Shown in pieces: positions 1 to 64,000 of a DNA stretch of 64,000 nucleotides. Source of the DNA: Telluribacter humicola (GTDB lineage Bacteria; Bacteroidota; Bacteroidia; Cytophagales; Spirosomataceae); contig NZ_JAFIQT010000007.1 of the NCBI RefSeq assembly GCF_017355935.1, positions 186,001-250,000 on the forward strand, read 5' to 3'. Position 1 is the stretch's first letter, and every line of letters begins with the position of its first letter. The notes below the pieces were generated by a model. It was not told the origin of the DNA and searched no databases. It saw nothing but the letters and a program-made list of their open reading frames with translations. The translations under genes and the position numbers were made by a program.

Positions 1-134
1 AGACCGGCAGTAATATAACTAAAGGCAGACGCCGATACTCCACTCTTCCGTACAGCTGACAGAAAGAAGACCAGGGTGACTAGCGTAGTCAACGCAAACA
101 CGACCGGAATAAACAGGGGCAGGTTCTGTAACAT
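1..134 (-). CDS. N-terminal fragment of a hypothetical membrane protein (runs off left edge)
   Basis: An ATG at 134-132 on the minus strand opens a frame that stays open to the window edge, giving 44 residues. It begins MLQNLPLFIPVVFALTTLV and is followed by a charged loop with KSG and the start of a second hydrophobic stretch (residues 38 onward). The first 25 residues form a clear transmembrane segment. It lies just downstream of the MarR gene in the same direction, and a MarR-like half-site (caagtata, about 165-172) sits in the gap between them. It may therefore be a MarR-controlled membrane protein. Too little is present to name a family. Confidence 0.5.
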   Translation of the reverse strand, partial: MLQNLPLFIPVVFALTTLVTLVFFLSAVRKSGVSASAFSYITAG

Positions 135-190
135 AGGGCTAATAGATAAAGTTAAACATGTATATGCAAGTATATAGCTAAAAAAATAGA

Positions 191-661
191 CTACTCTTTT
201 ATATCATCCAGGTTAGACTTGATCGCCTCCGTAATCAGGTCCAGTTGCTGAATGTTGTACTTACCCAATATCCCCTCCACCGTTGTATGCAGCTTCTCCC
301 AGATGGGTGCTATGGTTTCCAGGAGTTCATAGCCTTCCCGGGTTAATGACAGCTCCGAGTGCCGCGGGTCCTTTGCCTTTGTCACCTGCACCCACCCCTT
401 TTCTACCAGCTTTTTCAGGTCCCGGCTCATGGTCGACTGGTCCAGTACCAGCATATTCGCTATGGCCTTCTGATTGACATTCCGTCTCTTCCCGATGATA
501 AAAAGAATAGATACCATACTTCCCTGCAATCCAAACGGCTTGAACTTACTTTCGTAGGCGGCATTCAGCATACGGTGCAGCCTGCGTAGTTTAGCGTTGA
601 TACAATACTGCGGGTTGATCCGGTCAAAGTAGGGTGTCTCTATTTTGTTTGGTGCTTGCAT
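191..661 (-). CDS. MarR-family transcriptional regulator
   Basis: This 156-residue protein has the usual length and layout of MarR dimers. An N-terminal helical dimerisation part is followed by a winged helix-turn-helix at about residues 61-108. The recognition region reads NQKAIANMLVLDQSTMSRDL and the wing contains the typical DPRHSELSLT stretch. MarR proteins bind short inverted repeats and usually repress genes for drug, phenolic or oxidative stress defence. A perfect 11-bp inverted repeat lies in its own promoter (677-704), which fits autoregulation. Related sites occur upstream of the next gene in the same direction and in the promoter region near 2217. The ligand is unknown. No conserved redox cysteine stands out apart from Cys20. 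Confidence 0.9.
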   Translation of the reverse strand: MQAPNKIETPYFDRINPQYCINAKLRRLHRMLNAAYESKFKPFGLQGSMVSILFIIGKRRNVNQKAIANMLVLDQSTMSRDLKKLVEKGWVQVTKAKDPRHSELSLTREGYELLETIAPIWEKLHTTVEGILGKYNIQQLDLITEAIKSNLDDIKE

Positions 662-676
662 AGCACAAAGGAATGC

Positions 677-704
677 CCTTATACTTGCACATACAAGTAT
701 AAGG
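677..704. promoter_or_regulatory. Probable MarR operator (inverted repeat)
   Basis: Two perfect 11-bp arms (ccttatacttg and caagtataagg) are separated by 6 bases, 16 bp upstream of the MarR start codon. The position and symmetry are what MarR dimers recognise. The core TATACTTG is seen again at 2218-2225 and as a half-site near 165-172. Confidence 0.65.
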
Positions 705-875
705 AAGAAAATATTTCATTTACTAGTTAGTGGATCGCAGGATACTGACGACTAACGCATAGAGAGTACTATTACGGAAGCCAGCTCCAATAAATCTATC
801 AAAAATATATCCAGCGGATTAAACCTTAGTCCGGAAATAGTATCTAACCTATGTACACTTAAACTCCTGCTAGCC

Positions 876-1007
876 ATGAACACGATAGCCACCATCCGCC
901 AGTACAGCGTACAAAAGAGCAAGTACGGTAAGAAGGAGAAGATCAATACTGCCGAGCCTTTTGAAGCGCTTACCAGGAAGTACTACTACGTCAAGACTTT
1001 GAGCTAA
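876..1007 (+). CDS. Small hypothetical protein (43 aa)
   Basis: A short ATG frame encodes 43 residues, beginning MNTIATIRQYSVQKSKYGKK, rich in lysine and tyrosine and ending in TLS. The open frame continues upstream without a start codon to a stop at 753-755. The gene may therefore be a piece of a longer ancestral one. In its favour, a strong symmetric terminator hairpin lies 39 bp downstream, between this frame and the convergent oxidoreductase gene. No family was recognised. A competing 64-codon minus-strand frame over the same bases has no support of its own. Confidence 0.35.
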   Translation: MNTIATIRQYSVQKSKYGKKEKINTAEPFEALTRKYYYVKTLS

Positions 1008-1045
1008 TAAAGCTATATATCCCTACTATTCTTAACCTAACCTAC

Positions 1046-1079
1046 CGCAAAGAGGCGCTCCCGGGAGCGCCTCTTTGCG
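1046..1079. terminator. Bidirectional terminator, perfect 34-bp palindrome
   Basis: The 17-bp arm cgcaaagaggcgctccc is followed directly by its exact reverse complement. It lies between the convergent small ORF (plus) and the oxidoreductase (minus), 66 bp past the latter's stop codon. There is no U-tract, but the position suits a shared intrinsic terminator. Confidence 0.7.
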
Positions 1080-1144
1080 AATCAAACTACTCTATATCCG
1101 ATACCTGGATTCATACATCTAAGTGTATAGTTCGCAAACTCTAT

Positions 1145-2095
1145 TTAAGGTACCACTACCATCTTACCGGTCGTGTGCAGGGTATACACCTGCTCTAAGG
1201 CTTCGGGCGCCTCATCCAGGGAGTACGTCTTACTTACGTGTACTTTTAGCTTTCCGGCCTCGGCCAGTTCGCGCAGGGCATAGAGTTGAGTGGCATGGGG
1301 CTCTACAAATACAAATCTGAAATTTATACTTGGGTCCAGGTCCTGCCCCTGGTTCAGAATAGACACCAATGTACCTCCGGGTTTTAGGGCCACCAGGCTT
1401 TGCTGCAGGCTTTCGCCGCTGGTACAGTCAAAAATCAGGTCCACACCCTCCGGATAGATCTTCTTAGCGGCCTCTCCGATGTGCTGATCTTTATAGTCAA
1501 TAGTATGGTCGGCACCGATCTCCCGCATGTAGGCGTGGTTCCTTTCGCTGGCTACTCCTAGTACCTCGGCTCCCCTGGCTTTGGCCAGTTGGATACCAAA
1601 ACTACCTACACCACCGGAGGCACCGATAATCAGTACGCTTTGCCCCGCCTGCAGGTTACCGGCCACGTACAGCGACTGGTAAGCTGTCAGTCCCGCCAGA
1701 GGTATACCGGCCGTTTCTTCCCAACTGAGAGTCCGGGGCCTTAGAGCAAGGTAGCTTTCGGGTATTACGATATACTCCGCAAAAGTACCCCACTTTACTT
1801 CGGGGCGGCGGGCGTAACCATATACCTCATCCCCTACCTCAAAGCGTCTGGCGGCGTGCCCCCGCTCCTCCACGACACCGGCCATATCCCATCCCGGTAT
1901 CACCGGCATCAGATGCGGCATCATATCTTTATAGTACCCTTCCCGGATTACGGTATCTACCGGATTCACCCCGGCGGCTTTTATTTTGACCAGTACCTCT
2001 CCCTCTTTCAGCTCGGGGAGTTCCATAGTACCTACTGTTACCTTATCGCGTCCGCCGAATTCACTATAACTCGCCGCTCTCATTTCTCTTGCCAT
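1145..2095 (-). CDS. NADP-dependent MDR-family oxidoreductase (quinone oxidoreductase-like)
   Basis: This 316-residue protein belongs to the medium-chain dehydrogenase/reductase superfamily. A GroES-like N-terminal domain (about 1-130, with AAGVNPVDT and the PVIPGWDMAGVV block) precedes a Rossmann domain. The nucleotide-binding motif GASGGVGSFG is at 158-167. The catalytic and structural zinc cysteines of alcohol dehydrogenases are absent, which points to the zinc-independent quinone/enone reductase group. Such enzymes reduce quinones or alpha,beta-unsaturated carbonyls with NADPH in the cytoplasm. It is transcribed away from the Crp-type regulator at 2265. A site resembling the MarR operator lies between them, so control by the nearby MarR protein or the Crp protein is plausible. 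An alternative ATG is at codon 5. Confidence 0.88.
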   Translation of the reverse strand: MAREMRAASYSEFGGRDKVTVGTMELPELKEGEVLVKIKAAGVNPVDTVIREGYYKDMMPHLMPVIPGWDMAGVVEERGHAARRFEVGDEVYGYARRPEVKWGTFAEYIVIPESYLALRPRTLSWEETAGIPLAGLTAYQSLYVAGNLQAGQSVLIIGASGGVGSFGIQLAKARGAEVLGVASERNHAYMREIGADHTIDYKDQHIGEAAKKIYPEGVDLIFDCTSGESLQQSLVALKPGGTLVSILNQGQDLDPSINFRFVFVEPHATQLYALRELAEAGKLKVHVSKTYSLDEAPEALEQVYTLHTTGKMVVVP

Positions 2096-2216
2096 AGTCC
2101 TCTTGTTTTTTTGAGTCCTGAAAGCCCAAAAGGTCGTGCCACCACCCCACTACCCCCTATATAATTCTCTGTATAATTATTTTGCCTTTGATGTATATTC
2201 GGGGCATTAAGCAATG

Positions 2217-2230
2217 CTATACTTGTATAG
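2217..2230. promoter_or_regulatory. Possible MarR-like site in divergent promoter region
   Basis: The sequence ctatacttgtatag is a 14-bp near-continuous inverted repeat with arms ctatac and gtatag. It shares TATACTTG with the operator in front of the MarR gene at 677-704. It lies between the oxidoreductase and the Crp regulator, upstream of both starts. Confidence 0.4.
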
Positions 2231-2264
2231 TAAGCTGGTAGCATATGCACCTTTGCCCAACACA

Positions 2265-2864
2265 ATGATAAATAGCCCGGCTATGCAAGCATTACGTACC
2301 TATATCGAACACTACACCTCCTCTCCCCTTTCCGACGCGGACTTTGAACTGATTTCCCGTGCTTTTACACCAAAGAAGCTGCGCAGAAAACAGTACCTGC
2401 TACAGGAAGGTGAGGTGTGTAAGTACTTTGCGTTTGTGCTGAAAGGAGCCCTGCGGCAATATAGCGTTGATGATAAGGGGGTTGAGCATATTGTACACTT
2501 CGCGGTAGAAAACTGGTGGATTGGCGACCGGGAGAGCTTCGTCATGCTTACTCCATCCAGGTACAATATCGATGTACTGGAAGAAGCTGAAATGTTGCTC
2601 ATTACCAATGCCCAGCTGCAGGAGTTGATCAGCACAGTTCCGGCTATTGCCCAAATGGTTCGTGAACTGGATCAGCGTAACTTCATCGCTACCCAAAAAC
2701 GCCTGCACGCCTCCATTGGTTATACCGCCGAGGAGCGCTACGCCGAGTTAAAGCAGGTACATCCTGAGTTTCTGCAGCGTTTTCCGCAACATATGCTCGC
2801 TTCGTACTTAGGTATTTCGCCCGAGACCCTGAGCCGGGTGCGCCATAAGTCCCTCCGACAATAG
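2265..2864 (+). CDS. Crp/Fnr-family transcriptional regulator
   Basis: The protein has 199 residues when started at the ATG at 2265. An upstream ATG at 2214 would add 17 residues but would overlap the putative operator, so 2265 is preferred. An ATG at 2283 is also possible. A cyclic-nucleotide-binding-like beta-barrel (about residues 20-115, with LLQEGEVCKYFAFVLKGALR) is followed by a C-terminal helix-turn-helix ending LASYLGISPETLSRVRHK. This architecture is very common in Bacteroidota, where the effector is usually unknown. The cysteines for an Fnr iron-sulfur cluster are missing. It sits just upstream of the pirin gene and divergent from the oxidoreductase, and probably controls one or both. 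Confidence 0.88.
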   Translation: MINSPAMQALRTYIEHYTSSPLSDADFELISRAFTPKKLRRKQYLLQEGEVCKYFAFVLKGALRQYSVDDKGVEHIVHFAVENWWIGDRESFVMLTPSRYNIDVLEEAEMLLITNAQLQELISTVPAIAQMVRELDQRNFIATQKRLHASIGYTAEERYAELKQVHPEFLQRFPQHMLASYLGISPETLSRVRHKSLRQ

Positions 2865-2999
2865 CTGTTCATGTACCTTTTCTATTGACATTTGTCAAGA
2901 AGTTTTTCCGTCACAGGTCAACGGAAAACAGCCCTCATCCATGCGAACTTTGTATTGTCAAAACGATGTAGAACTATTCATCCTAAACGCAATACAACC

Positions 3000-3905
3000 A
3001 TGGAAAAGTCAATCGCAGCCAGTTATAGCGGCAAAAATTCAAGAGTAGGCGAACTGCTGGTCAACCGCTTACTTCCCAATCGGTACGTAGATGCCGTAGG
3101 TCCCTTTGTATTTCTGGATCACCTGTACCCTTCCGAACAGAAACCTCAGACACCGCAGGCGCCATCGGGCGAATTTGCCCATCCGCACCGCGGTATTACC
3201 ACCTTTACTTACCTGTTTAGCGGCTCTATGGAGCACTATGACAGCAGTGGTCATCACGGCATCGTAGAAGGGGGTGGAGCGCAATGGATGAAAGCCGGAA
3301 ACGGAGTAATACACGATGAAAACCCTAGTCCTGAATTTCAGAAACAGGGGGGCGTCCTACATGCTCTGCAATTCTGGATCAACTTGCCAGCCAAAAACAA
3401 AGCCGAAGCGCCTGATTACCTGGCCCTGCAGCCTACCGATATACCTGAACTCCTGCTGCCCGACGAGGCGGGTGTACTCAGGGTGGTCATTGGTACCTAT
3501 GGCGACGTGACTTCACCCGTCATAACGTACAGCCGGCAGTTTATCTACCATGTACGGCTCAATGCCAAGTCTACCTACACGCTGGATACCAAAGCAGGAC
3601 TGGAATACGCTATTTTTATTCCTAATGAGGAGGTAGTAGTCAATGGTAGTAAGCACGGCAAGAGCGAACTAGTTGTCTTTGGGGAAGAGGAAGGTACCAT
3701 TACGCTGAGCAATACGACCATTTCACCCACTGATGTAATCGTCTTTGGCGGGGAGCCTTATACCGAGCCTATCGTAGCGCAAGGACCATTTGTGATGAAC
3801 AACTTACAGGAAATAGCCCAGGCCTACCAGGACTTTTTCAACGGCAAGTACGGTCGGATCGAGTACAAAGAACTACCATCATCGAGTAGTGTAGCTGCAC
3901 GCTGA
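3000..3905 (+). CDS. Pirin family protein
   Basis: The protein has 301 residues from the ATG at 3000 (MEKSIAASYSGKN). The frame is open further upstream but that part does not look like pirin. The bicupin fold is marked by the iron-binding block in the N-terminal cupin: HPHRGITTFTYLFSGSMEH, then GNGVIHDENP, which supply the three histidines and one glutamate. Pirins are cytoplasmic Fe(II) proteins. Several bacterial ones are quercetin 2,3-dioxygenase-like, and others modulate metabolic enzymes. The C-terminal cupin ends with a typical GEPYTEPIVAQGPFVMN segment. It follows the Crp regulator by 135 bp and is closed by a strong hairpin. Regulation by that Crp protein is an inference. Confidence 0.93.
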   Translation: MEKSIAASYSGKNSRVGELLVNRLLPNRYVDAVGPFVFLDHLYPSEQKPQTPQAPSGEFAHPHRGITTFTYLFSGSMEHYDSSGHHGIVEGGGAQWMKAGNGVIHDENPSPEFQKQGGVLHALQFWINLPAKNKAEAPDYLALQPTDIPELLLPDEAGVLRVVIGTYGDVTSPVITYSRQFIYHVRLNAKSTYTLDTKAGLEYAIFIPNEEVVVNGSKHGKSELVVFGEEEGTITLSNTTISPTDVIVFGGEPYTEPIVAQGPFVMNNLQEIAQAYQDFFNGKYGRIEYKELPSSSSVAAR

Positions 3906-3911
3906 TGGCAG

Positions 3912-3952
3912 CCAGAACTAGCCTTACTGATGGTTTGTAAGGCTAGTTCTGG
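3912..3952 (+). terminator. Intrinsic terminator hairpin after pirin gene
   Basis: A perfect 16-bp stem (ccagaactagccttac and its complement) with a 9-base loop starts 7 bp after the pirin stop codon. There is no long U-tract, but it is the strongest hairpin in the neighbourhood. Confidence 0.75.
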
Positions 3953-4011
3953 ATCATGAATAGCAAGGTGAATCTTAACAAATAATCAACTCCCATTACC
4001 ACATAATTATC

Positions 4012-4608
4012 ATGAAAATAGGTATCATTGGTACTGGCGGCATTGGCCAGGCCTTCGCCAGTCACGTAGCCAGGGCAGGTTACGAAGTACTCATCAGCAA
4101 CAGCCGTGGCCCCGAATCATTGCAGGCTGTGGCCCAACAACTAGGTGGCAACACCCGTGCCGTTACGACGGCGGAAGCCGCCGGAGCCGACGTCCTGTTT
4201 TTGTCGGTCCCCTGGAACAAGTTAGCCGAGGTCGCAGGTACTTTGCCCTCCCTGGCAGGTCGTGTTGTCATCGACCCAACCAACGCTATCCTGCCCGGCT
4301 TCAAGCCCGCCGACCTTGGCGGCAAAACCTCCAGTGAGGTAGTCGCGGAACTACTGCCGGGTGCCAAACTGGTCAAGGCATTTAATACCCTGCCCGTAGC
4401 CATTTTACAGGCCGATCCGCGTGAAGTTGGCGGTAGTCGGGTTATTTTTTATTCAGGTAATGACAGCGAAGCTAAGCATACCTTACAAGAGCTACTTACC
4501 AAAACAGGCTTCGCCGGCATTGATCTGGGTAATCTGGCCTCCGGAGGAAAAATGCAAACTTTTCCCGGTGGACCACTCGCCACTCTAAATCTTATAAAAA
4601 AGAACTAA
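4012..4608 (+). CDS. NADPH-dependent F420-reductase-like oxidoreductase
   Basis: This 198-residue protein is of the COG2085 type. A Rossmann nucleotide-binding N-terminus (MKIGIIGTGGIGQAFASHVA) is followed by the SNSRGPESL segment that favours NADP(H), and by the LFLSVPW and GAKLVKAFNTLP blocks typical of the family. Characterised relatives transfer hydride between NADP and coenzyme F420. Bacteroidota generally lack F420, so the real substrate here is open. It forms an operon with the next gene, whose start lies 1 bp after its stop. Confidence 0.85.
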   Translation: MKIGIIGTGGIGQAFASHVARAGYEVLISNSRGPESLQAVAQQLGGNTRAVTTAEAAGADVLFLSVPWNKLAEVAGTLPSLAGRVVIDPTNAILPGFKPADLGGKTSSEVVAELLPGAKLVKAFNTLPVAILQADPREVGGSRVIFYSGNDSEAKHTLQELLTKTGFAGIDLGNLASGGKMQTFPGGPLATLNLIKKN

Positions 4609-4609
4609 C

Positions 4610-4918
4610 ATGGAAGAAGTACAACTCATCCTAACGGGAAAGCGTCGCGGCTCATTTGTCATCCAGGATGGCGAAGAACTACTAGGCGAAATGGTACTAG
4701 GTATATCATCAAGGTACCTGACGGTATACCATACCGAAATCTCCCCCAAAGCAGAAGGCAAAGGACTAGCCCACCAACTACTGACCACTATGGTAGCGTA
4801 CGCCCGTGAGCACTCGCTGAAAGTCATCCCTATGTGTCCGTACGTACATGCCCAGTTCAAGCGGCATCCCGAGCTGTATGATGATGTGTGGGAAAGGGCG
4901 AATCAACTACCTGGGTGA
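4610..4918 (+). CDS. Small GNAT-like N-acetyltransferase (COG2388/YjdJ type)
   Basis: This 102-residue protein consists only of the core of the GNAT fold. It has the beta-strand HTEISPKAEGKGLAHQLL, in which AEGKGLAHQL is the acetyl-CoA pyrophosphate loop, followed by ARE(H)SLKVIPMCPYVHAQFKRHPEL, the signature end of this small family. Related proteins have no firmly known substrate and some may act on small molecules. Its start lies 1 bp after the stop of the F420-reductase-like gene, so the two are co-translated. A hairpin overlapping the stop ends the unit. Confidence 0.88.
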   Translation: MEEVQLILTGKRRGSFVIQDGEELLGEMVLGISSRYLTVYHTEISPKAEGKGLAHQLLTTMVAYAREHSLKVIPMCPYVHAQFKRHPELYDDVWERANQLPG

Positions 4919-4931
4919 GGGTAGTTGATTC
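4900..4931 (+). terminator. Intrinsic terminator hairpin
   Basis: An 11-bp stem (gaatcaactac / gtagttgattc) with a 10-base loop overlaps the stop codon of the GNAT-like gene and is followed by an AT-rich tail. Confidence 0.65.
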
Positions 4932-4974
4932 ATTATCCAGGTATACAATTAGTAAGGTATTCTGTTTTGCCTAG

Positions 4975-4998
4975 AACAAAAGACGTTTTGGCTAAATC
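4975..4998 (+). repeat. 24-bp dispersed repeat, copy 1
   Basis: The core gttttggctaaatc, preceded by aacaaaagac, matches 57490-57513 at 23 of 24 positions. The other copy lies in the promoter region of the SDR gene, so this may be a shared regulatory site or a relic. Confidence 0.5.
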
Positions 4999-5044
4999 CG
5001 GCTTTCTGCTACTTCCGACCTTAGTCCTGTTAAAACGACCCTCA

Positions 5045-5070
5045 TACGATATAGTAAGGACTATATCGTA
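5045..5070. repeat. Perfect inverted repeat
   Basis: Arms of 11 bp (tacgatatagt / actatatcgta) enclose a 4-base loop aagg in an otherwise empty region. It could be a terminator without U-tract or an operator. Confidence 0.5.
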
Positions 5071-5285
5071 GATTCAGTGCCACTGACTTAGGGACAACAT
5101 GCCAGGCTGAACTGTTTGAAATAAATAACTATTATCGGAGGTAGGATCCATAAGAGGGATTGTGGAATAGTAGTATTAACTAAAATAAGGACAAGAGACC
5201 TTTACTTTATGCAAGATGCAAGGACACCAATACAGCAAGCTCATTTGTTTTTTACCTGCGACTGGCCTACATTTCGTCTATTCAT

Positions 5286-5408
5286 ATGCCAAATCGAGAA
5301 AACGCCCTTGTAGATGATACCAAAATTAGCGGTTATCTGCCTGTATGGATATTGACCCCTACTTCGACAGAACCGAAATTGATAACCGCTTATCCATTAC
5401 CGTTATGA
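5286..5408 (+). pseudogene. DUF6883 gene relic with internal deletion
   Basis: The 40-codon frame starts MPNRENALVDDTKISGYL, which matches the beginning of DUF6883 proteins (typically LPNAENA..D..KL..YL). It ends WILTPTSTEPKLITAYPLPL, which matches their C-terminal strand (WI.R.GED.P.L.T.Y). The roughly 70-80 residues normally between them are missing, without loss of frame. Its stop overlaps the start codon of the following DUF4926 gene (ATGA), and this pairing of DUF6883 with DUF4926 is common in other genomes. It is most simply an internally deleted, inactive partner. The family assignment rests on remembered sequence patterns. Confidence 0.6.
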
Positions 5409-5635
5409 TAAAAGAGTTCGAAAGAGTTATTCTGACAGAGGACATACCCGGTACCGAGTTAAGAAAGGGGGATGTTGGCGTAGTGGTTGAGATATATAAT
5501 GAGGGGGAAGGCTACGAAGTAGAGTTCTTTGCTTTGAATGGCGATACCGTAGCTGTGGAGACGTTAGAGAGCAGGCAAGTGCGCTCGGCGACGAATAGGG
5601 AAATTCTTCATGTTCGGGAGTTAAACGCTACTTAA
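5405..5635 (+). CDS. DUF4926 domain-containing protein
   Basis: The protein has 76 residues from the ATG at 5405 (MIKEFERVILTEDIPGTELR). A longer frame from 5345 exists but the extra N-terminus is out of character, and 5405 overlaps the upstream stop as ATGA. DUF4926 is a small all-beta fold. The block LRKGDVGVVVEIYNEGEGYEVEF, here spread over about residues 17-40, resembles a KOW/SH3-like barrel. It usually accompanies DUF6883 proteins in what are thought to be toxin-antitoxin-like or contact-dependent modules. Here the partner is a deleted relic just upstream, so this protein may be an orphan. Confidence 0.85.
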   Translation: MIKEFERVILTEDIPGTELRKGDVGVVVEIYNEGEGYEVEFFALNGDTVAVETLESRQVRSATNREILHVRELNAT

Positions 5636-5986
5636 TTTCATTAGTTAGGCCCTGACTAAAAGGCAAATCCTGCACCAGTACATGAGTTCTAGTGCAAGTG
5701 TTTTAGAATACATCCGTTTCTGTGCATAGCCTAAACTGGACTTGCCGCTACGGCTAGAAGCTGTACCCAGTTGGGAGTGTTGTACAGATCTTCTTAGATA
5801 AGACTACGAAACCAGATGCGGCAAAACTACGGGTTTATAGAACAAACAGGACGAGATAATGGTAAAGTCACTTCCAATCTAAGTTTCGATAACAAATCGA
5901 CCTGAAATAGTTATGGCCGTGGTAAGCACCTTTGTATCTAATAGTAGTGCAAGAATGGTACTAGTAGTGGACACTTCTAACAAGGC
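5636..5986. other. Intergenic stretch, nothing recognised
   Basis: All six frames are broken by stops. No hairpin with a convincing stem and no repeat was seen. Confidence 0.5.
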
Positions 5987-6721
5987 TTAAGCGCCAAAAT
6001 ACCTGGATATCTTCTCAATCTCCTGCTGAATCTCCTTTTGTTTGTGTTCTCCTGCAAGTAGGAAAGAACTCCTCACCAGGTTAAGGTTATCTTTCTTCGT
6101 GCCTATCTCCTGACTTAGCTGATTAATTTCTGTTTTTAGAGCGGCCAATCGCTGAGTAAGTACCTGTAATTCCTCCGCTTTTTTCTGCAGATCAAGTTCC
6201 TTTTGCTGCAAGTCTGCTTTGTACTGACGCGCATGAGCCGTCTGAAAAGCATTCAGATCACGACCGATAACATTCAGATATTCCTGAGCGGTGGATATGA
6301 GATGGTCTCTGGTTAAACCCGCGTTCTTGAGGATATTGAAAGCAGTTGTATATTTTAACTTTTCGTCTACAATATCATCAATATCTACCTTTGTATCGAC
6401 GAACTCCTTGAAATCGGGACCGTGAAAGGCAGGATTCTCCCTATTCGCTTTGTCGATCAATTGATTGAAATAGGCTACGTGTTCCGCAAATGGCATAGTA
6501 TGGGCCGGCTGAGGAACCTGCTGCTGAGCAGAAGTGGGTGGAGTAGGTAAAGCAGCGGCCTTCCCCGCTTCAATCAAAGGATGGGTGGCATTAACGTCTT
6601 CCTGCGCAGGAGCAGCCGGAGGAGGGGTACTCTTCTGGGGAGTACCCTTCTTTGGGGCCTGTTTGTTTTTATCCTCCTCAAACTCTACAAAAGGAGTTAA
6701 TAACTGCTTCAGGAAACTCAT
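5987..6721 (-). CDS. Coiled-coil protein, last gene of the TerY-P type operon
   Basis: This is a 244-residue soluble protein without signal peptide. Residues 1-75 are a low-complexity Pro/Lys/Thr/Gln tail. About 78-150 form a helical domain (FAEHVAYFNQLIDKANREN). Residues 155-240 form a long coiled coil rich in Glu, Lys, Gln and Leu, and the protein ends SRYFGA. It was not recognised as a named family. It is the fifth gene of a minus-strand operon, 7 bp behind the ASKHA gene. The coiled coil and disordered tail suggest an adaptor, scaffold or phosphorylation target for the kinase and phosphatase encoded upstream. That role is inference from position. Confidence 0.75.
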   Translation of the reverse strand: MSFLKQLLTPFVEFEEDKNKQAPKKGTPQKSTPPPAAPAQEDVNATHPLIEAGKAAALPTPPTSAQQQVPQPAHTMPFAEHVAYFNQLIDKANRENPAFHGPDFKEFVDTKVDIDDIVDEKLKYTTAFNILKNAGLTRDHLISTAQEYLNVIGRDLNAFQTAHARQYKADLQQKELDLQKKAEELQVLTQRLAALKTEINQLSQEIGTKKDNLNLVRSSFLLAGEHKQKEIQQEIEKISRYFGA

Positions 6722-6728
6722 AGGCTAT

Positions 6729-7727
6729 TTACTTTTTTAAATTCAAAAGAAAACCGATCGTGAAATTAGCGTCCCAGTCAAATACAAACGTATCCGTTTT
6801 GGTAGCATCGGCAATCGCTTTATAGATGTTCAAACCTGCTTCCATTTTCTTGTCTTCCGGTTTATAGGATTGCGGATCTTTTAGAACCGTGTATCTTTCT
6901 TTGCCTTTCCGGTGCTGGTTGGCCAGTGTGAATGGAACGCCGCCTATAATAAACCCTACGTTTCGTTTATCTTCCGGTACCTTATTCAACCCTGCCTTCA
7001 CCTGGTTATAAACATCCTGATCTGTCTGATTATTCTGGTAATACTTTGCCCCGGGCAGCTCAAGACTCCGTAGAGAACCATTTTCTTCCCAGGAGACCTT
7101 AGTGTTACCCGATCCGATATCGATCATAAATGAGTTATCCGTAAAAGAGGGTGGAACAGTAGCCCGTAGGGCCAGATTAGCCTCCTGTTCAGCCGTTACG
7201 TTATTCACCACATACCCCATCTTCTTTAATTCGTTACTGATCAGCTTGGTTTTGGGCTCCTTCTGAGCTCCGGATGAGATGACAAAATGAATATTGTTTT
7301 TAGCCACTCCTTTGTCAAACATGCTGCCAATGTACTTCTTCAGACCGGACCGTATATCCTCCGTTGTGGCCAATCCCTCGTAGGCCAGGGATTCACCAAA
7401 GTCCTTGGAAACAATCTCCCATCGCTTTTCTCTGTCCATATTGATTACAAAAGAGTTGAAGCCGGTAGCACCCAGCTCAACCACCCCATTCAGGGTACCA
7501 TTTTGCGGTTTCTCGGGGGTGTAATTAAACTCCCTGGATTCGTCAGAAGCGGCGGTACTGGCAGCCGGTTCAGGACTCCGGGTTTGGGAGGCCGGAGGTT
7601 CCGGAGCGGTATAGGATGTATCGGAAGTATCAGACGCAACGGTGCTCCCTGAGTTTCGGAAGGCAAAATAAGCCAGTGTAGCTATGATTGCCAGTATTAG
7701 AAATATTCCTGCTGGTCTAAGTTTCAT
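6729..7727 (-). CDS. Membrane-anchored ASKHA (actin/Ppx-GppA-like) ATPase-fold protein
   Basis: This is a 332-residue protein. One transmembrane helix (about 7-23) follows a short KLR-containing start. A Pro/Ser/Thr-rich linker (26-70) precedes an actin-fold domain. The phosphate-1 loop is ELGATGFNSFVI (84-95, with Glu instead of the usual Asp). AEQEANLALRA (179-189) resembles the EEA motif of Ppx/GppA phosphatases. The phosphate-2 loop is MIDIGSGNTKVSW (201-213), and the adenosine-side motif is GFIIGGVP (258-265). By the positive-inside rule the ATPase domain would face the periplasm, which is unusual. It lies 12 bp behind the kinase gene, so it is part of the same unit. The function is unknown; nucleotide binding or hydrolysis is likely. 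Confidence 0.75.
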   Translation of the reverse strand: MKLRPAGIFLILAIIATLAYFAFRNSGSTVASDTSDTSYTAPEPPASQTRSPEPAASTAASDESREFNYTPEKPQNGTLNGVVELGATGFNSFVINMDREKRWEIVSKDFGESLAYEGLATTEDIRSGLKKYIGSMFDKGVAKNNIHFVISSGAQKEPKTKLISNELKKMGYVVNNVTAEQEANLALRATVPPSFTDNSFMIDIGSGNTKVSWEENGSLRSLELPGAKYYQNNQTDQDVYNQVKAGLNKVPEDKRNVGFIIGGVPFTLANQHRKGKERYTVLKDPQSYKPEDKKMEAGLNIYKAIADATKTDTFVFDWDANFTIGFLLNLKK

Positions 7728-7739
7728 GGTTGAACGTTT

Positions 7740-9257
7740 TTATGTGTGTTTATTGGCCATTGTTACCATTACTACCCTGCCACCTTCTTCGTTTGAGAGT
7801 AGCAGTTTTTTTCCGTCGGTAATATCTACCATGGTTCCTATGGGTACTTGTTTATCCTCGGTAAGATCTTTCATTGAGTCCAGCTTCTGGTTTACAAATA
7901 CCCACTTGTTGTTAAACCAGGTAAAGTACCCTACCGGTACCTTCTGCTCTGCGGTTAACCGCTCGTTACGGACTACATTACGATTTGCGTGCCACTGAAA
8001 CAGGTACTGATTATGGTAGACCATAAGCCGATGATTTTCGGGCTTCCATACAGTACCTTTAAACTGATAGTACAGATCAAGGACAGGCAGAGGTCCCTTG
8101 ATAGGCGTGCCGCAAAACGGACATTTGGGTGCGGATGAGTTATCAAATACAAACCACTCCTGATCGCAGAGCGTATTGCCGCAGGGCTGCATCAGGTCGG
8201 TCGTTTTTAACAAAGCCTGCTCCCACATATCCGCGTTGGGACGTTGCTCGGGATGATGCAGTCCCGTAATAAATGCCTGGTCAAAAAGCGCTTTCAGGTA
8301 GGGCCCTGTCAGCGTGTAAGGCAGTTTGCTTACATCTGCCCACGGCAGGGCCGACTTTGGAAGTTGATTCAGCTTGGGTCTGTTTGATGTGTCCGTAGGG
8401 TGTTCAATAAACAGCGCCTTCTTTCCCATCGATAAGAGGTCGTCCTCTTCTGTATCCATAGAATTGATCTTTCCTCCTTTCAGGGGATGACGATACAAAA
8501 GGTACATGTAGATCATGACGGCCAGCGCGTGTAAATCAGTAAGCCGGTTGGCGTGCTTCCGGTTGGGGTCCCGTAGTGGCAGGTGTTTGGTGCTAAGTAC
8601 TTCTGGAGCAATAAAATCCGCCGTTCCGATCACATCGGGTGGATACAAACCGGGTACTACCAGTCCATCAATATCAATAATGGTAGCATCCCGGTTGACC
8701 GGATCTACAAGTACATTTTTATAGGAAAGGTCCGAATGGGCCAGGCCCGCCGCGTGCAGCCGCTTCACCCCTCTGGCTATCTTAACAGAAATCTGAAAAT
8801 AGCTTAACCAGTTGCCCAGTTCGCTATCATCCAGCCGTAAGGGAAACTGCTTGTTCCTGAACTTAGCCGAGGCAAACCACAGCCCCTGTTTCTCCTTGCC
8901 TTTGATGCCTTCGTTGGTTGCATAACCCTTAGCAAAAAAGAAGTTCTTCCGGTAAGTAGGTACTACCAGTCCGATCTGAGCGCCCAGTTGCACTACATCA
9001 GTCGGCCAGCAATAGATCTCCTTATAGTACTCGCCACCTTCGCGGTTAAAAAAGCTATCGTAATACTGGGTAACAATTTTGGTCAGGCGTTCTTTGGAAT
9101 TAAAATCCTGCTTGTCGCGGTAAAAAGCAATTACGTATGATCTATCAGGAGCGAAATACACATCCTTCATCCCCCCCCGCATAGGCTCTCCGTTATCGGC
9201 ATACTGATAGGTTTTACCAGGGTGAATAATGGAAGAAACTGATTTTATGCTCGTCAT
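7740..9257 (-). CDS. Protein kinase with C-terminal zinc ribbon (TerY-P triad kinase)
   Basis: The protein has 505 residues from the ATG at 9257; a TTG just before it is less likely. Kinase motifs are a glycine-rich loop MRGGMKDVYFA (26-36), a catalytic loop HSDLSYKN (174-181) with the Asp in place, a metal-binding DIDG (195-198) instead of DFG, and APE (217-219). A zinc ribbon follows (C359, C364, C379, C382; CPFC). Residues 390-505 form an all-beta tail that could be FHA-like. This kinase-plus-zinc-ribbon layout is that of the TerY-P triads. It would phosphorylate Ser/Thr on partner proteins in the cytoplasm. The glycine loop is encoded across a run of eight G residues (9171-9178 on the plus strand as C8), a possible phase-variation site. 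Confidence 0.85.
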   Translation of the reverse strand: MTSIKSVSSIIHPGKTYQYADNGEPMRGGMKDVYFAPDRSYVIAFYRDKQDFNSKERLTKIVTQYYDSFFNREGGEYYKEIYCWPTDVVQLGAQIGLVVPTYRKNFFFAKGYATNEGIKGKEKQGLWFASAKFRNKQFPLRLDDSELGNWLSYFQISVKIARGVKRLHAAGLAHSDLSYKNVLVDPVNRDATIIDIDGLVVPGLYPPDVIGTADFIAPEVLSTKHLPLRDPNRKHANRLTDLHALAVMIYMYLLYRHPLKGGKINSMDTEEDDLLSMGKKALFIEHPTDTSNRPKLNQLPKSALPWADVSKLPYTLTGPYLKALFDQAFITGLHHPEQRPNADMWEQALLKTTDLMQPCGNTLCDQEWFVFDNSSAPKCPFCGTPIKGPLPVLDLYYQFKGTVWKPENHRLMVYHNQYLFQWHANRNVVRNERLTAEQKVPVGYFTWFNNKWVFVNQKLDSMKDLTEDKQVPIGTMVDITDGKKLLLSNEEGGRVVMVTMANKHT

Positions 9258-9289
9258 CAATCATCTAGTTTATTATTCCCTGTTTATTT

Positions 9290-10705
9290 TCAGAATACAA
9301 TGGCCAGTGTGCGGTCATCGTGGTTTCCGGTACTCCAGAAATCCATCCAGGCAGAGAACTGCTGTACGATATCTTTATTACCCGGATCAAGTTCCACCTT
9401 CACTCCACTATCATTCCTGCCGTTCAGGTCTTCCAGAAACTCTTTCCATTTCGTCACATCTTCCAGGTTTGCTTCTACCACGAATTTTGGATCATAGATT
9501 CCGTCTGACATGAGCATGAGGCAGGAAAAATCCTCTATTTCCTTAAAGCTAAACCGGGTAGCAAACTTTTCGTTACGGAAGATTTCGGGCATGGTAATAA
9601 AGCGCGTACCTCCACCAAATTCACCCACGTCAATCCAGTTCAGGAGCTTCACCTCGCTGAGGTCTTTGTTAAGTACCGCAATGGGACAGTCCCCAACGCC
9701 AAAAGAAAGAAAAGCATATCCCGACTCGTACTTTTTGAATAAGGTAAAAATCAGGGTACAACTTAATTCTTTGAGCGAATGACGGGCTTTTGATGCAAAG
9801 TCTTCCAGCTTTTTGTGGACGGTTAAAGCAGCTTTACCCAGCGTGTTGTATACAAAGTGATTCAGTTTACCAGGACTATCGGGGGCTGCTTTCGCTTTAA
9901 GCTGCGCCAGGATCTGATCAAATTCCTGCAGGCTTTTGACGGCATCCTCTTCCGTGAAGTACTGAACTATGGAACGACAGGCTATATCCGAGCCCTTGCG
10001 CGAAAATCGGGCACTTCCTGCACCGTCGCTTACGGCTACAATGCTCCAGCCATTTTCCAGACTCTTGAACGCGAAATCATCTTCCCGGAACGAACCTTCA
10101 TTGGCATGGGAACGGCCACGCTTGGAAGAAGCAAGAATGTACTTGTCGCCCAGGGGTTCAAACACCGTGATATCATCTTCTTTCCAGTAGGGATCGTCCT
10201 TATCGCTTACCAGGTTTTTCCACAGACTTTTAGGATCAGGATTGATGGTTAGTGTGATGACCTTCTCATTAAACGGCTCGTCCTCTGCCTGCCCTTCCAG
10301 TTTAAACAAAAATCTGAGTGGTACCTCTCCGCTCAGGGCGGGCTTCCCACTAATCAGTTTCTGTTCCTCCTCGAAAGTCAGTCCTGTTTCTTCCAGCCCT
10401 TCGAACTTCCATTGGGCCAGGTCTGTCCAGCCGAGTTGTTCGAAGTCCAGCTTTGCTTCATACTGTTTCCCAACGCTGGCATTGGTTATACGGACGGATT
10501 GTCCTTTGATGGTTGCAATTCTATCCTGTTGTTTCCAGTTAGCCATAAGCAGGTTTTCGAGTTCACTGATAGCCTGTATTGCAGCGACCGTGTTGTTATC
10601 CCTGATAAAGGCATTAAACAGGTCCTTCCTGTCCTGAGGAACCTCTACATGGTGCTTCCGGAATAACTCGGTTACCTGCTCTTTCACATTTCCTATCTCT
10701 GGCAT
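9290..10705 (-). CDS. PP2C-family Ser/Thr phosphatase with N-terminal Ig-like domain
   Basis: This is a 471-residue protein. Residues 1-60 are helical. About 70-156 look like an Ig/cadherin-type beta sandwich (ASVGKQYEAKLDF ... KLISGKPALSGE). About 185-471 are a PP2C phosphatase. Metal-binding motifs are GSFREDDF (204-211), VSDGAGSARFSRKG (225-238), LMSDGIYDPKF, and the C-terminal GNHDDRTLAIVF (460-471), so the enzyme should be active with Mn/Mg. It lacks a signal peptide and is cytoplasmic. It is the second gene of the operon, between VWA and kinase, and would reverse the kinase's phosphorylation. This is the classical partner arrangement of TerY-P triads. Confidence 0.9.
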   Translation of the reverse strand: MPEIGNVKEQVTELFRKHHVEVPQDRKDLFNAFIRDNNTVAAIQAISELENLLMANWKQQDRIATIKGQSVRITNASVGKQYEAKLDFEQLGWTDLAQWKFEGLEETGLTFEEEQKLISGKPALSGEVPLRFLFKLEGQAEDEPFNEKVITLTINPDPKSLWKNLVSDKDDPYWKEDDITVFEPLGDKYILASSKRGRSHANEGSFREDDFAFKSLENGWSIVAVSDGAGSARFSRKGSDIACRSIVQYFTEEDAVKSLQEFDQILAQLKAKAAPDSPGKLNHFVYNTLGKAALTVHKKLEDFASKARHSLKELSCTLIFTLFKKYESGYAFLSFGVGDCPIAVLNKDLSEVKLLNWIDVGEFGGGTRFITMPEIFRNEKFATRFSFKEIEDFSCLMLMSDGIYDPKFVVEANLEDVTKWKEFLEDLNGRNDSGVKVELDPGNKDIVQQFSAWMDFWSTGNHDDRTLAIVF

Positions 10706-10717
10706 AGGGTCAGAGTA

Positions 10718-11356
10718 CTAGGTTACAATATTGAGTTCTGATGGTGGCGGAGGCAATTCGCTTAGCCCGGTTACTTCCTGACCGGCATCTTCTACCTTGG
10801 TTGAGGTAACGCCAATGGAGGCAGATACCCAGGAGAAAAACTTGGCAATACTCTGACTATCGGCTGTGTCCAGACTTACTACGTTCTCAGTAATTTGTTT
10901 CAGTAAGTTAGAGTCGGCGCCACTACCTGCGGCACAGGCAACGGTATAAGCCGTTTTCCGCTTCTTAAACTCCTCCAGCCCGGATTGCCAATCATCCGTC
11001 GGAATACCATCTGTCATAATAAACACCAGCGGTTTCCAATCTCCTTTTTGCTCCTGCGTGGTTTTCGCTACTTCATTGTCAATGCAGTTAGAAACCAGCT
11101 TTAAAGCTTCGCCCAAACTGGTTGTGCCACTCGCTTTGATATCTACCATTTGGAAAGAAGCCAGATCCGTAAGTGGCACTACCTGGCGGGCACTACTATC
11201 GAAGGTAATAATGCTGATGAAAGCAGTTTCGATCGCCTGGGGATTTTGACGTAAGGAGCTAATCATTACCTGAACTCCGTTTTTTAGAGCTTCTATGGGT
11301 TCTCCTGTCATAGAACCGGATGTGTCTAGTAGTAGGTACACGGGTAGTCTTCTCAT
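10718..11356 (-). CDS. TerY-like von Willebrand factor A domain protein
   Basis: The 212-residue protein is a single VWA domain. It begins MRRLPVYLLLDTSGSMTGEP with a complete metal-ion-dependent adhesion site: DTSGS (11-15), ASGTTSLGEAL for the Thr, and FIMTDGIPTDDW for the Asp. It has no signal peptide, so it acts in the cytoplasm. This matches TerY of tellurite-resistance systems, whose VWA domain is thought to organise phosphorylated complexes. It is the first gene of the five-gene operon and is followed after 12 bp by the phosphatase. No terC/terD-type genes occur in the window, so the triad is a stand-alone version. Confidence 0.9.
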   Translation of the reverse strand: MRRLPVYLLLDTSGSMTGEPIEALKNGVQVMISSLRQNPQAIETAFISIITFDSSARQVVPLTDLASFQMVDIKASGTTSLGEALKLVSNCIDNEVAKTTQEQKGDWKPLVFIMTDGIPTDDWQSGLEEFKKRKTAYTVACAAGSGADSNLLKQITENVVSLDTADSQSIAKFFSWVSASIGVTSTKVEDAGQEVTGLSELPPPPSELNIVT

Positions 11357-12070
11357 TATTTTTTTAGATAAATTGTTAACAGCTTGGAATCAACTATACG
11401 TTTTTACTATGCCATGCACTTGGTGCTATCATCTTGTTGCAGATGTATCAGCTTCATAACCTAATTGTGACTGAAGGGTTTTTGACCCTTTCATAATTAG
11501 TATTATGGATGTTCAGCTCGGCCTACAAATCTTCCAGAATTGCAAAAAAATTATGCCTGTATTGTTTCCGCGTTCGGTTAGAGCCATTTAAAAATGACGA
11601 AGTTGTGGCTTGGATGTTAACCCTATTTAAAAACAATATTGTACCACGTCCATTTTTTTAAAAAACCGAGCATTCATATTGATTTTCCCTACTGACTATT
11701 AAAGTAAAAAAGTCACTCCACTTGATATGGAGTGACTTTTGGATTTAATGAAAATTGGGAATTCCTCAATGGTTTGACCGCCGCTCTGTGCAAGAAAGGC
11801 TATAACGGATCGGTGATAATGAACTAAATACTTATATACCCACTGTGTGATACAAGGCTCACCACACACCAAGCAAAGCCCCAAATAAAGAAACTTGATA
11901 TATAGTATATATCCTCTCTTTTACTACCCAGCGCTCGCTGGAAAATAACGTCTTCTAACTTTCTCATCCTTCGATTGTAAGAAGTATTTACTGCTCATTA
12001 ATTATTTCAATAGCTCTTTTAATTAATTCATCACGTCCGTCCCTCACTCCTTGAACGGTCGGTCTATGTT
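11357..12070. other. Intergenic stretch upstream of the TerY-like operon
   Basis: It contains the promoter region of the VWA operon, a hairpin at 11706-11740, and a 61-codon minus-strand frame (11699-11884) with no family resemblance that overlaps the hairpin and is not called. Nothing else is supported. Confidence 0.45.
11706..11740. terminator. Bidirectional terminator-like hairpin
   Basis: A 13-bp stem (aaaagtcactcca / tggagtgactttt) with a 7-base loop is flanked by A and T runs on both sides, so it could work in either direction. Confidence 0.6.
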
Positions 12071-12388
12071 CTATATCAGGTACAATGCTATTTTCTGCGT
12101 TTCCTTTCCATCAGGATAGATGAATAATAACACCACGTTTTCTGTAATAGACTGGATAGTTAGGTTACTCGGCTCAGTCGGTCTACAGCTGGAGATGATG
12201 GTTATAGCCAACCCCGCTTCTTCACAGCATAACTCATTAGGTAAACAAGCTACTGCTGAGACCACATGAAGAGTAATCAACGGGCTACTATCCAGCAGTT
12301 CTGTACTCAATTTATTAAAAGCTTTTCTCAGGAAGCTATAACTGGCGGATTTTGAACTGTGTCTGCCTCGGGCTGAGGAGTAGGCCAC
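12071..12388 (-). CDS. Hypothetical protein, overlapping the end of the membrane protein gene
   Basis: This is a 105-residue frame from a GTG at 12388; the first 20 residues overlap the preceding gene and look artificial. A TTG at about 12309 would give 78 residues starting STELLDSSPLITLHVVSAV. The later part (ACLPNELCCEEAGLAITIIS, then ENVVLLFIYPDGKETQKIAL) has the alternating pattern of beta strands and looks coding. It would be translated directly after the upstream membrane protein gene. It was not recognised. It could also be an out-of-frame remnant. Confidence 0.35.
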   Translation of the reverse strand: MAYSSARGRHSSKSASYSFLRKAFNKLSTELLDSSPLITLHVVSAVACLPNELCCEEAGLAITIISSCRPTEPSNLTIQSITENVVLLFIYPDGKETQKIALYLI

Positions 12389-12954
12389 ACCTGTCTGGCA
12401 GCCCAGGCAAACACTCCCAACAGAATCAGATCATTTAGAAAAAGAACAGGTTCTACATCCAGAGCATTTCCCACCCAAAATAAGGGTCCGGTCAAGATAA
12501 GGGCGAGGCCGGGCAGGAAACTATATTTTTGTGAACGCAACACAGCAATACCAAAAATGATCAGACTGAGAGGGAAAAGAGAGCCCGGTAGAAAGATAGT
12601 AGCGGGCAGTAGTGGATTCTTGAATAGGACCTGCTGTAGTAAAAGTGGCACTCCGTCCGGACCAGTTTCCATCACTGCCCCTAACCGGTAAAGGGTCAGA
12701 ATAGAAGTACCTCCGATGATACCCGTAAGGCTTATCCCACCCGCCCAGAGTGCCAGGGTACCTGATCTACCCTGCAAAAGGTGCGTCAGACCAATTACAG
12801 CCGGAACTAAAAATACATAACTCAGCCAGCGTACAAAGGTACCTTCTGCTACCAGCCCACCCTGTAGCCAGATAAGATCACCAAGTAGCAGACATACCGG
12901 GGCAAGGAACATACTTACTGAAGCAATCTTCAAATACATGTTATAAGTTTTCAT
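12328..12954 (-). CDS. Hypothetical integral membrane protein
   Basis: The protein has 208 residues from the ATG at 12954 (MKTYNMYLKIASVSMFLAP). The frame continues upstream but without a membrane-protein start. About six hydrophobic helices are visible, with short loops and a Pro/Glu tail (PQPEADTVQNPP). The helix spacing resembles small DUF4386-like multipass proteins, but no diagnostic motif was seen. It follows the LytTR response regulator by about 150 bp in the same direction and may be a target or accessory of that two-component system. Confidence 0.65.
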   Translation of the reverse strand: MKTYNMYLKIASVSMFLAPVCLLLGDLIWLQGGLVAEGTFVRWLSYVFLVPAVIGLTHLLQGRSGTLALWAGGISLTGIIGGTSILTLYRLGAVMETGPDGVPLLLQQVLFKNPLLPATIFLPGSLFPLSLIIFGIAVLRSQKYSFLPGLALILTGPLFWVGNALDVEPVLFLNDLILLGVFAWAARQVWPTPQPEADTVQNPPVIAS

Positions 12955-13103
12955 AGCTATTGTTGTTTTTGTTTGGTTGAGTACAAATTTCTTCCCAAAT
13001 GGCAGGGTAGAAAAGTGGTAGAAGTACCAACCAGCACAATAACTGACTAAGGCAGGCAGCATTTTGTATAAAACAGCACAGGTAACTATGAAGGTAAGTG
13101 GCC

Positions 13104-13880
13104 CTACCGGCCCATCCAGTTCTTAAAAGCTGTCGCCCTTTCGCGGCTTACCAGTACTTCGTCCTCTGTATCGGGCTGCAGGATCAGTTTTAGTTTATGG
13201 TTGAAATAGCTATGTATATTTTTTACCGACTTGATATGGAGAATATACTGCCGGTTGGCCCGAAAGAAAGTTTTGGGATGAAGCATCTCCTCCAGCTCGT
13301 CCAGGTTATAGTCAACCATATATCGTTCATCCTTCCAGGTACGAAGGAAGGTGAGTCTGTTTTCAAAATAAAAATAGGCTATCTCGCCGGTTTCCAGTGA
13401 TATGTACCTATTCCCGCTTTTTAGCAGGAAACGTTCCCGATACTCTTTGGGTACCGGCTGGCTTAGTTGCCGGATTAACTGTTCAATAGGCACAGTAGGC
13501 GGCTCCACAACTGACTGCAGAGTCTGGGCCAGGTGGCGTAGCTTTTCGAGACTGGCACGCAGCTCATCCCGCTTTACGGGTTTCAGTAGGTAATCTATAC
13601 TGTTGACCTTGAAAGCCCGGATGGCATATTCATCATAAGAAGTAGTAAAAACAACCGGACTGCGGACCTGTACCCGATTAAATATTTCAAAGCTCTGTCC
13701 GTCGGCCAATTCGATATCCATCAGGATCAGATCGGGGGGCGGATTAGCCTGTAGCCACTCCACCGTAGATTCAATACTATCGGTAATTCCTGCCAGTACG
13801 GCCGTGGGCTCCACTTCGTCTAAAATCTTCCGGAGCCAGTCTGCCGCCAGTTCTTCGTCTTCGACCAGTAGTACCTTCAT
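13104..13880 (-). CDS. LytTR-family response regulator
   Basis: This is a 258-residue protein with a receiver domain (1-120; acidic pocket VEDEE, phospho-acceptor Asp55 in LILMDIELADG, Lys in YLLKPVKRDEL) and a LytTR DNA-binding domain (about 150-258; RFLLKSGNRYISLETGEIAYF, then FFRANRQYILH). It is phosphorylated by the histidine kinase encoded just upstream, whose stop codon it overlaps by 4 bp. LytTR proteins bind direct repeats with beta-strand loops. No target is evident beyond the neighbouring membrane protein gene. Confidence 0.93.
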   Translation of the reverse strand: MKVLLVEDEELAADWLRKILDEVEPTAVLAGITDSIESTVEWLQANPPPDLILMDIELADGQSFEIFNRVQVRSPVVFTTSYDEYAIRAFKVNSIDYLLKPVKRDELRASLEKLRHLAQTLQSVVEPPTVPIEQLIRQLSQPVPKEYRERFLLKSGNRYISLETGEIAYFYFENRLTFLRTWKDERYMVDYNLDELEEMLHPKTFFRANRQYILHIKSVKNIHSYFNHKLKLILQPDTEDEVLVSRERATAFKNWMGR

Positions 13881-14926
13881 GATTTATTTGCTTTGATAAG
13901 GGGAAATATAATTGTAAAAAATCCGTCGGAATCAGTAACAGCTATGTCCGGCTGGTTTAGCAACCTGAACTTGGTCATGATGTTGTTCAGGCCCATCTGG
14001 CTTGAAGCTACCGTCTGCACTTTACGTTGTAGGTTATTACTCACCTGCATTTGCATCATCTCTCCTACTACGTGGTGAGTAGTAAATTCTATAATTAGGG
14101 GGCGCCTGGGAGAAATCACATTATGTTTTACGGCATTCTCGAGTAATAGCTGTAGGGTAAGTGAAGGCAGGAGATAATCCAGAGCCATCTCCTCCACCCT
14201 TATATTAAGCTGAATGCCGGTGCCATACCTGGTTTTAAGCAAATGGAAATAGGAATTAATAAAAGTAAGCTCCTGCCGAAGGGTAACCAGCTCGTCCTGA
14301 TTTGATTGTAACAGGTACCGGTAGACCGTAGACAACTCCTCAACAAATTGCTCGGCTCTTTCGGGTGAGGTAGCAATGAGTGACTGCAGTGAACTCAGGC
14401 TATTGAATAGGAAGTGAGGGTTAACCTGACTTTTAAGGGAGTCGAGCTGGCTTTGAAGGTGGGCTTTTTTCAGCTCTTCCTTTTCTTTATCAATCCGACG
14501 CAATTCATAAAAACTGTAAATGACCTCATGGCCTCCTACTACCAGCGCACTAAAAAACAGCATTGGTCCTAAATGACGCATAAACACAGCAGGAGTTATG
14601 GGTACCTTTCCAACTATAATCCCATAGAAATCGAACAGAAGGGTATTAAGAAAAATACCAATAATAGCACTGACTACTATAGTCCAGGCCACCCGCTTAA
14701 TAGTATCCTCATAGCCTGGGAATTTCCACCGAAAGGCATCCATAAGGCCCCGGATTGTCAACCAGAGCAGCAACGCTAGCAGGAAGTTCAGCCCTACCTT
14801 AAGGAGAAGCTCCCCGTTGAATGGTCCCTGATGGAATTGATTACCCACAAAATGTGCCAGCATAAACAGTGGCAGCCCAATAAGCATCAACCGTTTTTCG
14901 TAAAGTTGTAGAGAACTGGCAGGCAT
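13877..14926 (-). CDS. LytS/YehU-type sensor histidine kinase
   Basis: This is a 349-residue protein with four predicted membrane helices in residues 10-135. A helical linker and a His_kinase domain follow, with the phosphorylated His171 in SLKSQVNPHFLFNSLSSLQS. The ATP-binding domain is recognisable by LLENAVKHN and ends with ITVTDSDGFFTIIFPL-like strands. No extracellular sensor domain is present, so the signal is probably sensed in the membrane. Its stop overlaps the start of the LytTR regulator (ATGA), which implies translational coupling. Confidence 0.92.
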   Translation of the reverse strand: MPASSLQLYEKRLMLIGLPLFMLAHFVGNQFHQGPFNGELLLKVGLNFLLALLLWLTIRGLMDAFRWKFPGYEDTIKRVAWTIVVSAIIGIFLNTLLFDFYGIIVGKVPITPAVFMRHLGPMLFFSALVVGGHEVIYSFYELRRIDKEKEELKKAHLQSQLDSLKSQVNPHFLFNSLSSLQSLIATSPERAEQFVEELSTVYRYLLQSNQDELVTLRQELTFINSYFHLLKTRYGTGIQLNIRVEEMALDYLLPSLTLQLLLENAVKHNVISPRRPLIIEFTTHHVVGEMMQMQVSNNLQRKVQTVASSQMGLNNIMTKFRLLNQPDIAVTDSDGFFTIIFPLIKANKS

Positions 14927-15969
14927 AACTATACTACGGACGCATCAAAACAGGAAAATACAGGAAAGTTATATTAGAAAGCTCCCCAGACAAATTAGCC
15001 AGAGCACCGGCTCCTAAGATACAGGATATAAGCCAACAACCCCAAGTCCCTGATCAGGAATTAACGTAGGTTGAAAGTACTGTAGATTAGCAGCCTTTTA
15101 TAGATGTCTATAATCCGGCTTACCTGATCGTACTGGTTCCACCTTGCTCTGAAGCAGAAGTCTCATCTGCTTTTCAGACCTACTATTTTGTCGGGCATAA
15201 GCATCCCGGTACTGTTCATTGTAATTGGTTTGAACAATCTTAATGCATCCAGTTATTGAAGTACAACCAAGCTTTAGGCGCAGCCATAAAAGTCAGTAGT
15301 AGTCGCGCCAGGTAGCCCCTACGTAGTTGCCCCTCCTGCGTACTTTCGTAGCCCTTGCAGGGAAGCAGCTTATACAACGGGCAGGTAAAGCTATCTTCTT
15401 GCTTGTGTTAAGAGAAACTTTTAACTTCTAGCATGTACTTTCAAATAACAAGCTTCCAGCCTATGATATTCCTCTGTTCTAGAAACCGAAGATTAAAAAA
15501 GTCATTTGAGGAGAAGATTTTTAAAAAGCTTCTAGCAGAGTTGAAAAGTAAAGGTAACTAGCAATGAGCGGCACATAATCGAATAGTCGGCCGTGACAGA
15601 ATTAGCTTACTGAGCGCTATTGAAACTACCAAGATTAATAATATTAATATTTTTTTAACATAGAAACATTTATGCCATGAGTGGCTAATTTTATTCAATC
15701 AAAATACCCTTTTCGAACACAGGTACCTAATTCTGTGGACTTTTGTCAAAACGAGACGCTAATATACCGGATTTACAGTATTGACAGACAGTCGCTGAAT
15801 AGGGTACCTTGGAGCCGCTAATGGCTATTGCCATCAGCTCATCGGGACCAAGCTTTCTACCAAAGTGTAGCCGTGCGTTTTGACAAAAAAATAGCCATTA
15901 CCTTACATTATGCTCAAAAGTCGGCGTATATGAGCAAAATATATTGGTCAGCTTTATTAAAAAATAAAT
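14927..15969. other. Long intergenic stretch (about 1 kb), probably decayed
   Basis: There is no gene-length frame. A plus-strand stretch at about 15093-15240 stays open for roughly 50 codons (including VYNPAYLIVLVPPCSEAEV) without a start codon and may be a gene remnant. The rest is AT-rich and full of stops. Confidence 0.35.
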
Positions 15970-16398
15970 ATGTCATTTGAAGACTTCATAGAATTTGTAG
16001 ACAAATCCATCGGTGAGCTATTACTTTATGCAGAAGTACATGCAAATAAAAGCTTCAGCAACCACGAGTTAATATTTGAATGGATGTCCCATGATCCTAC
16101 CTTTATCTATGGAAGAGAAAATATAGTATATGAAATCACAGATAAGGTTTTTGTTAATGAACAAGAGATTTATCCTTGTGTAGACCTGGTGATCGAAAAA
16201 CCTGATTCAGGAGTAAGCCTATTGAAGATAATAGGCAAGAGAGCAGGATATGCTCCTAGACCCTTCACTATTGGTTGGAGTAACCGGCCTGGACCTTTTA
16301 TTTATGGAATAGGGAACGGAATAAAGAACCCATTAGTAGATACACAAGACCCACAGTTTCAGAAGAGGCTTAGAGAGTTAGGACTTATTCATTACTAG
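15970..16398 (+). CDS. Hypothetical protein (142 aa)
   Basis: This is a soluble protein without signal peptide or membrane helix, beginning MSFEDFIEFVDKSIGELLLY and ending RELGLIHY. The region IYPCVDLVIEKPDSG looks like two beta strands, followed by a basic RAGYAPRPFTIGWSNRPG loop. Such small lone proteins in accessory regions are often immunity-like, but no family was recognised. It is AT-richer than the core genes and has no operon partner. Confidence 0.55.
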   Translation: MSFEDFIEFVDKSIGELLLYAEVHANKSFSNHELIFEWMSHDPTFIYGRENIVYEITDKVFVNEQEIYPCVDLVIEKPDSGVSLLKIIGKRAGYAPRPFTIGWSNRPGPFIYGIGNGIKNPLVDTQDPQFQKRLRELGLIHY

Positions 16399-16925
16399 AG
16401 AATATTGTATCGAAGCTACTTTGACTAATCACACACAATAGGAAGCTTCGATCGCCGCATACATATGATGTTATGTACAGATCTATCATTTATGAGCTGG
16501 AGTAAAAGAATCTGTACTTGAACGGTTTGGTACTGAAATAGTGACTTGACCTGAAAAAGGACCCTTTTACTATACAGTCAAACTTATAGCTAAGGAAAAC
16601 CGCACTGTACCTTCCTCTCTGAGCATAAACCATGCTAGCATTTCAGATTATAAGTCAGCAGATGGGCTAGTGATAACTGGTAGGAGCTAACCATATCGGT
16701 ATGGTCTTTGCCTCAGTCTCATCGGTGATCAGTAACCTGACCGTTGGATAAAATTCTACTAGCATGTAAAGAAAAGCTGGCCCTAGCGCCTATCTTGTCT
16801 GCACAATAAGTAAGGATTACTGATCCCTCTTATTCATGTGAGAGCTATATATGCCGATAAACTTGATCGAACTTCGCCTACTAATGATTCAAAACTCCTC
16901 TAAATCTAAAAATTTCAAAAGTTAT
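16399..16925. other. Intergenic stretch, nothing recognised
   Basis: Frames are short and interrupted. An imperfect inverted repeat built on gaagct is present just after 16410 (gaagctactttgac / cacaataggaagcttc region), which may act as a weak terminator for the preceding gene. Confidence 0.35.
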
Positions 16926-17294
16926 ATGAACTACCACAGATTGCTTCTCTATACCACCATATTCGCAGCGGGGTTGGTATTATCCTGTGATATAAAAGAA
17001 CCAAAGCCTGATTGTGGTTGCGAAAGCAAGGAGATAATAGGAACTATCATCGACGGTAAAGCAAGTTTGATTGATAAGAGCCTATTTGCTATTTATGATG
17101 ACAAAAGAAATCAGATAATTGGCCTATTTTATGCCTGTAATCCTGATCCGGCTTGGAAGAATTCAGAGAAGGATGTTTATGACTACATTATATCAGGCAA
17201 ATATAAGCGCCAGTGTCTACCTCCTAATACACTCCCTTATATACCAAACTATCCAATAGAGGTTACAAAAGTTATTTCATCAAACAATTACTGA
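16926..17294 (+). CDS. Small putative lipoprotein
   Basis: The protein has 122 residues from the ATG at 16926. The frame extends upstream to 16851, but the start at 16926 gives a proper lipoprotein signal: MNYHRLLLYTTIFAAGLVLS followed by Cys. The mature part starts with DIKEPKPDCGCESKEIIGTI and has a Cys pair (CNPD, RQCLPP) and a KVISSNNY end. It should be anchored in the inner or outer membrane facing the periplasm. Family not recognised. Confidence 0.6.
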   Translation: MNYHRLLLYTTIFAAGLVLSCDIKEPKPDCGCESKEIIGTIIDGKASLIDKSLFAIYDDKRNQIIGLFYACNPDPAWKNSEKDVYDYIISGKYKRQCLPPNTLPYIPNYPIEVTKVISSNNY

Positions 17295-17411
17295 TAATTG
17301 AGTAGGAATGCAAAATTTTGCCTTGTCCTAAACTAAACGACCGCTTAAATACATAGGGGATGGTCTATACAACTTTGTACCAACTACCTCATTAGCTACC
17401 ATACAGAGCTA

Positions 17412-18749
17412 CTACCTTTTCAAATATTTCGCTATAAAAATATCATGATATCCACTTGAAGTTAAAGTAGTAGAGCCGAAAGTCACCTGCTCCTGAAAGA
17501 ACCCTGTTATAAAAATTTCACCCCTCTTGTTCATAGTAATTCCAGTTCCACTATCGTAGCCAGCTCCACCTATATGCTGCACCCAATGTAATTTTCCATT
17601 CTGGCTATATTTAGTCAGGAATATGTCGTTTTGTCCTCGTGGGATTAATGTGGTGGCTCCAAACGTAGATTCCCCCTTAAAATATCCAGTTATATAGACG
17701 GCTCCCTTTTCATCAACAGTAAGTCCTCTTCCAATACCACTATCTGTACAATACGAACTTCTTACCCACTGCATTTGCCCACTTGTACTATATTTTACTA
17801 CAAAGGCATCCCCAAGTGGCGCTTTTGCAGTCATCGCAGTCTGTCCAAAAGTCGCGGTCTCATTATAGGCGCCAGTCACAAAAACATTTCCTTTCTTATC
17901 TAGGGCCAGATCATATATATAATCATTCATTACTCCTCCGATCTGCTGTACCCATTCTGCTTCACCATTCGCCGTATACCTGGTAACGAAAAGATCGACA
18001 TCCCCACGAGAAGTAAGTGTGGTGGCTCCGATTGTGATTGTTCCCTCAAAAGACCCTCCTATATATATCCTGTTCTTATTATCTAACCCTATACTTATAC
18101 CAGCGTCCCGCTCGGAGCCTCCTGCACTTGTAGCCCATTGAATAAGGCCCCCCTTGTTGTATTTGGCAATGAATGTATCGGTGCCACCAGCTGATTGTAA
18201 GGTCTTTGATCCCAACGAAACTTTACCTGAAAATAATCCAGTAACATAGAGGTTATCACTTTCATCAACAGCAAGGTCAGCGCCTTCATGTAATCCAGGT
18301 CCGCCAAATTGTTGCTCCCACTGCTTAACTCCATCACTATTGTACTTAGCCAGAAAGATCTGGAAGTTATAGTAATCATATAACGTGGTAGGGCGCTTAG
18401 GTAATTGACCTTGTCTAGTTCCAATCATATATATGGCTCCCTGTTTGCCTACTGCAATGCTACTAATCTGTCCATCTATAAGTTGCACCCACTGCACCAC
18501 TCCATCACTGCTGTACTTCGCAAGAAAGCCTGCTGATTCATCAAAGGAGTAGTTAGCGGAAAAGGTAGCTTTAAATTGATGGCCTGCTACAAAGATGTTT
18601 CCCTGTCCATCTACTGCAATAGTATGTCCAGCATCAGCATCAGCCCCTCCGGCTTTCCAGGCCTTAACAGTGAATGGTGTGGTTTGAGCCTTAGAAGAAT
18701 TGGATAACAGGCAGAATAGTAAGAAGGCAGAAAAGAGATTTTTGAACAT
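17412..18749 (-). CDS. SBBP-repeat beta-propeller secreted protein
   Basis: This is a 445-residue protein with a signal peptide (about 1-21, ending NSSKA) and seven to eight repeats of about 50 residues. Each repeat has the form DIFLTKYSQNGKLHWVQHIG, then GNVFVTGAYNETATFG, which is the SBBP (seven-bladed beta-propeller) signature. A T9SS sorting domain was not seen at the end (IFIAKYLKR), so export is probably by Sec, with retention in the periplasm or at the surface by other means. Such repeats often serve as scaffolds for binding. It is followed by an AT-rich stretch and has no operon partner. Confidence 0.85.
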   Translation of the reverse strand: MFKNLFSAFLLFCLLSNSSKAQTTPFTVKAWKAGGADADAGHTIAVDGQGNIFVAGHQFKATFSANYSFDESAGFLAKYSSDGVVQWVQLIDGQISSIAVGKQGAIYMIGTRQGQLPKRPTTLYDYYNFQIFLAKYNSDGVKQWEQQFGGPGLHEGADLAVDESDNLYVTGLFSGKVSLGSKTLQSAGGTDTFIAKYNKGGLIQWATSAGGSERDAGISIGLDNKNRIYIGGSFEGTITIGATTLTSRGDVDLFVTRYTANGEAEWVQQIGGVMNDYIYDLALDKKGNVFVTGAYNETATFGQTAMTAKAPLGDAFVVKYSTSGQMQWVRSSYCTDSGIGRGLTVDEKGAVYITGYFKGESTFGATTLIPRGQNDIFLTKYSQNGKLHWVQHIGGAGYDSGTGITMNKRGEIFITGFFQEQVTFGSTTLTSSGYHDIFIAKYLKR

Positions 18750-19282
18750 CTAAGGATAGAAAAAGGGCTACTTATTATAGTTCTGCAAAATAATGGATCA
18801 GGGTGTAGCTTTTGCACAACAAACCAAAATCACTGTCAAAACTATGCTACGTATGTTACGCTCATAGATCGTCCGTACTTCCTGAGCCCTATTCTAGTAC
18901 CTCTTGCTAAGCCCCTACTTCCAGCCGCAGGTGTATCTCCGGTCCTAGCAGTTGCACGCCCAGCTGTGGTAGGCTACAAGATGATGTCACGTCGGTTCGC
19001 CATCGGTCGGCCGTAGAGACGTGAGCGTATACTACCTTGATCAAATTGTTTATGAAACTCAACAAGTGCGGATATAATACACTTAGTTAAATTACATGGC
19101 AACATAAACAATGGCAGAAAGAAGGGTCATCAGGATCTAGTGAGGGGTACTGGAGCAGTCAAAATATTATAGAATAAACGGTCGTATAAGTGATAATATA
19201 TTTGATAAAAAGGTATCAATATTTACAGCACTATTATTATAATTTAAACACATAACTTAGGTTTTCATCTAATCGCTTAAAA
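18750..19282. other. Intergenic stretch upstream of the resolvase relic
   Basis: The left part (about 18880-19030) is GC-richer and may hold remnants: the minus strand reads LGVQLLGPEIHLRLEVGA before a stop, which is gene-like but unassigned. The right part (19090-19280) is AT-rich and resembles an intact promoter region for the resolvase. Confidence 0.3.
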
Positions 19283-19873
19283 ATGCCTCGGACTATTGCC
19301 TATCTACGTATCTCCACGGCAGCGGCGGACCGCAGGAAAAGGTGTCGGGTAAGGTCCCCTGGCGCAGCCGCAAAATAGGTCAGCTTCTCGATGAGCTGAA
19401 AAAGAGAGATGTGATTCTGCTTAGTGAATTCTCAAGACTGGGACGATCAATGCTGGAATGCATGGAGATCATTTCCAATGCCATGCAAAAGGGCATCAGT
19501 ATCTATACTGTAAAAGGTGCCTGGCAGCTCGACGACTCCATCCAAAGCAAAGTGATGGCCATGGTTTTCTCAATGGCCTCCGAAATAGAAAGGGACCTGA
19601 TCAGTAAGCGCACTAGGGAGTCACTGGCAGCAAAGAAATTATCCGGAGTAAAACTAGGTAAACCCACTGGCCCAGGGAAAAGTAAACTGGATCAGTTCAG
19701 GCCAGAGATAGAAGCCTTGCTGCTGAATGGTTCGAGTCAAAAGTACATTGCCGGCCGTTACTGCATTACAGAGGCCACTTTATCGAACCGCTCAGGCGGC
19801 CCTGTGGATTAAAAAGAACGGTATCAAGAAATACAAAGAGCAGCTTGACATAGCTAGATCAGGTGTAAACTAA
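19283..19873 (+). pseudogene. Broken serine recombinase (resolvase/invertase) gene
   Basis: The start MPRTIAYLRIST is that of resolvases, but about 30 codons are then missing and the frame shifts over a GC-rich patch (about 19315-19333). The rest of the catalytic domain continues from about 19337: EKVSGKVPWRSRKIGQLL, LSEFSRLGRSMLECMEII and EIERDLISKRTRESLAAKK. The C-terminal HTH is broken again after ITEATLSN, where about 16 extra bases (cgctcaggcggccctg) interrupt the expected LSNWIKKNG. The true end, WIKKNGIKKYKEQLD, is in another frame up to 19873. The catalytic serine region (YLRIST) is no longer joined, so the enzyme is inactive. It marks a former mobile element in this region. Confidence 0.8.
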
Positions 19874-19955
19874 AAGCAGGACAGGTCACTTCCCGCCCGG
19901 AAGAATTGACAAACTTTCGTCAGTTCCTTCCGGGCAGTACCATAAAGCGCGGATG

Positions 19956-20294
19956 CTAACGAAACCGTATCAAGAGCCCAATAGATACGCAGCCCAACCC
20001 AATACCTGCTACCTCTCGCCAAGTGATTTTTTCGTCGAAGACAAACACACTCAACGCCAGGCTCAAAGCAATAACTCCAAACGAATGAAGTACACCCAAC
20101 GTAAAAATTTTAAAGGACCGCATCATAATGAACCAGCCAAGCGCGGTCGACCCATACAGGATACCTCCCAGCAACAGCCACCCCCACCCTGAAAAACCAG
20201 CCAACAGGGACGCTTTTTTGATCAGGTAGTCAGCCAGGATCGAAGCGGCCTCAAGGATCAGTAAAAGAAAAAGCCATTTCAGGGGTTCATTCAT
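19956..20294 (-). CDS. SMR/EamA-like small multidrug-type transporter
   Basis: This is a 112-residue inner-membrane protein from the ATG at 20294 (MNEPLKWLFLLLILEAASIL) with four transmembrane helices. Length and helix pattern fit the EmrE/SMR group or a half-size EamA protein. The end ITWREVAGIGLGCVSIGLLI is typical of both. Such proteins dimerise and exchange protons for cationic drugs or polyamines. The usual membrane glutamate appears in LILEAASIL. Its start overlaps the end of the SET-domain gene by 8 bp, so they form an operon. Confidence 0.75.
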   Translation of the reverse strand: MNEPLKWLFLLLILEAASILADYLIKKASLLAGFSGWGWLLLGGILYGSTALGWFIMMRSFKIFTLGVLHSFGVIALSLALSVFVFDEKITWREVAGIGLGCVSIGLLIRFR

Positions 20295-20847
20295 GCAGGA
20301 TCGTGTCGGTTTGATGAAGTATCGCAAAGAAGGTATCATTCTCCGAAGACTGGACCTGCAGAAGCTCCTGCGGTTGACCAAGTACCATAGCGCGTATGTC
20401 GTTTACGTGCAGCCGTAAACCAGCTTGGTAAGAGTTTTGCTGGGTAATGTATCCGCGGCAGTTTGGAGCTCCACAGCCGCATTTGAATGACTCGAAATGA
20501 CCATAGTAGGAGTAATAGTCCTCTACTATCTCTTCATCGGGTTCGATAGGGCGCAAAGCAATGCTGATGTTGTCAAAGCCAATAACACCTATTGAATTGG
20601 GATCGCAGGAGTGGTTGACGTATTTTCCTTCATCCCAGGCAATAATTACGCGATTTTGGTAGTCCAGATAGCCATACACTTTGAGCTTCTGTTGCTGGAA
20701 AGAATCAAGGGCCTGGTAATGGGCCAGGTCAATCTTGACATCTATGTCATCCAGAATCCAAAGTATCGTTCCGGTTTCAAACCGGCGGCTGGCAAATAAT
20801 CCCAGTCCTTTGGAAGTAGGTTTAACGTAGGTATCAGGGTGAATCAT
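20287..20847 (-). CDS. SET domain-containing protein (lysine methyltransferase-like)
   Basis: This is a 186-residue protein with a full small SET domain: KGLGLFASRRFETGTIL at the N-terminus, the S-adenosylmethionine site YVNHSCDPN, and the catalytic region EIVEDYYSYYGHFE. A post-SET cysteine cluster CGCGAPNCRG probably binds zinc together with the Cys of NHSC. Bacterial SET proteins methylate lysines on ribosomal or other proteins; the target is unknown here. It is co-transcribed with the transporter gene downstream, which it overlaps. The last 40 residues are a separate, less conserved tail. Confidence 0.85.
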   Translation of the reverse strand: MIHPDTYVKPTSKGLGLFASRRFETGTILWILDDIDVKIDLAHYQALDSFQQQKLKVYGYLDYQNRVIIAWDEGKYVNHSCDPNSIGVIGFDNISIALRPIEPDEEIVEDYYSYYGHFESFKCGCGAPNCRGYITQQNSYQAGLRLHVNDIRAMVLGQPQELLQVQSSENDTFFAILHQTDTILHE

Positions 20848-20955
20848 GTGTGTGAGAAAATTTAAGTTGTTAAAGTTATTTTTTGTATAAAACGGCTCTG
20901 CAAGTTAAGAGAAGTCGCAATCAAACGAGGTGGACTATTACACAAAATAGGTGGA

Positions 20956-21722
20956 CTACCGTTCGGATTTTGCCGAATTACGAAATTCGGTGGGAGACTG
21001 ACCGAATTCTTCCCGGAAAGCACGACTGAAGTACTTGGGATCGCTGAAGCCAACACCGTAAGCGACCTCGGCAATGGTTTGTCCGCTGTCGGCCAATAGT
21101 ACTTGTGATTTGTGGAGCCGAAGCAGACGGAGATACGTGGGAATTGGCATTCCTGTCAGAGCGGTCAGTTTCAGGTGGAGAGTCGTCCGGCTCATACTCA
21201 TCATTTGACAAATGTCTTCCACGGACAGAGCCGAATTGTCAAGTTGTGTTTCGATGCCCTCCCGTAGTTTTTTCAGAAACTGGTTTTCAAGGGGACAGCC
21301 CTGTGATTCGGCCGCCGGTACGGTTATTTCAGTGCCAAGGGCTAATTGGGTGTAGTAGCGTTGCATTGCTTGACGTGTCTTGAGCAGGTTGGCCAGCACC
21401 ACCAGCAGTTCCTTTCGCTCGAAGGGTTTTACCAGATAGGCATCCGCTCCGTACCGTAGATCGGCAAGGCGGTCATCAAAGGTGGCCCGGGCCGTCAGTA
21501 ACACGATGGGGATATGGCTGGTGCGCTCATCCTGCTTCAGCGTATCTCATAGGGCAAATCCGTCTTTCAGAGGCATCATGACATCGCTCAGGATCAGGTC
21601 CGGTGTTTCGGTTAGTGCGGTATCGACACCTATTTGCCCGTTTTCCGCCCGAATTACCTGGTAGGTAGCTCCAAGGCAGCTAAAAATGTAGGCTGCAACA
21701 TCATCGTTGGGGTAGTTAACAC
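20956..21722 (-). pseudogene. Relic of hybrid two-component regulator (receiver + AraC end)
   Basis: The C-terminal part of a HTCS-type protein remains: a receiver domain (YQVIRAENG, PDLILSDVMMPLKDGFAL, IPIVLLTARA, GADAYLVKPFERKELL) and an AraC DNA-binding domain (LSVEDICQMMSMSRTTLHLK, then GFSDPKYFSRAFREEFGQSP). A TGA stop at about 21548-21550 interrupts the receiver right after DGFAL, and the frame has no start or upstream kinase beyond about 21722. Intact HTCS proteins have a periplasmic sensor and histidine kinase (over 1300 residues) and control polysaccharide utilisation. A shorter intact frame of 182 codons (to 21504) could still make the AraC part. Confidence 0.8.
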
Positions 21723-22183
21723 ATTCAGGGTAAATCCGCCATGTGAAGGTTATAATCAGCTAAAATTTAGGTCGTTAACATATTTTATTGCTTGTACTCA
21801 GGCCTATTAAGACGTTTTAGGCAATTGCCTTTGAAAAACGCCTTATTTCTAATTCCAAAAGCCGAATTCCGCAATGGATTTTCCTTTAAGGGTAAATTCA
21901 TTAAACTGTTTAGTTACAGTTTAGGAGCTTGTTGAGCCGACTTCACTTTACATGTCCAGCTCTCGATTAATGCCTCATTTATGCAAAGTAAGATCCATTT
22001 TTGCAGGACAAGGCAAAATATGAACTGACCGCCGATACTGCTGAACAAGTTATTTAGATGTAGCGGCCAATAGTAGCTGAGGGAAGTAGCACAAGGCATT
22101 AATTACTGGGGGTGCGTGCAAATCTACGTGCAAACAAAAAAGCGCTTACATCTAAAACAGACGTAAGCGCTTGATTTTCAACG
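21723..22183. other. Intergenic stretch between HTCS relic and tRNA
   Basis: It holds only a 61-codon minus-strand frame (21914-22099, unassigned) and the terminator at 22140-22172. The sequence looks decayed. Confidence 0.35.
22140..22172 (-). terminator. Terminator of the tRNA gene
   Basis: A perfect 10-bp stem (aagcgcttac / gtaagcgctt) with a 13-base loop lies 12 bp past the tRNA 3' end. On the minus strand it is followed by a run of T. Confidence 0.75.
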
Positions 22184-22257
22184 TGGGCCCACCAGGGCTC
22201 GAACCTGGGACCACCTGATTATGAGTCAGGTGCTCTAACCGACTGAGCTATAGGCCC
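22184..22257 (-). tRNA. tRNA-Met (CAU); tRNA-Ile2 not excluded
   Basis: The 74-nt minus-strand cloverleaf has acceptor stem gggccta/tgggccc, D-arm with agctcagtcggttagagc, anticodon stem cctga/tcagg with loop ctcataa (anticodon CAU), and T-arm ccagg-ttcgagc-cctgg. CCA is not encoded. CAU could be elongator Met, or Ile2 after lysidine modification. Overall similarity favours Met. The initiator is excluded by the paired first base. Confidence 0.9.
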
Positions 22258-22331
22258 GGACTCTTATCGAGTTTTCGTGTGCAAAATTAGTTATTCATAA
22301 CAATTCTCCAAAGCATCTGTTGACAATAATA

Positions 22332-22361
22332 TTTGTGTCCGCTCCCGGATTGTTACTTTTG
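22332..22361 (+). promoter_or_regulatory. Bacteroidota-type promoter of the HD gene
   Basis: The -33 element TTTG is at 22332-22335 and the -7 element TACTTTTG (consensus TAnnTTTG) is at 22354-22361, 18 nt apart. The predicted start of transcription falls at about 22368, so translation must start after it, at the TTG at 22375. Confidence 0.65.
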
Positions 22362-22374
22362 CAAAAAAACGGCC

Positions 22375-23607
22375 TTGAATAAGAGAAAGATAATTAACGA
22401 TCCGGTCTACGGATTTATCAATATACCTTCCGACCTGCTCTACGATCTGGTAGAGCACCCCTACTTTCAGCGATTGCGGCGGATCAGGCAGCTCGGTTTG
22501 GCCGAGTATGTATACCCGGGCGCGCTGCATACGCGCTTCCACCACGCACTGGGAGCGATGCACCTGATGGGACTGGCGATGCGCAGCCTGCAGGACAAAG
22601 GCCACATGATATGGGAACCGGAGTGCGAGGCCGCGCAGGCGGCTATCCTGCTGCATGACATTGGTCACGGGCCTTTCTCCCATGTACTGGAAAGTACCCT
22701 GCTATCGGGCATGGCGCACGAACAGGTCTCGCTGCTGCTCATGCACGACCTCAACCGCCAGCTCCACGGCCGGCTCGACCTGGCCATCCAGATGTTTGAG
22801 GGAACGTATCCACGCCCCTTTTTTCACCAGATGATATCCAGCCAGCTGGACATGGACCGCATGGACTACCTTAACCGCGACTGCTTCTACACGGGCGTGA
22901 CCGAGGGAGCCATCGGAGCTGACCGACTCATTAAGATGCTTGACCTGAGCAAAGACCGGCTGGTGGTGGAGGAAAAGGGACTACTCAGTATCGAAAACTT
23001 CCTGAACTCGCGCCGCTTGATGTACTGGCAGGTGTACCTGCACAAAACGTCCCTCTGTGCTGAGGCCATGCTCTTCCAGATTATCCGCCGGGCCCGTGAG
23101 CTGACGGAGCAGGGGCAGGACCTGTTCGCTACGCCCAGTCTGGCTCTCTTCCTCAAGAATAAAATAACCTTTGACGACTTTGTCAGTCAGCCGGAGTACA
23201 TGGCGGCCTTTACGCGGCTCGACGACTACGATATCTGGACGTCCATAAAGGTGTGGGCTCAGCACGACGATCTGGTACTTTCTTCCCTGAGTACAATGCT
23301 GCTCAACCGTCAGTTGTTTAAGGTACAGTTTCTGGAGCATCCATCGGAAGAAGCCATTGTAGCCCCTCTGCGCGATGAACTCCTAAGGAAGGGCGTACCC
23401 GAAGGCCTGTTATCGTATTTTCTGGTAGAAGGCCAGACTACCAATGCGGCTTACGTGGAAGAAGGGGAACAAATAAAGATAAAGTTAAAAAAGGGTAACG
23501 TAGTGAATATCACGGAGGCTTCGGACCTGCCTACCATAAAAGCGTTAAGTAAGATTGTGCGTAAGTATTACGTATGTTGGGCTAAAAATGTATCTTTGCG
23601 CCCATAG
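22375..23607 (+). CDS. HD-domain phosphohydrolase (dNTPase-like)
   Basis: The 410-residue protein begins at a TTG codon (LNKRKIINDPVYGFINIP), which fits the promoter just upstream and homologues starting MNKRKI. The HD superfamily residues are HTRFHHALGAMHL and ILLHDIGHGPFSHVLE, followed by SSQLDMDRMDYLNRD, the pattern of dGTPase-like (SAMHD1-type) proteins. It probably hydrolyses nucleotides; the substrate in Bacteroidota is not established. It always seems to precede lpxD in this phylum, and here the lpxD start is 96 bp downstream. A putative lpxD promoter (-7 TATCTTTG at 23591-23598) lies in its end. Confidence 0.9.
   Translation: MNKRKIINDPVYGFINIPSDLLYDLVEHPYFQRLRRIRQLGLAEYVYPGALHTRFHHALGAMHLMGLAMRSLQDKGHMIWEPECEAAQAAILLHDIGHGPFSHVLESTLLSGMAHEQVSLLLMHDLNRQLHGRLDLAIQMFEGTYPRPFFHQMISSQLDMDRMDYLNRDCFYTGVTEGAIGADRLIKMLDLSKDRLVVEEKGLLSIENFLNSRRLMYWQVYLHKTSLCAEAMLFQIIRRARELTEQGQDLFATPSLALFLKNKITFDDFVSQPEYMAAFTRLDDYDIWTSIKVWAQHDDLVLSSLSTMLLNRQLFKVQFLEHPSEEAIVAPLRDELLRKGVPEGLLSYFLVEGQTTNAAYVEEGEQIKIKLKKGNVVNITEASDLPTIKALSKIVRKYYVCWAKNVSLRP
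23591..23598 (+). promoter_or_regulatory. Possible -7 element for lpxD
   Basis: TATCTTTG matches TAnnTTTG exactly, at the end of the HD gene and 105 bp before lpxD. No good -33 element is at the right distance, so this is tentative. Confidence 0.35.
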
Positions 23608-23702
23608 CTAGCCGTCTGATTTTTGATGATCAACTGAAGTTGACACTTCCGCTTTGAACCAGTCTTATCTTAACGGCAACACCACAATCAGCAAGATTTA
23701 GT

Positions 23703-24740
23703 ATGGAATTTACTGTCAGGCAAATAGCCCAGATGCTTAATGGAAAGGTCGTAGGTGATGATACCGCCCTGATCCGTTCAGCAGCCAAAATAGAAGAAGG
23801 GCAGCCCGGTTGTATCTCTTTTTTAGCCAATCCCAAGTACGAGCCTTATATCTACAGCACCCGCTCCACAGCCGTCATCGTAGACAAAAGCTTTGAACCC
23901 CGACAGGAAGTAGCTTCTGCCCTTATTTATGTAGATAATGCCTATCTGTCATTTACTGTATTGCTTGAAGAGTACCAGAAACTAACCGCTCAGGGCAAGC
24001 GGGGCATTGAACAACCCAGCCATATTGGCGAGGGCAGCACCATGGGCAATAACGGGTACCGCGGTGCATTCTCCTATATAGGCAGCCACTGTACCATTGG
24101 CAACAACGTTAAGATCTACCCCAATACCTACATCGGTGACCAGGTCAGCATAGGTGATAATTCGGTGATTCATCCGGGAGTACGTATTTACGCCCGTACC
24201 GTAATCGGTCGTAACTGCACCATATTTGCCAATACCGTGATTGGGAGTGATGGCTTTGGATTTGCTCCCCAGCCCGATGGCTCCTATAAGACTATCCCTC
24301 AGCTGGGTAATGTCGTTTTGGAGGACGACGTAAGCATAGGAGCCAATGCTACCATTGACTGCGCTACCATGGGGTCTACAATTATCCGACAGGGTGCTAA
24401 GCTCGACAACCTGGTACAGATAGCTCATAACGTAGAAGTAGGAAAAAATACCGTAATTGCGGCGCAGACGGGTGTATCGGGTTCTACCAAGATAGGTGAT
24501 CAGTGTGTCATAGCCGGACAGGTAGGCATAGCCGGACACCTTACCCTGGCCAACCGTACCAAGATAGGTGCTCAGTCGGGTCTGGGAAAATCGATCAAAG
24601 CCGAAGGCCTGTCACTGAGCGGCTCTCCTGCTTATGACCTTAACCTGCACCTGCGATCACTGGCTTCACTCAAGCGCCTCCCTGAGATGGAGAAGCGCCT
24701 GCTGGAACTAGAGCGTTCACACCAGCACTCAGAAAAATAG
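23703..24740 (+). CDS. lpxD: UDP-3-O-(3-hydroxyacyl)glucosamine N-acyltransferase
   Basis: This is a 345-residue enzyme of the usual length. The N-terminal uridine-binding domain (FTVRQIAQMLNGKVVGDD, CISFLANPKYEPYIY) is followed by a left-handed beta-helix of hexapeptide repeats (IGSHCTIGNNVKIYPNTYIG). The catalytic region includes NTVIGSDGFGFAPQPDG and LVQIAHNVEVGKNTVIAAQT with the active-site His. It transfers a 3-hydroxyacyl chain from ACP to the 2-amino group of the glucosamine intermediate in lipid A synthesis, in the cytoplasm. It is the first of three consecutive lipid A genes. Confidence 0.97.
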   Translation: MEFTVRQIAQMLNGKVVGDDTALIRSAAKIEEGQPGCISFLANPKYEPYIYSTRSTAVIVDKSFEPRQEVASALIYVDNAYLSFTVLLEEYQKLTAQGKRGIEQPSHIGEGSTMGNNGYRGAFSYIGSHCTIGNNVKIYPNTYIGDQVSIGDNSVIHPGVRIYARTVIGRNCTIFANTVIGSDGFGFAPQPDGSYKTIPQLGNVVLEDDVSIGANATIDCATMGSTIIRQGAKLDNLVQIAHNVEVGKNTVIAAQTGVSGSTKIGDQCVIAGQVGIAGHLTLANRTKIGAQSGLGKSIKAEGLSLSGSPAYDLNLHLRSLASLKRLPEMEKRLLELERSHQHSEK

Positions 24741-24792
24741 GGCCCAGCCCCTCTACTATAGTAGTTATTGATTGTAGTTTTATACAACACGA

Positions 24793-26184
24793 ATGAACGA
24801 AAAACAACAGACCATCAAGAAAGCCGTGTCAGTGTCGGGCGTAGGCCTGCATACGGGAGTTACGGCCACGATGACTTTCGTACCCGCCGCAGCCAATCAC
24901 GGTTATAAATTTCAGCGCGTAGACCTACCCGGTCAGCCCATCGTAGATGCTGACGTTGATAATGTAGTAGATACCTCGCGTGGTACTACCATTGAACAAA
25001 ACGGAGCGCGCATCCATACCGTAGAGCACACGCTGGCGGCGCTGGTAGGTCTGCAGATTGACAACGTACTGATCCAGTTGGATGGTCCCGAGCCTCCAAT
25101 CATGGATGGTAGCTCTTACCAGTTTATAGAGGCACTGGAAGAAGCCGGTATTGAAGAGCAGAATGCCTACCGCAACTACTTCGAAGTACCTGAGTATGTA
25201 CATTATAAGAAAGAGGAGAAAGGTATCGAGATGGCGGCGCTGCCCCTATCCGACTACCGCCTGACCGTTATGGTCGACTACAACTCCAAGGTGATCAGCA
25301 GCCAGCATGCTTCTCTGAATGATATTACTTTATTCAAACAGGAAATAGCCCGCTGTCGCACCTTCTGTTTCCTGCACGAGCTGGAAATGCTGCATAGCCA
25401 GAACCTTATTAAAGGGGGAGACCTGAACAATGCCATTGTCATCGTGGACCGTGAGGTAAAGGATGACGAGTTGGACCACCTGGCTAAGCTACTAAATAAG
25501 CCCAAGGTAAGCGTCAACGAAAGCAAGGGTATCCTGAATAACGTAGACCTGCACTACCCCAACGAGATGGCCCGTCACAAGCTGCTGGACCTGATCGGGG
25601 ACCTGGCGCTGGTAGGGCGTCCGCTGAAAGCGCAGATCCTGGCGGCCCGCTCCGGCCACGCCGCCAATGTGGAACTCGCCAAAAAGATAAAGAAGCTCAT
25701 CAAGGCTAGCAAAGAAGATATTCCTCAATACAATCCGAACAAGGCTCCTGTACTCGATATCAACCAGATATCACAGATCCTGGCTCATCGGTACCCCTTC
25801 CAGCTGATCGACAAGATCATTGCCCTTGACGAATCAAGCGTAGTAGGTATCAAGAATGTAACCATGAACGAACAGTTCTTCGTTGGTCACTTCCCTGGCA
25901 ATCCGGTAATGCCAGGTGTACTGCAGCTGGAAGCCATGGCCCAGACTGGAGGTATCCTGGTGCTGAGTACCGTACCCGATCCCGAAAACTACTGGCCCTA
26001 CCTGATCGGTATCGAAAATTGTCGCTTCCGTCGCAATGTAGTACCCGGTGACACAGTTATTTTTAAGTGCATGTTTACCTCCCCCATGAAGCGCGGCATT
26101 GTCAAAATGAGTGGACGCGGCTACGTAAGTGGTCAGCTGGTATGTGAAGCAGACATGATTGCAAGCCTTGTAAAGAAAAAATGA
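24793..26184 (+). CDS. lpxC-fabZ: Fused LpxC deacetylase / FabZ dehydratase
   Basis: This is a 463-residue bifunctional protein. Residues 1-300 are LpxC, the zinc-dependent UDP-3-O-acyl-N-acetylglucosamine deacetylase. Zinc ligands are in HTVEHTLAALVG and ARHKLLDLIGDLALVG. Residues about 320-463 are FabZ, 3-hydroxyacyl-ACP dehydratase (LAHRYPFQLIDKI, GHFPGNPVMPGVLQLEAMAQ with catalytic His and Glu). The fusion is characteristic of Bacteroidota and links lipid A synthesis to fatty acid elongation. Its stop overlaps the lpxA start as ATGA, so the two are translationally coupled. Confidence 0.97.
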   Translation: MNEKQQTIKKAVSVSGVGLHTGVTATMTFVPAAANHGYKFQRVDLPGQPIVDADVDNVVDTSRGTTIEQNGARIHTVEHTLAALVGLQIDNVLIQLDGPEPPIMDGSSYQFIEALEEAGIEEQNAYRNYFEVPEYVHYKKEEKGIEMAALPLSDYRLTVMVDYNSKVISSQHASLNDITLFKQEIARCRTFCFLHELEMLHSQNLIKGGDLNNAIVIVDREVKDDELDHLAKLLNKPKVSVNESKGILNNVDLHYPNEMARHKLLDLIGDLALVGRPLKAQILAARSGHAANVELAKKIKKLIKASKEDIPQYNPNKAPVLDINQISQILAHRYPFQLIDKIIALDESSVVGIKNVTMNEQFFVGHFPGNPVMPGVLQLEAMAQTGGILVLSTVPDPENYWPYLIGIENCRFRRNVVPGDTVIFKCMFTSPMKRGIVKMSGRGYVSGQLVCEADMIASLVKKK

Positions 26185-26984
26185 TACAACCCCTAGCATA
26201 CATTCATCCCGAAGCGAAAATCGCCCGCAACGTAGTGGTTGAGCCTTTCGCTATGATCCACAAAGATGTTGAAATAGACGAAGGTACCTGGGTAGGATCG
26301 CACGCGGTAATCAATGAGGGTGCCCGAATCGGCAAAAACTGCCGGATATTCCCGGGTGCGGTGGTCTCGGCCATTCCTCAGGATCTTAAGTACAATGACG
26401 AATACACGCTCACATTTGTAGGGGATAATACTACCATTCGTGAGTACGCTACCATCAGCCGGGGTACCGAGCAGCACTGGAAAACCGAAGTCGGCAGCAA
26501 CTGCCTGATCATGGCTTATGCCCATATCGCCCACGACTGCGTAGTGGGTAGCAATTGTATCATCGGTAATAACGTACAGATGGCAGGTCACGTCCACGTA
26601 GGCGACTGGGCCATTGTGAGTGCGATCAGCGCCATCCACCAGTTTGTCAAGATCGGTACGCACGCCTTTATCTCGGGAGGTTCACTGGTACGTAAGGATA
26701 TTCCTCCGTTTACCAAGGCTGCCCGTGAGCCTATCTCCTACGCCGGTATCAACTCCGTAGGGCTACGTCGCCGCGGCTACACCAACGAGAGGATTACCGA
26801 TATTCAGAATGTATATCGCTACATCTACATGAAGGGGTTAAACAACGCCGAAGCGCTTAACCTCATCGAACTGGAACTACCAGCCTCCGATGAGCGCGAC
26901 GAAATCGTCAACTTCATCCGTACCTCTGAGCGTGGCATCATGAAAGGCCCCCACCAGGTAAGCACCAGCGAAGCAACTGAGTGA
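26181..26984 (+). CDS. lpxA: UDP-N-acetylglucosamine O-acyltransferase
   Basis: This 267-residue homotrimeric enzyme is a left-handed beta-helix of hexapeptide repeats (IHPEAKIARNVVVEPFAMI). The active-site region is NCLIMAYAHIAHDCVVGSN with the catalytic His. The C-terminal helical domain contains GINSVGLRRRGYTNERI. It performs the first step of lipid A synthesis, acylating UDP-GlcNAc at O-3 in the cytoplasm. Translation is coupled to lpxC-fabZ (overlap of 4 bp). A hairpin terminator follows at 27058. Confidence 0.97.
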   Translation: MIQPLAYIHPEAKIARNVVVEPFAMIHKDVEIDEGTWVGSHAVINEGARIGKNCRIFPGAVVSAIPQDLKYNDEYTLTFVGDNTTIREYATISRGTEQHWKTEVGSNCLIMAYAHIAHDCVVGSNCIIGNNVQMAGHVHVGDWAIVSAISAIHQFVKIGTHAFISGGSLVRKDIPPFTKAAREPISYAGINSVGLRRRGYTNERITDIQNVYRYIYMKGLNNAEALNLIELELPASDERDEIVNFIRTSERGIMKGPHQVSTSEATE

Positions 26985-27212
26985 CCAGTGGCCAGTGATC
27001 AGTTACCAATGGAGATTAGTAATCATTGAATAGTTGCTGATTAGCACATATAAGAAAAAGAATCCGCCAGGTACTACATTGGTAGTCTTAGCGGATTCTT
27101 CTTTTATACACCAGATTTTCCCAAGCAAACAGCTACCATTCAACATTGGTTACTGACTGTACGCCGCTGCGTTTATTGGTCACTGGACACTGCTCATTGG
27201 TCACTGATAACT
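26982..27212. repeat. Cluster of short CAGTGACCA-like repeats around the lpxA terminator
   Basis: The left part contains gaccagtggccagtgatcag and accaatgg; the right part contains ggtcactggacactgctcat and ggtcactgataac. Together these are about seven variants of ccagtgaccaat in opposite orientations on either side of the hairpin. They form a long imperfect inverted repeat. Function unknown. Confidence 0.5.
27058..27104 (+). terminator. Terminator after lpxA
   Basis: A 10-bp stem (aagaatccgc / gcggattctt) with a 23-base loop is followed by cttttat. Confidence 0.7.
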
Positions 27213-28644
27213 ATTTCCGGTAGTCCAGGGCAGGGGGACGATTGCCTAGTAAGGCTTCGTACTTAAAACTCTTGCCCCGCTTCTGCTCAAATTCGGCTTT
27301 GGCTTCGTTGAGTACCTTCGGGCTCTGGAACAGCTCAATGGCTGTGAGTGCCATGGTTTGTGCAGCTACCATCATTCCTTTACGTCCTATGCTGGTACCT
27401 CCGGCTGCTACGGCCTGCCAGCTGTGCGCGGCTGTACCCGGTACCCAGGTGGCGGTACGAAGTCCTACGGTAGGTACCGTCCAGCTTACATCCCCTACGT
27501 CAGTAGAGCCCATGCCCGTACGCTCCGTGGCATAAGGCTGAACGGTAGCCGCCGAATTAATATCGGGTGCACTGGCTCCAAATGATTGCTGGATTTGCCG
27601 GGCAAAAGCCAGCTCGGATTCATCGTACTTCACACCACCTACCTTTCTAAGGTTAGCATCCATGACTTTGGCCAGGGCATCCAGCGGTAATAGCTCATGT
27701 ACCCCGCCGATAATCTCGTGTTCTACGCTGGTACCCGTACCCATAGCCGCCCCTTCGGAGGCTTTTACCATCCGCGCCCAGATATCCTTTACTACATCCC
27801 GGTTTTGGTGACGTACGTAGTAGTACACTTCGGCAAAGTCTGGTACTACGTTGGGCGCCTTACCTCCGTTCGTAATGACGTAGTGGATACGGGTATCCGA
27901 CGGTATGTGCTCCCGCATCATATTCACCATGAAGTTCATGGCTTCTACCCCATCCAGCGCCGACCGTCCCCGCTCGGGAGCACCGGCCGCGTGGGCTGAC
28001 ACCCCTCTAAACCGAAACTTGGCTGATATATTGGCCAATGACGAACTGGCACTGGCGCTGTTGTCGGCACTCGGGTGCCAGTGAAGTACAGCATCCACTC
28101 CGTCAAACAAACCAGCCCGTACCATATACACCTTACCCGATCCGCCTTCTTCCGCCGGTGTACCATATACCCGCACGGTACCGGGACGCTTACTGGTAAC
28201 GAGCCAGTTTTTGGTAGCTATAGCCGACGCCACCGAACCTACCCCGAACAGGTGGTGCCCGCAGGCATGTCCGGCTTCTCCCTCTTTGATGGGCTTGCGG
28301 GTAGGCTGTGCTTCCTGCGAAAGCCCCGGCAGGGCATCGTACTCGGCCAGGATTCCAATGACAGGCTGCCCCTTTCCGTAGGTAGCCACAAAGGCCGTAG
28401 GGATACCGGCCACACCGGCCTCTACCGTAAAGCCTTCCTTCCGCAGCATATCCTGCAGCAGGGCGGAGCTTTTTTCCTCCATATAGCCTACCTCGGCAAA
28501 TTTCCAGATCTGCTGCGCCGCATCTCCGTACTGCTTTTCTTTCTGACGCAGCTCTTTCAGTACTGATTCAGTAGGGGCTTGTGCTGACACCGATAGCGAG
28601 GTTACCAGGGCGGCTCCAAGGAGCCATGTACTCTTCATCTTCAT
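27211..28644 (-). CDS. M20-family amidohydrolase (AbgB-like), exported
   Basis: This is a 477-residue protein with a cleavable signal peptide (MKMKSTWLLGAALVTSLS, then VSAQA). The M20D metallopeptidase fold shows GILAEYDALPGLSQEA and GHACGHHLFGVGSVA as metal ligands, FRGVSAHAAGAPERGRSAL in the dimerisation domain, and GSTDVGDVSWTVPT near the C-terminus. Closest in pattern to the p-aminobenzoyl-glutamate hydrolase subunit B/aminoacylase type, it hydrolyses amide bonds of N-acyl compounds in the periplasm. It stands alone on the opposite strand, between lpxA and the ABC ATPase that usually follows lpxA. Confidence 0.9.
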   Translation of the reverse strand: MKMKSTWLLGAALVTSLSVSAQAPTESVLKELRQKEKQYGDAAQQIWKFAEVGYMEEKSSALLQDMLRKEGFTVEAGVAGIPTAFVATYGKGQPVIGILAEYDALPGLSQEAQPTRKPIKEGEAGHACGHHLFGVGSVASAIATKNWLVTSKRPGTVRVYGTPAEEGGSGKVYMVRAGLFDGVDAVLHWHPSADNSASASSSLANISAKFRFRGVSAHAAGAPERGRSALDGVEAMNFMVNMMREHIPSDTRIHYVITNGGKAPNVVPDFAEVYYYVRHQNRDVVKDIWARMVKASEGAAMGTGTSVEHEIIGGVHELLPLDALAKVMDANLRKVGGVKYDESELAFARQIQQSFGASAPDINSAATVQPYATERTGMGSTDVGDVSWTVPTVGLRTATWVPGTAAHSWQAVAAGGTSIGRKGMMVAAQTMALTAIELFQSPKVLNEAKAEFEQKRGKSFKYEALLGNRPPALDYRK

Positions 28645-28870
28645 ACAAGTAGTATATAGTAAGTTTAGGTGTTTAAAAAGAAGCAGTAACTACTACCCGA
28701 TGATAGCTGCGAATAAATTTATCGTTCAGTTTGCCACAGGAGCAACTCGTCAAACGTACTATAAAGTAGATTAAGCTGCTTCTTCATACAGGTTTAACGG
28801 TCTAAAATAAGGAATCTCCGTAACTTCACGGCTGGATTTTCACAACAATGTCTCTATTCCATTCAGCATA

Positions 28871-29497
28871 GTGCAGATTATAGCAAAAGAAGCAGGCAAG
28901 AAATTCGTAACGGAGTGGATCGTCAGGCGAGTAGACCTCGACCTGCATACCGGCCAGAGCTACACCTTTGTCGGTCCCAACGGTAGTGGTAAGTCCACGC
29001 TGATTCAGCTCCTGACGGGTAGTGTACCGGTTACGGAAGGTACCGTTACCTACCGGATGGAAGATGGCAAAGAACTGGACGTAGACAACTGGTACAAGCA
29101 TATCGTACTGGCAGCGCCCTACCTGGAAGTCATTGAGGAATTTACCCTGCGCGAGCTGGTCGAGTTTCACCGGAAGTTCAAACCTTTTAAGAACGGACTT
29201 TCGGCAGCAGACTTTGAAGATTTTGTGCAGCTCTCGCACACCCGCCACAAAGTGATACGCCACTTCTCGTCGGGTATGAAGCAGCGGGTACGGCTGGGAC
29301 TGGCGTTTCAGTCGGATGTTCCGGTAGTGTTTCTGGATGAGCCTACCTCTAACCTCGATGCGCAGGGGATACAATGGTACCTTGATAACGTTACCAACCT
29401 GACTGACCAGCAAATGGTCATAATCGGCTCTAATCAGCCGCAGGAGTACGAGTTCTGTAAAAATATCATTTCGGTTTCGGGGTTCAAACAGAAGTAG
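28871..29497 (+). CDS. ABC transporter ATP-binding protein
   Basis: The protein has 208 residues from a GTG start. It has Walker A VGPNGSGKST, signature HFSSGMKQRVRLGL, Walker B VVFLDEPTSNLD and the switch His replaced by GSNQPQEYE. It is a lone ATPase subunit without a permease gene next to it, so the membrane partner must be elsewhere. In other Bacteroidota this gene usually follows lpxA directly, which suggests a link to envelope lipid export or ribosome-independent envelope assembly; that link is inference. Confidence 0.9.
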   Translation: MQIIAKEAGKKFVTEWIVRRVDLDLHTGQSYTFVGPNGSGKSTLIQLLTGSVPVTEGTVTYRMEDGKELDVDNWYKHIVLAAPYLEVIEEFTLRELVEFHRKFKPFKNGLSAADFEDFVQLSHTRHKVIRHFSSGMKQRVRLGLAFQSDVPVVFLDEPTSNLDAQGIQWYLDNVTNLTDQQMVIIGSNQPQEYEFCKNIISVSGFKQK

Positions 29498-29569
29498 TTC
29501 CAACCTTCCGCCCTCCTTTTAGGTCTGACATGTGTATATTGGCAAAACGGTTGAGTCAAACAACTTTCT

Positions 29570-32500
29570 ATGAAAAAAACTTTACTACGTTTTGGTCTGA
29601 TAGGCTTAATAATCTGGTGTACAATAGGGGGAGTGATAGCCGAAGGCCTGCGTTTTATCCAGAATCGGGGACAGTGGGATCTTGATGTACAATACCGGGC
29701 CGAGCTACCCGGAGGCTTTTTATATCTGAAAAAGCAGTCGCTCGTATATGTACTCTACGATGCCCGTCAGGTATCAGCCCGGCACGCCAATACCCCTATG
29801 CCGGAAGGTAATGACCGTACCACACCAGCTACCATACAGGCCCACGGCGTAGAGGTCCGGTTTGAAGGCAGTAATCCTGCCGTTACCCTTACCAACCTCC
29901 ATCCTCACTCCTCCCGTTACAGCTATTTTCTGGGTACTGATCCCTCCCACTGGGCCAGCGACGTATCTGCCTTCGGCGAGGTCATCTACAAAAACCTGTA
30001 CCCCGGCATTGACCTGCGGGTATTCGCCTACCAGTCTACGCTCAAATACGAATTCATTGTACAGCCCGGCGCGGACGCGTCACGTATCCGGATGCAGTAC
30101 GAAGGGGCTACCAACCTCTCTACCAATGAACACGGGCAGGTAGTGGTAGAAACCACCGTAGGGCAATTCAAAGAAGCCAAACCTTACTCCTTTCAGGAAG
30201 TAAATCAACGGACGAAGGAGGTAGAAAGCCAGTTTGTGCTGGAAGGAAAGAAGCTCCATTTTGCCCTGCCCAAAGACTACGACCACACGCAGCCGCTGAC
30301 CATTGATCCTGAGTTGATTTTCTCCTCCTACTCAGGTTCCCTATCCGACAACTGGGGACACACCGCTACCTACGACGAAGACGGCCATCTGTACTCGGGC
30401 GGTACTGTATTTGGAAGCAGCTTCCCCGTGACTACGGGCGCCTATCAGGTACAGTTCAAGGGCATGGTGGATGTAGCTCTTATGAAATTCAGTCCGGATG
30501 GTACTCAACTTCTTTACGCCACCTTCCTGGGTGGCGGTGGCACCGACATCCCCAATAGCCTGATCGTGAACAGCAAGGGCGAGCTACTGATCTACGGTAC
30601 TACGGCTTCGCTTAACTTCCCTACCTCGGCCTCCGCCTTTCAAAAGTCGTTTGGCGGCGGAGCGGGCATCGTTCCCATCAGTGGGTTGGAGCTCACCGCT
30701 GGTAGCGATATTTTTGTTACGAAACTGAGTAGCGACGGGCGGCAGATGCTGGCCTCTACCTACGTAGGCGGCCGGGGCAACGACGGACTCAGCAGTGTCA
30801 ATAGCGTCGTGATCCGTAACTACGGTGATAGCTTCCGGGGTGAAATTGTAGTGGATAAAGATGACAATATACTGGTAGTATCTTCTACCAACTCTGATAA
30901 CTTCCCCCTCCAGAACCCCGTACAGGACCAGCTCAAAGGGCAGCAGGATGCGGTGGTCATGCAGCTATCGCCCGACCTGAGCGCGCTGCAATGGAGTACC
31001 TACTTCGGAGGCAGTAATTTTGATGCGGCTTTTTCGCTGAAGCCCACCCCTAACGGCGACTTGTACATTACCGGTATTACCAAAAGCCCGGACCTGCCCG
31101 TAGCCACGGGTACCTACAAAGGTACTCTGGGGGGTACTGAGGATGCCTTCGTGGCTCACTTCAAAGACCGCAAACTGGCACAGGTCAGCTACCTGGGTAC
31201 CGACGAAGCCGACGGAGCCTACCTGCTGGACCTGGACCCCAGTGGCAATGTGCACGTACTGGGCCTTACCCGCGGCAAGTACCCTGTTACGTCCGGTGTG
31301 TATAGCACGGCCAACAGTGGCCAGTTTATCCATGCGCTGGACCCTACGCTGTCGCACACCATATTCTCGACGGTGATTGGTTCGGGCCGGGGTATACCTG
31401 ACATTTCACCGACCGCTTTCCTGGTCAACGAATGTGGCAATATCTACATAGCCGGATGGGGTGGCGCGGTCAACGTAACTACTAACCATAACACCGCCAG
31501 TAGTACCAACGGCATGCCTGTCACGCAGGATGCCCTACAGAAGACTACCAATGGCAGTAACTTCTACGTGGCTATTCTGGAAGCTGGCGCTAAGGCTCTG
31601 CTGTATGGTACCTACTTCGGGAGCGTAAGCCATCCTAATCCTGAGCTGGACCGGGGCGACCACGTAGATGGTGGCACCAGCCGCTTTAACAAAAATGGTG
31701 TGATCTATCATGCTACCTGTGCCTGCGGCGGTACGCGCTTCCCAACTACTCCCCAGGCCTGGTCACAGACCAACAAGAGTGCCAACTGTAACAACGCCGC
31801 CTTCAAGATCGACATTGACCTGCTCAAAGCTGACTTTGACGTATATGAAGGTACTAAGAAAGACGTGGTACAGGGTTGCGCGCCGCTGGCGCTCAACTTC
31901 GTCAATACCAGCGTTGGTGGGGTAGAGTACACCTGGCAGGTCAACGGCAACGGTTTCTCACGTGAAGCGAAGGAGGCGGCTTATACCTTTGAAAGAGCGG
32001 GTGAATATACCGTCACCCTGCAGGCCTTCAACCGTCTTACCTGCAAGCGGGTGGATATTGCTACGCGCAAGATAAAGGTTACCAGCCTAAATGTACTGAT
32101 CGACGGCGATACGACGGTTTGTAAAAATAAACCCGTACAACTCAGCGTATCCGGCGGTACCCAATACAAATGGACCCCTATAATTGGCCTCAGCAATCCA
32201 ACCAGCACCACCCCAATCGCTACCGTAGCGGAAACCACTCAATTTGACGTGGAGGTGAAGGATGAATCAGGCTGCGTAGTGACCAAAAGCGTGACTGTCA
32301 CCATAGACGACAGCAAGGCGGATTTCGTGGCCAGTCAGGATACAACTATCTGCGCCGGACAGGCGGTGGTACTAAATGTAAAAGGGTCCGCCCAAAGCTA
32401 TACCTGGTCGCCGCCGACTACACTCAGTGGTACCAATGGCAATCAGGTTACCGCCAAACCGGGCCAAACCGTGACCTATACCGTAGAAGGCGCGTATGCC

Positions 32501-33262
32501 GATGGCTGCCGTCCCCAGAAACAAATCACCGTCACCGTCAGCGACGATAAGCCTGACTTTGCGGTAACGCCCGATACAATGGTATGTGCCGGACAGGCGG
32601 TGGTACTGAATGCCTCCGGCAAAGCCGTCAAATACAACTGGTTCATTGAGGATGCCTCCGCCCCTACCACGGGTACGTCCATTACCGTCAATCCTACCAA
32701 GACTACTACCTACCTCGTCGAAGGGGAATATGCCGACGGATGCCATCCTCAAAAGAGGGTAACCGTACAGGTAGACCGTACCTACGAACCGGCTTTCGAA
32801 ATAGCCCGCTCTGGAGCCGCCTGTAACGAAGCCGTAACGTACCAGTTCCTGAACCGAACTTCTAACGCCGAGCGCTACGAATGGAACATGGGAAGAGGTA
32901 CCGGATTTACCAGCCAGAACGTAGAGGGTATGGTATATGACCCACCGGGATCATACGTAGTGACTCTGACCGCCTACAACCGCGCAGGCTGCTCACTAAC
33001 CGTATCCCAGAACCTGATCGCTGAACCTCCACTCATTCTGCCCAACGTCATTACACCCAACGGTGACGGCAAGAATGACACCTTTGTAGTCCCCGTAGCC
33101 AACTCAGCCCTCGAAATCTACAACCGCTGGGGCAAACGCATGCTACGTACCGATGACTACAAAAACGACTGGGGTACCAACATCACCAACGGCACCTACC
33201 TCTACGAGATCACTACTCCGCAGGGCAGCCGCTGCAAGGGATGGGTACAGGTACTGGAATAA
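29570..33262 (+). CDS. Large T9SS-secreted protein (DUF7948, SBBP, PKD/Ig-like, type B sorting domain)
   Basis: This is a 1230-residue surface or secreted protein. It has a signal peptide (about 1-25) and a DUF7948 N-terminal domain (FIQNRGQWDLDVQYRAELPG). SBBP beta-propeller repeats follow at about 245-740 (DGTQLLYATFLGGGGTD). A PKD domain lies near 765-840. Three Ig-like repeats of about 80 residues come next, two of them nearly identical (CAGQAVVLN). After a second PKD come the type B C-terminal sorting domain (LPNVITPNGDGKNDTFVVP ... LEIYNRWGKRML ... NGTYLYEI). The last domain directs export by type IX secretion and attachment. It is probably an adhesin. Transcription is independent of neighbours. 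Confidence 0.93.
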   Translation: MKKTLLRFGLIGLIIWCTIGGVIAEGLRFIQNRGQWDLDVQYRAELPGGFLYLKKQSLVYVLYDARQVSARHANTPMPEGNDRTTPATIQAHGVEVRFEGSNPAVTLTNLHPHSSRYSYFLGTDPSHWASDVSAFGEVIYKNLYPGIDLRVFAYQSTLKYEFIVQPGADASRIRMQYEGATNLSTNEHGQVVVETTVGQFKEAKPYSFQEVNQRTKEVESQFVLEGKKLHFALPKDYDHTQPLTIDPELIFSSYSGSLSDNWGHTATYDEDGHLYSGGTVFGSSFPVTTGAYQVQFKGMVDVALMKFSPDGTQLLYATFLGGGGTDIPNSLIVNSKGELLIYGTTASLNFPTSASAFQKSFGGGAGIVPISGLELTAGSDIFVTKLSSDGRQMLASTYVGGRGNDGLSSVNSVVIRNYGDSFRGEIVVDKDDNILVVSSTNSDNFPLQNPVQDQLKGQQDAVVMQLSPDLSALQWSTYFGGSNFDAAFSLKPTPNGDLYITGITKSPDLPVATGTYKGTLGGTEDAFVAHFKDRKLAQVSYLGTDEADGAYLLDLDPSGNVHVLGLTRGKYPVTSGVYSTANSGQFIHALDPTLSHTIFSTVIGSGRGIPDISPTAFLVNECGNIYIAGWGGAVNVTTNHNTASSTNGMPVTQDALQKTTNGSNFYVAILEAGAKALLYGTYFGSVSHPNPELDRGDHVDGGTSRFNKNGVIYHATCACGGTRFPTTPQAWSQTNKSANCNNAAFKIDIDLLKADFDVYEGTKKDVVQGCAPLALNFVNTSVGGVEYTWQVNGNGFSREAKEAAYTFERAGEYTVTLQAFNRLTCKRVDIATRKIKVTSLNVLIDGDTTVCKNKPVQLSVSGGTQYKWTPIIGLSNPTSTTPIATVAETTQFDVEVKDESGCVVTKSVTVTIDDSKADFVASQDTTICAGQAVVLNVKGSAQSYTWSPPTTLSGTNGNQVTAKPGQTVTYTVEGAYADGCRPQKQITVTVSDDKPDFAVTPDTMVCAGQAVVLNASGKAVKYNWFIEDASAPTTGTSITVNPTKTTTYLVEGEYADGCHPQKRVTVQVDRTYEPAFEIARSGAACNEAVTYQFLNRTSNAERYEWNMGRGTGFTSQNVEGMVYDPPGSYVVTLTAYNRAGCSLTVSQNLIAEPPLILPNVITPNGDGKNDTFVVPVANSALEIYNRWGKRMLRTDDYKNDWGTNITNGTYLYEITTPQGSRCKGWVQVLE
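32316..32775 (+). repeat. Internal repeat in the T9SS protein gene
   Basis: Two Ig-like modules share ccggacaggcggtggtact at 32356-32374 and about 32591-32609, with similar flanks (GAYADGCRPQK and GEYADGCHPQK). This looks like a fairly recent module duplication. Confidence 0.65.
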
Positions 33263-33372
33263 CTTGACTTAGGAACACAAAATTTTGCGCCTCTACGTGG
33301 GCATTTCGATCCAACAAAACGTTATTAATCAAAACCTACTAGCTACTAACTAACGGCTAACACCTAACAACT

Positions 33373-33816
33373 ATGAAACACCTGCTCACCCTACTTATTT
33401 GCCTCTCGCTGGCGGACTACGCCCAGGCACAGGACAACTTTGGCAAGAAGATCAGCGACAAAGGAGCCGTAACCGCTACGGCCTTACCCGAAAAGATGGG
33501 AAACAAAGAAGCCCTGAAAACCAAAGTAACGGGTACCGTTGAGTCGGTATGTCAGGCCAAGGGCTGCTGGATGAAGGTCAAAATGGATAACGGCGAAACC
33601 ATGCGCGTGACCTTTAAGGATTACGGATTCTTTGTTCCGAAAGACATAGCCGGTAAAACGGTCGTATTTGAAGGAGAAGCTAAGAAGAACATAACGCCTG
33701 TATCAGAACTGCGCCACTATGCCGAAGATGCCGGTAAGAGCAAGGAAGAAATTGCCAAGATCACCGAACCCAAACACGAGCTGGCCTTCGTGGCCGACGG
33801 TGTGATCGTAAAGTAA
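33373..33816 (+). CDS. DUF4920 domain-containing periplasmic protein
   Basis: The 147-residue protein has a signal peptide (MKHLLTLLICLSLADYAQAQ). The DUF4920 core reads KVTGTVESVCQAKGCWMKVKM, with two cysteines that could bind metal or form a disulfide, and ends KHELAFVADGVIVK. The fold is an OB-like barrel and the function is unknown. Relatives are common in Bacteroidota. A symmetric hairpin directly follows. Confidence 0.9.
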   Translation: MKHLLTLLICLSLADYAQAQDNFGKKISDKGAVTATALPEKMGNKEALKTKVTGTVESVCQAKGCWMKVKMDNGETMRVTFKDYGFFVPKDIAGKTVVFEGEAKKNITPVSELRHYAEDAGKSKEEIAKITEPKHELAFVADGVIVK

Positions 33817-33821
33817 TCAGA

Positions 33822-33845
33822 AGCGCCGCTGGTACCAGCGGCGCT
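33822..33845. terminator. Bidirectional terminator, perfect 24-bp palindrome
   Basis: The arm agcgccgctggt is followed by its exact complement accagcggcgct, with no loop and GGTACC at the centre. It lies between convergent genes. Confidence 0.75.
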
Positions 33846-33848
33846 CCA

Positions 33849-34955
33849 TTATTTTCTCCACCAGGTCTTGTGCGGCAGGGGCTGCTCAAGTACCACCGGC
33901 TCTCCAATCTGCGGAGTCGCGATGGGGAGACCTACTTCATGGGCCCGCTTCGTTACCCGCTCAATCGGCTCCGTCCAGGGATGCAGGGCCAGCGTAAATT
34001 TCCCCCAGTGTACCGGCAGTAGTACCTTCGCCCCCAGATCCTGTGCGGCCTGCACCGTTTCCTCGGGCATCATATGAATGTACTTCCAGTACGCATTGTA
34101 CTGACCGTTTTCCAGTATCGCCAGATCAAAGGGGCCGTACTTCTGCCCAATCTCCTTAAAGTGTTTGTCATAGCCCGAGTCACCGCCTACGTATATTTTA
34201 TGTTGCGGAGCTTCCAACATAAAGGAAGACCAGAGGGTCTGATTACGCTTGAACTTCCGACCCGAAAAGTGACGCGCCGGAGCCGATCTGATGTGTAAGG
34301 TACTATCCAGCCGTACGTCCTCGTACCAGTCCAGCTCAGTTACTTTCTCAGCCGGGTAGCCCCAATGCTCCAGGTGCGCTCCTACCCCCAGCCCCGTCAC
34401 TACCTGCTTTACCTTCGGTTGTAGCTTCTCAATGGTCGAGTAGTCGAGGTGGTCGTAGTGGTCGTGGGAAATGAGCAACAGGTCTATCTCCGGAAAATCC
34501 TCCACCGAGTACACATTGCTGCCGGGGTAGTTTTTGCCGAAAAAGGAAACCGGCGAAGCGTAGCCACTCAGTACCGGATCTACCAGGATATTCTTACCGG
34601 CCAGCCGGATGAAGTAGGACGAGTGTCCCAGCCACACCACCACGGGTTGCTCTGATTCTAGGTTTTTTAGATCTGTCCTAACAGAAGGCAGCGAGTCTAG
34701 TGGCTCCTTCTCCTCTACTTTCTTTGTATAGCTTTTCAGAATGTCCCAGTAGGTAATACCTTCGGCCAGATCGGGCGTGGGGCTCTGGTTCTGGAAGGCA
34801 CCGTCGCGGTAGTTGGGAGATTTCTGGATACGCTCGAGGCGGGCGCCGGAAGGCACTTTGCCGAATTGTTTCTGCTGCATGAAAAGGAGGACAACTAGTG
34901 TGAGTACAAGAGCAGTGCCCAAAAGGCCTGCCACTATTTTTATAAGTAAACGCAT
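33849..34955 (-). CDS. MBL-fold metallo-hydrolase, membrane-anchored (NAPE-PLD-like)
   Basis: The protein has 368 residues from the ATG at 34955 (MRLLIKIVAGLLGTALVLTL). An in-frame ATG at 35045 would add 30 residues without a membrane start. One N-terminal transmembrane helix precedes a beta-lactamase fold: VVVWLGHSSYFIRLAGK, LLISHDHYDHLD (HxHxDH), then GGDSGYDKHF and LLPVHWGKFTLALHPW. These are the marks of the YtnP/NAPE-PLD/UlaG-like branch, which hydrolyses phosphodiesters or lactones. The catalytic domain should face the periplasm. A paralogue lies at 59001. Confidence 0.88.
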   Translation of the reverse strand: MRLLIKIVAGLLGTALVLTLVVLLFMQQKQFGKVPSGARLERIQKSPNYRDGAFQNQSPTPDLAEGITYWDILKSYTKKVEEKEPLDSLPSVRTDLKNLESEQPVVVWLGHSSYFIRLAGKNILVDPVLSGYASPVSFFGKNYPGSNVYSVEDFPEIDLLLISHDHYDHLDYSTIEKLQPKVKQVVTGLGVGAHLEHWGYPAEKVTELDWYEDVRLDSTLHIRSAPARHFSGRKFKRNQTLWSSFMLEAPQHKIYVGGDSGYDKHFKEIGQKYGPFDLAILENGQYNAYWKYIHMMPEETVQAAQDLGAKVLLPVHWGKFTLALHPWTEPIERVTKRAHEVGLPIATPQIGEPVVLEQPLPHKTWWRK

Positions 34956-35159
34956 TGATAAGGTTAATAAATTATAACCACAGAAGCTTATAGAATTACA
35001 TAAGCGGAGTACTCCCCTTTTGCTCTTACTCTTAATTAAGCCCATCTATGGCCCTGATATACAGGCATCAAGCCCTTTACTAGCAAAGGCTCATGTCCCC
35101 ACGAGGCACGGTAAGGAACATAGACCTACGGTAAAGGAAAACTAACACCTAAGAGCTCT

Positions 35160-36323
35160 TTACAACCTACTCAATAACTCCCCTGCCCGCTTTAGCGTTT
35201 CATCGTCCTTGGCAAAACAGAAACGAATTATCTTGTAGTCGTTCTTCTGGTTATAGAATACCGACACTGGTATGGACGCCACCCCTATTTCCTTCGTCCA
35301 CCTCACCGCCAGATCGTAGTCATGTTCCTGCGTCATATCACCATAGTATACTGTCTGGAAGAAGGTACCCTGCGAAGGCGTAAACCGGAAGCGGGAATCC
35401 TTGATGGCTTCCAGAAAAAGATCACGCTTGCGCTGGTAAAAGTCCGACAGCTCCAGGTAGTGTTCAGGTATTTTGATGAAATCAGCCAGGGCGTACTGCA
35501 TAGGCGTCATAGTACTGAATGTCACGAACTGGTGTACTTTACGGAACTCCGCCGACAGCGCCGCCGGAGCCAGACAGTACCCGATCTTCCAGCCCGTTAC
35601 GTGGTAGGTCTTACCGAAGGAGCCACAGATAAATGTCCGCTCCTGCAGTACCGGATGCGATAGGAGCGACTGGTGCCGCTGCCCGTCAAACACAATGTGC
35701 TCATACACCTCATCGCTCACCAGCAGGATATCCGTTCCCCGCACCAGGGCCGCCAACTGGTCCAGATCCTCGCGTGTCAGTACTTTACCAATGGGGTTGT
35801 GGGGCGTATTGATCATGATCAGCCGGGTCCGGTCGGTTACTTTCTGCCGTACCTCCTCCCAGTCGATCTGGTAGGCGTTGGCGGGCGTGAGAGTAATGTA
35901 CACCGGTACGCCTCCGCTCAACTCAATGGCCGGCACGTAGCTGTCGTAGGCCGGCTCAAATACCAGTACTTCGTCGCCCGGCCGCACCACCGCCGTCACC
36001 GCCGCATAGATCGCCTCCGTCGCCCCCGATACAATGGTCACCTCCTGCTCGGGGTGGTAGGCTACGCCGTAGTGGTCGAAGGTTTTCTGCGCCAGCGACT
36101 CCCGCAGCGCCGGAACCCCGCTCATGGGTGCGTACTGGTTGAAGCCCTTTTTCATGTAAGAGTTCACCAGTTCCACCAGCTCCGGCGAGCAGTCAAAGCT
36201 CGGAAAGCCCTGCGAAAGATTCAGCGCCCCCACATCCGCCGCCAGTTTGGACATGACCGTAAAGATGGTAGTACCTACGTTAGGGAGTTTGGAGGGTATA
36301 CTGAGAGCAGAAGGTGTGTTCAT
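35160..36323 (-). CDS. Methionine aminotransferase / PLP-dependent class I aminotransferase
   Basis: The protein has 387 residues from the ATG at 36323 (MNTPSALSIPSKLP). An upstream in-frame ATG at 36437 would cross the hairpin at 36373-36416. It has the fold-type I pattern NLSQGFPSFDCSPELVELV, then NTPHNPIGKVLTREDL, SDEVYEHIVFDG, and GSFGKTYHVTGWKIGY carrying the PLP lysine. Pattern and length fit YbdL/kynurenine-aminotransferase-like enzymes, which recycle methionine from its keto acid. Cytoplasmic. No operon partner is nearby. Confidence 0.9.
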   Translation of the reverse strand: MNTPSALSIPSKLPNVGTTIFTVMSKLAADVGALNLSQGFPSFDCSPELVELVNSYMKKGFNQYAPMSGVPALRESLAQKTFDHYGVAYHPEQEVTIVSGATEAIYAAVTAVVRPGDEVLVFEPAYDSYVPAIELSGGVPVYITLTPANAYQIDWEEVRQKVTDRTRLIMINTPHNPIGKVLTREDLDQLAALVRGTDILLVSDEVYEHIVFDGQRHQSLLSHPVLQERTFICGSFGKTYHVTGWKIGYCLAPAALSAEFRKVHQFVTFSTMTPMQYALADFIKIPEHYLELSDFYQRKRDLFLEAIKDSRFRFTPSQGTFFQTVYYGDMTQEHDYDLAVRWTKEIGVASIPVSVFYNQKNDYKIIRFCFAKDDETLKRAGELLSRL

Positions 36324-36372
36324 TTTCTGGTGAATGGGGTACTGGTTATGAAGGACGAAGATAGGAAAAAGT

Positions 36373-36416
36373 ACAGAAGCTTCTTTCTTCCCGGTAAGGA
36401 AGAAAGAAGCTTCTGT
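36373..36416. terminator. Strong hairpin terminator, copy 1
   Basis: A perfect 19-bp stem (acagaagcttctttcttcc and its complement) with a 6-base loop lies upstream of the aminotransferase. A related but imperfect hairpin, with agcttct at the same place in the stem, is at 38399-38436 downstream of the intact efflux gene. This copy sits downstream of the efflux-gene relic. Confidence 0.75.
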
Positions 36417-36433
36417 AGAAATAGAATTAATTA

Positions 36434-36525
36434 TCAATTACTGCATCCACCACCCAGGGTCCGGTAGACGTTCACCACCGCATTGAGCTGCCGCATCATT
36501 TGCCGTTGCTGGTGTTTCTCACCTG
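36434..36525 (-). pseudogene. Relic: C-terminus of an efflux outer-membrane factor gene
   Basis: The minus strand reads MMRQLNAVVNVYRTLGGG followed by CSN and a stop. The intact gene at 38458-39897 ends MQQLNAVVNVYRALGGG followed by WSNQ. About 28 codons remain, then the similarity stops. A terminator hairpin of the same type follows in both copies. Confidence 0.85.
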
Positions 36526-36685
36526 CAACTTATTCACAAGCACCTCATTCGCCGGCGATAACACCGGCAAAGGCATAAACCGTTTTTCGATTGGCTTTAA
36601 ATTTGGCAGCTGCTTGAGCAATATTGAGCTTACCCTGGTGAATTTCAGACACCATTTGGCACATGGTGGGTTCGTGCTGTTGCAT
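36496..36685 (-). pseudogene. Relic of IS3-type transposase OrfA
   Basis: From the ATG at 36685 the frame reads MCQMVSEIHQGKLNIAQAAA, then KFKANRKTVYAF, a helix-turn-helix typical of OrfA of IS3/IS911-like elements. After a shift, LPVLSPANEVLVNKLQV continues in another frame to a stop at 36496. A second scrap encoding LPLPVFSLANEVLV is at 38327-38365 on the same strand, 33 of 39 bases identical to 36537-36575. Assignment to IS3 rests on pattern memory. Confidence 0.5.
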
Positions 36686-37091
36686 GCTTAATTCAATAAG
36701 GTAACCATTTTATAGTCAACATTTTCCAGGACGTGTAAAGCAAATTTTCCCAAACGCTGTAAGAGTACGTTAACATTATTTAACCTATTTATTTACATCA
36801 AATCAGGTCATATTACTAATCTTTGTAGCCGTACCTGTAGAATACATACATCATGCAGTTTGGTATCAGTATTCTTTTCTGAAGAGTAGCAGTTAGACAG
36901 ATTGATTGGTTTGTGATGTTTTATCACTGCTAACCTTAGTGATCATTACTGGCATTACTTGGCCTATAAAATAACAACCTCCTATTCTTACAATAACCTG
37001 TTAGTTTTGCTTAACTGTACAAGGGGTTTATAATCTAATAAGTGTCAGTAATTTTTATTTATCCATAATTTACTTAAATGCGCAGAAACGC
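36686..37091. other. AT-rich intergenic region upstream of the TlpA-like gene
   Basis: No gene is visible. It probably carries the promoter of the gene at 37092 (AT-rich, with ttttgctt near 37005 and tttataatcta near 37028). Confidence 0.4.
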
Positions 37092-38294
37092 ATGATGAAG
37101 ACTTTGTTAGGATTGGTAATAGCAGGCTGGTTGGTCTTTCCAACGACAACCCAGGCTCAGGACATCAGCCTCACCGATGTTTTGAATAAAGTAAACCAAG
37201 CCGTCCTAAAACTGGACCAAGGTCAGTTTACATTTCACGATAGGATTACCAAACACGTCGCAGATGATGACTCATCTTATACAGAGTATACAATAAAATG
37301 CTTCTTCAAAAGCACTCCTGGCGACTCAGTAATGGGGTATCAGTTAGCTTCGTTTAGAGAAGATGGCTATCATCAGCAGATATATGATGGCAACAATCTT
37401 TTCACCGTCATTGGCGAAACTCTCGAAGTAACCGGTAAGCAGACTCACTCCGGTAGGATAAAAGAACAGCTTGAGAACGCAGAGTCAACTTATCTGATCA
37501 ATACCAATCGAGCTCTTCAAGACTTCAACCAGCCGTCTTCTGCTCAGTACATCCGCAATCTGCTCCCGGACTATTACCTGGGCGAAAAATGCTATAAGTT
37601 GACAATTGAATATCCGGGAGATTCACTGAGAACTTCTAAAATTAGCTATTATATATCAGCCAATTCGTTTCTTCCCATAAGAACGGTCTTGACCCTAACA
37701 TCAATTGTTGGGAAAGTGAAAGAAACGCAGATTTTTGATTACTCGATCACGGGTATGAGCAAAGAGCCACTTGAAGCCAACCAATTCAGCCGGGAAAAAC
37801 TATCCAACTACCGCATCGAGAAGAATTACGACCCTTCGGAAAAATACGCCAGAGATGAGTTGTTACCAATCGGTTCGCCTGCCCCCAATTGGAAGTTGCC
37901 CCTGATCAGCGGCGATACACTGGCCCTGGCTGACCTTAGAGGCAAAATTGTCATAATGGACTTTTGGTTCAAAGCCTGTGCCCCCTGCCAGCAGCAAATG
38001 ATTTCACTGCAGGCGTTCCATGAAAAGTTCCCTTCAAGTGAGGTGGCTTTTGTTGGCGTCAACACGATAGATGATCCGAAAAAGGACCGCCTGGAGATGT
38101 TTTTGAAAAACAGACTCATCAGCATGCCCGGCGTTTACAAGGGCAATTTGATACAACCGCTTTATAATGTTCATGGTGCACCTGCTTTGTTTATCATCGA
38201 TAAGCAGGGAGTAATTGTCTATACAGTTTCCGGCTATTTATCTAAAACAGGAAGCGAAATTGAACAGATTATCATGAAACACCTGAAACAATGA
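37092..38294 (+). CDS. TlpA-like thiol-disulfide oxidoreductase
   Basis: This is a 400-residue protein with a signal peptide (MMKTLLGLVIAGWLVFPTTT, then QAQ). An N-terminal beta-rich domain (about 25-255) of the type found in Bacteroidota DUF4369/outer-membrane lipoprotein-sorting-like proteins follows. A thioredoxin fold completes it: GSPAPNWKLPLISGDTLALA, IVIMDFWFKACAPCQQQM (redox pair CAPC), then GAPALFIIDKQGVIVY with the cis-proline. It acts in the periplasm on disulfides. Copies of a transposase scrap and of the efflux-gene end on both sides suggest that this gene arrived on an inserted segment. Confidence 0.88.
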   Translation: MMKTLLGLVIAGWLVFPTTTQAQDISLTDVLNKVNQAVLKLDQGQFTFHDRITKHVADDDSSYTEYTIKCFFKSTPGDSVMGYQLASFREDGYHQQIYDGNNLFTVIGETLEVTGKQTHSGRIKEQLENAESTYLINTNRALQDFNQPSSAQYIRNLLPDYYLGEKCYKLTIEYPGDSLRTSKISYYISANSFLPIRTVLTLTSIVGKVKETQIFDYSITGMSKEPLEANQFSREKLSNYRIEKNYDPSEKYARDELLPIGSPAPNWKLPLISGDTLALADLRGKIVIMDFWFKACAPCQQQMISLQAFHEKFPSSEVAFVGVNTIDDPKKDRLEMFLKNRLISMPGVYKGNLIQPLYNVHGAPALFIIDKQGVIVYTVSGYLSKTGSEIEQIIMKHLKQ

Positions 38295-38326
38295 ATCATA
38301 TTCAATGAAGTGTTTTCATTAATCTA

Positions 38327-38365
38327 CAAGTACCTCATTTGCCAGTGAGAACACCGGCAAAGGCA
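38327..38365 (-). repeat. Second transposase scrap flanking the TlpA-like gene
   Basis: 33 of 39 bases match 36537-36575 in the same orientation. The minus strand reads LPLPVFSLANEVLVD then stops, matching LPVLSPANEVLV of the other copy. Confidence 0.6.
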
Positions 38366-38398
38366 GAAAGGCAGAAAAGGAGACAGCAGAAAAGCAAA

Positions 38399-38436
38399 AA
38401 AGCTTCTCCCCTCCCAGCCGGGAAGAGGAGAAGCTT
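38399..38436 (-). terminator. Terminator hairpin of the efflux operon, copy 2
   Basis: Arms aagcttctcc... and ...ggagaagctt form a stem with two mismatches. It lies downstream of the outer-membrane factor stop on the minus strand and is related to 36373-36416. Confidence 0.6.
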
Positions 38437-38457
38437 CTGTATTAGAAAAACAAGTAC

Positions 38458-39897
38458 TTATTGATTACTCCATCCCCCACCCAGGGCCCGGTATACATTC
38501 ACCACGGCATTCAGCTGCTGCATTTTGGTTTCAACCAGTTGGAATCGGGACTCCTGCGCATCGCGCTGGGTCAGCAGTACCTCCATGTAGTCGGCTCGCG
38601 CTGAGTTGAACAGGCTATTGGAGATAGTAATTGACCGGGTAAGTGCCTCTACCTCCTTTGATTTGACCTGATAGCTTTGTTGCAGGTTACTGATCTTTGC
38701 CAGCTGATTGGCCACCTCCATATAAGCGTTCAGAATGGTACGTTCATAGTTATAAACGGCCTGAATCTGGCTGGCATTGGCATTGAAGTAGGCGGCGGTG
38801 ATCGCGTTCTTGTTGATCAGGGGTGCCGCTACATCACCCGCCAGAGAGAAGATCAGCGACTGGGGCGTCTTCAGCAGGTAAGCCGGATTAAAAGCCTGAT
38901 ACCCTAGGCCTGCCGAAATACCCAACGTAGGATAGAACCGGGCTTTGGCTACCTGTACATCCAGCTTGGCGGCTGCCAGCTCCTGCTCGGCCTGCCGGAT
39001 ATCCGGACGGTTGGCCAGTAGCTGCGCCGGAATTCCGGTCTGAATGGTGACAGGTACCAGATTATTGAAATTCTGCGAGTTTCTGGCCACCGGCTGCGGG
39101 TAGCGACCTACCAGGAAGTTGATCCGGTTTTCGGTTTCGATGATCTGCTGCTGGATACCGTACTGCAGATTCTGGGTATTAAGTACCTGAGCTTCAAACC
39201 GCTGTACGGCCAGTTCGGTCACGCGGGTAGCCTCTTTCTGTAGCCGCACCACTTTCAGCGCATTAGTCTGAATCTCGATATTCTGCCGTACTATTTCCAG
39301 CTCATTATCCAGCGCCAGTAGCTCATAGTACGAAGTAGCAATTTCAGCGACCAGGTTGGTAGTTGTGAAGTTTCTTCCTTCCACACTGGCCAGGTAGCGG
39401 TGTACCGCTGCTTTTTTGGCGTTACGCAGCTTATGCCAGATATCCACCTCCCAGGTAGCAACGGCTCCTCCTACAAAGTTGGGTAGCGGTTCCGGTATTT
39501 CCTTTCCCGGCTTCATTTCAGACGAAGCCTCCGTAGCGCCCAGCAGTGTGTAACGACCTACCTTATCAACCCCAGCTCCGCCACGCAGTCCTACCGAGGG
39601 CAGGTACTCACCCTGTCTGGCCCGGATTTCATTGCGGGCAATCTCAATCTCCTGTCTCGTGATGTTCAGCTCCTGGTTGTTGGACAGCGCCGTATCGATC
39701 AGAGAGACCAGGTAGGGATCAGTATAAAACTCCCTCCACTGCATCCGAGCCGAGTTGGTGGTGTCCTGCGAGCCGTTGAAGCTCGCAGGTACTATCCTGT
39801 GCTCTGTTTTGGTAATGATAGCCGGGGTTTTACAAGCCGCAAAAGCGAACGACAAACCAGCTACTACCAGGCATCTATATACTATTTTTCTATACAT
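38458..39897 (-). CDS. RND efflux outer-membrane factor (OprM/NodT lipoprotein)
   Basis: The 479-residue protein has a lipoprotein signal (MYRKIVYRCLVVAGLSFAFA followed by ACKTP). Two outer-membrane-efflux-protein repeats follow; both halves contain the long coiled-coil helices and the LLANRPDIRQAEQELAAAK motif typical of NodT/OprM. It forms the trimeric channel through the outer membrane. Its start overlaps the end of the pump gene by 8 bp, so it is the last gene of the efflux operon. The C-terminal 28 codons are duplicated as a relic at 36434. Confidence 0.95.
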   Translation of the reverse strand: MYRKIVYRCLVVAGLSFAFAACKTPAIITKTEHRIVPASFNGSQDTTNSARMQWREFYTDPYLVSLIDTALSNNQELNITRQEIEIARNEIRARQGEYLPSVGLRGGAGVDKVGRYTLLGATEASSEMKPGKEIPEPLPNFVGGAVATWEVDIWHKLRNAKKAAVHRYLASVEGRNFTTTNLVAEIATSYYELLALDNELEIVRQNIEIQTNALKVVRLQKEATRVTELAVQRFEAQVLNTQNLQYGIQQQIIETENRINFLVGRYPQPVARNSQNFNNLVPVTIQTGIPAQLLANRPDIRQAEQELAAAKLDVQVAKARFYPTLGISAGLGYQAFNPAYLLKTPQSLIFSLAGDVAAPLINKNAITAAYFNANASQIQAVYNYERTILNAYMEVANQLAKISNLQQSYQVKSKEVEALTRSITISNSLFNSARADYMEVLLTQRDAQESRFQLVETKMQQLNAVVNVYRALGGGWSNQ

Positions 39898-42800
39898 GAT
39901 TATTGCTACTTTCTTCGGTTACTGGAAATGCATCTAACTGGTGAACCAGACCTTCGGTCAGCGATTCATCCTCTTCATCTTTGATCATCTTACGGCCATC
40001 GGCCAGGTGGGCAAATATGTAGTACAGCCCGGGGATGATGATAACCCCAAAAATGGTTCCGAATAGCATACCTCCCAGCGCCGAAGCACCAATGGTACGG
40101 TTACCGATAGCCCCGGCACCCGTCGCGATGATCAAAGGAATCAGACCCGCAATAAAGGCGAATGAGGTCATCAGGATCGGGCGGAAACGAACCTTGGCTC
40201 CTTCAATGGCCGCCTCAAATATAGTGGCTCCCTCGTGACGCTTCAGAACCGCAAACTCTACGATCAGTACCGCGTTCTTACCCAACAGACCCACGAGCAT
40301 GATGAGACCGATCTGGGCGTAAATGTTGTTTTCCAGTCCCATGAGTTGCAGCACCAGGAACGAACCAAATACCCCCACCGGCAGCGAGAACACCACCGCC
40401 AACGGAATGATAAAGCTCTCATACTGGGCGGCCAACACAAAGTACACAAAGGCCAGTACTATGGCGAATACGTACAGCGACTCGTTACCGCGGGTAGACT
40501 CGTCATATGATAGACCTTCCCAGGCGATATCGTACCCTTTGGGCAGGGTTGTGGCGGCTACTTCCTGAATGGCCTTGATGGCATCAGCCGTGGTATACCC
40601 CTTGGCCGGAAGTCCCTGGATAGCGGCCGAGTTGTACATGTTGAAGCGGGTAATTTCATTGGGTCCCTGCGACTTTTTCAGTCTCATGAAGGCCGAGTAC
40701 GGTACCATTTCTCCCGCCTCATTCTTCACATACAGGTTCAGCAGATCGGAGGGTAGTCTTCTGAACTTCGGATCAGACTGCACGTATACCTTAAAGAACT
40801 GGTTGAACTTCGTAAAGCCCTGCTCGTAGGTACTACCAATCATGATGTTGAGGTTATCCATTGCTTTTCCGATCGATACGCCCTTCTGCATCGCCAGATT
40901 ATTGTCTATCTCCAGTTCGTACTGCGGATAATTGGCCGCGAAGAAGGTGAACAAGCCCGTAAGCTCATTGCGCTTAGCCAGGTTATCCATGAACTCCTGA
41001 TTGATCTTGTCAAACTCGTGGTAGTCGGTGTCGCTGTTCTTATCCAATAAGCGCATTGAGAAACCACCCGAGGTACCAAAGCCCGGAATAGCCGGTGGCT
41101 CAAAGAATTCAACGACCGCCCCAAGATCTTTGGACTTCTCTTCCAGCTCTTCCATGATTTCCTTCACGGTATGATGGCGATCCGACCAGTCTTTAAGGTT
41201 GATCAGACAGGTACCGGCGTTGGAACCCCGACCTTCGGTCATGATCTCGTAACCGGCCAGAGACGATACTGATTCTACTCCATCGATCTCTTCACAAATC
41301 TTCTGAAGCCGTTGCGAAACCTGGTTGGTTTTTTCCAGCGTCGAACCCGGAGGCGTCTGGATAATGGCGTAGATCGTACTCTGGTCTTCGTTTGGAATAA
41401 ATCCGGAAGGCACGATCAGGTTTTCGTAGAATATACCCGCGCCAAAGGCCAGCAGGACTCCAAACGTAAGCCATCTGCGGCTAACGATGGAGGTTAACAG
41501 GCGTACGTACCGGCCGGTCAGTTTATCAAATCCACGGTTAAAGCTGTCGAGTGACCGGGTAAGGATGTTTGATTTCTTGGCGTGCCCATGGTGGCCATTT
41601 CCATGGTGGCTCTTCAACAGCATGGCGCACAATACCGGAGTAAGCGTAAGGGCGATGATGGCTGAGATCACGATGGAGCTAGCCATGGTAATGGAGAACT
41701 GACGATAGAAAGTACCGACCGGACCCGACATAAATGAGATGGGCAGGAACACCGACACCATAACCGCCGTGATGGCAATGATCGCGCCGCTGATTTCACC
41801 GAGTACTTTCTTGACCGCGGCATAGGGCGTTAGATGAGGCTCTTCTTCCATCTTGGCATGGACGGCCTCCACTACCACAATCGCGTCATCCACCACAATA
41901 CCAATCGCCAGTACCAGCGCAAACAGCGTAACCAGGTTGATCGAAAGTCCGAAGAACTGGATCACAAAGAACGCTCCGATCAACGATACCGGCACCGCCA
42001 GGATCGGGATGAGGGTCGAGCGCCAGTCGCCCAGGAATATGAATACCACCAGGGCTACCAGTATGAACGCGTCGCGCAAGGTATGGATCACCTGCTCAAT
42101 AGAGGCATCCAGGAACTTGGAGACGTCGTAGCTGATCTTGTAATCCATGCCCGGAGGGAAGAAAGGCTTCATTTCCTCGAGCTGGGCTTTTACATCGGCA
42201 ATTACATCACTGGCATTACTACCGTAGTTCTGCTTCAATACAATAGCCGCCGAAGGACGACCATCCAGGTTGGAGTAGATGTCAAAGAATTCACTTCCCA
42301 GTTCTACCGTAGCGATATCCTTCAGGTGAATGCTCTCCCCTTCGGAATTGGCCCGGATAATAATACTCTCGTACTCTTCGGGCTTATTGTACCGGCCCTT
42401 GTAGGTAAGTACGTATTCCAGCGATTGGGCGGCTATACCGGAGCTTTGGCCTAACCGGCCCGGACGTCCGATGATACTCTGCTCACCCAAGGCCTTCATC
42501 ACTTCCTCGGTCGAGATGTTGTAGGCCCGCATGCGGTCAGGGTTCAGCCACACACGCATGGCGTAACGCCGGCTACCCAATATCTGCGCCCGCGCTACCC
42601 CTTTGATCCGCTGGATTTCCGGGATCATCTTTACGGTGGCGTAGTTGAACAGAAATTTTTCGTCCATGCTCCTTTCCTTCGAATAGAGATTGACGTACAT
42701 CAACATACTGGGCTGGATAGGCGTAATCACCACCCCCTCGCGCTGTACCAGCTCGGGTAGCAGGGGCATTACCTGGTCTACCCTTGTTTTTACCCGGATC

Positions 42801-43111
42801 ACCGCATCATTGGGGTCAGTACCCGGTTCAAAGATTACCCTTAGCGTAGCCTCACCGGCACTGGTGGCATCCGTAGCGATATAGCGCATATCCTGCACCC
42901 CGTTGATGGCGTTTTCGAGGGTAATCAGGGTTGACTTCACCAGTACATCGGCACTGGCTCCGGGATAAGCAATGAAGATATTGACGGTAGTGGGGGCAAT
43001 CTCGGGGAACTGCGAAATAGGCAGCTTCTTGATGGCCAGAACACCCACGAAAACAATCATGACCGATATTACAATAGCAAATACGGGTCTGCGTATGAAC
43101 TTATTAAACAT
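39890..43111 (-). CDS. RND efflux pump, HAE1 family
   Basis: This 1073-residue inner-membrane protein has twelve transmembrane helices and two large periplasmic loops. It begins MFNKFIRRPVFAIVISVMIV. The proton-relay pair of aspartates is in ALVLAIGIVVDDAIVVVEAV, and the C-terminal half repeats the pattern (GLIMLVGLLGKNAVLIVEFA). This is the AcrB/MexB type, which exports hydrophobic drugs by proton antiport. It is downstream of the adaptor gene by 25 bp and upstream of the outer-membrane factor, giving a complete tripartite pump. Confidence 0.97.
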   Translation of the reverse strand: MFNKFIRRPVFAIVISVMIVFVGVLAIKKLPISQFPEIAPTTVNIFIAYPGASADVLVKSTLITLENAINGVQDMRYIATDATSAGEATLRVIFEPGTDPNDAVIRVKTRVDQVMPLLPELVQREGVVITPIQPSMLMYVNLYSKERSMDEKFLFNYATVKMIPEIQRIKGVARAQILGSRRYAMRVWLNPDRMRAYNISTEEVMKALGEQSIIGRPGRLGQSSGIAAQSLEYVLTYKGRYNKPEEYESIIIRANSEGESIHLKDIATVELGSEFFDIYSNLDGRPSAAIVLKQNYGSNASDVIADVKAQLEEMKPFFPPGMDYKISYDVSKFLDASIEQVIHTLRDAFILVALVVFIFLGDWRSTLIPILAVPVSLIGAFFVIQFFGLSINLVTLFALVLAIGIVVDDAIVVVEAVHAKMEEEPHLTPYAAVKKVLGEISGAIIAITAVMVSVFLPISFMSGPVGTFYRQFSITMASSIVISAIIALTLTPVLCAMLLKSHHGNGHHGHAKKSNILTRSLDSFNRGFDKLTGRYVRLLTSIVSRRWLTFGVLLAFGAGIFYENLIVPSGFIPNEDQSTIYAIIQTPPGSTLEKTNQVSQRLQKICEEIDGVESVSSLAGYEIMTEGRGSNAGTCLINLKDWSDRHHTVKEIMEELEEKSKDLGAVVEFFEPPAIPGFGTSGGFSMRLLDKNSDTDYHEFDKINQEFMDNLAKRNELTGLFTFFAANYPQYELEIDNNLAMQKGVSIGKAMDNLNIMIGSTYEQGFTKFNQFFKVYVQSDPKFRRLPSDLLNLYVKNEAGEMVPYSAFMRLKKSQGPNEITRFNMYNSAAIQGLPAKGYTTADAIKAIQEVAATTLPKGYDIAWEGLSYDESTRGNESLYVFAIVLAFVYFVLAAQYESFIIPLAVVFSLPVGVFGSFLVLQLMGLENNIYAQIGLIMLVGLLGKNAVLIVEFAVLKRHEGATIFEAAIEGAKVRFRPILMTSFAFIAGLIPLIIATGAGAIGNRTIGASALGGMLFGTIFGVIIIPGLYYIFAHLADGRKMIKDEEDESLTEGLVHQLDAFPVTEESSNNHV

Positions 43112-43136
43112 GTCTTACGATAGTTAGGATACCTGA

Positions 43137-44225
43137 TTATTCCGCGTACAAATCCAGCTGAGACAGGACAGTACCAGGCTCCACGAATTTTGAGTGTATC
43201 TTTTCATTCTCCCGCACCAGGCGCAAGCCCTCCAGCAGGATCTTATCATTCTTATTCAGCCCTTTCTCAACCACGAAGATGTGGGGTAACTCAGCGGCTA
43301 CGGTGATCTCTCTGGACCTGATCACATTGTCTTTATCCACCACGTATACATACTTCTTGTCCAGTACCTCGAAGGTGGCTTTCTGCGGGATGATCAGAGC
43401 GTTGCTCAGCGGTACCTTCATCTGTACGTTACCGGTTTCACCATGTCTCAGTAGCTTATCGGGGTTGGGGAAAGTAGCCCGGAAGGCAATGTTTCCGGTC
43501 TCGTTATTGAAGTCCGCTTCGATGGTTTCTACAACACCTCCCTGGTTGAACAGCTTGTTGTTAGCCAGGAGCAGGTTTACTTTGGTCTGTCTTTCATTTT
43601 TAACCTGCGCTTTATAATCCAGGTACTCCGCCTCGGGTACGTTGTAGTACACCCACATTTTGCTGTTGTCCGAAAGCGTAGTCAACAGGTCTCCCTCATC
43701 CACAAGACTACCCAACCTGACCTGAAAATGATCCATGATGCCGGAGAAGGGCGCTCTGATCTGCGTGAACTGCAGATGGGTCTGTGCCAGTGACAGTTCT
43801 GCTTTGGCCTTGTCCAGTTTAGCCTTGGCCAGCGCCAGTTCATTTTTGGATACGACGTTGTCATCCGCCAGCTTCTTGGTATTCTGGTATTCAAGCTCTA
43901 CGTAGTTAACCTCCGCCTCTGCTTTCTGCTGCTCAGCCTGGTACAGCATGGGCATGATCTGAAACATCAGCTGCCCTTTCTGTACATACTGCCCTTCGTC
44001 CACGTAGATCTTCTGCAGGTAGCCTTTTTCTAATGCCCTGAGCTCAATATGTTGTATGGAGCGAACCTGAGCTACGTACTCTTTGATAACCGTGGTATCC
44101 TTCTGTAAGGGACTGGTCACCAGGAAGCTGGTTTTTTCTTCCTTGGGTTCTTCCTCTTCTTTGTGGGCGTAGGTGGAACAGCCCATCATGGCGCACAAGC
44201 CCATGAACACGAGTAGTTGCTTCAT
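43137..44225 (-). CDS. RND efflux periplasmic adaptor (membrane fusion protein)
   Basis: The protein has 362 residues from the ATG at 44225. A GTG 18 bp upstream would add MKNKIS and is less likely. Lipoprotein signal: MKQLLVFMGLCAMMGC. The biotinyl-lipoyl-like part is VDEGQYVQKGQLMFQIMP, followed by the helical hairpin (AELSLAQTHLQFTQIRAPFS) and a beta-barrel (FRATFPNPDKLLRHGETGNV). It joins pump and outer-membrane channel in the periplasm. First pump gene of the operon. Confidence 0.95.
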   Translation of the reverse strand: MKQLLVFMGLCAMMGCSTYAHKEEEEPKEEKTSFLVTSPLQKDTTVIKEYVAQVRSIQHIELRALEKGYLQKIYVDEGQYVQKGQLMFQIMPMLYQAEQQKAEAEVNYVELEYQNTKKLADDNVVSKNELALAKAKLDKAKAELSLAQTHLQFTQIRAPFSGIMDHFQVRLGSLVDEGDLLTTLSDNSKMWVYYNVPEAEYLDYKAQVKNERQTKVNLLLANNKLFNQGGVVETIEADFNNETGNIAFRATFPNPDKLLRHGETGNVQMKVPLSNALIIPQKATFEVLDKKYVYVVDKDNVIRSREITVAAELPHIFVVEKGLNKNDKILLEGLRLVRENEKIHSKFVEPGTVLSQLDLYAE

Positions 44226-44286
44226 ACTGATTTTATTTTTCACACGAATTTTCTTTTAAGGATTAGTAAGTGTGGGCCTGGCCCTA

Positions 44287-44601
44287 TTAATGAATTGCCG
44301 GATGGGGAGAAGTACCCGAGGCGCGCTGAGCAGTACTTCTGGGCACGGGAGGGGCGTTAGAGACCTGCTCCAGGTGACGAATCAGGCTATCTTTCTGGTC
44401 GATAGCCCATTTGCAATCTGATAGTTGCTGTTGAAAAGCCTTATTATCCACCTGCTGGTGTGAGATCCGTAATCCGGCGTCATAGAGGCTCCGCTGACGG
44501 ATCAGGTTGTAAAGCAGGTACCCGTTGAACACCAGCGAAAGAGCCAGTGCCAGCCCAAAGCCGTAGAGCAGAATAGAAGCGGAAGAATGACGACGTTGCA
44601 T
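44287..44601 (-). CDS. Small membrane protein of the efflux locus
   Basis: The 104-residue protein has one transmembrane helix (about 9-32, SILLYGFGLALALSLVFNGYL). A short periplasmic helical segment (FQQQLSDCKWAIDQKDSLIRH) and a Pro/Ser/Ala tail follow. Not recognised as a family. It lies between the histidine kinase and the adaptor gene on the same strand, 61 bp before the adaptor, and may be part of the transcript. Its role may be sensory or structural; this is inference. Confidence 0.65.
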   Translation of the reverse strand: MQRRHSSASILLYGFGLALALSLVFNGYLLYNLIRQRSLYDAGLRISHQQVDNKAFQQQLSDCKWAIDQKDSLIRHLEQVSNAPPVPRSTAQRASGTSPHPAIH

Positions 44602-44683
44602 AGCTTGTGTCTGAAATTATGACACAAAGCAACCACCGTAACATTAAAACGGTATGAGAAGGAAATTAGAAGTTATTAGAAGC

Positions 44684-46039
44684 TCAGTCCTGTCGGGGCA
44701 AATGTATGGTTACCGTAGTACCCTGGTTAAGGCTGGAGTTGATCTGGAGGGTCCCCTGGTGCAGGTCTATGATCTTCTGCGTCACAGCCAGGCCAATGCC
44801 ATAGCCCGATACTCCCTCCACATTAGTACCCCTGTAGAGTGGGTCCAGTATGTGCGCGGCGTCGGCTTCGGCAATACCCCGCCCGCGGTCAGTTACTGTT
44901 ACCGTGACTTGTTCGTCCGTGGCCTGCAGCTGTACCGCTACCGGGTCGCTGGAGTACTTACAGGCATTATCCAGTACATTCAGCAGGGCGGTGGTCAGCA
45001 ACGTGGAGCTGCCTTTTACCGTGACTAGGTCTTCCTCCGTCATCATGAATTGCAGCGGCAGGCTCCGGCCGGGGTACTTGGCCTGCACCTGCTCGATGGC
45101 CGTCAGCAGACAATCATCCACCTGTACGGTGGTGAGGTTAACCGTTCCGTCGGTGACCTTGGCTAAGCCCAGCAGACCATTGGTCAGGGCTATGACCTTT
45201 TTCAGCTCTTCCACGGCCACTTCCATGCTTTCGCGCCAGTCAGCGGGGTCTTTGTCGTACCGCAGGGAGGTTTCCAGGGTACCCAGGGTGTTGGTGAGCG
45301 GGGTACGCAACTCGTGCGATGCGTGGGAAACAAAGCTGCGCTGGGATACAAACGCGTCCTCCAGCCGAAAGAGCATCCGGTTAAAGGTCATGGCCAGCTG
45401 GGCGATTTCATCCCGCCGGTTGCCTTCGTTGACCCGCTTGTGCAGGTCCACGGCCGTAATCTGCTCCACTTCATCCACGATCTGTGAGATGGGCTTAAGT
45501 ACCCGCCCCGAGAAGTACCAGCCCGCCAGTACCGTCAGCGAAAACCCCAGCAGGTTGGCCAGCAGCAGGATTTGTTGCAGGGTACCCTGCTTGGCAAAGC
45601 CAATGCGGTCGTAGCCGGAGGCAAATATATAGAACAACTGCCCCCGGTCCCGGTAAGGCAGTACGATCGACTCCAGGTGACCGCTCCTGAACTCGAACAG
45701 CGACTCGCTGGTCAGCTGCGGGATCTTCTCTTTGAAATAGTCGGATTCTTTGAGATTGCGGTTGGTAAATACCAGGTTGTGCTGACTATCGTAAATGCTG
45801 ATCTGCTCCTCCACGATGGTGAGCAGGTCGGTGCGTACCATGTTCTCAAAAAAGTTATCGTGCAGATGCCGCTGCGATATCAGAATACGTCCGGTCAGGC
45901 GGGCCTTGCCCTCTAGTATGTTATAAAACTCCTCCTGACGGTACAGCGAATAGAAGTACCACACCAGCAGCGACAGCGTGACCTGAATGGCCATGGTCAG
46001 CAGCGTAAAAATAAGCGTCAGTCGGTTTCGTATCAGCAT
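44684..46039 (-). CDS. Sensor histidine kinase with HAMP domain (efflux regulator)
   Basis: The 451-residue protein has transmembrane helices at about 8-30 and 155-176, enclosing a periplasmic sensor of about 120 residues. A HAMP domain (177-230, GRVLKPISQIVDEVEQI) follows, then HisKA with His242 in SHASHELRTPLT, and the ATPase (LLNVLDNACKYSSD, DRGRGI, GYGIGLAVTQ). It phosphorylates the OmpR-type regulator 58 bp upstream in the operon, and this pair probably controls the adjacent RND pump, as CzcRS/CusRS-type pairs do. Confidence 0.95.
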   Translation of the reverse strand: MLIRNRLTLIFTLLTMAIQVTLSLLVWYFYSLYRQEEFYNILEGKARLTGRILISQRHLHDNFFENMVRTDLLTIVEEQISIYDSQHNLVFTNRNLKESDYFKEKIPQLTSESLFEFRSGHLESIVLPYRDRGQLFYIFASGYDRIGFAKQGTLQQILLLANLLGFSLTVLAGWYFSGRVLKPISQIVDEVEQITAVDLHKRVNEGNRRDEIAQLAMTFNRMLFRLEDAFVSQRSFVSHASHELRTPLTNTLGTLETSLRYDKDPADWRESMEVAVEELKKVIALTNGLLGLAKVTDGTVNLTTVQVDDCLLTAIEQVQAKYPGRSLPLQFMMTEEDLVTVKGSSTLLTTALLNVLDNACKYSSDPVAVQLQATDEQVTVTVTDRGRGIAEADAAHILDPLYRGTNVEGVSGYGIGLAVTQKIIDLHQGTLQINSSLNQGTTVTIHLPRQD

Positions 46040-46097
46040 GGAGGTGGTTAGGCCCGGGGTTGGGAGGAAATATTATTTTAGGTATCCATAGTGAAGC

Positions 46098-46769
46098 TTA
46101 GCTCTCACGAAGGACGTACCCCATGCCCACGATGGTGTGTAGCAGCTTGGGCGAAAAGTCCTTATCGATCTTCTTGCGCAGGTAGCTGATATACACGTCG
46201 ATCACGTTGGTATTGCTGTCAAAGTTCAGGTTCCAGACGCGCTCGCTGATGTCCACCCGCGAGATGATCTTGCCCTTGTTGAGCATCATGTACTCCATCA
46301 GGGAGTACTCCCGGGTCGTAAGGTCGATGCGCTGGCCGGCCCGGGTTACGGTTTTGGTATCCAGGTTCAGTTCCAGATCGGCCAGCCGGAGTACCTGCTT
46401 CTGCTTGGGGCTGTTGCGGCGCGTCAGAGCCCGGATGCGCAGCAGCAACTCCTGAAACTCGAATGGTTTGGCGAGGTAGTCGTCTGCCCCCGCGTTGAAG
46501 CCATCGGCCTTGTCGGCCAGGCTGTCAAGCGCGGTGAGCATCAGCACAGGTACCGTCTCATTTTCCTGACGGATCAGCTTACACAGCTCAAAACCATTGA
46601 TCTGCGGCAAGTTCACATCCAGTATGATAATGTCGTAGGGATCTTTCCGAAACAGCGACAGACCGGTACGCCCATCGAACGCCACGTCGACTTCGTACCC
46701 CTCGGCCGATATCCCTTTGCGGATAAATGATACCATCCGCTCTTCGTCTTCAACTAAAAGTACTTTCAT
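46098..46769 (-). CDS. OmpR-family response regulator
   Basis: The 223-residue protein has a receiver with acidic residues VEDEE, phospho-acceptor Asp51 (DIIILDVNLPQ) and Lys in YLAKPFEFQEL. A winged-helix DNA-binding domain follows (about 128-223, LDTKTVTRAGQRIDLTTREY, then SNVIDVYISYLRKKID). It belongs to the CusR/CopR-like branch. It is the first gene of the locus, partner of the histidine kinase, and probably activates the RND operon downstream. Confidence 0.95.
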   Translation of the reverse strand: MKVLLVEDEERMVSFIRKGISAEGYEVDVAFDGRTGLSLFRKDPYDIIILDVNLPQINGFELCKLIRQENETVPVLMLTALDSLADKADGFNAGADDYLAKPFEFQELLLRIRALTRRNSPKQKQVLRLADLELNLDTKTVTRAGQRIDLTTREYSLMEYMMLNKGKIISRVDISERVWNLNFDSNTNVIDVYISYLRKKIDKDFSPKLLHTIVGMGYVLRES

Positions 46770-47052
46770 GGAATACTATGGGTTGCGTATGCGCCTTTAA
46801 TGGCAATAGCTCAAGCAGGTACTGCCGGAGGTTGTTTTACTTCGAAGAGCCTGAAGCCGGTTTAGCTCCGTACTTGCCAGTTTAACTGCAAAGATACTGA
46901 AGATTAATTTTCTGGATAGAAACTATTTAGAGACTAGTACCTACATACCGTTACATAAGTTTTCAAACAATAGGTTGGAAAACAGTTCGTATAGGTACTA
47001 TTTTAGAAGGCACGCAGTAACCAATTGAGTCCGAGCCCTACTCCATGGTTAC
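46770..47052. other. Intergenic region between efflux regulator and AT-rich gene
   Basis: It should hold the promoter of the two-component/efflux operon. GC content falls sharply from about 46900 onward. No other gene was seen. Confidence 0.45.
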
Positions 47053-47078
47053 ATTATTTATAATTAATTATAAATAAT
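47053..47078. promoter_or_regulatory. Perfect 26-bp palindrome at the start of the AT-rich gene
   Basis: Two 13-bp arms (attatttataatt and its exact complement) meet without a loop. The first ATG of the gene (47077) uses the palindrome's last two bases. It could be an operator for a dimeric regulator or an RNA hairpin that hides the start. If it is an operator, the better start is the ATG at 47113. Confidence 0.6.
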
Positions 47079-49024
47079 GAAATTCATATTTCACAATTTA
47101 AGTAAAGCTATAATGAACAAAATAATATCACATGAACTATCTAAGTTTGGTAAAGTTGACATAGCCCTCCATAAAGAATCAGCCATTTTCTACGATTTAT
47201 TAGAAGAAAAAGGCATAATAAACTATTTAAAAAATCTTGATCATCTAGGTTTTATATCAAAGTCACACCCTGGGAATAATCATAAAAGGTGGGATTATGT
47301 AATGCTCCAACTATATATCTTACACAAGCTTAAAGACGAGGTTTTTAGAACAGGTTTAAGTAGTGGACATAGAATAGATGGTAGACATGAAGTATCCGGC
47401 TTAGTTATTTTACAAATTGCAGTTTTCTTTTCAAACATAGGCCATTTAAAAGGCACTTTATCATCTGAGGTTGGCTTTCTCGACTTTTTAGAAAGGAACA
47501 ACTATGCAAAGTCTGACTTCCTAAGTAATATCTCGGACAGTCAAGATTGGATGGATTTTACAAATAATATTATAAACAATAAAGACTATTACAAAATTAA
47601 GTATATCATAGCATTAAATTTTTTTAAAGAACCACAACACAAACCCTCTCATTGAGAGAATAGTATTATCATTCTTCAAAAGCTCTCTTACAAATGACGA
47701 ACCTAAGCTCAGGAAGCTAAAATGGATATTCAATAAAGTAAGGCAAATAAGCTTTATGTACTTAGATAGTTTCAATAGTGACTTCCCATTTTTAATTGAC
47801 ATCACTAAAATCCTTTTAAATACATTTAACTACAAATCTGTCTTCAACCCAAATTCATCTGACTTTGAGGGATTTTACGACTCATCAGAAACTACACTTA
47901 CAAAAAAATTATATATCTCTCCATACGCTTCTTTACTTTATGAATATAATAAAGTGAATTTCATAGAGTACCTTTCGAACGAGTCTAAAAGAAAAGGCAA
48001 TAATAAATTAACGTTCGATGACTTCTTTATCAACCTAACTAATAGAAAGGAATTTGAAATAATAACTCCTAATGGGTTGAAGTGCTACCAGTTCTATCTA
48101 TCTAAAGAAGATATAGAGATCTGTGGAATTAAGCAAGAGCTATTCAATTATGAAGAGGCAATCTTAAACAACTACCAAAGACAGAGCGATTTCAACTCAT
48201 TATTAAATAGAAAATTATCATCCAAGAAGAATAGAGTATCTTTGATACATGACGGAAGAAAGTCTTTATTCTTCAACAACCTAATTATTGACTTCAACTC
48301 AATCACGAAGCAAGAGCAGAGCCAATTCCTATTGAATTACTTTAACGTACATTTGAATTTTATTAGTAGCTTTAAATATAATTATAGCTTACAGAGTTTC
48401 AAGTCTTTTGCTACACCTTTCTTACTAAAACATTATTCAAGGAAAGTTTTCCTACAACTCTGCAAGATCTTATTCTATTACGATCATGACCTTAGCGCTT
48501 ATATAAAATTTGACAACCATCAATTAATATCAAATCTATCAAAATCAATAACTGAGTTCCACCCCACAGGATTTCTTAAAACTAAGTCATCCTTCGTAGG
48601 CTTACTTAATAGATATTTACAAATCAATGAAATACCTAGCGACATAAAGAATAATTATAGATTAGCCAAACATATAGTAGAAACTGTAACTACTATTGAT
48701 CGCAACTTCAATGTATTCTACTGCCTATTTCCTATTGAATTGGATAAATATGAATTAAACCCCGACAGGCTTTATAAGCTACAGAATCCAGAGAGCGTTA
48801 AGCCTATTACAGATATTGACCTCATGTTCGTCATATTTAACAGTAGCAAATTTGAATTATATATTCTCGAAGGAAAAGACCAATCTAGCGGCTTTGAATC
48901 AGCTGTTAGACAAGACTTCACACAAAGAATAATACCTAATTTTAGATTTCCAGATGCTGCACCAACAATTCAAATAGTCAATATAGACCAAGCAAAAGGT
49001 GGCTATATATGTTTCAGTAATTAA
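47077..49024 (+). pseudogene. AT-rich gene with one frameshift: HD-like N-terminus, possible PD-(D/E)XK C-terminus
   Basis: Two frames (47077-47655 and the +1 frame continuing to 49024) join into one of about 648 codons if one T is removed from the T7 run at 47619-47625. The N-terminal part resembles an HD fold: NNHKRWDYVMLQLYILHKL (67-85), then HEVSGLVILQIAVFFSNIGH (104-123). FSNIGH stands where active enzymes have LHDIGH, so the metal site looks degenerate. The last 80 residues have an Asp in DIDLMFVIF and LYILEGKDQ, an arrangement like PD-(D/E)XK nucleases. The base composition (about 30 percent GC) and codon use differ from all neighbours, indicating transfer. It could be a defence gene. 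The frameshift may be real decay, phase variation, transcript slippage or a sequencing error. Confidence 0.65.
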
Positions 49025-49088
49025 TTAATGGACATGAAATAGTCAAATACAAGCTCACAAAGTACCATGTCCTACACCAAGTTGACCA

Positions 49089-50069
49089 ATGCTACTCGAG
49101 TTTACAGCATCACACCATTTTGATTTTGTCAGGCAGTTTGCGGAGCTGATCAAGGTACCGGTACGGGATAATTTTCTGGAAATACCCCAGACGCTGGGCG
49201 AAGGCTACATCCGGAAGGTAGCTTTTGGGGACGATTTCAGGCTGATGATCCACCGCTATACCCTCACCGAAGACCTGGTGATCAAGCGGAACCCGGCGGT
49301 GGAAGCGAGTGACCTGCTTAGTATCTTCTTTTATACCAACGAGCAGCCGATCGAACTGAGGTACAACAACGACAACAGCATCCCCTTCTCGCAAAAGAAT
49401 GAGTCTGCCATACAAGTTACCACCATCGATCTAAGCTCTACCATTCGTTTTCCGGCCCACAGCCACACCCAGTACATGGTAGTAGGTATCACGGTTGCTA
49501 AACTGAAAGCCCTCCTATCCATCGATCAGCCCAACTCTACGATCAAAACCATCACGACTCAGAACGCTTCATTCCTGTTTTTTGAGAGTATGGATGCAGA
49601 GATGCAGCTGCTCCTGAAAAATATCGCTACCGTCAATATGCTCGATCCGCTGAGCCATTTCTATGTACAGATAAAAGTACAGGAGCTCTTGTACCTGCTT
49701 TTCAGCAAGCTCTCCCGGCGCGAAAACACCAGCTACCGGAGTATCAACAGTGCCGATGCCGAAACACTACTGCTCATACGCAATGCAATCCTGAGCGACC
49801 TGAGCACGCCACCCGTACTGAGCGAGTTGGCACAAAGGGCGGCCATGAGCGAGACCAAGCTAAAGCAGCTATTCAAGCAGACCTTCGGCGATACCATCTA
49901 CAACTACTACCAGAGGGTCAGGATGGAAGAAGCCGCTTTCCTGTTGAAACAGGGTAAAAGGTCCGTGTCGGAGGTTGGGTACGAACTGGGCTTTACCAAT
50001 CTCAGCCATTTCAGTAGTTTGTTTGAGAAGCATTACGGTATCACGCCCAAGAAGTACTCCGCCGGATAG
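49089..50069 (+). CDS. AraC-family transcriptional regulator
   Basis: The 326-residue protein has a variable N-terminal domain (about 1-220) of the type seen with the OYE or alcohol-stress regulators. A double helix-turn-helix follows at about 228-326: PPVLSELAQRAAMSETKLKQ, then EVGYELGFTNLSHFSSLFEK and HYGITPKKYSA. It acts in the cytoplasm as activator or repressor. It lies 80 bp upstream of the old yellow enzyme gene in the same direction and probably controls it. Confidence 0.93.
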   Translation: MLLEFTASHHFDFVRQFAELIKVPVRDNFLEIPQTLGEGYIRKVAFGDDFRLMIHRYTLTEDLVIKRNPAVEASDLLSIFFYTNEQPIELRYNNDNSIPFSQKNESAIQVTTIDLSSTIRFPAHSHTQYMVVGITVAKLKALLSIDQPNSTIKTITTQNASFLFFESMDAEMQLLLKNIATVNMLDPLSHFYVQIKVQELLYLLFSKLSRRENTSYRSINSADAETLLLIRNAILSDLSTPPVLSELAQRAAMSETKLKQLFKQTFGDTIYNYYQRVRMEEAAFLLKQGKRSVSEVGYELGFTNLSHFSSLFEKHYGITPKKYSAG

Positions 50070-50149
50070 AGCTATTTTACGGCCAAATACAGATATTTTA
50101 CCTGCATATTACCCGCCATCTTTGCTGTACCAAAATAAAGAACAGCACT

Positions 50150-51223
50150 ATGGAAAAGTTATTCGAGCTCTTCAGCAAGGGCAAACTCCAATTGAAAAAC
50201 CATCTGGTAATGGCCCCCATGACCCGGAGCCGGGCAATCGGCAACCTGCCCAACGACCTGATGGTAACCTACTACGCGCAGCGCTCGGCGGCGGGCCTCA
50301 TCGTGACCGAAGGTACCGCCCCGGCACCGGAGGGGCTGGGGTATCCGCGTATTCCGGGTATTTATTCCCAGGAACAGGTTAGCGGGTGGAAAAAAGTAAC
50401 CAGTGCCGTTCATCAGAAGGGGTCTAAGATATTTGTACAGCTGATGCACACCGGCCGGATCGGGCATAGGGATAACCTGCCGGAGGGTGTACAGGTAGTG
50501 GGGCCATCGGAAATCAAAGCCGCGGGTGAGATCTTTACGGATAACAAGGGAATGCAGGAACATTCGACACCTGTTGCCCTTACTACTGATGGTATAGCCT
50601 CGGTAATAGACGGCTATGTAAGATCAGCCCAAAATGCCATGGAGGCAGGTTTTGACGGGGTGGAGCTACACGGAGCCAATGGATACCTGCCGGAGCAATT
50701 CCTGAACCCCAACGTGAACAACCGTACCGACGCCTACGGTGGGAGCATCGAAAACCGCAGCCGCCTGACGCTTGAAATAGCCAAACGAGTGGCCGATGCT
50801 ATTGGCCCGGGAAAGGTAGGTGTGCGTATATCGCCATTTTCTACGCTGGGCGACTTACTACCCTATGATACGGAAGAGGTACATCAAACGTACGCGTATC
50901 TGGCCAGTGAACTGAACAAGTTGGCTATTGCCTACATCCACATCTCGGCCAGTCCCAGCATTCCGGAAAAGACGTATGAGGCCATACGTTCGGCCTTTGC
51001 CAATACCCTAATCTACTGCAACGGCTTAACGCCCGAAACCGCCGAAGCCAAACTACTGGAAGGCTCGGCTGACCTGGTAGCCTTTGGCCGAAGTTTCCTG
51101 GCCAATCCTGATTTTGTGGAGCGTATTGAAAAAGGAGCCCCCCTGAATGCGGTGAACTTCGGCGCGCTGTACACGCCCGATGCCGTCGGCTATATTGACT
51201 ACCCGACGCTATCCGAGCATTAA
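50150..51223 (+). CDS. Old yellow enzyme / alkene reductase (NemA-like)
   Basis: The 357-residue FMN-containing TIM barrel has MAPMTRSRAIGNLP at the start, the flavin-binding AGLIVTEGTAPAPEGLGYPR, the substrate motif DGVELHGANGYLPEQFL, and NRTDAYGGSIENRSRL. The end carries the phosphate-binding VAFGRSFLANPDFVERI. It reduces activated double bonds and nitro compounds with NAD(P)H. It follows an AraC regulator, which suggests induction by electrophiles, and is closed by a hairpin. Confidence 0.96.
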   Translation: MEKLFELFSKGKLQLKNHLVMAPMTRSRAIGNLPNDLMVTYYAQRSAAGLIVTEGTAPAPEGLGYPRIPGIYSQEQVSGWKKVTSAVHQKGSKIFVQLMHTGRIGHRDNLPEGVQVVGPSEIKAAGEIFTDNKGMQEHSTPVALTTDGIASVIDGYVRSAQNAMEAGFDGVELHGANGYLPEQFLNPNVNNRTDAYGGSIENRSRLTLEIAKRVADAIGPGKVGVRISPFSTLGDLLPYDTEEVHQTYAYLASELNKLAIAYIHISASPSIPEKTYEAIRSAFANTLIYCNGLTPETAEAKLLEGSADLVAFGRSFLANPDFVERIEKGAPLNAVNFGALYTPDAVGYIDYPTLSEH

Positions 51224-51246
51224 CATTGAAAGCGATGATGCGTAAA

Positions 51247-51278
51247 AGGGCTAACGTGCTGAAAGGAGCGTTAGCCCT
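51247..51278 (+). terminator. Terminator after the OYE gene
   Basis: A 10-bp stem (agggctaacg / cgttagccct) with a 12-base loop lies 24 bp after the stop. Confidence 0.7.
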
Positions 51279-51464
51279 CACTATTTGCAGCCAGACGTAG
51301 GTTAAAAGCTGGTGCTACTTTCTCTATCAAGTCCCCTCTCCCCTGCTGAACAACATCCAGAATATAGGGTGACCGCCTTATATTATCTCCGAAATACGTT
51401 TCAGGAATAGGTCTTTTGCCGTAGCTTGCAACGTAGTTACCTACCTACTCTACCGATAAAAGCC

Positions 51465-52040
51465 ATGGAAAATCCGATCATACAGTTTATCTCTTCGTAC
51501 ATAAAGCTTAGTCCCGAGGAAATCAATATTGTCAATGAACAAAATCAGATTAAGTCCTTTAAGAAAGGTACTGTGCTGTTGTCGGAGGGAGCGTATGCCA
51601 AAGAGTGCTACTTTATCCTGAAAGGCTGCGTGAGGAGCTACTATCTGATCGATGGGGAAGAAAGAACCACCGAATTCTACACGGAGAATCAGGGCATCAA
51701 CCCGGTCAGCTACCTGACCAGGCAACCATCTGAGTACTATTTAGCCTGTGAGGAGGATTGTGAGGTAGCGTTAAGCTCCGCGGAAAGGAGCCGGGTACTG
51801 ATTGAGAAAGTCCCCAAACTGGAAGCCCTGATCATGCAGATGAGCAGCCAGTTGCTGGTGCAAAATCAGGTCTCGTTTGACAGTTTCAAGAACCTGAACC
51901 CCGAGATGCGCTACCTGAAATTACTTGAGACCAGACCTGATCTGTTTAACCGGGTTCCGCTTCAGCATATTGCTACCTACCTCGGTATCACGCCCGTTTC
52001 GCTGAGCCGGATGCGCAAAAGAATCACGGTAAAGCACTAA
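51465..52040 (+). CDS. Crp/Fnr-family transcriptional regulator
   Basis: The protein has 191 residues from the ATG at 51465 (MENPIIQFISSYIKLSPEE). The upstream extension to 51426 is unlikely. A cyclic-nucleotide-binding-like domain (IKSFKKGTVLLSEGAYAKEC, then YFILKGCVRSYY) is followed by a C-terminal helix-turn-helix (LQHIATYLGITPVSLSRMRK). No iron-sulfur cysteines. The usual short Bacteroidota type. It ends in a strong palindrome and precedes a DUF4386 gene that it may control. Confidence 0.9.
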   Translation: MENPIIQFISSYIKLSPEEINIVNEQNQIKSFKKGTVLLSEGAYAKECYFILKGCVRSYYLIDGEERTTEFYTENQGINPVSYLTRQPSEYYLACEEDCEVALSSAERSRVLIEKVPKLEALIMQMSSQLLVQNQVSFDSFKNLNPEMRYLKLLETRPDLFNRVPLQHIATYLGITPVSLSRMRKRITVKH

Positions 52041-52085
52041 TTAATGAGCGCCAGATCACAGCTGTGATCTGAGCCGCTCATTAAT
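52041..52085. terminator. Hairpin after the Crp gene
   Basis: An inner perfect 20-bp palindrome (arm cagatcacag and its complement, 52052-52071) is extended by outer arms aatgagcg / cgctcatt. It is stable and probably a terminator for the Crp gene, just before the next gene's start. Confidence 0.65.
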
Positions 52086-52131
52086 TATCTTTTGTTAATT
52101 TTTGCCGGAATAAGGGTCAGTATGTTTGCTC

Positions 52132-52911
52132 ATGAATCAAGCTATGAGCCACATGAACACGATCCATTCCGACCTAAAAGCAGACAAAACCAACGCCCTC
52201 GTTACCGGATTCCTATTTCTATCCGCAGCCATCACGTCTATAGCCGCGCTGAAATTATACGAGCCTATCCTGTTTAGTCCGCAGTATCTTTTACAGAGCG
52301 CGACACATGCGCACCAGATCACCTTAGCGGCTCTACTCGAGTTACTGACCGTAGCCACGGTGGCAGGAACAGGCATTATGCTGTACCCCTACCTGCGCCA
52401 GTTCAACGAAAGCATGGGCCTGGGCTATCTGTGCTTCCGGCTGCTGGAAGCGATCCTAATCCTGGTGGGGGTGGTGAGTGTCCTGGCCCTTCTTACGCTC
52501 AGCCAGTTGTATAGCCAGTCAGCTGCCCCTGACGCCGCCGCCTACGAAACCAGTGGCTCCATCCTGAAAGCCATTCACGACTGGACCTTTATGCTCGGAC
52601 CTAACTTTATGCTGGGCATCAATACCTTTCTGTACAGTCTTGTCTTCTATCAATCCAGGTTGATCCCCCGAAAAATAGCCCTGATGGGATTGGCAGGAGC
52701 CGTTTTCATTTTTATCGCTTCCCTGCTGGAAATGTTTGGCCTCATAGTTCAGCTCTCCGTCTGGGGGATGCTGCTGGCCCTCCCGGTATTTGCCTACGAA
52801 ATGACCCTAGCCGTCTGGTTGCTTATCAAAGGCTTTAACCCTGAGGCCCTGTCTGTCAGCCGGACTAATCCACAAAGCATTCAAAAGAGACAGCCTTCAC
52901 TGGAATACTAA
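52132..52911 (+). CDS. DUF4386 family membrane protein
   Basis: The protein has 259 residues from the ATG at 52132 (MNQAMSHMNTIHSDLKADKT). It has six to seven transmembrane helices with the family's features: ALVTGFLFLSAAITSIAALK, LEAILILVGVVSVLALLTL, then HDWTFMLGPNFMLGINTFLY, which is a signature segment. Function unknown. The gene follows the Crp regulator by 92 bp and may be its target. Confidence 0.85.
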   Translation: MNQAMSHMNTIHSDLKADKTNALVTGFLFLSAAITSIAALKLYEPILFSPQYLLQSATHAHQITLAALLELLTVATVAGTGIMLYPYLRQFNESMGLGYLCFRLLEAILILVGVVSVLALLTLSQLYSQSAAPDAAAYETSGSILKAIHDWTFMLGPNFMLGINTFLYSLVFYQSRLIPRKIALMGLAGAVFIFIASLLEMFGLIVQLSVWGMLLALPVFAYEMTLAVWLLIKGFNPEALSVSRTNPQSIQKRQPSLEY

Positions 52912-52981
52912 CTGGGCCAGTCCCTTCTCCCAAAGTACCTATCAATAAAACAGTTTAATCAAACCTTAAGACTCAACTCCC

Positions 52982-53395
52982 ATGAAAAAGCTCAGCACTT
53001 TAATCCTGGTCGTACTAGCCATTACCTTCAGCTCATGCGCCAGAAACATTCAGGTGAATTATCAACTGGAATCGGCCCATACCGGAACGATAGTCCTGAA
53101 ACCAAGTAAGCCCACCGAAAAAACCTCCGTTACCCTTAACGATCATCTGATTGTGAATAGTAAGAAGGTAAAGACCATCACCATACATAATGTACCTGAT
53201 GGTACCTATGACATTCACTACGTTTCGGGTACGAAGTGGTACAAAGAAAGGTTGGATGTGGAGATACCCACCGAGATGGGAAACGACGGAAAGGTTACGA
53301 AATTGGTACAGGTTCCGGCTTACAAAAATGGCTACTGGTATTATCTTGCGGGCCAGGCGGTTCTATCCGGTGCGATCGGGGTGTTGCTAAGGTAG
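52982..53395 (+). CDS. Hypothetical lipoprotein (137 aa)
   Basis: The lipoprotein signal MKKLSTLILVVLAITFSSC is followed by ARNIQVNYQLESAHTGTIV. The mature part is mostly beta with a DGTYDIHYVSGTKWYKERLD stretch, and the C-terminus (YYLAGQAVLSGAIGVLLR) is hydrophobic. Anchored in the cell envelope. Family not recognised. The next gene follows at once and is probably in the same unit. Confidence 0.65.
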   Translation: MKKLSTLILVVLAITFSSCARNIQVNYQLESAHTGTIVLKPSKPTEKTSVTLNDHLIVNSKKVKTITIHNVPDGTYDIHYVSGTKWYKERLDVEIPTEMGNDGKVTKLVQVPAYKNGYWYYLAGQAVLSGAIGVLLR

Positions 53396-53446
53396 GTGGA
53401 CAGACTGCTACGCGTTAGTCCAGCTCACTTTAACCCTCTATATGCC

Positions 53447-54064
53447 ATGATTACCCGGAAACTCCACTATGCATCAGGAATCGTACTTACTCTCTTCATC
53501 GGGCTGCATCTGTTCAATCACCTCTGTGGGGTAGCCGGAGTGGACAAGTACCTGCAGGTCATGACCAGTCTGCGACTTTTTTACCGCCATCCCCTGGCTG
53601 AGACTCTGATACTACTGGCGGTACTGGTTCAGATCTATTCAGGGGTCAAGATCTTCCTGAAAAAGCGCAAGACATCAGTCACCTTCTTTGAGCAACTACA
53701 TCTGTGGACGGGCCTTTACCTGGCTGTCTTCTTTGTCATTCATGTAGGCTCCGTGCTGACAGGACGTACGGTGCTACACCTGGACACCAACTTTTATTAC
53801 GGCGTAGCCGGGCTGAATACCTTCCCGCTCAACCTGTTTTTTGTACCGTACTACGGCCTGGCTATCCTCTCATTTTTTGGGCACGTAGCCGCTATTCACA
53901 ATCAGAAGATGAAGCAGTCCCTTTTAGGCTGGACACCTACCGCTCAATCCAGGGCGATCCTGACGGTGGGTTTTGTGGTGATGGTAGTCATCTTCTATGG
54001 ATTAACCAATCAGTTTCGGGGGGTAGAAATTCCCCGTGACTACCACGTCCTGACTGGAAAGTAG
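53447..54064 (+). CDS. Hypothetical membrane protein with cytochrome b-like helices
   Basis: The protein has 205 residues from the ATG at 53447 (MITRKLHYASGIVLTLFIGL). A GTG at 53396 would add 17 residues that do not fit. Five or six transmembrane helices contain conserved-looking histidines (HLFNHLCGV, HLWTGLYLAVFFVIHV, FFGHVAAIHNQK) of the kind that coordinate haem in succinate dehydrogenase or cytochrome b561 membrane subunits. This is a resemblance only. It lies 52 bp after the lipoprotein gene. Confidence 0.6.
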   Translation: MITRKLHYASGIVLTLFIGLHLFNHLCGVAGVDKYLQVMTSLRLFYRHPLAETLILLAVLVQIYSGVKIFLKKRKTSVTFFEQLHLWTGLYLAVFFVIHVGSVLTGRTVLHLDTNFYYGVAGLNTFPLNLFFVPYYGLAILSFFGHVAAIHNQKMKQSLLGWTPTAQSRAILTVGFVVMVVIFYGLTNQFRGVEIPRDYHVLTGK

Positions 54065-54251
54065 TCAACGTTCCGATGGTAGTACCCGTAGAAGGTAGTT
54101 TATAATCCAATAGCAGAAGGAATAGTCACTTTCTGCTTAATTGGGGTATTGCCTATGTGGGACATAAGGAAGTAAATTATAACGAGTTAGCAGTCAATCC
54201 AAACGAGCCTGCACACTACACGCCACTGATTTTAACCCTGAACATACCCAT

Positions 54252-54878
54252 ATGATTAGGAAGTACTTAGTTCTAATATGCGTGGTAATTTCTGTGGTTT
54301 TGTTGTTAATTGCCACTTCTCTTTATCCCGGCGGTTCCATCCTTGACAGAAACTCCGCAGGGTTTAACTGGTCAAAAAATTTTATAAGCAATTTGTTTGC
54401 AGCAAGGGCGATAAATGGTTTAGAAAACCCTTCCAGAATTTGGGCACTCGTTGGAATGGCTTTCCATTCGGTTGGTTACGGTACCTTTTTCATCAACACT
54501 TCCAAAAAGATACCTCACAGCCACTCTGCCCATGTCCTCAGATACATAGGAATGGCGAACATGCTCTTTGTTTTCCTGATCACAACGCCCCTGCATGACC
54601 TAATGGTAACCATTTCGAGTACTTTATCCATGATGGGGTTGTTTTACGTTACGGTATTCATATTTAAGACCAGGCTTCACTTACTCAAATGCTGCTGTAT
54701 ACTTTGCCTGTTGATTTTTTACTATACCCTTTTCCTGTACGGGTCAGGCAATTGGGGGTTATTGGCAATCATGCAGAAAGTTTCCTTCATCAGTTCAACA
54801 TTATTAATTTTAGGAATAGAGTACCTTACCAAATTAGAAGACTTCAAACAAACCACACCACATAAACAGAGATTGTAA
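54252..54878 (+). CDS. Hypothetical DUF998-like membrane protein
   Basis: This is a 208-residue protein with about six transmembrane helices. It begins MIRKYLVLICVVISVVLLLI. The loop GFNWSKNFISNLFAARAING after the first helix resembles DUF998 proteins, whose function is unknown. AT-richer than the genes around it, which hints at a different history. No operon partner is close. Confidence 0.6.
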   Translation: MIRKYLVLICVVISVVLLLIATSLYPGGSILDRNSAGFNWSKNFISNLFAARAINGLENPSRIWALVGMAFHSVGYGTFFINTSKKIPHSHSAHVLRYIGMANMLFVFLITTPLHDLMVTISSTLSMMGLFYVTVFIFKTRLHLLKCCCILCLLIFYYTLFLYGSGNWGLLAIMQKVSFISSTLLILGIEYLTKLEDFKQTTPHKQRL

Positions 54879-54972
54879 ACAACGGACCACCAACCTTGCA
54901 TTGGCCATAGGACGGGGAACCCATGAAGAAATAGTTGAGATAGGTAGTATTTTACTACTACAAGCTTTTCCC

Positions 54973-54980
54973 TACCTTTG
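54973..54980 (+). promoter_or_regulatory. Possible -7 element of the ABC-F gene
   Basis: TACCTTTG matches TAnnTTTG and gives a 5' leader of about 110 nt. The leader contains an immediate start-stop (ATGTGA, 55006-55011) and an imperfect hairpin, which might serve in regulation. No clear -33 element. Confidence 0.4.
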
Positions 54981-55096
54981 TACCCACAATCAAGATAGCT
55001 CCCCCATGTGAGATCAAATTTCTTTCGGTAAAGACAGCCGGTACCTCCGCCAAGAGAGGTCTACCACTATTGTTTTACTTCCAACAGAAAGAAATC

Positions 55097-56686
55097 ATGA
55101 TCCATATACAGAACCTCACCTATATACACCCCAATCAGGATGTACTGTTTGACAACATACACCTGACCCTCAACCGCCACGACAAAGCGGCCCTTATTGG
55201 TAATAACGGAACCGGCAAATCGACCCTGCTGCGCATCATAGCAGGTGTACTGCCCCCTTCGGGCGGCGTAGCCAGAGTGGAAGCCACGCCTTACTACGTA
55301 CCCCAGCTATTCGGGCAGTACAACGGGCTGACCGTGGCCCAGGCGCTAAGAGTTGAAGAGCCGTTACAGGCCCTGAAAGAAATCCTGGCCGGTAATGTGA
55401 CAGAAGAAAACCTGACCCTGCTCAACGACGACTGGACCATCGAGGAGCGATGCCAGGAAGCCCTGCAGTACTGGCAACTGGATGAGCTAGACCTGACGCA
55501 GCCCATGGCACTCCTCAGCGGCGGACAAAAGACCAAAGTGTTTCTGGCGGGAATATCCATCCACCAGCCTGAGCTGGTCCTGCTGGATGAGCCCAGCAAC
55601 CACCTGGATGTGGCCGGGCGGCAACTATTGTATGACTCTGTTCGGAACAGTACCAGTACCCTGCTGGTCGTGAGCCACGACCGTACCCTGCTCAATGAGT
55701 TGGACACGGTACTCGAGCTGAGCAAACAGGGCGTTACGGTCTACGGCGGCAACTACGACTTCTTTCAGGAACAGAAACGGATCGAGAGCCAGGCGCTGAA
55801 CGAGGATGTACACAGCCGGGAAAAGGCCCTACGCAAAGCCCGGGAAGTAGCGCGCGAAACCGCAGAGCGGCAGCAAAAGCTGGACGCCCGGGGCCGAAAG
55901 AAGCAGGAAAAAGCGGGGGTACCTACCATCATGATGAATACCCTCCGGAACAATGCCGAGAAAAGTACCTCCAGACTCAAGAACGTACATGCCGAAAAGG
56001 TAGGTACCATAGCCCAAGAGCTGCACGAACTGCGCAAGGAACTACCGGACGTGGATAAGATGCGGTTTGGCTTTGACCACTCTACCCTGCACCGGGGCAA
56101 GGTACTGGTAACGGCCGAAGGGATCAACCACCGGTACAGTGAACAGCCGCTCTGGCAGCAGGAGTTGAGCTTTCAGATCATGAGCGGCGAGCGCATCGCC
56201 CTTAAAGGCCTGAATGGCTCGGGCAAGACTACCCTGATTCGCATTATTCTAGGAGGCTTAGAGCCCACACTAGGTACCATTCTGCGGGCGGAGAGCAAGG
56301 CGGTATACATTGATCAGGATTATTCACTGATCCACAACGGGCTGAGCGTGTATGAGCAGGCGCAGCAGTTTAACTACCTGTCCCTGCAGGAACACGAGGT
56401 CAAAATCCGGCTCAACCGGTTCCTGTTCAGCAAAGACGAGTGGGACAAGCTCTGCAGTGCCCTGAGCGGTGGTGAGCGGATGCGGCTCATGCTGTGCTGC
56501 CTCACCATCAGCAGCCAGGCCCCCGACCTGATCATCCTGGACGAACCTACCAACAACCTGGATATCCAGAACATCGAGATTCTGACCGCCGCCATTAATG
56601 AGTACCAGGGTACCCTTCTGGTGGTATCGCACGATCGTTCTTTTCTGGAGCAGGTCCGGATAGAGCGGGTACTTGAGTTGAAGTAG
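55097..56686 (+). CDS. ABC-F family ATP-binding protein
   Basis: The protein has 529 residues from the ATG at 55097 (MIHIQNLTYIHPNQDVLF). The longer frame from 55070 uses a TTG. Two ABC domains lie in tandem: first Walker A GNNGTGKST, signature LSGGQKTKVFL, Walker B LVLLDEPSNHLD. The second has GLNGSGKTT, ALSGGERMRLML and LIILDEPTNNLD. The interdomain linker is rich in Arg/Lys (about 245-310). It has no membrane helices. ABC-F proteins act on the ribosome, and some protect it from antibiotics. Whether this one confers resistance cannot be told. Confidence 0.93.
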   Translation: MIHIQNLTYIHPNQDVLFDNIHLTLNRHDKAALIGNNGTGKSTLLRIIAGVLPPSGGVARVEATPYYVPQLFGQYNGLTVAQALRVEEPLQALKEILAGNVTEENLTLLNDDWTIEERCQEALQYWQLDELDLTQPMALLSGGQKTKVFLAGISIHQPELVLLDEPSNHLDVAGRQLLYDSVRNSTSTLLVVSHDRTLLNELDTVLELSKQGVTVYGGNYDFFQEQKRIESQALNEDVHSREKALRKAREVARETAERQQKLDARGRKKQEKAGVPTIMMNTLRNNAEKSTSRLKNVHAEKVGTIAQELHELRKELPDVDKMRFGFDHSTLHRGKVLVTAEGINHRYSEQPLWQQELSFQIMSGERIALKGLNGSGKTTLIRIILGGLEPTLGTILRAESKAVYIDQDYSLIHNGLSVYEQAQQFNYLSLQEHEVKIRLNRFLFSKDEWDKLCSALSGGERMRLMLCCLTISSQAPDLIILDEPTNNLDIQNIEILTAAINEYQGTLLVVSHDRSFLEQVRIERVLELK

Positions 56687-56694
56687 GTACCTTA

Positions 56695-57176
56695 TTATAC
56701 GGTTATAATTTCTCTGGCCAGGAGCCCTACCAGCGCGGCGACCAGGATCACGTACGGTTCGGGGAGCTTCTGGTACTTCCAGAGTACCAGCCCCATGACC
56801 GTGGCCAGGGCTATGGTAAAGGCATCGGTCAGCGAGCGGGTACCCAGACCCAGTACTACCACCGCACCCGCAATGGCACCAATGGCGGCGGCGGTCACGC
56901 CATCCTCAAAGGCTTTGATGGCCGGGAGCTTGCCGTACTTTTTGAAGTAGGGAGCGGGTAGGATCGTGAGCAGGTAGCAGGGCAGAAAGGTAGCCAAAGC
57001 TGCCACACTGGCCCCCGAGGTACCTTCTACCAGGTACCCGATGAATCCCGTAGTGATCACTACCGGGCCGGGCGTAATCATGGCTACGGCTACGGTGCCA
57101 ACGAACTGCTATTCGTTGGGCCCAGCCGTGCTCTTTGACGACACTGCTATACTGGAAGGTACTATGGCAAGCCCAT
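56695..57176 (-). pseudogene. Truncated chromate transporter copy
   Basis: The minus strand reads MITPGPVVITTGFIGYLVEG, then ASVAALATFLPCYLLTILPA up to LVGLLAREIITV. Over this part it is close to 90 percent identical at nucleotide level to the second half of the intact chrA at 61326-62480. A stop codon (NE followed by TAG, then QFVGTVAVAM) lies upstream at about 57110, and the first half of the gene is missing. A 128-codon frame from 57081 is still open. Confidence 0.85.
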
Positions 57177-57559
57177 GGCCCATTACGGCGGATTTAGTTG
57201 GTAGGTTCTGGGGTTGGTTGAGGTACCTGTATAGGTAGAAAAAAATAGTCAAAAACAGGTTTTCAAACTCGTTGTATGATTGCTTTGAAAGGGTTCGAAA
57301 ATAAAGTCATCTTAGGATATTATTCTTTATTATATGCCAAAATTTATGTAACTATTTATAGGCATAGTACAACTACATAGATACATAAAGTACTGCCGCC
57401 AGACATCCGCACAGGAAAGAAAACCAACAATAGTCCACTCAACACCCTACATAATCTGATTGATTTTTTGACGATTCACTTTTGACTACAACAAAAGGCG
57501 TTTTGGCTAAATCTGTTTTTTGAAAGCGTTACAACTTTGCATAAACAAAAACAGATACG
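57177..57559. other. AT-rich intergenic region upstream of the SDR gene
   Basis: No gene is present. It contains copy 2 of the 24-bp repeat (57490-57513), about 47 bp before the SDR start. A run aactttg near 57533-57539 may be part of the promoter. Confidence 0.45.
57490..57513 (+). repeat. 24-bp dispersed repeat, copy 2
   Basis: Matches 4975-4998 at 23 of 24 bases (core gttttggctaaatc). Its position near the SDR start suggests an operator. Confidence 0.5.
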
Positions 57560-58486
57560 ATGAAAAACAAAACCAACCAGTGGACAGCAGCAAATATCCC
57601 ACAAAGAAATGATGGTTTAGCTGTGATTACAGGGAGTACAGAAGGTATAGGATACGAAGATGCACTTGCGTTATCATCGGCAGGATGGGCAGTAATCATA
57701 ATGGGGCGCAACGCTCAAAAGGGGTCGGACGCAATTGCCAAGATTCGTGAGATTAATCCAAACGCAAAAGTCAGTTTTGAAAAAATAGACCTTGCGGATC
57801 TGTCTTCAATCAAAGCCTTTGCTTCAAGAATGACTTCAAAAGGACAAGCCATCGATCTTCTGATAAATAACGCTGGCGTAATGACTCCTCCAAAAAAGCT
57901 CGAAACAGCAGATCGCTTTGAGTTACAATTCGGCACAAATCATATTGGGCACTTTGCCCTGACTGCCCAACTACTACCCTTATTACGCAAAGCGCCTGAT
58001 GCGCGTGTAGTTACCGTTTCAAGTGTCGCCAACCGGGCAGGCAAAATCTATTTTAATGACCTTCAGTCAGAAACTTCCTATTCGCCCATGAAAGCATACA
58101 GTCAGGCAAAACTTGCGAACCTTATGTTTGCGCTTGAACTGCAGCGGCAAAGCGAAAAACACGGATGGGGCATAACGAGTATGGCTGCCCATCCGGGTGT
58201 GTCCCGTACCAATCTGCTTATTACTGGGGCAGGGCGATGGAGCGGCCCGGGAATAATGAGAACTTTTCTTCCGTTTCTGTTCCAGCCACCTTCGCAGGGA
58301 GCTTTGCCAACATTATATGCAGCCACTTCTCCGGAAGCAAAAGGAGGTTTCTATTATGGGCCAGACAAATTAGGTGAGACACGGGGATTTCCGGCAATAG
58401 CAAAGATACCTGCACAGGCAGAGGATGTACATGTTTCATTAGAACTATGGAACATATCAAAAAAATTGGCCAGGGTTGAATTTTAA
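57560..58486 (+). CDS. Short-chain dehydrogenase/reductase
   Basis: The 308-residue protein has the cofactor loop VITGSTEGIGYEDALAL (TGxxxGIG), the NNAG motif, the catalytic Ser in VTVSSVANRAG, and the YxxxK pair in KAYSQAKLANLMF. The pattern is the retinol dehydrogenase/WW-oxidoreductase-like group. It uses NAD(P)H on a small carbonyl or alcohol substrate that cannot be told from sequence. It lies at the start of the segment bracketed by the two chrA copies. Confidence 0.93.
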   Translation: MKNKTNQWTAANIPQRNDGLAVITGSTEGIGYEDALALSSAGWAVIIMGRNAQKGSDAIAKIREINPNAKVSFEKIDLADLSSIKAFASRMTSKGQAIDLLINNAGVMTPPKKLETADRFELQFGTNHIGHFALTAQLLPLLRKAPDARVVTVSSVANRAGKIYFNDLQSETSYSPMKAYSQAKLANLMFALELQRQSEKHGWGITSMAAHPGVSRTNLLITGAGRWSGPGIMRTFLPFLFQPPSQGALPTLYAATSPEAKGGFYYGPDKLGETRGFPAIAKIPAQAEDVHVSLELWNISKKLARVEF

Positions 58487-58642
58487 TTCGCGCGTTTTAA
58501 AGCTCCGTTTTATGGTAAAAGATCATTTTCGAGGCGGCTATATACTACTACCTGTGTCTTTAACTGACATAAGTTAGTATACTGAAAGCAGTACTTAACA
58601 AAGAAGTAGTCAGTAAAACTCAGACATAAAAAACTTAATACT

Positions 58643-58996
58643 ATGATAAAGAACCTCATTTCATTACTCTTGCTGCTGGCGTCAGCAGGACTAAGTTTCA
58701 AACACGGCTGGGACTCCTTTAATTACAGGAAGAATCCCGAATCAATTAAAATGATGTCCGAGTTAAACCTGGTAGAATGGGCAATGCCTGTATTGGGGGT
58801 TTTAACAGTACTAATGGGCATACTATTGCTGATACCCAGAACATTCTTCTTCGGCAACCTGCTCAATGCGTTATCGGTTGTGTTTATTATGGCTATGGCA
58901 TTACGCGCCGGAAATAGTAGAATAGCCTTACTAGAAATTCCTTTTTTATTAATTCCGCTTCTATTGATCTGGCTGAAATATCCGTTCAAGAATTAA
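58643..58996 (+). CDS. DoxX-like small membrane protein
   Basis: The 117-residue protein has about four transmembrane helices (MIKNLISLLLLLASAGLSFK, PVLGVLTVLMGILLLIP, LNALSVVFIMAMALRAG, then FLLIPLLLIWL). The length and the SFKHGWDSF segment after helix 1 resemble DoxX-like proteins, but no cysteine pair is present. It is in one operon with the MBL-fold gene, 4 bp downstream. Confidence 0.6.
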   Translation: MIKNLISLLLLLASAGLSFKHGWDSFNYRKNPESIKMMSELNLVEWAMPVLGVLTVLMGILLLIPRTFFFGNLLNALSVVFIMAMALRAGNSRIALLEIPFLLIPLLLIWLKYPFKN

Positions 58997-59000
58997 GCAC

Positions 59001-60089
59001 ATGAGACGTAGAATGTTATTTTTAGCAGTTACTGCAGTGGCCACGTGTATACTATGCTGTAAGATATCCGGGATGTCTTCAGCGAAAGTTCCGGAGGTGG
59101 CAACCCGGATGAACAACCCCGACTTAAAAACTATTCTGTCGTCCTGGCAAGGTACTCCTGTGGATAAACACGGGCGTTTCATGAATCACGAATTTCCAGG
59201 AACGCAAACCTTTGGCAACGCTTTGAAATGGACGTTTGAAAAAAATCCGCAGAAGCAAACCAAGAAGAACGACACCTGGCATATGCAAGTGGTAAAAGAT
59301 GACAACTTCTTACATACAGAAGAGGATGTGGTAGTGTTGTTGGGGCATTCAACGTTTTTTATTCGTTTGGATGGAAAGCAACTAGTAATCGATCCTGTTT
59401 TTGGAGACCTCTCAATGCATACCCGCTATACAGATTTCCCGATCGAAACGGCTAAACTGGTGAATATCGACTATGTTTTGATTTCGCATTCGCATTACGA
59501 TCATTGCGACAAAGCAAGTTTGAAGATTATTCAAAGTCAGAACCCTGATGCGGTGTTTCTTGCCGGATTAGGAATGAAGGATCTGCTAAGTCAGTGGGTC
59601 GGGACTAACGAGGTTCAGCAGGCAGGCTGGTATCAGCAATATAAGCTGGATGATGGCCTGGAGATATACTTTTTGCCCGCCAGGCACAGTTCAAGACGCT
59701 TCATCAACGATACTAACAAACGCTTGTGGGGGGCTTTTGTACTAAAAAGTAAAAAGAAAACAATTTATTACGGAGGTGACTCCGGCTATGGAAGTCACTA
59801 CAGGGAGGCAGGCGAGTTGTTTCCCGGTATAGATGTAGCTCTGATAGGAGTTGGTGCCTATTCGCCTCGTTGGTTTATGTTGCCCAATCATCAGGATCCC
59901 CAGCAGGCTGTTCAGGCATTCAATGATATCCGGGCAACTATGATGATTCCTTTTCACTACGGCACTTTTGATATGGCAGACGAACCTCTATCAGAACCAG
60001 AGGATATTTTAAGTAAGGCGGCTGAGGGGAATAAGGTAAAACACCAAATAAGAATAGTAAAACCAGGAGAGGCTGTTATTTTAGATTAA
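59001..60089 (+). CDS. MBL-fold metallo-hydrolase, lipoprotein (paralogue of 33849 gene)
   Basis: The 362-residue protein has a short signal and lipobox (MRRRMLFLAVTAVATCILCC), so the enzyme sits in the envelope. The beta-lactamase fold shows VVVLLGHSTFFIRLDGKQLV, DYVLISHSHYDHCDKAS (HxHxDH), YFLPARHSSRR, YYGGDSGYGSHY and MIPFHYGTFDMA. Overall it closely resembles the membrane-anchored MBL protein at 33849-34955. It belongs to the YtnP/NAPE-PLD-like branch, active on lipid or lactone substrates. It forms an operon with the small membrane protein before it. Confidence 0.9.
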   Translation: MRRRMLFLAVTAVATCILCCKISGMSSAKVPEVATRMNNPDLKTILSSWQGTPVDKHGRFMNHEFPGTQTFGNALKWTFEKNPQKQTKKNDTWHMQVVKDDNFLHTEEDVVVLLGHSTFFIRLDGKQLVIDPVFGDLSMHTRYTDFPIETAKLVNIDYVLISHSHYDHCDKASLKIIQSQNPDAVFLAGLGMKDLLSQWVGTNEVQQAGWYQQYKLDDGLEIYFLPARHSSRRFINDTNKRLWGAFVLKSKKKTIYYGGDSGYGSHYREAGELFPGIDVALIGVGAYSPRWFMLPNHQDPQQAVQAFNDIRATMMIPFHYGTFDMADEPLSEPEDILSKAAEGNKVKHQIRIVKPGEAVILD

Positions 60090-60241
60090 CTGGATTTCGT
60101 CTCGGTCATAGTAGGAATATGCTAAGAGTAAGCAACTAAGAGTACATCCAGACATGCAATAGTTGGACAGCTTTCTTTTAGATTGAGGCCACAAGCTGAG
60201 GCTGCCGAAATACATCAGAAAAATATTAGTGAGTTTACGAA

Positions 60242-61147
60242 ATGGGAACAGAACCACATAGAATTAAAACGATCACAGAGCTGCACCGTATTGCGGGATA
60301 TGACAAGCCTCAGCATCCGCTTATTAGTATTTTAAACCTCGAAGGACTTGCTAATAACACAGACATCACTTCTGTACTATTTGATTTTTATGTAATCTCG
60401 CTGAAACGAGGTTGTGATAAACTGTATTATGGGCAACAGAAGTATGACTTTGACGAAGGTTTGATGGCTTTTTTTGCTCCGGGACAAATTTTGCGTGGGG
60501 AAGAAAGTAGTGTACCTGCACGTCTTGAAGGCTGGATGCTATTCATTCACCCTGACTTTTTATGGGGTACATCATTAGCCAATAAAATTAAGAATTATGA
60601 ATACTTTGACTATTCTGTAAGTGAAGCACTGTTTCTTTCCGACAAAGAAGAAAAGCTCATCAACGAAATCGTAACAAACATCAAAAACGAGTATCACACC
60701 AATATTGATAAGTTCAGTCAGAATATTATCATTTCGCATCTCGAAACATTGCTCAACTATGCAGATCGGTTTTATCAACGACAATTCATTACCAGAAAAA
60801 TAACCAATCATCAAGTTCTAGATCGGCTGGAAAAATTGCTTTCAGACTACTTCAACGATGATGATTTAATAACAAAAGGACTACCTTCGGTCCAATACAT
60901 TTCAGATAGCCTCCACGTTTCTCCGGGCTACTTACGTAATTTACTTAAAACACTAACGGGGCAATCCACCCAACAACATATTCACGACAAACTGATAGAT
61001 AAAGCCAAAGAAAAATTATCTACCACAAATTTGACCGTTAGCGAGATTGCGTACAATCTGGGGTTTGAGCATATGCAATCATTCAGTAAAATGTTCAAAG
61101 CAAAGACAAAAAAAAGTCCGTTGGAGTTTCGTCAATCGTTTAATTGA
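60242..61147 (+). CDS. AraC-family transcriptional regulator
   Basis: The 301-residue protein has a cupin-like N-terminal domain (about 1-160) and an AraC double helix-turn-helix (about 195-301): PSVQYISDSLHVSPGYLRNL, then LTVSEIAYNLGFEHMQSFSK and KSPLEFRQSF. AT-richer than the core genes. It follows the MBL gene by 150 bp in the same direction and could control the SDR and MBL genes of this segment. Confidence 0.9.
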   Translation: MGTEPHRIKTITELHRIAGYDKPQHPLISILNLEGLANNTDITSVLFDFYVISLKRGCDKLYYGQQKYDFDEGLMAFFAPGQILRGEESSVPARLEGWMLFIHPDFLWGTSLANKIKNYEYFDYSVSEALFLSDKEEKLINEIVTNIKNEYHTNIDKFSQNIIISHLETLLNYADRFYQRQFITRKITNHQVLDRLEKLLSDYFNDDDLITKGLPSVQYISDSLHVSPGYLRNLLKTLTGQSTQQHIHDKLIDKAKEKLSTTNLTVSEIAYNLGFEHMQSFSKMFKAKTKKSPLEFRQSFN

Positions 61148-61325
61148 ATTCTTCTCATCATTCCTTTTTTATTTTTTGCAGGCACGCAACCTCTCCATGG
61201 CAGATAACTTCAGTAAGACGTATACGCCTGTTATACACAGGTGTTTGGCTTAATGGCGGGTGGACGTGGTTTGTATCAACATTTGTGCTGGAATTCTGCC
61301 ACTACACCGAGTCGCAATCCGTTAC

Positions 61326-62480
61326 CTACCCCACAAAAACCTCCCTTACCACCAGCCCTACCAGCGCGGCTACCAGGATCACGTACGGCTCGGGGAGCTT
61401 CTGGTACTTCCATAGTACCAGCCCCGTCAGTACGGCCAGGGCTACGGTGAAGCCGTCGGTGAGGGAGCGGGTACCCAGTACCACTACCGCGCCCGCAATG
61501 GCCCCAATGGCCGCGGCGGTAACGCCATCCACGAAGGCTTTGATGGCCGGGAGCTTGCCGTACTTTTTGAAGTAGGGAGCGGGCAGGATCGTGAGCAGGT
61601 AGCAGGGCAGAAAGGTAGCCAGGGCGGCCACGGAGGCCCCCGAAGTACCCTCCACCAGGTACCCGATGAAGCCCGTGGTGATCACTACCGGACCGGGGGT
61701 GATCATGGCTACGGCTACGGCATCGACAAACTGTTTTTCGTTGAGCCATCCGTACTCCTTGACTACGCCGCTATACAGGAAAGGTACAATGGCGAGACCA
61801 CTTCCGAATACGAAGGCTCCCGCCTTGGCAAAGAACAGACCTATATCCCACAGGCGGCTGCCGGGGCCGGTAGTAGTAGTAATCTGCGCCAGGATCGTAC
61901 CCAGCGGCAGCAGCGCGGTAGCGGGCTTCTGGAGGAAACGGGGTGGTACCCGCACCCACCATACCAGTACGCCCGCCCCCAGGAACAGCAGGATATGCTC
62001 CGACTCAGTCACGACCGTTACCACGGCCGAAACTATAAATATTCCCTGCAGCAGCCGCTCCTTCCCGACCGACTTGCGGGTCAGCTTGACGACGCTGACG
62101 GCTATAATACCGATCACGGCGGCCCCTACCCCGTAGAACACGCCCTGTATCCATGGCAGACCGCCATAGCGCACGTAGGTCCAGCCCAGGGCCAGTACCA
62201 TCAGAAACGAAGGTAGTACAAAGGCCAGCCCCACCAGCGTAGCACCCAGAATGCGGAAGTGTACGTAGCCCAGGTAGATAGCCAGCTGCGCAGCCAGCGG
62301 ACCCGGAGCCAGCTGTGCCAGGGCCAGCCCCTCCTTGTAGTCCTCTTCCGAAATCCACTGGCGCTGCTCCACCAGGTCGCGGTGCATATAGCCGACCAGC
62401 GCGGCCGGTCCGCCAAAGCCCAGGGTACCCAGCCTGAGGAAGTACCCGATTAGTTGTTGAAGGGTGTAGACGGGAGGCAT
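61326..62480 (-). CDS. chrA: Chromate transporter ChrA
   Basis: The 384-residue protein has two CHR domains. The N-terminal one contains LGTLGFGGPAALVGYMHRDL and EGLALAQLAPGPLAAQLAIY; the C-terminal one contains LFFAKAGAFVFGSGLAIVPF and FVDAVAVAMITPGPVVITTG. About ten transmembrane helices. It exports chromate from the cytoplasm using membrane potential. It lies 8 bp behind a DUF2490 gene, with which it forms an operon. A truncated second copy is at 56695. Confidence 0.95.
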   Translation of the reverse strand: MPPVYTLQQLIGYFLRLGTLGFGGPAALVGYMHRDLVEQRQWISEEDYKEGLALAQLAPGPLAAQLAIYLGYVHFRILGATLVGLAFVLPSFLMVLALGWTYVRYGGLPWIQGVFYGVGAAVIGIIAVSVVKLTRKSVGKERLLQGIFIVSAVVTVVTESEHILLFLGAGVLVWWVRVPPRFLQKPATALLPLGTILAQITTTTGPGSRLWDIGLFFAKAGAFVFGSGLAIVPFLYSGVVKEYGWLNEKQFVDAVAVAMITPGPVVITTGFIGYLVEGTSGASVAALATFLPCYLLTILPAPYFKKYGKLPAIKAFVDGVTAAAIGAIAGAVVVLGTRSLTDGFTVALAVLTGLVLWKYQKLPEPYVILVAALVGLVVREVFVG

Positions 62481-62487
62481 AGCGGCA

Positions 62488-63246
62488 TTAGCTTTTTGGT
62501 TTGCGGAGGTCGAAGGTCTGGAAAAGGAAAACGCGTGCGGTGTGCAGGTTGCGGTACTGGTTGCCAGCGGCCAGCTGCTGGAACAGGTTCATGTAGCCGC
62601 CCTGCAGCGTCGTGTGCCGCCCCAGCTGGTACCCCAGCCCGACGAAGAAGCGGTTCTGATCGAAGTGGTTGTAAACGACCTTGCGGCCCAGATTGAGGTG
62701 TACCTCGTCGTTGAGTATCAGCGAAAGCCCACCGGGAGCAAAGCCCTTTTTAGTAAGCGGAAAGGCCGCCATCAGGTTGTAGCGGATGCGGGTGCCGTAG
62801 TTGTAGCCCTCAGCTAGTTCGCTGTCGTTGAGGATGCGGCGGCGGTAGCGCTCTTCCAGCCGTATCCACTGCATCAGGCGGCTCTTGGGCCCATTGTTAT
62901 GCCACTGGATCTGCTGCCAGGGGCGGTGCTCGGGCTGGGAGATGTCGGCATGGCCTTCGGCCGGAAAGTGGTTGACGTAGGCGTAGCCCGCGGTGAGCTT
63001 GGTGTGGTCGTTGAGGTAGTACATGAGGCCAACCCGCACGATGCCCTGCGACAAGTCACTCAGCAGGTTTTCTTTGGTACGCAGGTGTACGTCGGTCCAT
63101 AGCCCCCACTGATCCGACAGGCGGGTCTGCGCAAAGTACCCGGTCCAGAGTTGGGTACTCTCTTTGACTTGTTTGGCGGGTTGCGCCTGTAAAGCAGCGG
63201 TGAGTGTAAGTAGGAGTAAGAGAGTGGATAGTACAGGTTTGGTCAT
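62488..63246 (-). CDS. DUF2490 domain-containing outer-membrane protein
   Basis: The 252-residue protein has a signal peptide (MTKPVLSTLLLLLTLTAALQ followed by AQ) and a beta-barrel-like pattern of alternating residues: LWTGYFAQTRLSDQWGLWTD, VRVGLMYYLNDHTKLTAGYA, and RFFVGLGYQLGRHTTLQGGY. DUF2490 proteins are small outer-membrane barrels of unknown role. It is directly upstream of chrA and probably transcribed with it. Confidence 0.88.
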   Translation of the reverse strand: MTKPVLSTLLLLLTLTAALQAQPAKQVKESTQLWTGYFAQTRLSDQWGLWTDVHLRTKENLLSDLSQGIVRVGLMYYLNDHTKLTAGYAYVNHFPAEGHADISQPEHRPWQQIQWHNNGPKSRLMQWIRLEERYRRRILNDSELAEGYNYGTRIRYNLMAAFPLTKKGFAPGGLSLILNDEVHLNLGRKVVYNHFDQNRFFVGLGYQLGRHTTLQGGYMNLFQQLAAGNQYRNLHTARVFLFQTFDLRKPKS

Positions 63247-63322
63247 AGTACGGAGAAGTATTTTGATATAGTATCTCTTAGTTCTGATTAAAGATTTTCA
63301 ACATACGTAGGCTTTATCGTTG

Positions 63323-63357
63323 TTGCCCTCTTCCGCCCCATGGGTGAAAGAGGGCAA
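63323..63357. terminator. Hairpin between tRNA-Cys and DUF2490 gene
   Basis: A 10-bp stem (ttgccctctt / aagagggcaa) with an imperfectly paired centre. It lies downstream of tRNA-Cys on the minus strand and could end that transcript. Confidence 0.6.
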
Positions 63358-63468
63358 TATCAAAAGCTTTGAAAACAGTCCTGACTACTACCAGCCCTAC
63401 TTTTCTAATCCTCCTTACTAGTTACTCTGTCAGTCCTTATTCTCTACTTTACAAATCTACTAAATTGG

Positions 63469-63539
63469 ATACCGGGGAGGGATTCGAACCCTCGTGGTAG
63501 GTATTGCGAACCTACGCCTTGCCACTCAGCCACCCGGTT
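63469..63539 (-). tRNA. tRNA-Cys (GCA)
   Basis: The 71-nt minus-strand cloverleaf has acceptor aaccggg/cccggta, short D-arm (gctg-agtggca-aggc), anticodon stem taggt/accta with loop tcgcaat (anticodon GCA), 4-nt variable region, and T-arm gaggg-ttcgaat-ccctc. The discriminator is U73, a Cys identity element, and CCA is encoded. Position 33 is C instead of the usual U and the first acceptor pair is A-A. It follows the TonB receptor gene by 24 bp. Confidence 0.8.
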
Positions 63540-63563
63540 TGCATATCTTTATCTACAAGGCGC

Positions 63564-64000
63564 TTAGAAGCCGTAGCGTAGCGTTACCCCGTAGGTTTTG
63601 GGGTCGCCCAGTACCGCGGCGTAGTGACCGGCACTACCAGCCGCTGGCAGAAGCTGCTCAAAGTAGTCTTTGTTGGTGAGGTTACGAGCCCATACCAGTA
63701 TTGAGATACCATTGGAAGCCCGGAAACCTACGCGACCATTGAGCAGGGTATAGCCATCAACATTCAGGTACTTGGAGGGCGAAGGGCTTGATGAGAACGA
63801 AGAGCGGTAGTAGGTATCCAGCGCCAGGAAGTACTTGCCTTTCAGACCAAACAGCTTGCCGTTTTCGCTGATCTCCCCACCCAGTGAACCCGACCACTTA
63901 GAGATACCCGGCAGTACGCTACCCGAGATATCTTTGTAGGCTAGCTCACCACCTACTTCTTCCAGAGGTACCGGAGCGTTGGTGAAGGTAACGTACTTGC
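63564..64000 (-). CDS. C-terminal end of a TonB-dependent outer-membrane receptor (partial)
   Basis: A minus-strand frame open to the right edge encodes the last 145 residues of a beta-barrel. It contains LKGKYFLALDTYYRSSFSSS, YTLLNGRVGFRASNGISILV and WARNLTNKDYFEQLLPA, and ends PKTYGVTLRYGF. ARNLTNKDY plus the terminal G-x-x-L-R-Y-x-F is characteristic of TonB-dependent receptors, with the last aromatic residue for barrel assembly. It imports a siderophore or other large ligand. The plug domain lies outside the window. Confidence 0.92.
   Translation of the reverse strand, partial: KYVTFTNAPVPLEEVGGELAYKDISGSVLPGISKWSGSLGGEISENGKLFGLKGKYFLALDTYYRSSFSSSPSPSKYLNVDGYTLLNGRVGFRASNGISILVWARNLTNKDYFEQLLPAAGSAGHYAAVLGDPKTYGVTLRYGF

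Follow-up and report, generated by a model that had tools for sequence, protein, structure and literature searches.

A candidate single-chain protein family with a SAMHD1-like domain lacking metal ligands and a nuclease-like C-terminus, represented by a frame-interrupted, AT-rich gene in Telluribacter humicola

The window, i.e., the whole stretch of 64,000 nucleotides of Telluribacter humicola DNA analysed here, carries on its forward strand an AT-rich gene that is divided between two overlapping reading frames (Table 1). The first start codon in frame 2 is at position 47756, and this frame has no further stop. On the left the gene is flanked by an RND-type efflux operon with a kinase and a regulator, and on the right by an AraC-type regulator and an old-yellow-enzyme type gene, all named by reading their sequences. 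The GC content of positions 47077-49024 is 30.9%, compared with 48.7% for the window outside positions 46801-49056. Segments of the same size sliding over the window outside the gene have a mean GC content of 48.6% (sd 4.3) and a minimum of 37.2%, and the gene lies below this minimum, in agreement with the description of an AT-rich foreign gene in an earlier note on this DNA.

Table 1. Features of the gene and of its surroundings (window positions).
Feature	Position	Strand	Remarks
N-terminal piece, 192 aa	47077..47655	+	Frame 1 ORF; SAMHD1/COG1078-like HD core begins here, metal ligands replaced
C-terminal piece, 468 codons	47618..49024	+	Frame 2; remaining helical part and C-terminal nuclease-like domain
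Frame overlap	47618..47655	+	Site of reading-frame change
HLG, SAMHD1 Gln149-Leu150 positions	47242..47250	+	Alignment of 10 intact relatives
NHKRWDY, Arg at the Arg164 position, Tyr at the position of metal ligand His167	47278..47298	+	
FSNIGH, Ser-Asn replacing the metal pair His206/Asp207, His at the His210 position	47428..47445	+	
TDID, acidic residue(s) of presumed PD-(D/E)XK core	48809..48820	+	In the model, between two short strands or where they start
E-G-K, Glu and Lys of presumed PD-(D/E)XK core	48869..48877	+	End of next model strand, then helix
Segment without counterpart in one same-genus genome (G219)	46812..49056		2.2 kb; flanks match different contigs

The frame split in the window copy is either a mutation or an assembly error. 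It is excluded as a family trait because both nearest intact relatives have a single frame throughout the corresponding region. The whole protein is probably no longer made from the window copy, and the two pieces were used separately, unjoined, in all analyses. The nearest relative, a protein of 638 aa from an uncultured Bacteroidetes (L016), has 67% identity to the N-terminal piece and 63% to the C-terminal piece. Substitutions relative to this protein amount to 0.90 per synonymous and 0.19 per nonsynonymous site in the N-terminal piece (168 codons), and to 0.92 and 0.22, respectively, in the C-terminal piece (464 codons). With synonymous changes near saturation and nonsynonymous changes low, purifying selection has acted over most of the divergence from L016, and the frame break is probably young or artificial, judging from these rates.

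Horizontal acquisition of the gene is supported by its low GC content, the lack of a same-genus counterpart and its rarity in its own taxonomic family, in agreement with the transferred state claimed earlier. The C-terminal piece was found by single-sequence search in one of 222 genomes of this taxonomic family, which was its own genome, and the GC content of the gene was below that of its flanks in 7/7 family loci measured (L055-L057 left out). In the same-genus genome G219, the sequence matching window positions 40001-46811 is on contig C20, and that matching position 49057 onward is on contig C3. A simple empty site was rejected because the left and right flanks are on different G219 contigs, and the gene is located at a rearrangement boundary, not in a clean insertion. 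Past the right flank, the G219 DNA partly matches window positions 35233-36372; past the left flank, it has its matches on other contigs of the genome from which the window comes. Window positions 35233-49057 are rearranged relative to G219 (compared with L041 and L042). A search for flanking repeats gave no convincing pair around the gene. The 10-mer TAATTAATTA, which is short and AT-rich, is present at both gene ends (47061-47070 and 49018-49027). A separate 27-base sequence just past the G219 synteny break (L042, 9963-9989) is perhaps an insertion-sequence end; in the genome containing the window, contig C1 has it twice, in opposite orientations and with 100 and 96% identity.

The gene belongs to an unnamed family of single-chain proteins of about 600-640 residues. 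Ten intact distinct relatives of 597-638 aa were identified in Bacteroidota, one Deltaproteobacteria MAG and one Peribacillus plasmid, and the subgroups of the family share 16-20% identity. The ten intact members are L016, G344 (L008), Neolewinella aquimaris, Wenyingzhuangia gilva, Flavobacterium omnivorum, the Deltaproteobacteria MAG, the Peribacillus plasmid, G1176 (L055), G1132 (L056) and G1216 (L057). Its occurrence is patchy: the N-terminal piece matched 4/395 genomes of the phylum at E ≤ 0.01, its own included, and a single plasmid, that of Peribacillus, and the family HMM found members in 3/299 and 2/150 genomes of two taxonomic families, with the query genome included in each. An alignment-based pattern scan of genome contigs returned 65 stretches and 5 confirmed loci, two of them already known (G363, G399). 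Two finds were left out of the member count, namely a weak match in G409 (E 9.3e-4 over 45 profile positions) and an isolated Priestia plasmid ORF (152 aa). This ORF, on plasmid pBMG4 (L007:12058-12516), resembles the C-terminal part of the family alone and may be a nuclease part that stands free or has been cut down; it adjoins a DUF6602 gene and is a few kb from dndC-dndE.

The statement that no known family could be recognised agrees with the profile searches. The two window pieces had no match at E ≤ 0.01 in Pfam, PADLOC, NCBIfam and PHROGs. The same threshold gave none for the G344, F. omnivorum, Neolewinella and Peribacillus members in PADLOC, Pfam and NCBIfam, for the G1216 member in Pfam alone, or for the L016, G344, Neolewinella, Deltaproteobacteria and Peribacillus members in PHROGs. 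In PADLOC-DB 2.0.0 there were 0 matches even at E ≤ 1 for the C-terminal piece and four of the ten intact relatives. Weaker matches were taken as chance, i.e., that of the N-terminal piece to the PADLOC "2TM" effector (E 0.014), those in Pfam and NCBIfam with E no lower than 0.05, such as photolyase and RacA, those in PHROGs at 0.05 or higher and those of the C-terminal piece in PDB. Searches of phages and viral contigs with the window pieces as single queries, of plasmids with the C-terminal piece, of phages with the relatives, and scans of viral sequences for patterns from two alignments of the family gave no match, and a phage-borne origin is unsupported by these empty phage and viral searches. 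With the relatives as queries, the plasmid search returned that Peribacillus record again, plus one fragment from Priestia.

The N-terminal part is well supported, by profile comparison and a predicted structure, as having the SAMHD1/COG1078-type dNTPase fold. Besides its own genome, the family HMM picked up 11/345 Bacteroidia genomes (E 2.4e-6 to 9.7e-4), where the matched open frames of 407-449 codons encode HD phosphohydrolases (COG1078) with LLHDIGH in 11/11. A profile of four of these proteins hits BT4208 (2q14), EF1143 (2o6i) and SAMHD1 in PDB, and its hhalign comparison with the family gave E 2.9e-6 and probability 88 over 104 columns. Use of residues 1-330 from 7 members gave a longer, low-confidence alignment (E 1.2e-6, probability 91). 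Searched directly against PDB sequences, the family HMM had a sole match at E ≤ 10, EF1143 (2o6i; E 0.8).

Structure prediction points to the same fold. AlphaFold2 predicted the Wenyingzhuangia member with pLDDT 79.8 and pTM 0.76, and this model had 71 Foldseek matches in PDB at E ≤ 0.001, the best 50 of which were all SAMHD1 or EF1143. Target-normalised TM-scores of 0.38-0.49 with rmsd of 8 Å or more were found for SAMHD1 chains, and TM-scores of 0.25-0.26 with rmsd of about 20 Å for EF1143; such modest scores and high rmsd values mean that the fold is common to both and the details are not. The model of the L016 protein was poor (pLDDT 53) and had no PDB match at E ≤ 0.001, with dNTPase-type HD proteins at ranks 1-24. 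A Megaviridae HD protein was the one entry of the viral structure library to reach E ≤ 0.001, and further HD proteins of giant viruses narrowly missed this threshold; the match reflects the HD fold only. The "HD-like segment" noticed earlier is thus a real, degenerate HD site, and it is part of a full dNTPase-type fold and no stray segment, as judged from profile comparison and Foldseek. The middle part of the protein (about residues 250-500) is variable among the relatives.

The active site within this fold has been altered in a uniform way. Human SAMHD1 residue numbers were assigned from the spacing of invariant columns in an alignment of the HD proteins, with residue roles from PMC7045340. 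Among the 10 intact members, the His167 position is occupied by Tyr in 10/10, the Asp207 position by Asn in 10/10, and the His206 position by Ser in 8, Ala in 1 and Asn in 1. The window copy, with Tyr, Asn and Ser at His167, Asp207 and His206, respectively, has likewise lost the first three metal ligands. The helix with the fourth ligand, Asp311, was not reliably placed by hhalign. Other positions of the pocket have been kept: Leu150 and Arg164 are retained in 10/10 and His210 in 8/10 (Tyr in 2), and the Gln149 position carries His in 9/10 and Gln in 1/10. All three retained residues are present in the window copy, together with His at the Gln149 position. The earlier note had singled out H69, H104 and FSNIGH. 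The first is located in NHKRWDY in a column invariant relative to the 10 intact relatives, and FSNIGH was found as described with its Asn equally invariant; H104 has no conserved counterpart among the relatives.

The H206R/D207N form of SAMHD1 coordinates no metal and has no catalysis; it binds dNTPs in an inactive state, and many dNTP-bound SAMHD1 structures have been solved with it, according to PMC7045340. The family-wide fixed replacement with conserved substitutes has the look of a binding site without catalysis; on this pattern of residues, dNTP binding can be proposed and dNTP hydrolysis is probably absent. Loss of the HD doublet has another natural example in the Caenorhabditis elegans SAMHD1 homologue ZK177.8 (PDB 6pwy), with LLRNVGHGPFSH at the metal doublet and LLRN replacing LLHD.

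The C-terminal domain is likely a PD-(D/E)XK-type DNA or RNA nuclease, as suggested by its conserved residues and its modelled structure. The D-x16-E-G-K arrangement pointed out earlier was found, its Asp (codon 48818) being the second one in TDID. This Asp and the Glu and Lys of ExK are invariant in 10/10 intact members, and the first Asp of TDID is kept in 9/10. Since the H69, SN-Asn and D/E/K columns are kept despite the low identity across subgroups, their conservation is beyond chance. In the Wenyingzhuangia model, where the nuclease-like region has a pLDDT of about 90, the C-terminus consists of a helix, strands with the Asp between them, E-x-K ending the next strand, a helix and two strands. 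A strand-strand-helix order of this kind is expected in PD-(D/E)XK nucleases.

Recognition of the nuclease fold by remote homology, which the earlier note had proposed, was not achieved: Pfam and PDB sequence searches returned no nuclease, and hhalign of the C-terminal profile against 6 restriction or PD-(D/E)XK-type single sequences, assigned partly by eye, gave no significant match, the best E being 0.059 with probability below 1%, compared with E 0.52-0.70 for three unrelated controls. These searches, none of which recognised the fold, leave some room for the view that the domain is no nuclease and that its D...ExK resembles a nuclease core by accident, the domain having a binding function. 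This seems very improbable to us considering the invariance of D, E and K across such divergent subgroups and the expected order of strands and helix.

Known or candidate defence genes adjoin 5/10 intact relatives, a raw count without matched control that is biased upward by the choice, by eye, of the 20 neighbour proteins scanned near relatives. The G344 member is adjacent to a YhcG/DUF1016 gene, with an 84-aa ORF between them, followed by a type ISP restriction enzyme. The L016 member is directly adjoined by an Abi-alpha-like gene (below the Pfam cut-off) and PDC-S54, and AbiEi and AbiEii genes are about 1.4 kb upstream. The Peribacillus plasmid member adjoins a PtuA-like/PDC-M01A ATPase with its PDC-M01B partner, and an annotated integrase is also present; in the Deltaproteobacteria MAG, an EVE gene with a REase_II-like match is 40 bases upstream. 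The G1216 member has AAA and DUF4276 genes (HEC-01-like) upstream on the same strand, a VWA-like gene 24 bases downstream (below the Pfam cut-off and without PADLOC match) and a Fic gene nearby, a layout (L057:7307-12460) hinting at a multi-gene arrangement in this divergent member. A Fic-type gene 1.3 kb from the Neolewinella member (PADLOC SoFic, E 4.4e-15) was excluded from the defence count.

Elsewhere the surroundings are ordinary. The F. omnivorum, Wenyingzhuangia and G1176 members look lone, their neighbours being judged by eye, and the two G1132 neighbours scanned had no PADLOC match. No defence neighbour was found among the 10 scanned around the window copy, of which 3 had profile matches, to regulator, kinase or aminotransferase types. 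The description of the gene as a typical single-gene defence system therefore fits the half of the relatives that adjoin defence genes, and does not fit the others and the window copy, which are found among ordinary genes, a setting that the earlier note itself had counted against its reading. Such loci, together with the plasmid-borne member, would suit a mobile accessory gene acting outside phage defence, for example in plasmid conflict, DNA repair or nucleotide-stress response. We regard this as decidedly unlikely, as the defence genes adjoining five members are of varied kinds and the patchy occurrence and transfer of the family suit defence. The family may well serve in phage defence.

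SAMHD1-type enzymes restrict viruses by draining dNTPs. The reading preferred here, to which we give nearly an even chance, is that of a receptor and effector in one chain, in which a nucleotide sensed by the dead dNTPase domain would control the nuclease; the gene, horizontally acquired and now interrupted in the window, would serve against phages. The N-terminal part, having lost the metal-binding His and His-Asp of the SAMHD1-type fold and retained the base- and phosphate-contact positions, would bind a deoxynucleotide or related nucleotide without hydrolysis, like H206R/D207N SAMHD1. Binding or loss of this ligand during phage replication might switch on the PD-(D/E)XK-type nuclease at the C-terminus, and the activated nuclease would cut DNA or RNA and so stop the infection.

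The dead SAMHD1-like part could instead bind nucleic acid, not free nucleotides, and so bring the nuclease to DNA or RNA that is foreign or damaged, in the manner of a restriction factor independent of any nucleotide signal. Allosteric sites of SAMHD1 are reported to bind nucleic acid (PMC7854603), the variable middle part could read nucleic acid, and restriction-type genes are at or near 2/10 members (G344 and the Deltaproteobacteria MAG). The pocket columns (Leu150, Arg164 and the substituted Tyr and Asn) are, however, among the most conserved, where binding at a surface would allow drift, and we consider delivery by nucleic-acid binding unlikely. A broader form of the nucleotide-receptor reading, that in at least three bacterial phyla a naturally dead SAMHD1 fold serves as a nucleotide receptor coupled to a nuclease within the same polypeptide, with an immune role, is put forward tentatively and with some doubt. 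If true, an antiviral dNTPase fold has been turned from an enzyme into a nucleotide sensor. The natural dead site resembles the laboratory H206R/D207N form, and binding without hydrolysis is therefore directly testable on the intact relatives. The earlier note as a whole had the list of parts right; its N-terminal domain was incomplete and the function it proposed is unproven.

The proposed mechanism is plausible because comparable logic operates in the published Gabija and Clover systems. The Gabija nuclease is held off by NTP and dNTP and released on their depletion by phage (PMC10822852), and the likeness lies in this logic of a nucleotide-held nuclease, published for Gabija and proposed for the family. 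GajA is an OLD-family nuclease with the SF1-helicase partner GajB, and no domain common with the family was found. In Clover, dTTP activates the HD dGTPase CloA and p3diT keeps it inactive (PMC12265719); here the likeness is that of an HD dNTPase fold in an anti-phage, nucleotide-controlled role. CloA is an active dGTPase with the partner CloB, whereas the family has a dead site, a fused nuclease-like domain and no constant partner seen. In the Foldseek search with the poor L016 model, CloA was at rank 44 with E 1.0, i.e., at chance level. Unlike in the CloB pairing, no nucleotidyltransferase was recognised by eye adjoining the gene in the window; a nucleotidyltransferase pair is some 7 kb from the family gene in the G344 locus, and since there is none beside the window gene, such pairing is not constant. 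Apart from the HD fold common with CloA, no defining feature of Clover or Gabija was found. Among the open-licence literature matches listed, none described the fusion of a SAMHD1-like domain to a PD-(D/E)XK nuclease, which does not prove that such a description is absent. A third comparison is with the SAMHD1/COG1078 dNTPases (EF1143, BT4208), which have in common with the family the fold, the N-terminal sequence register, Leu150 and Arg164. The family differs from these enzymes by lacking the first three metal ligands in all ten intact members, and with them probably the hydrolysis, and by adding a middle part and a C-terminal nuclease-like part; the underlying fold is known, and the family built on it is unnamed.
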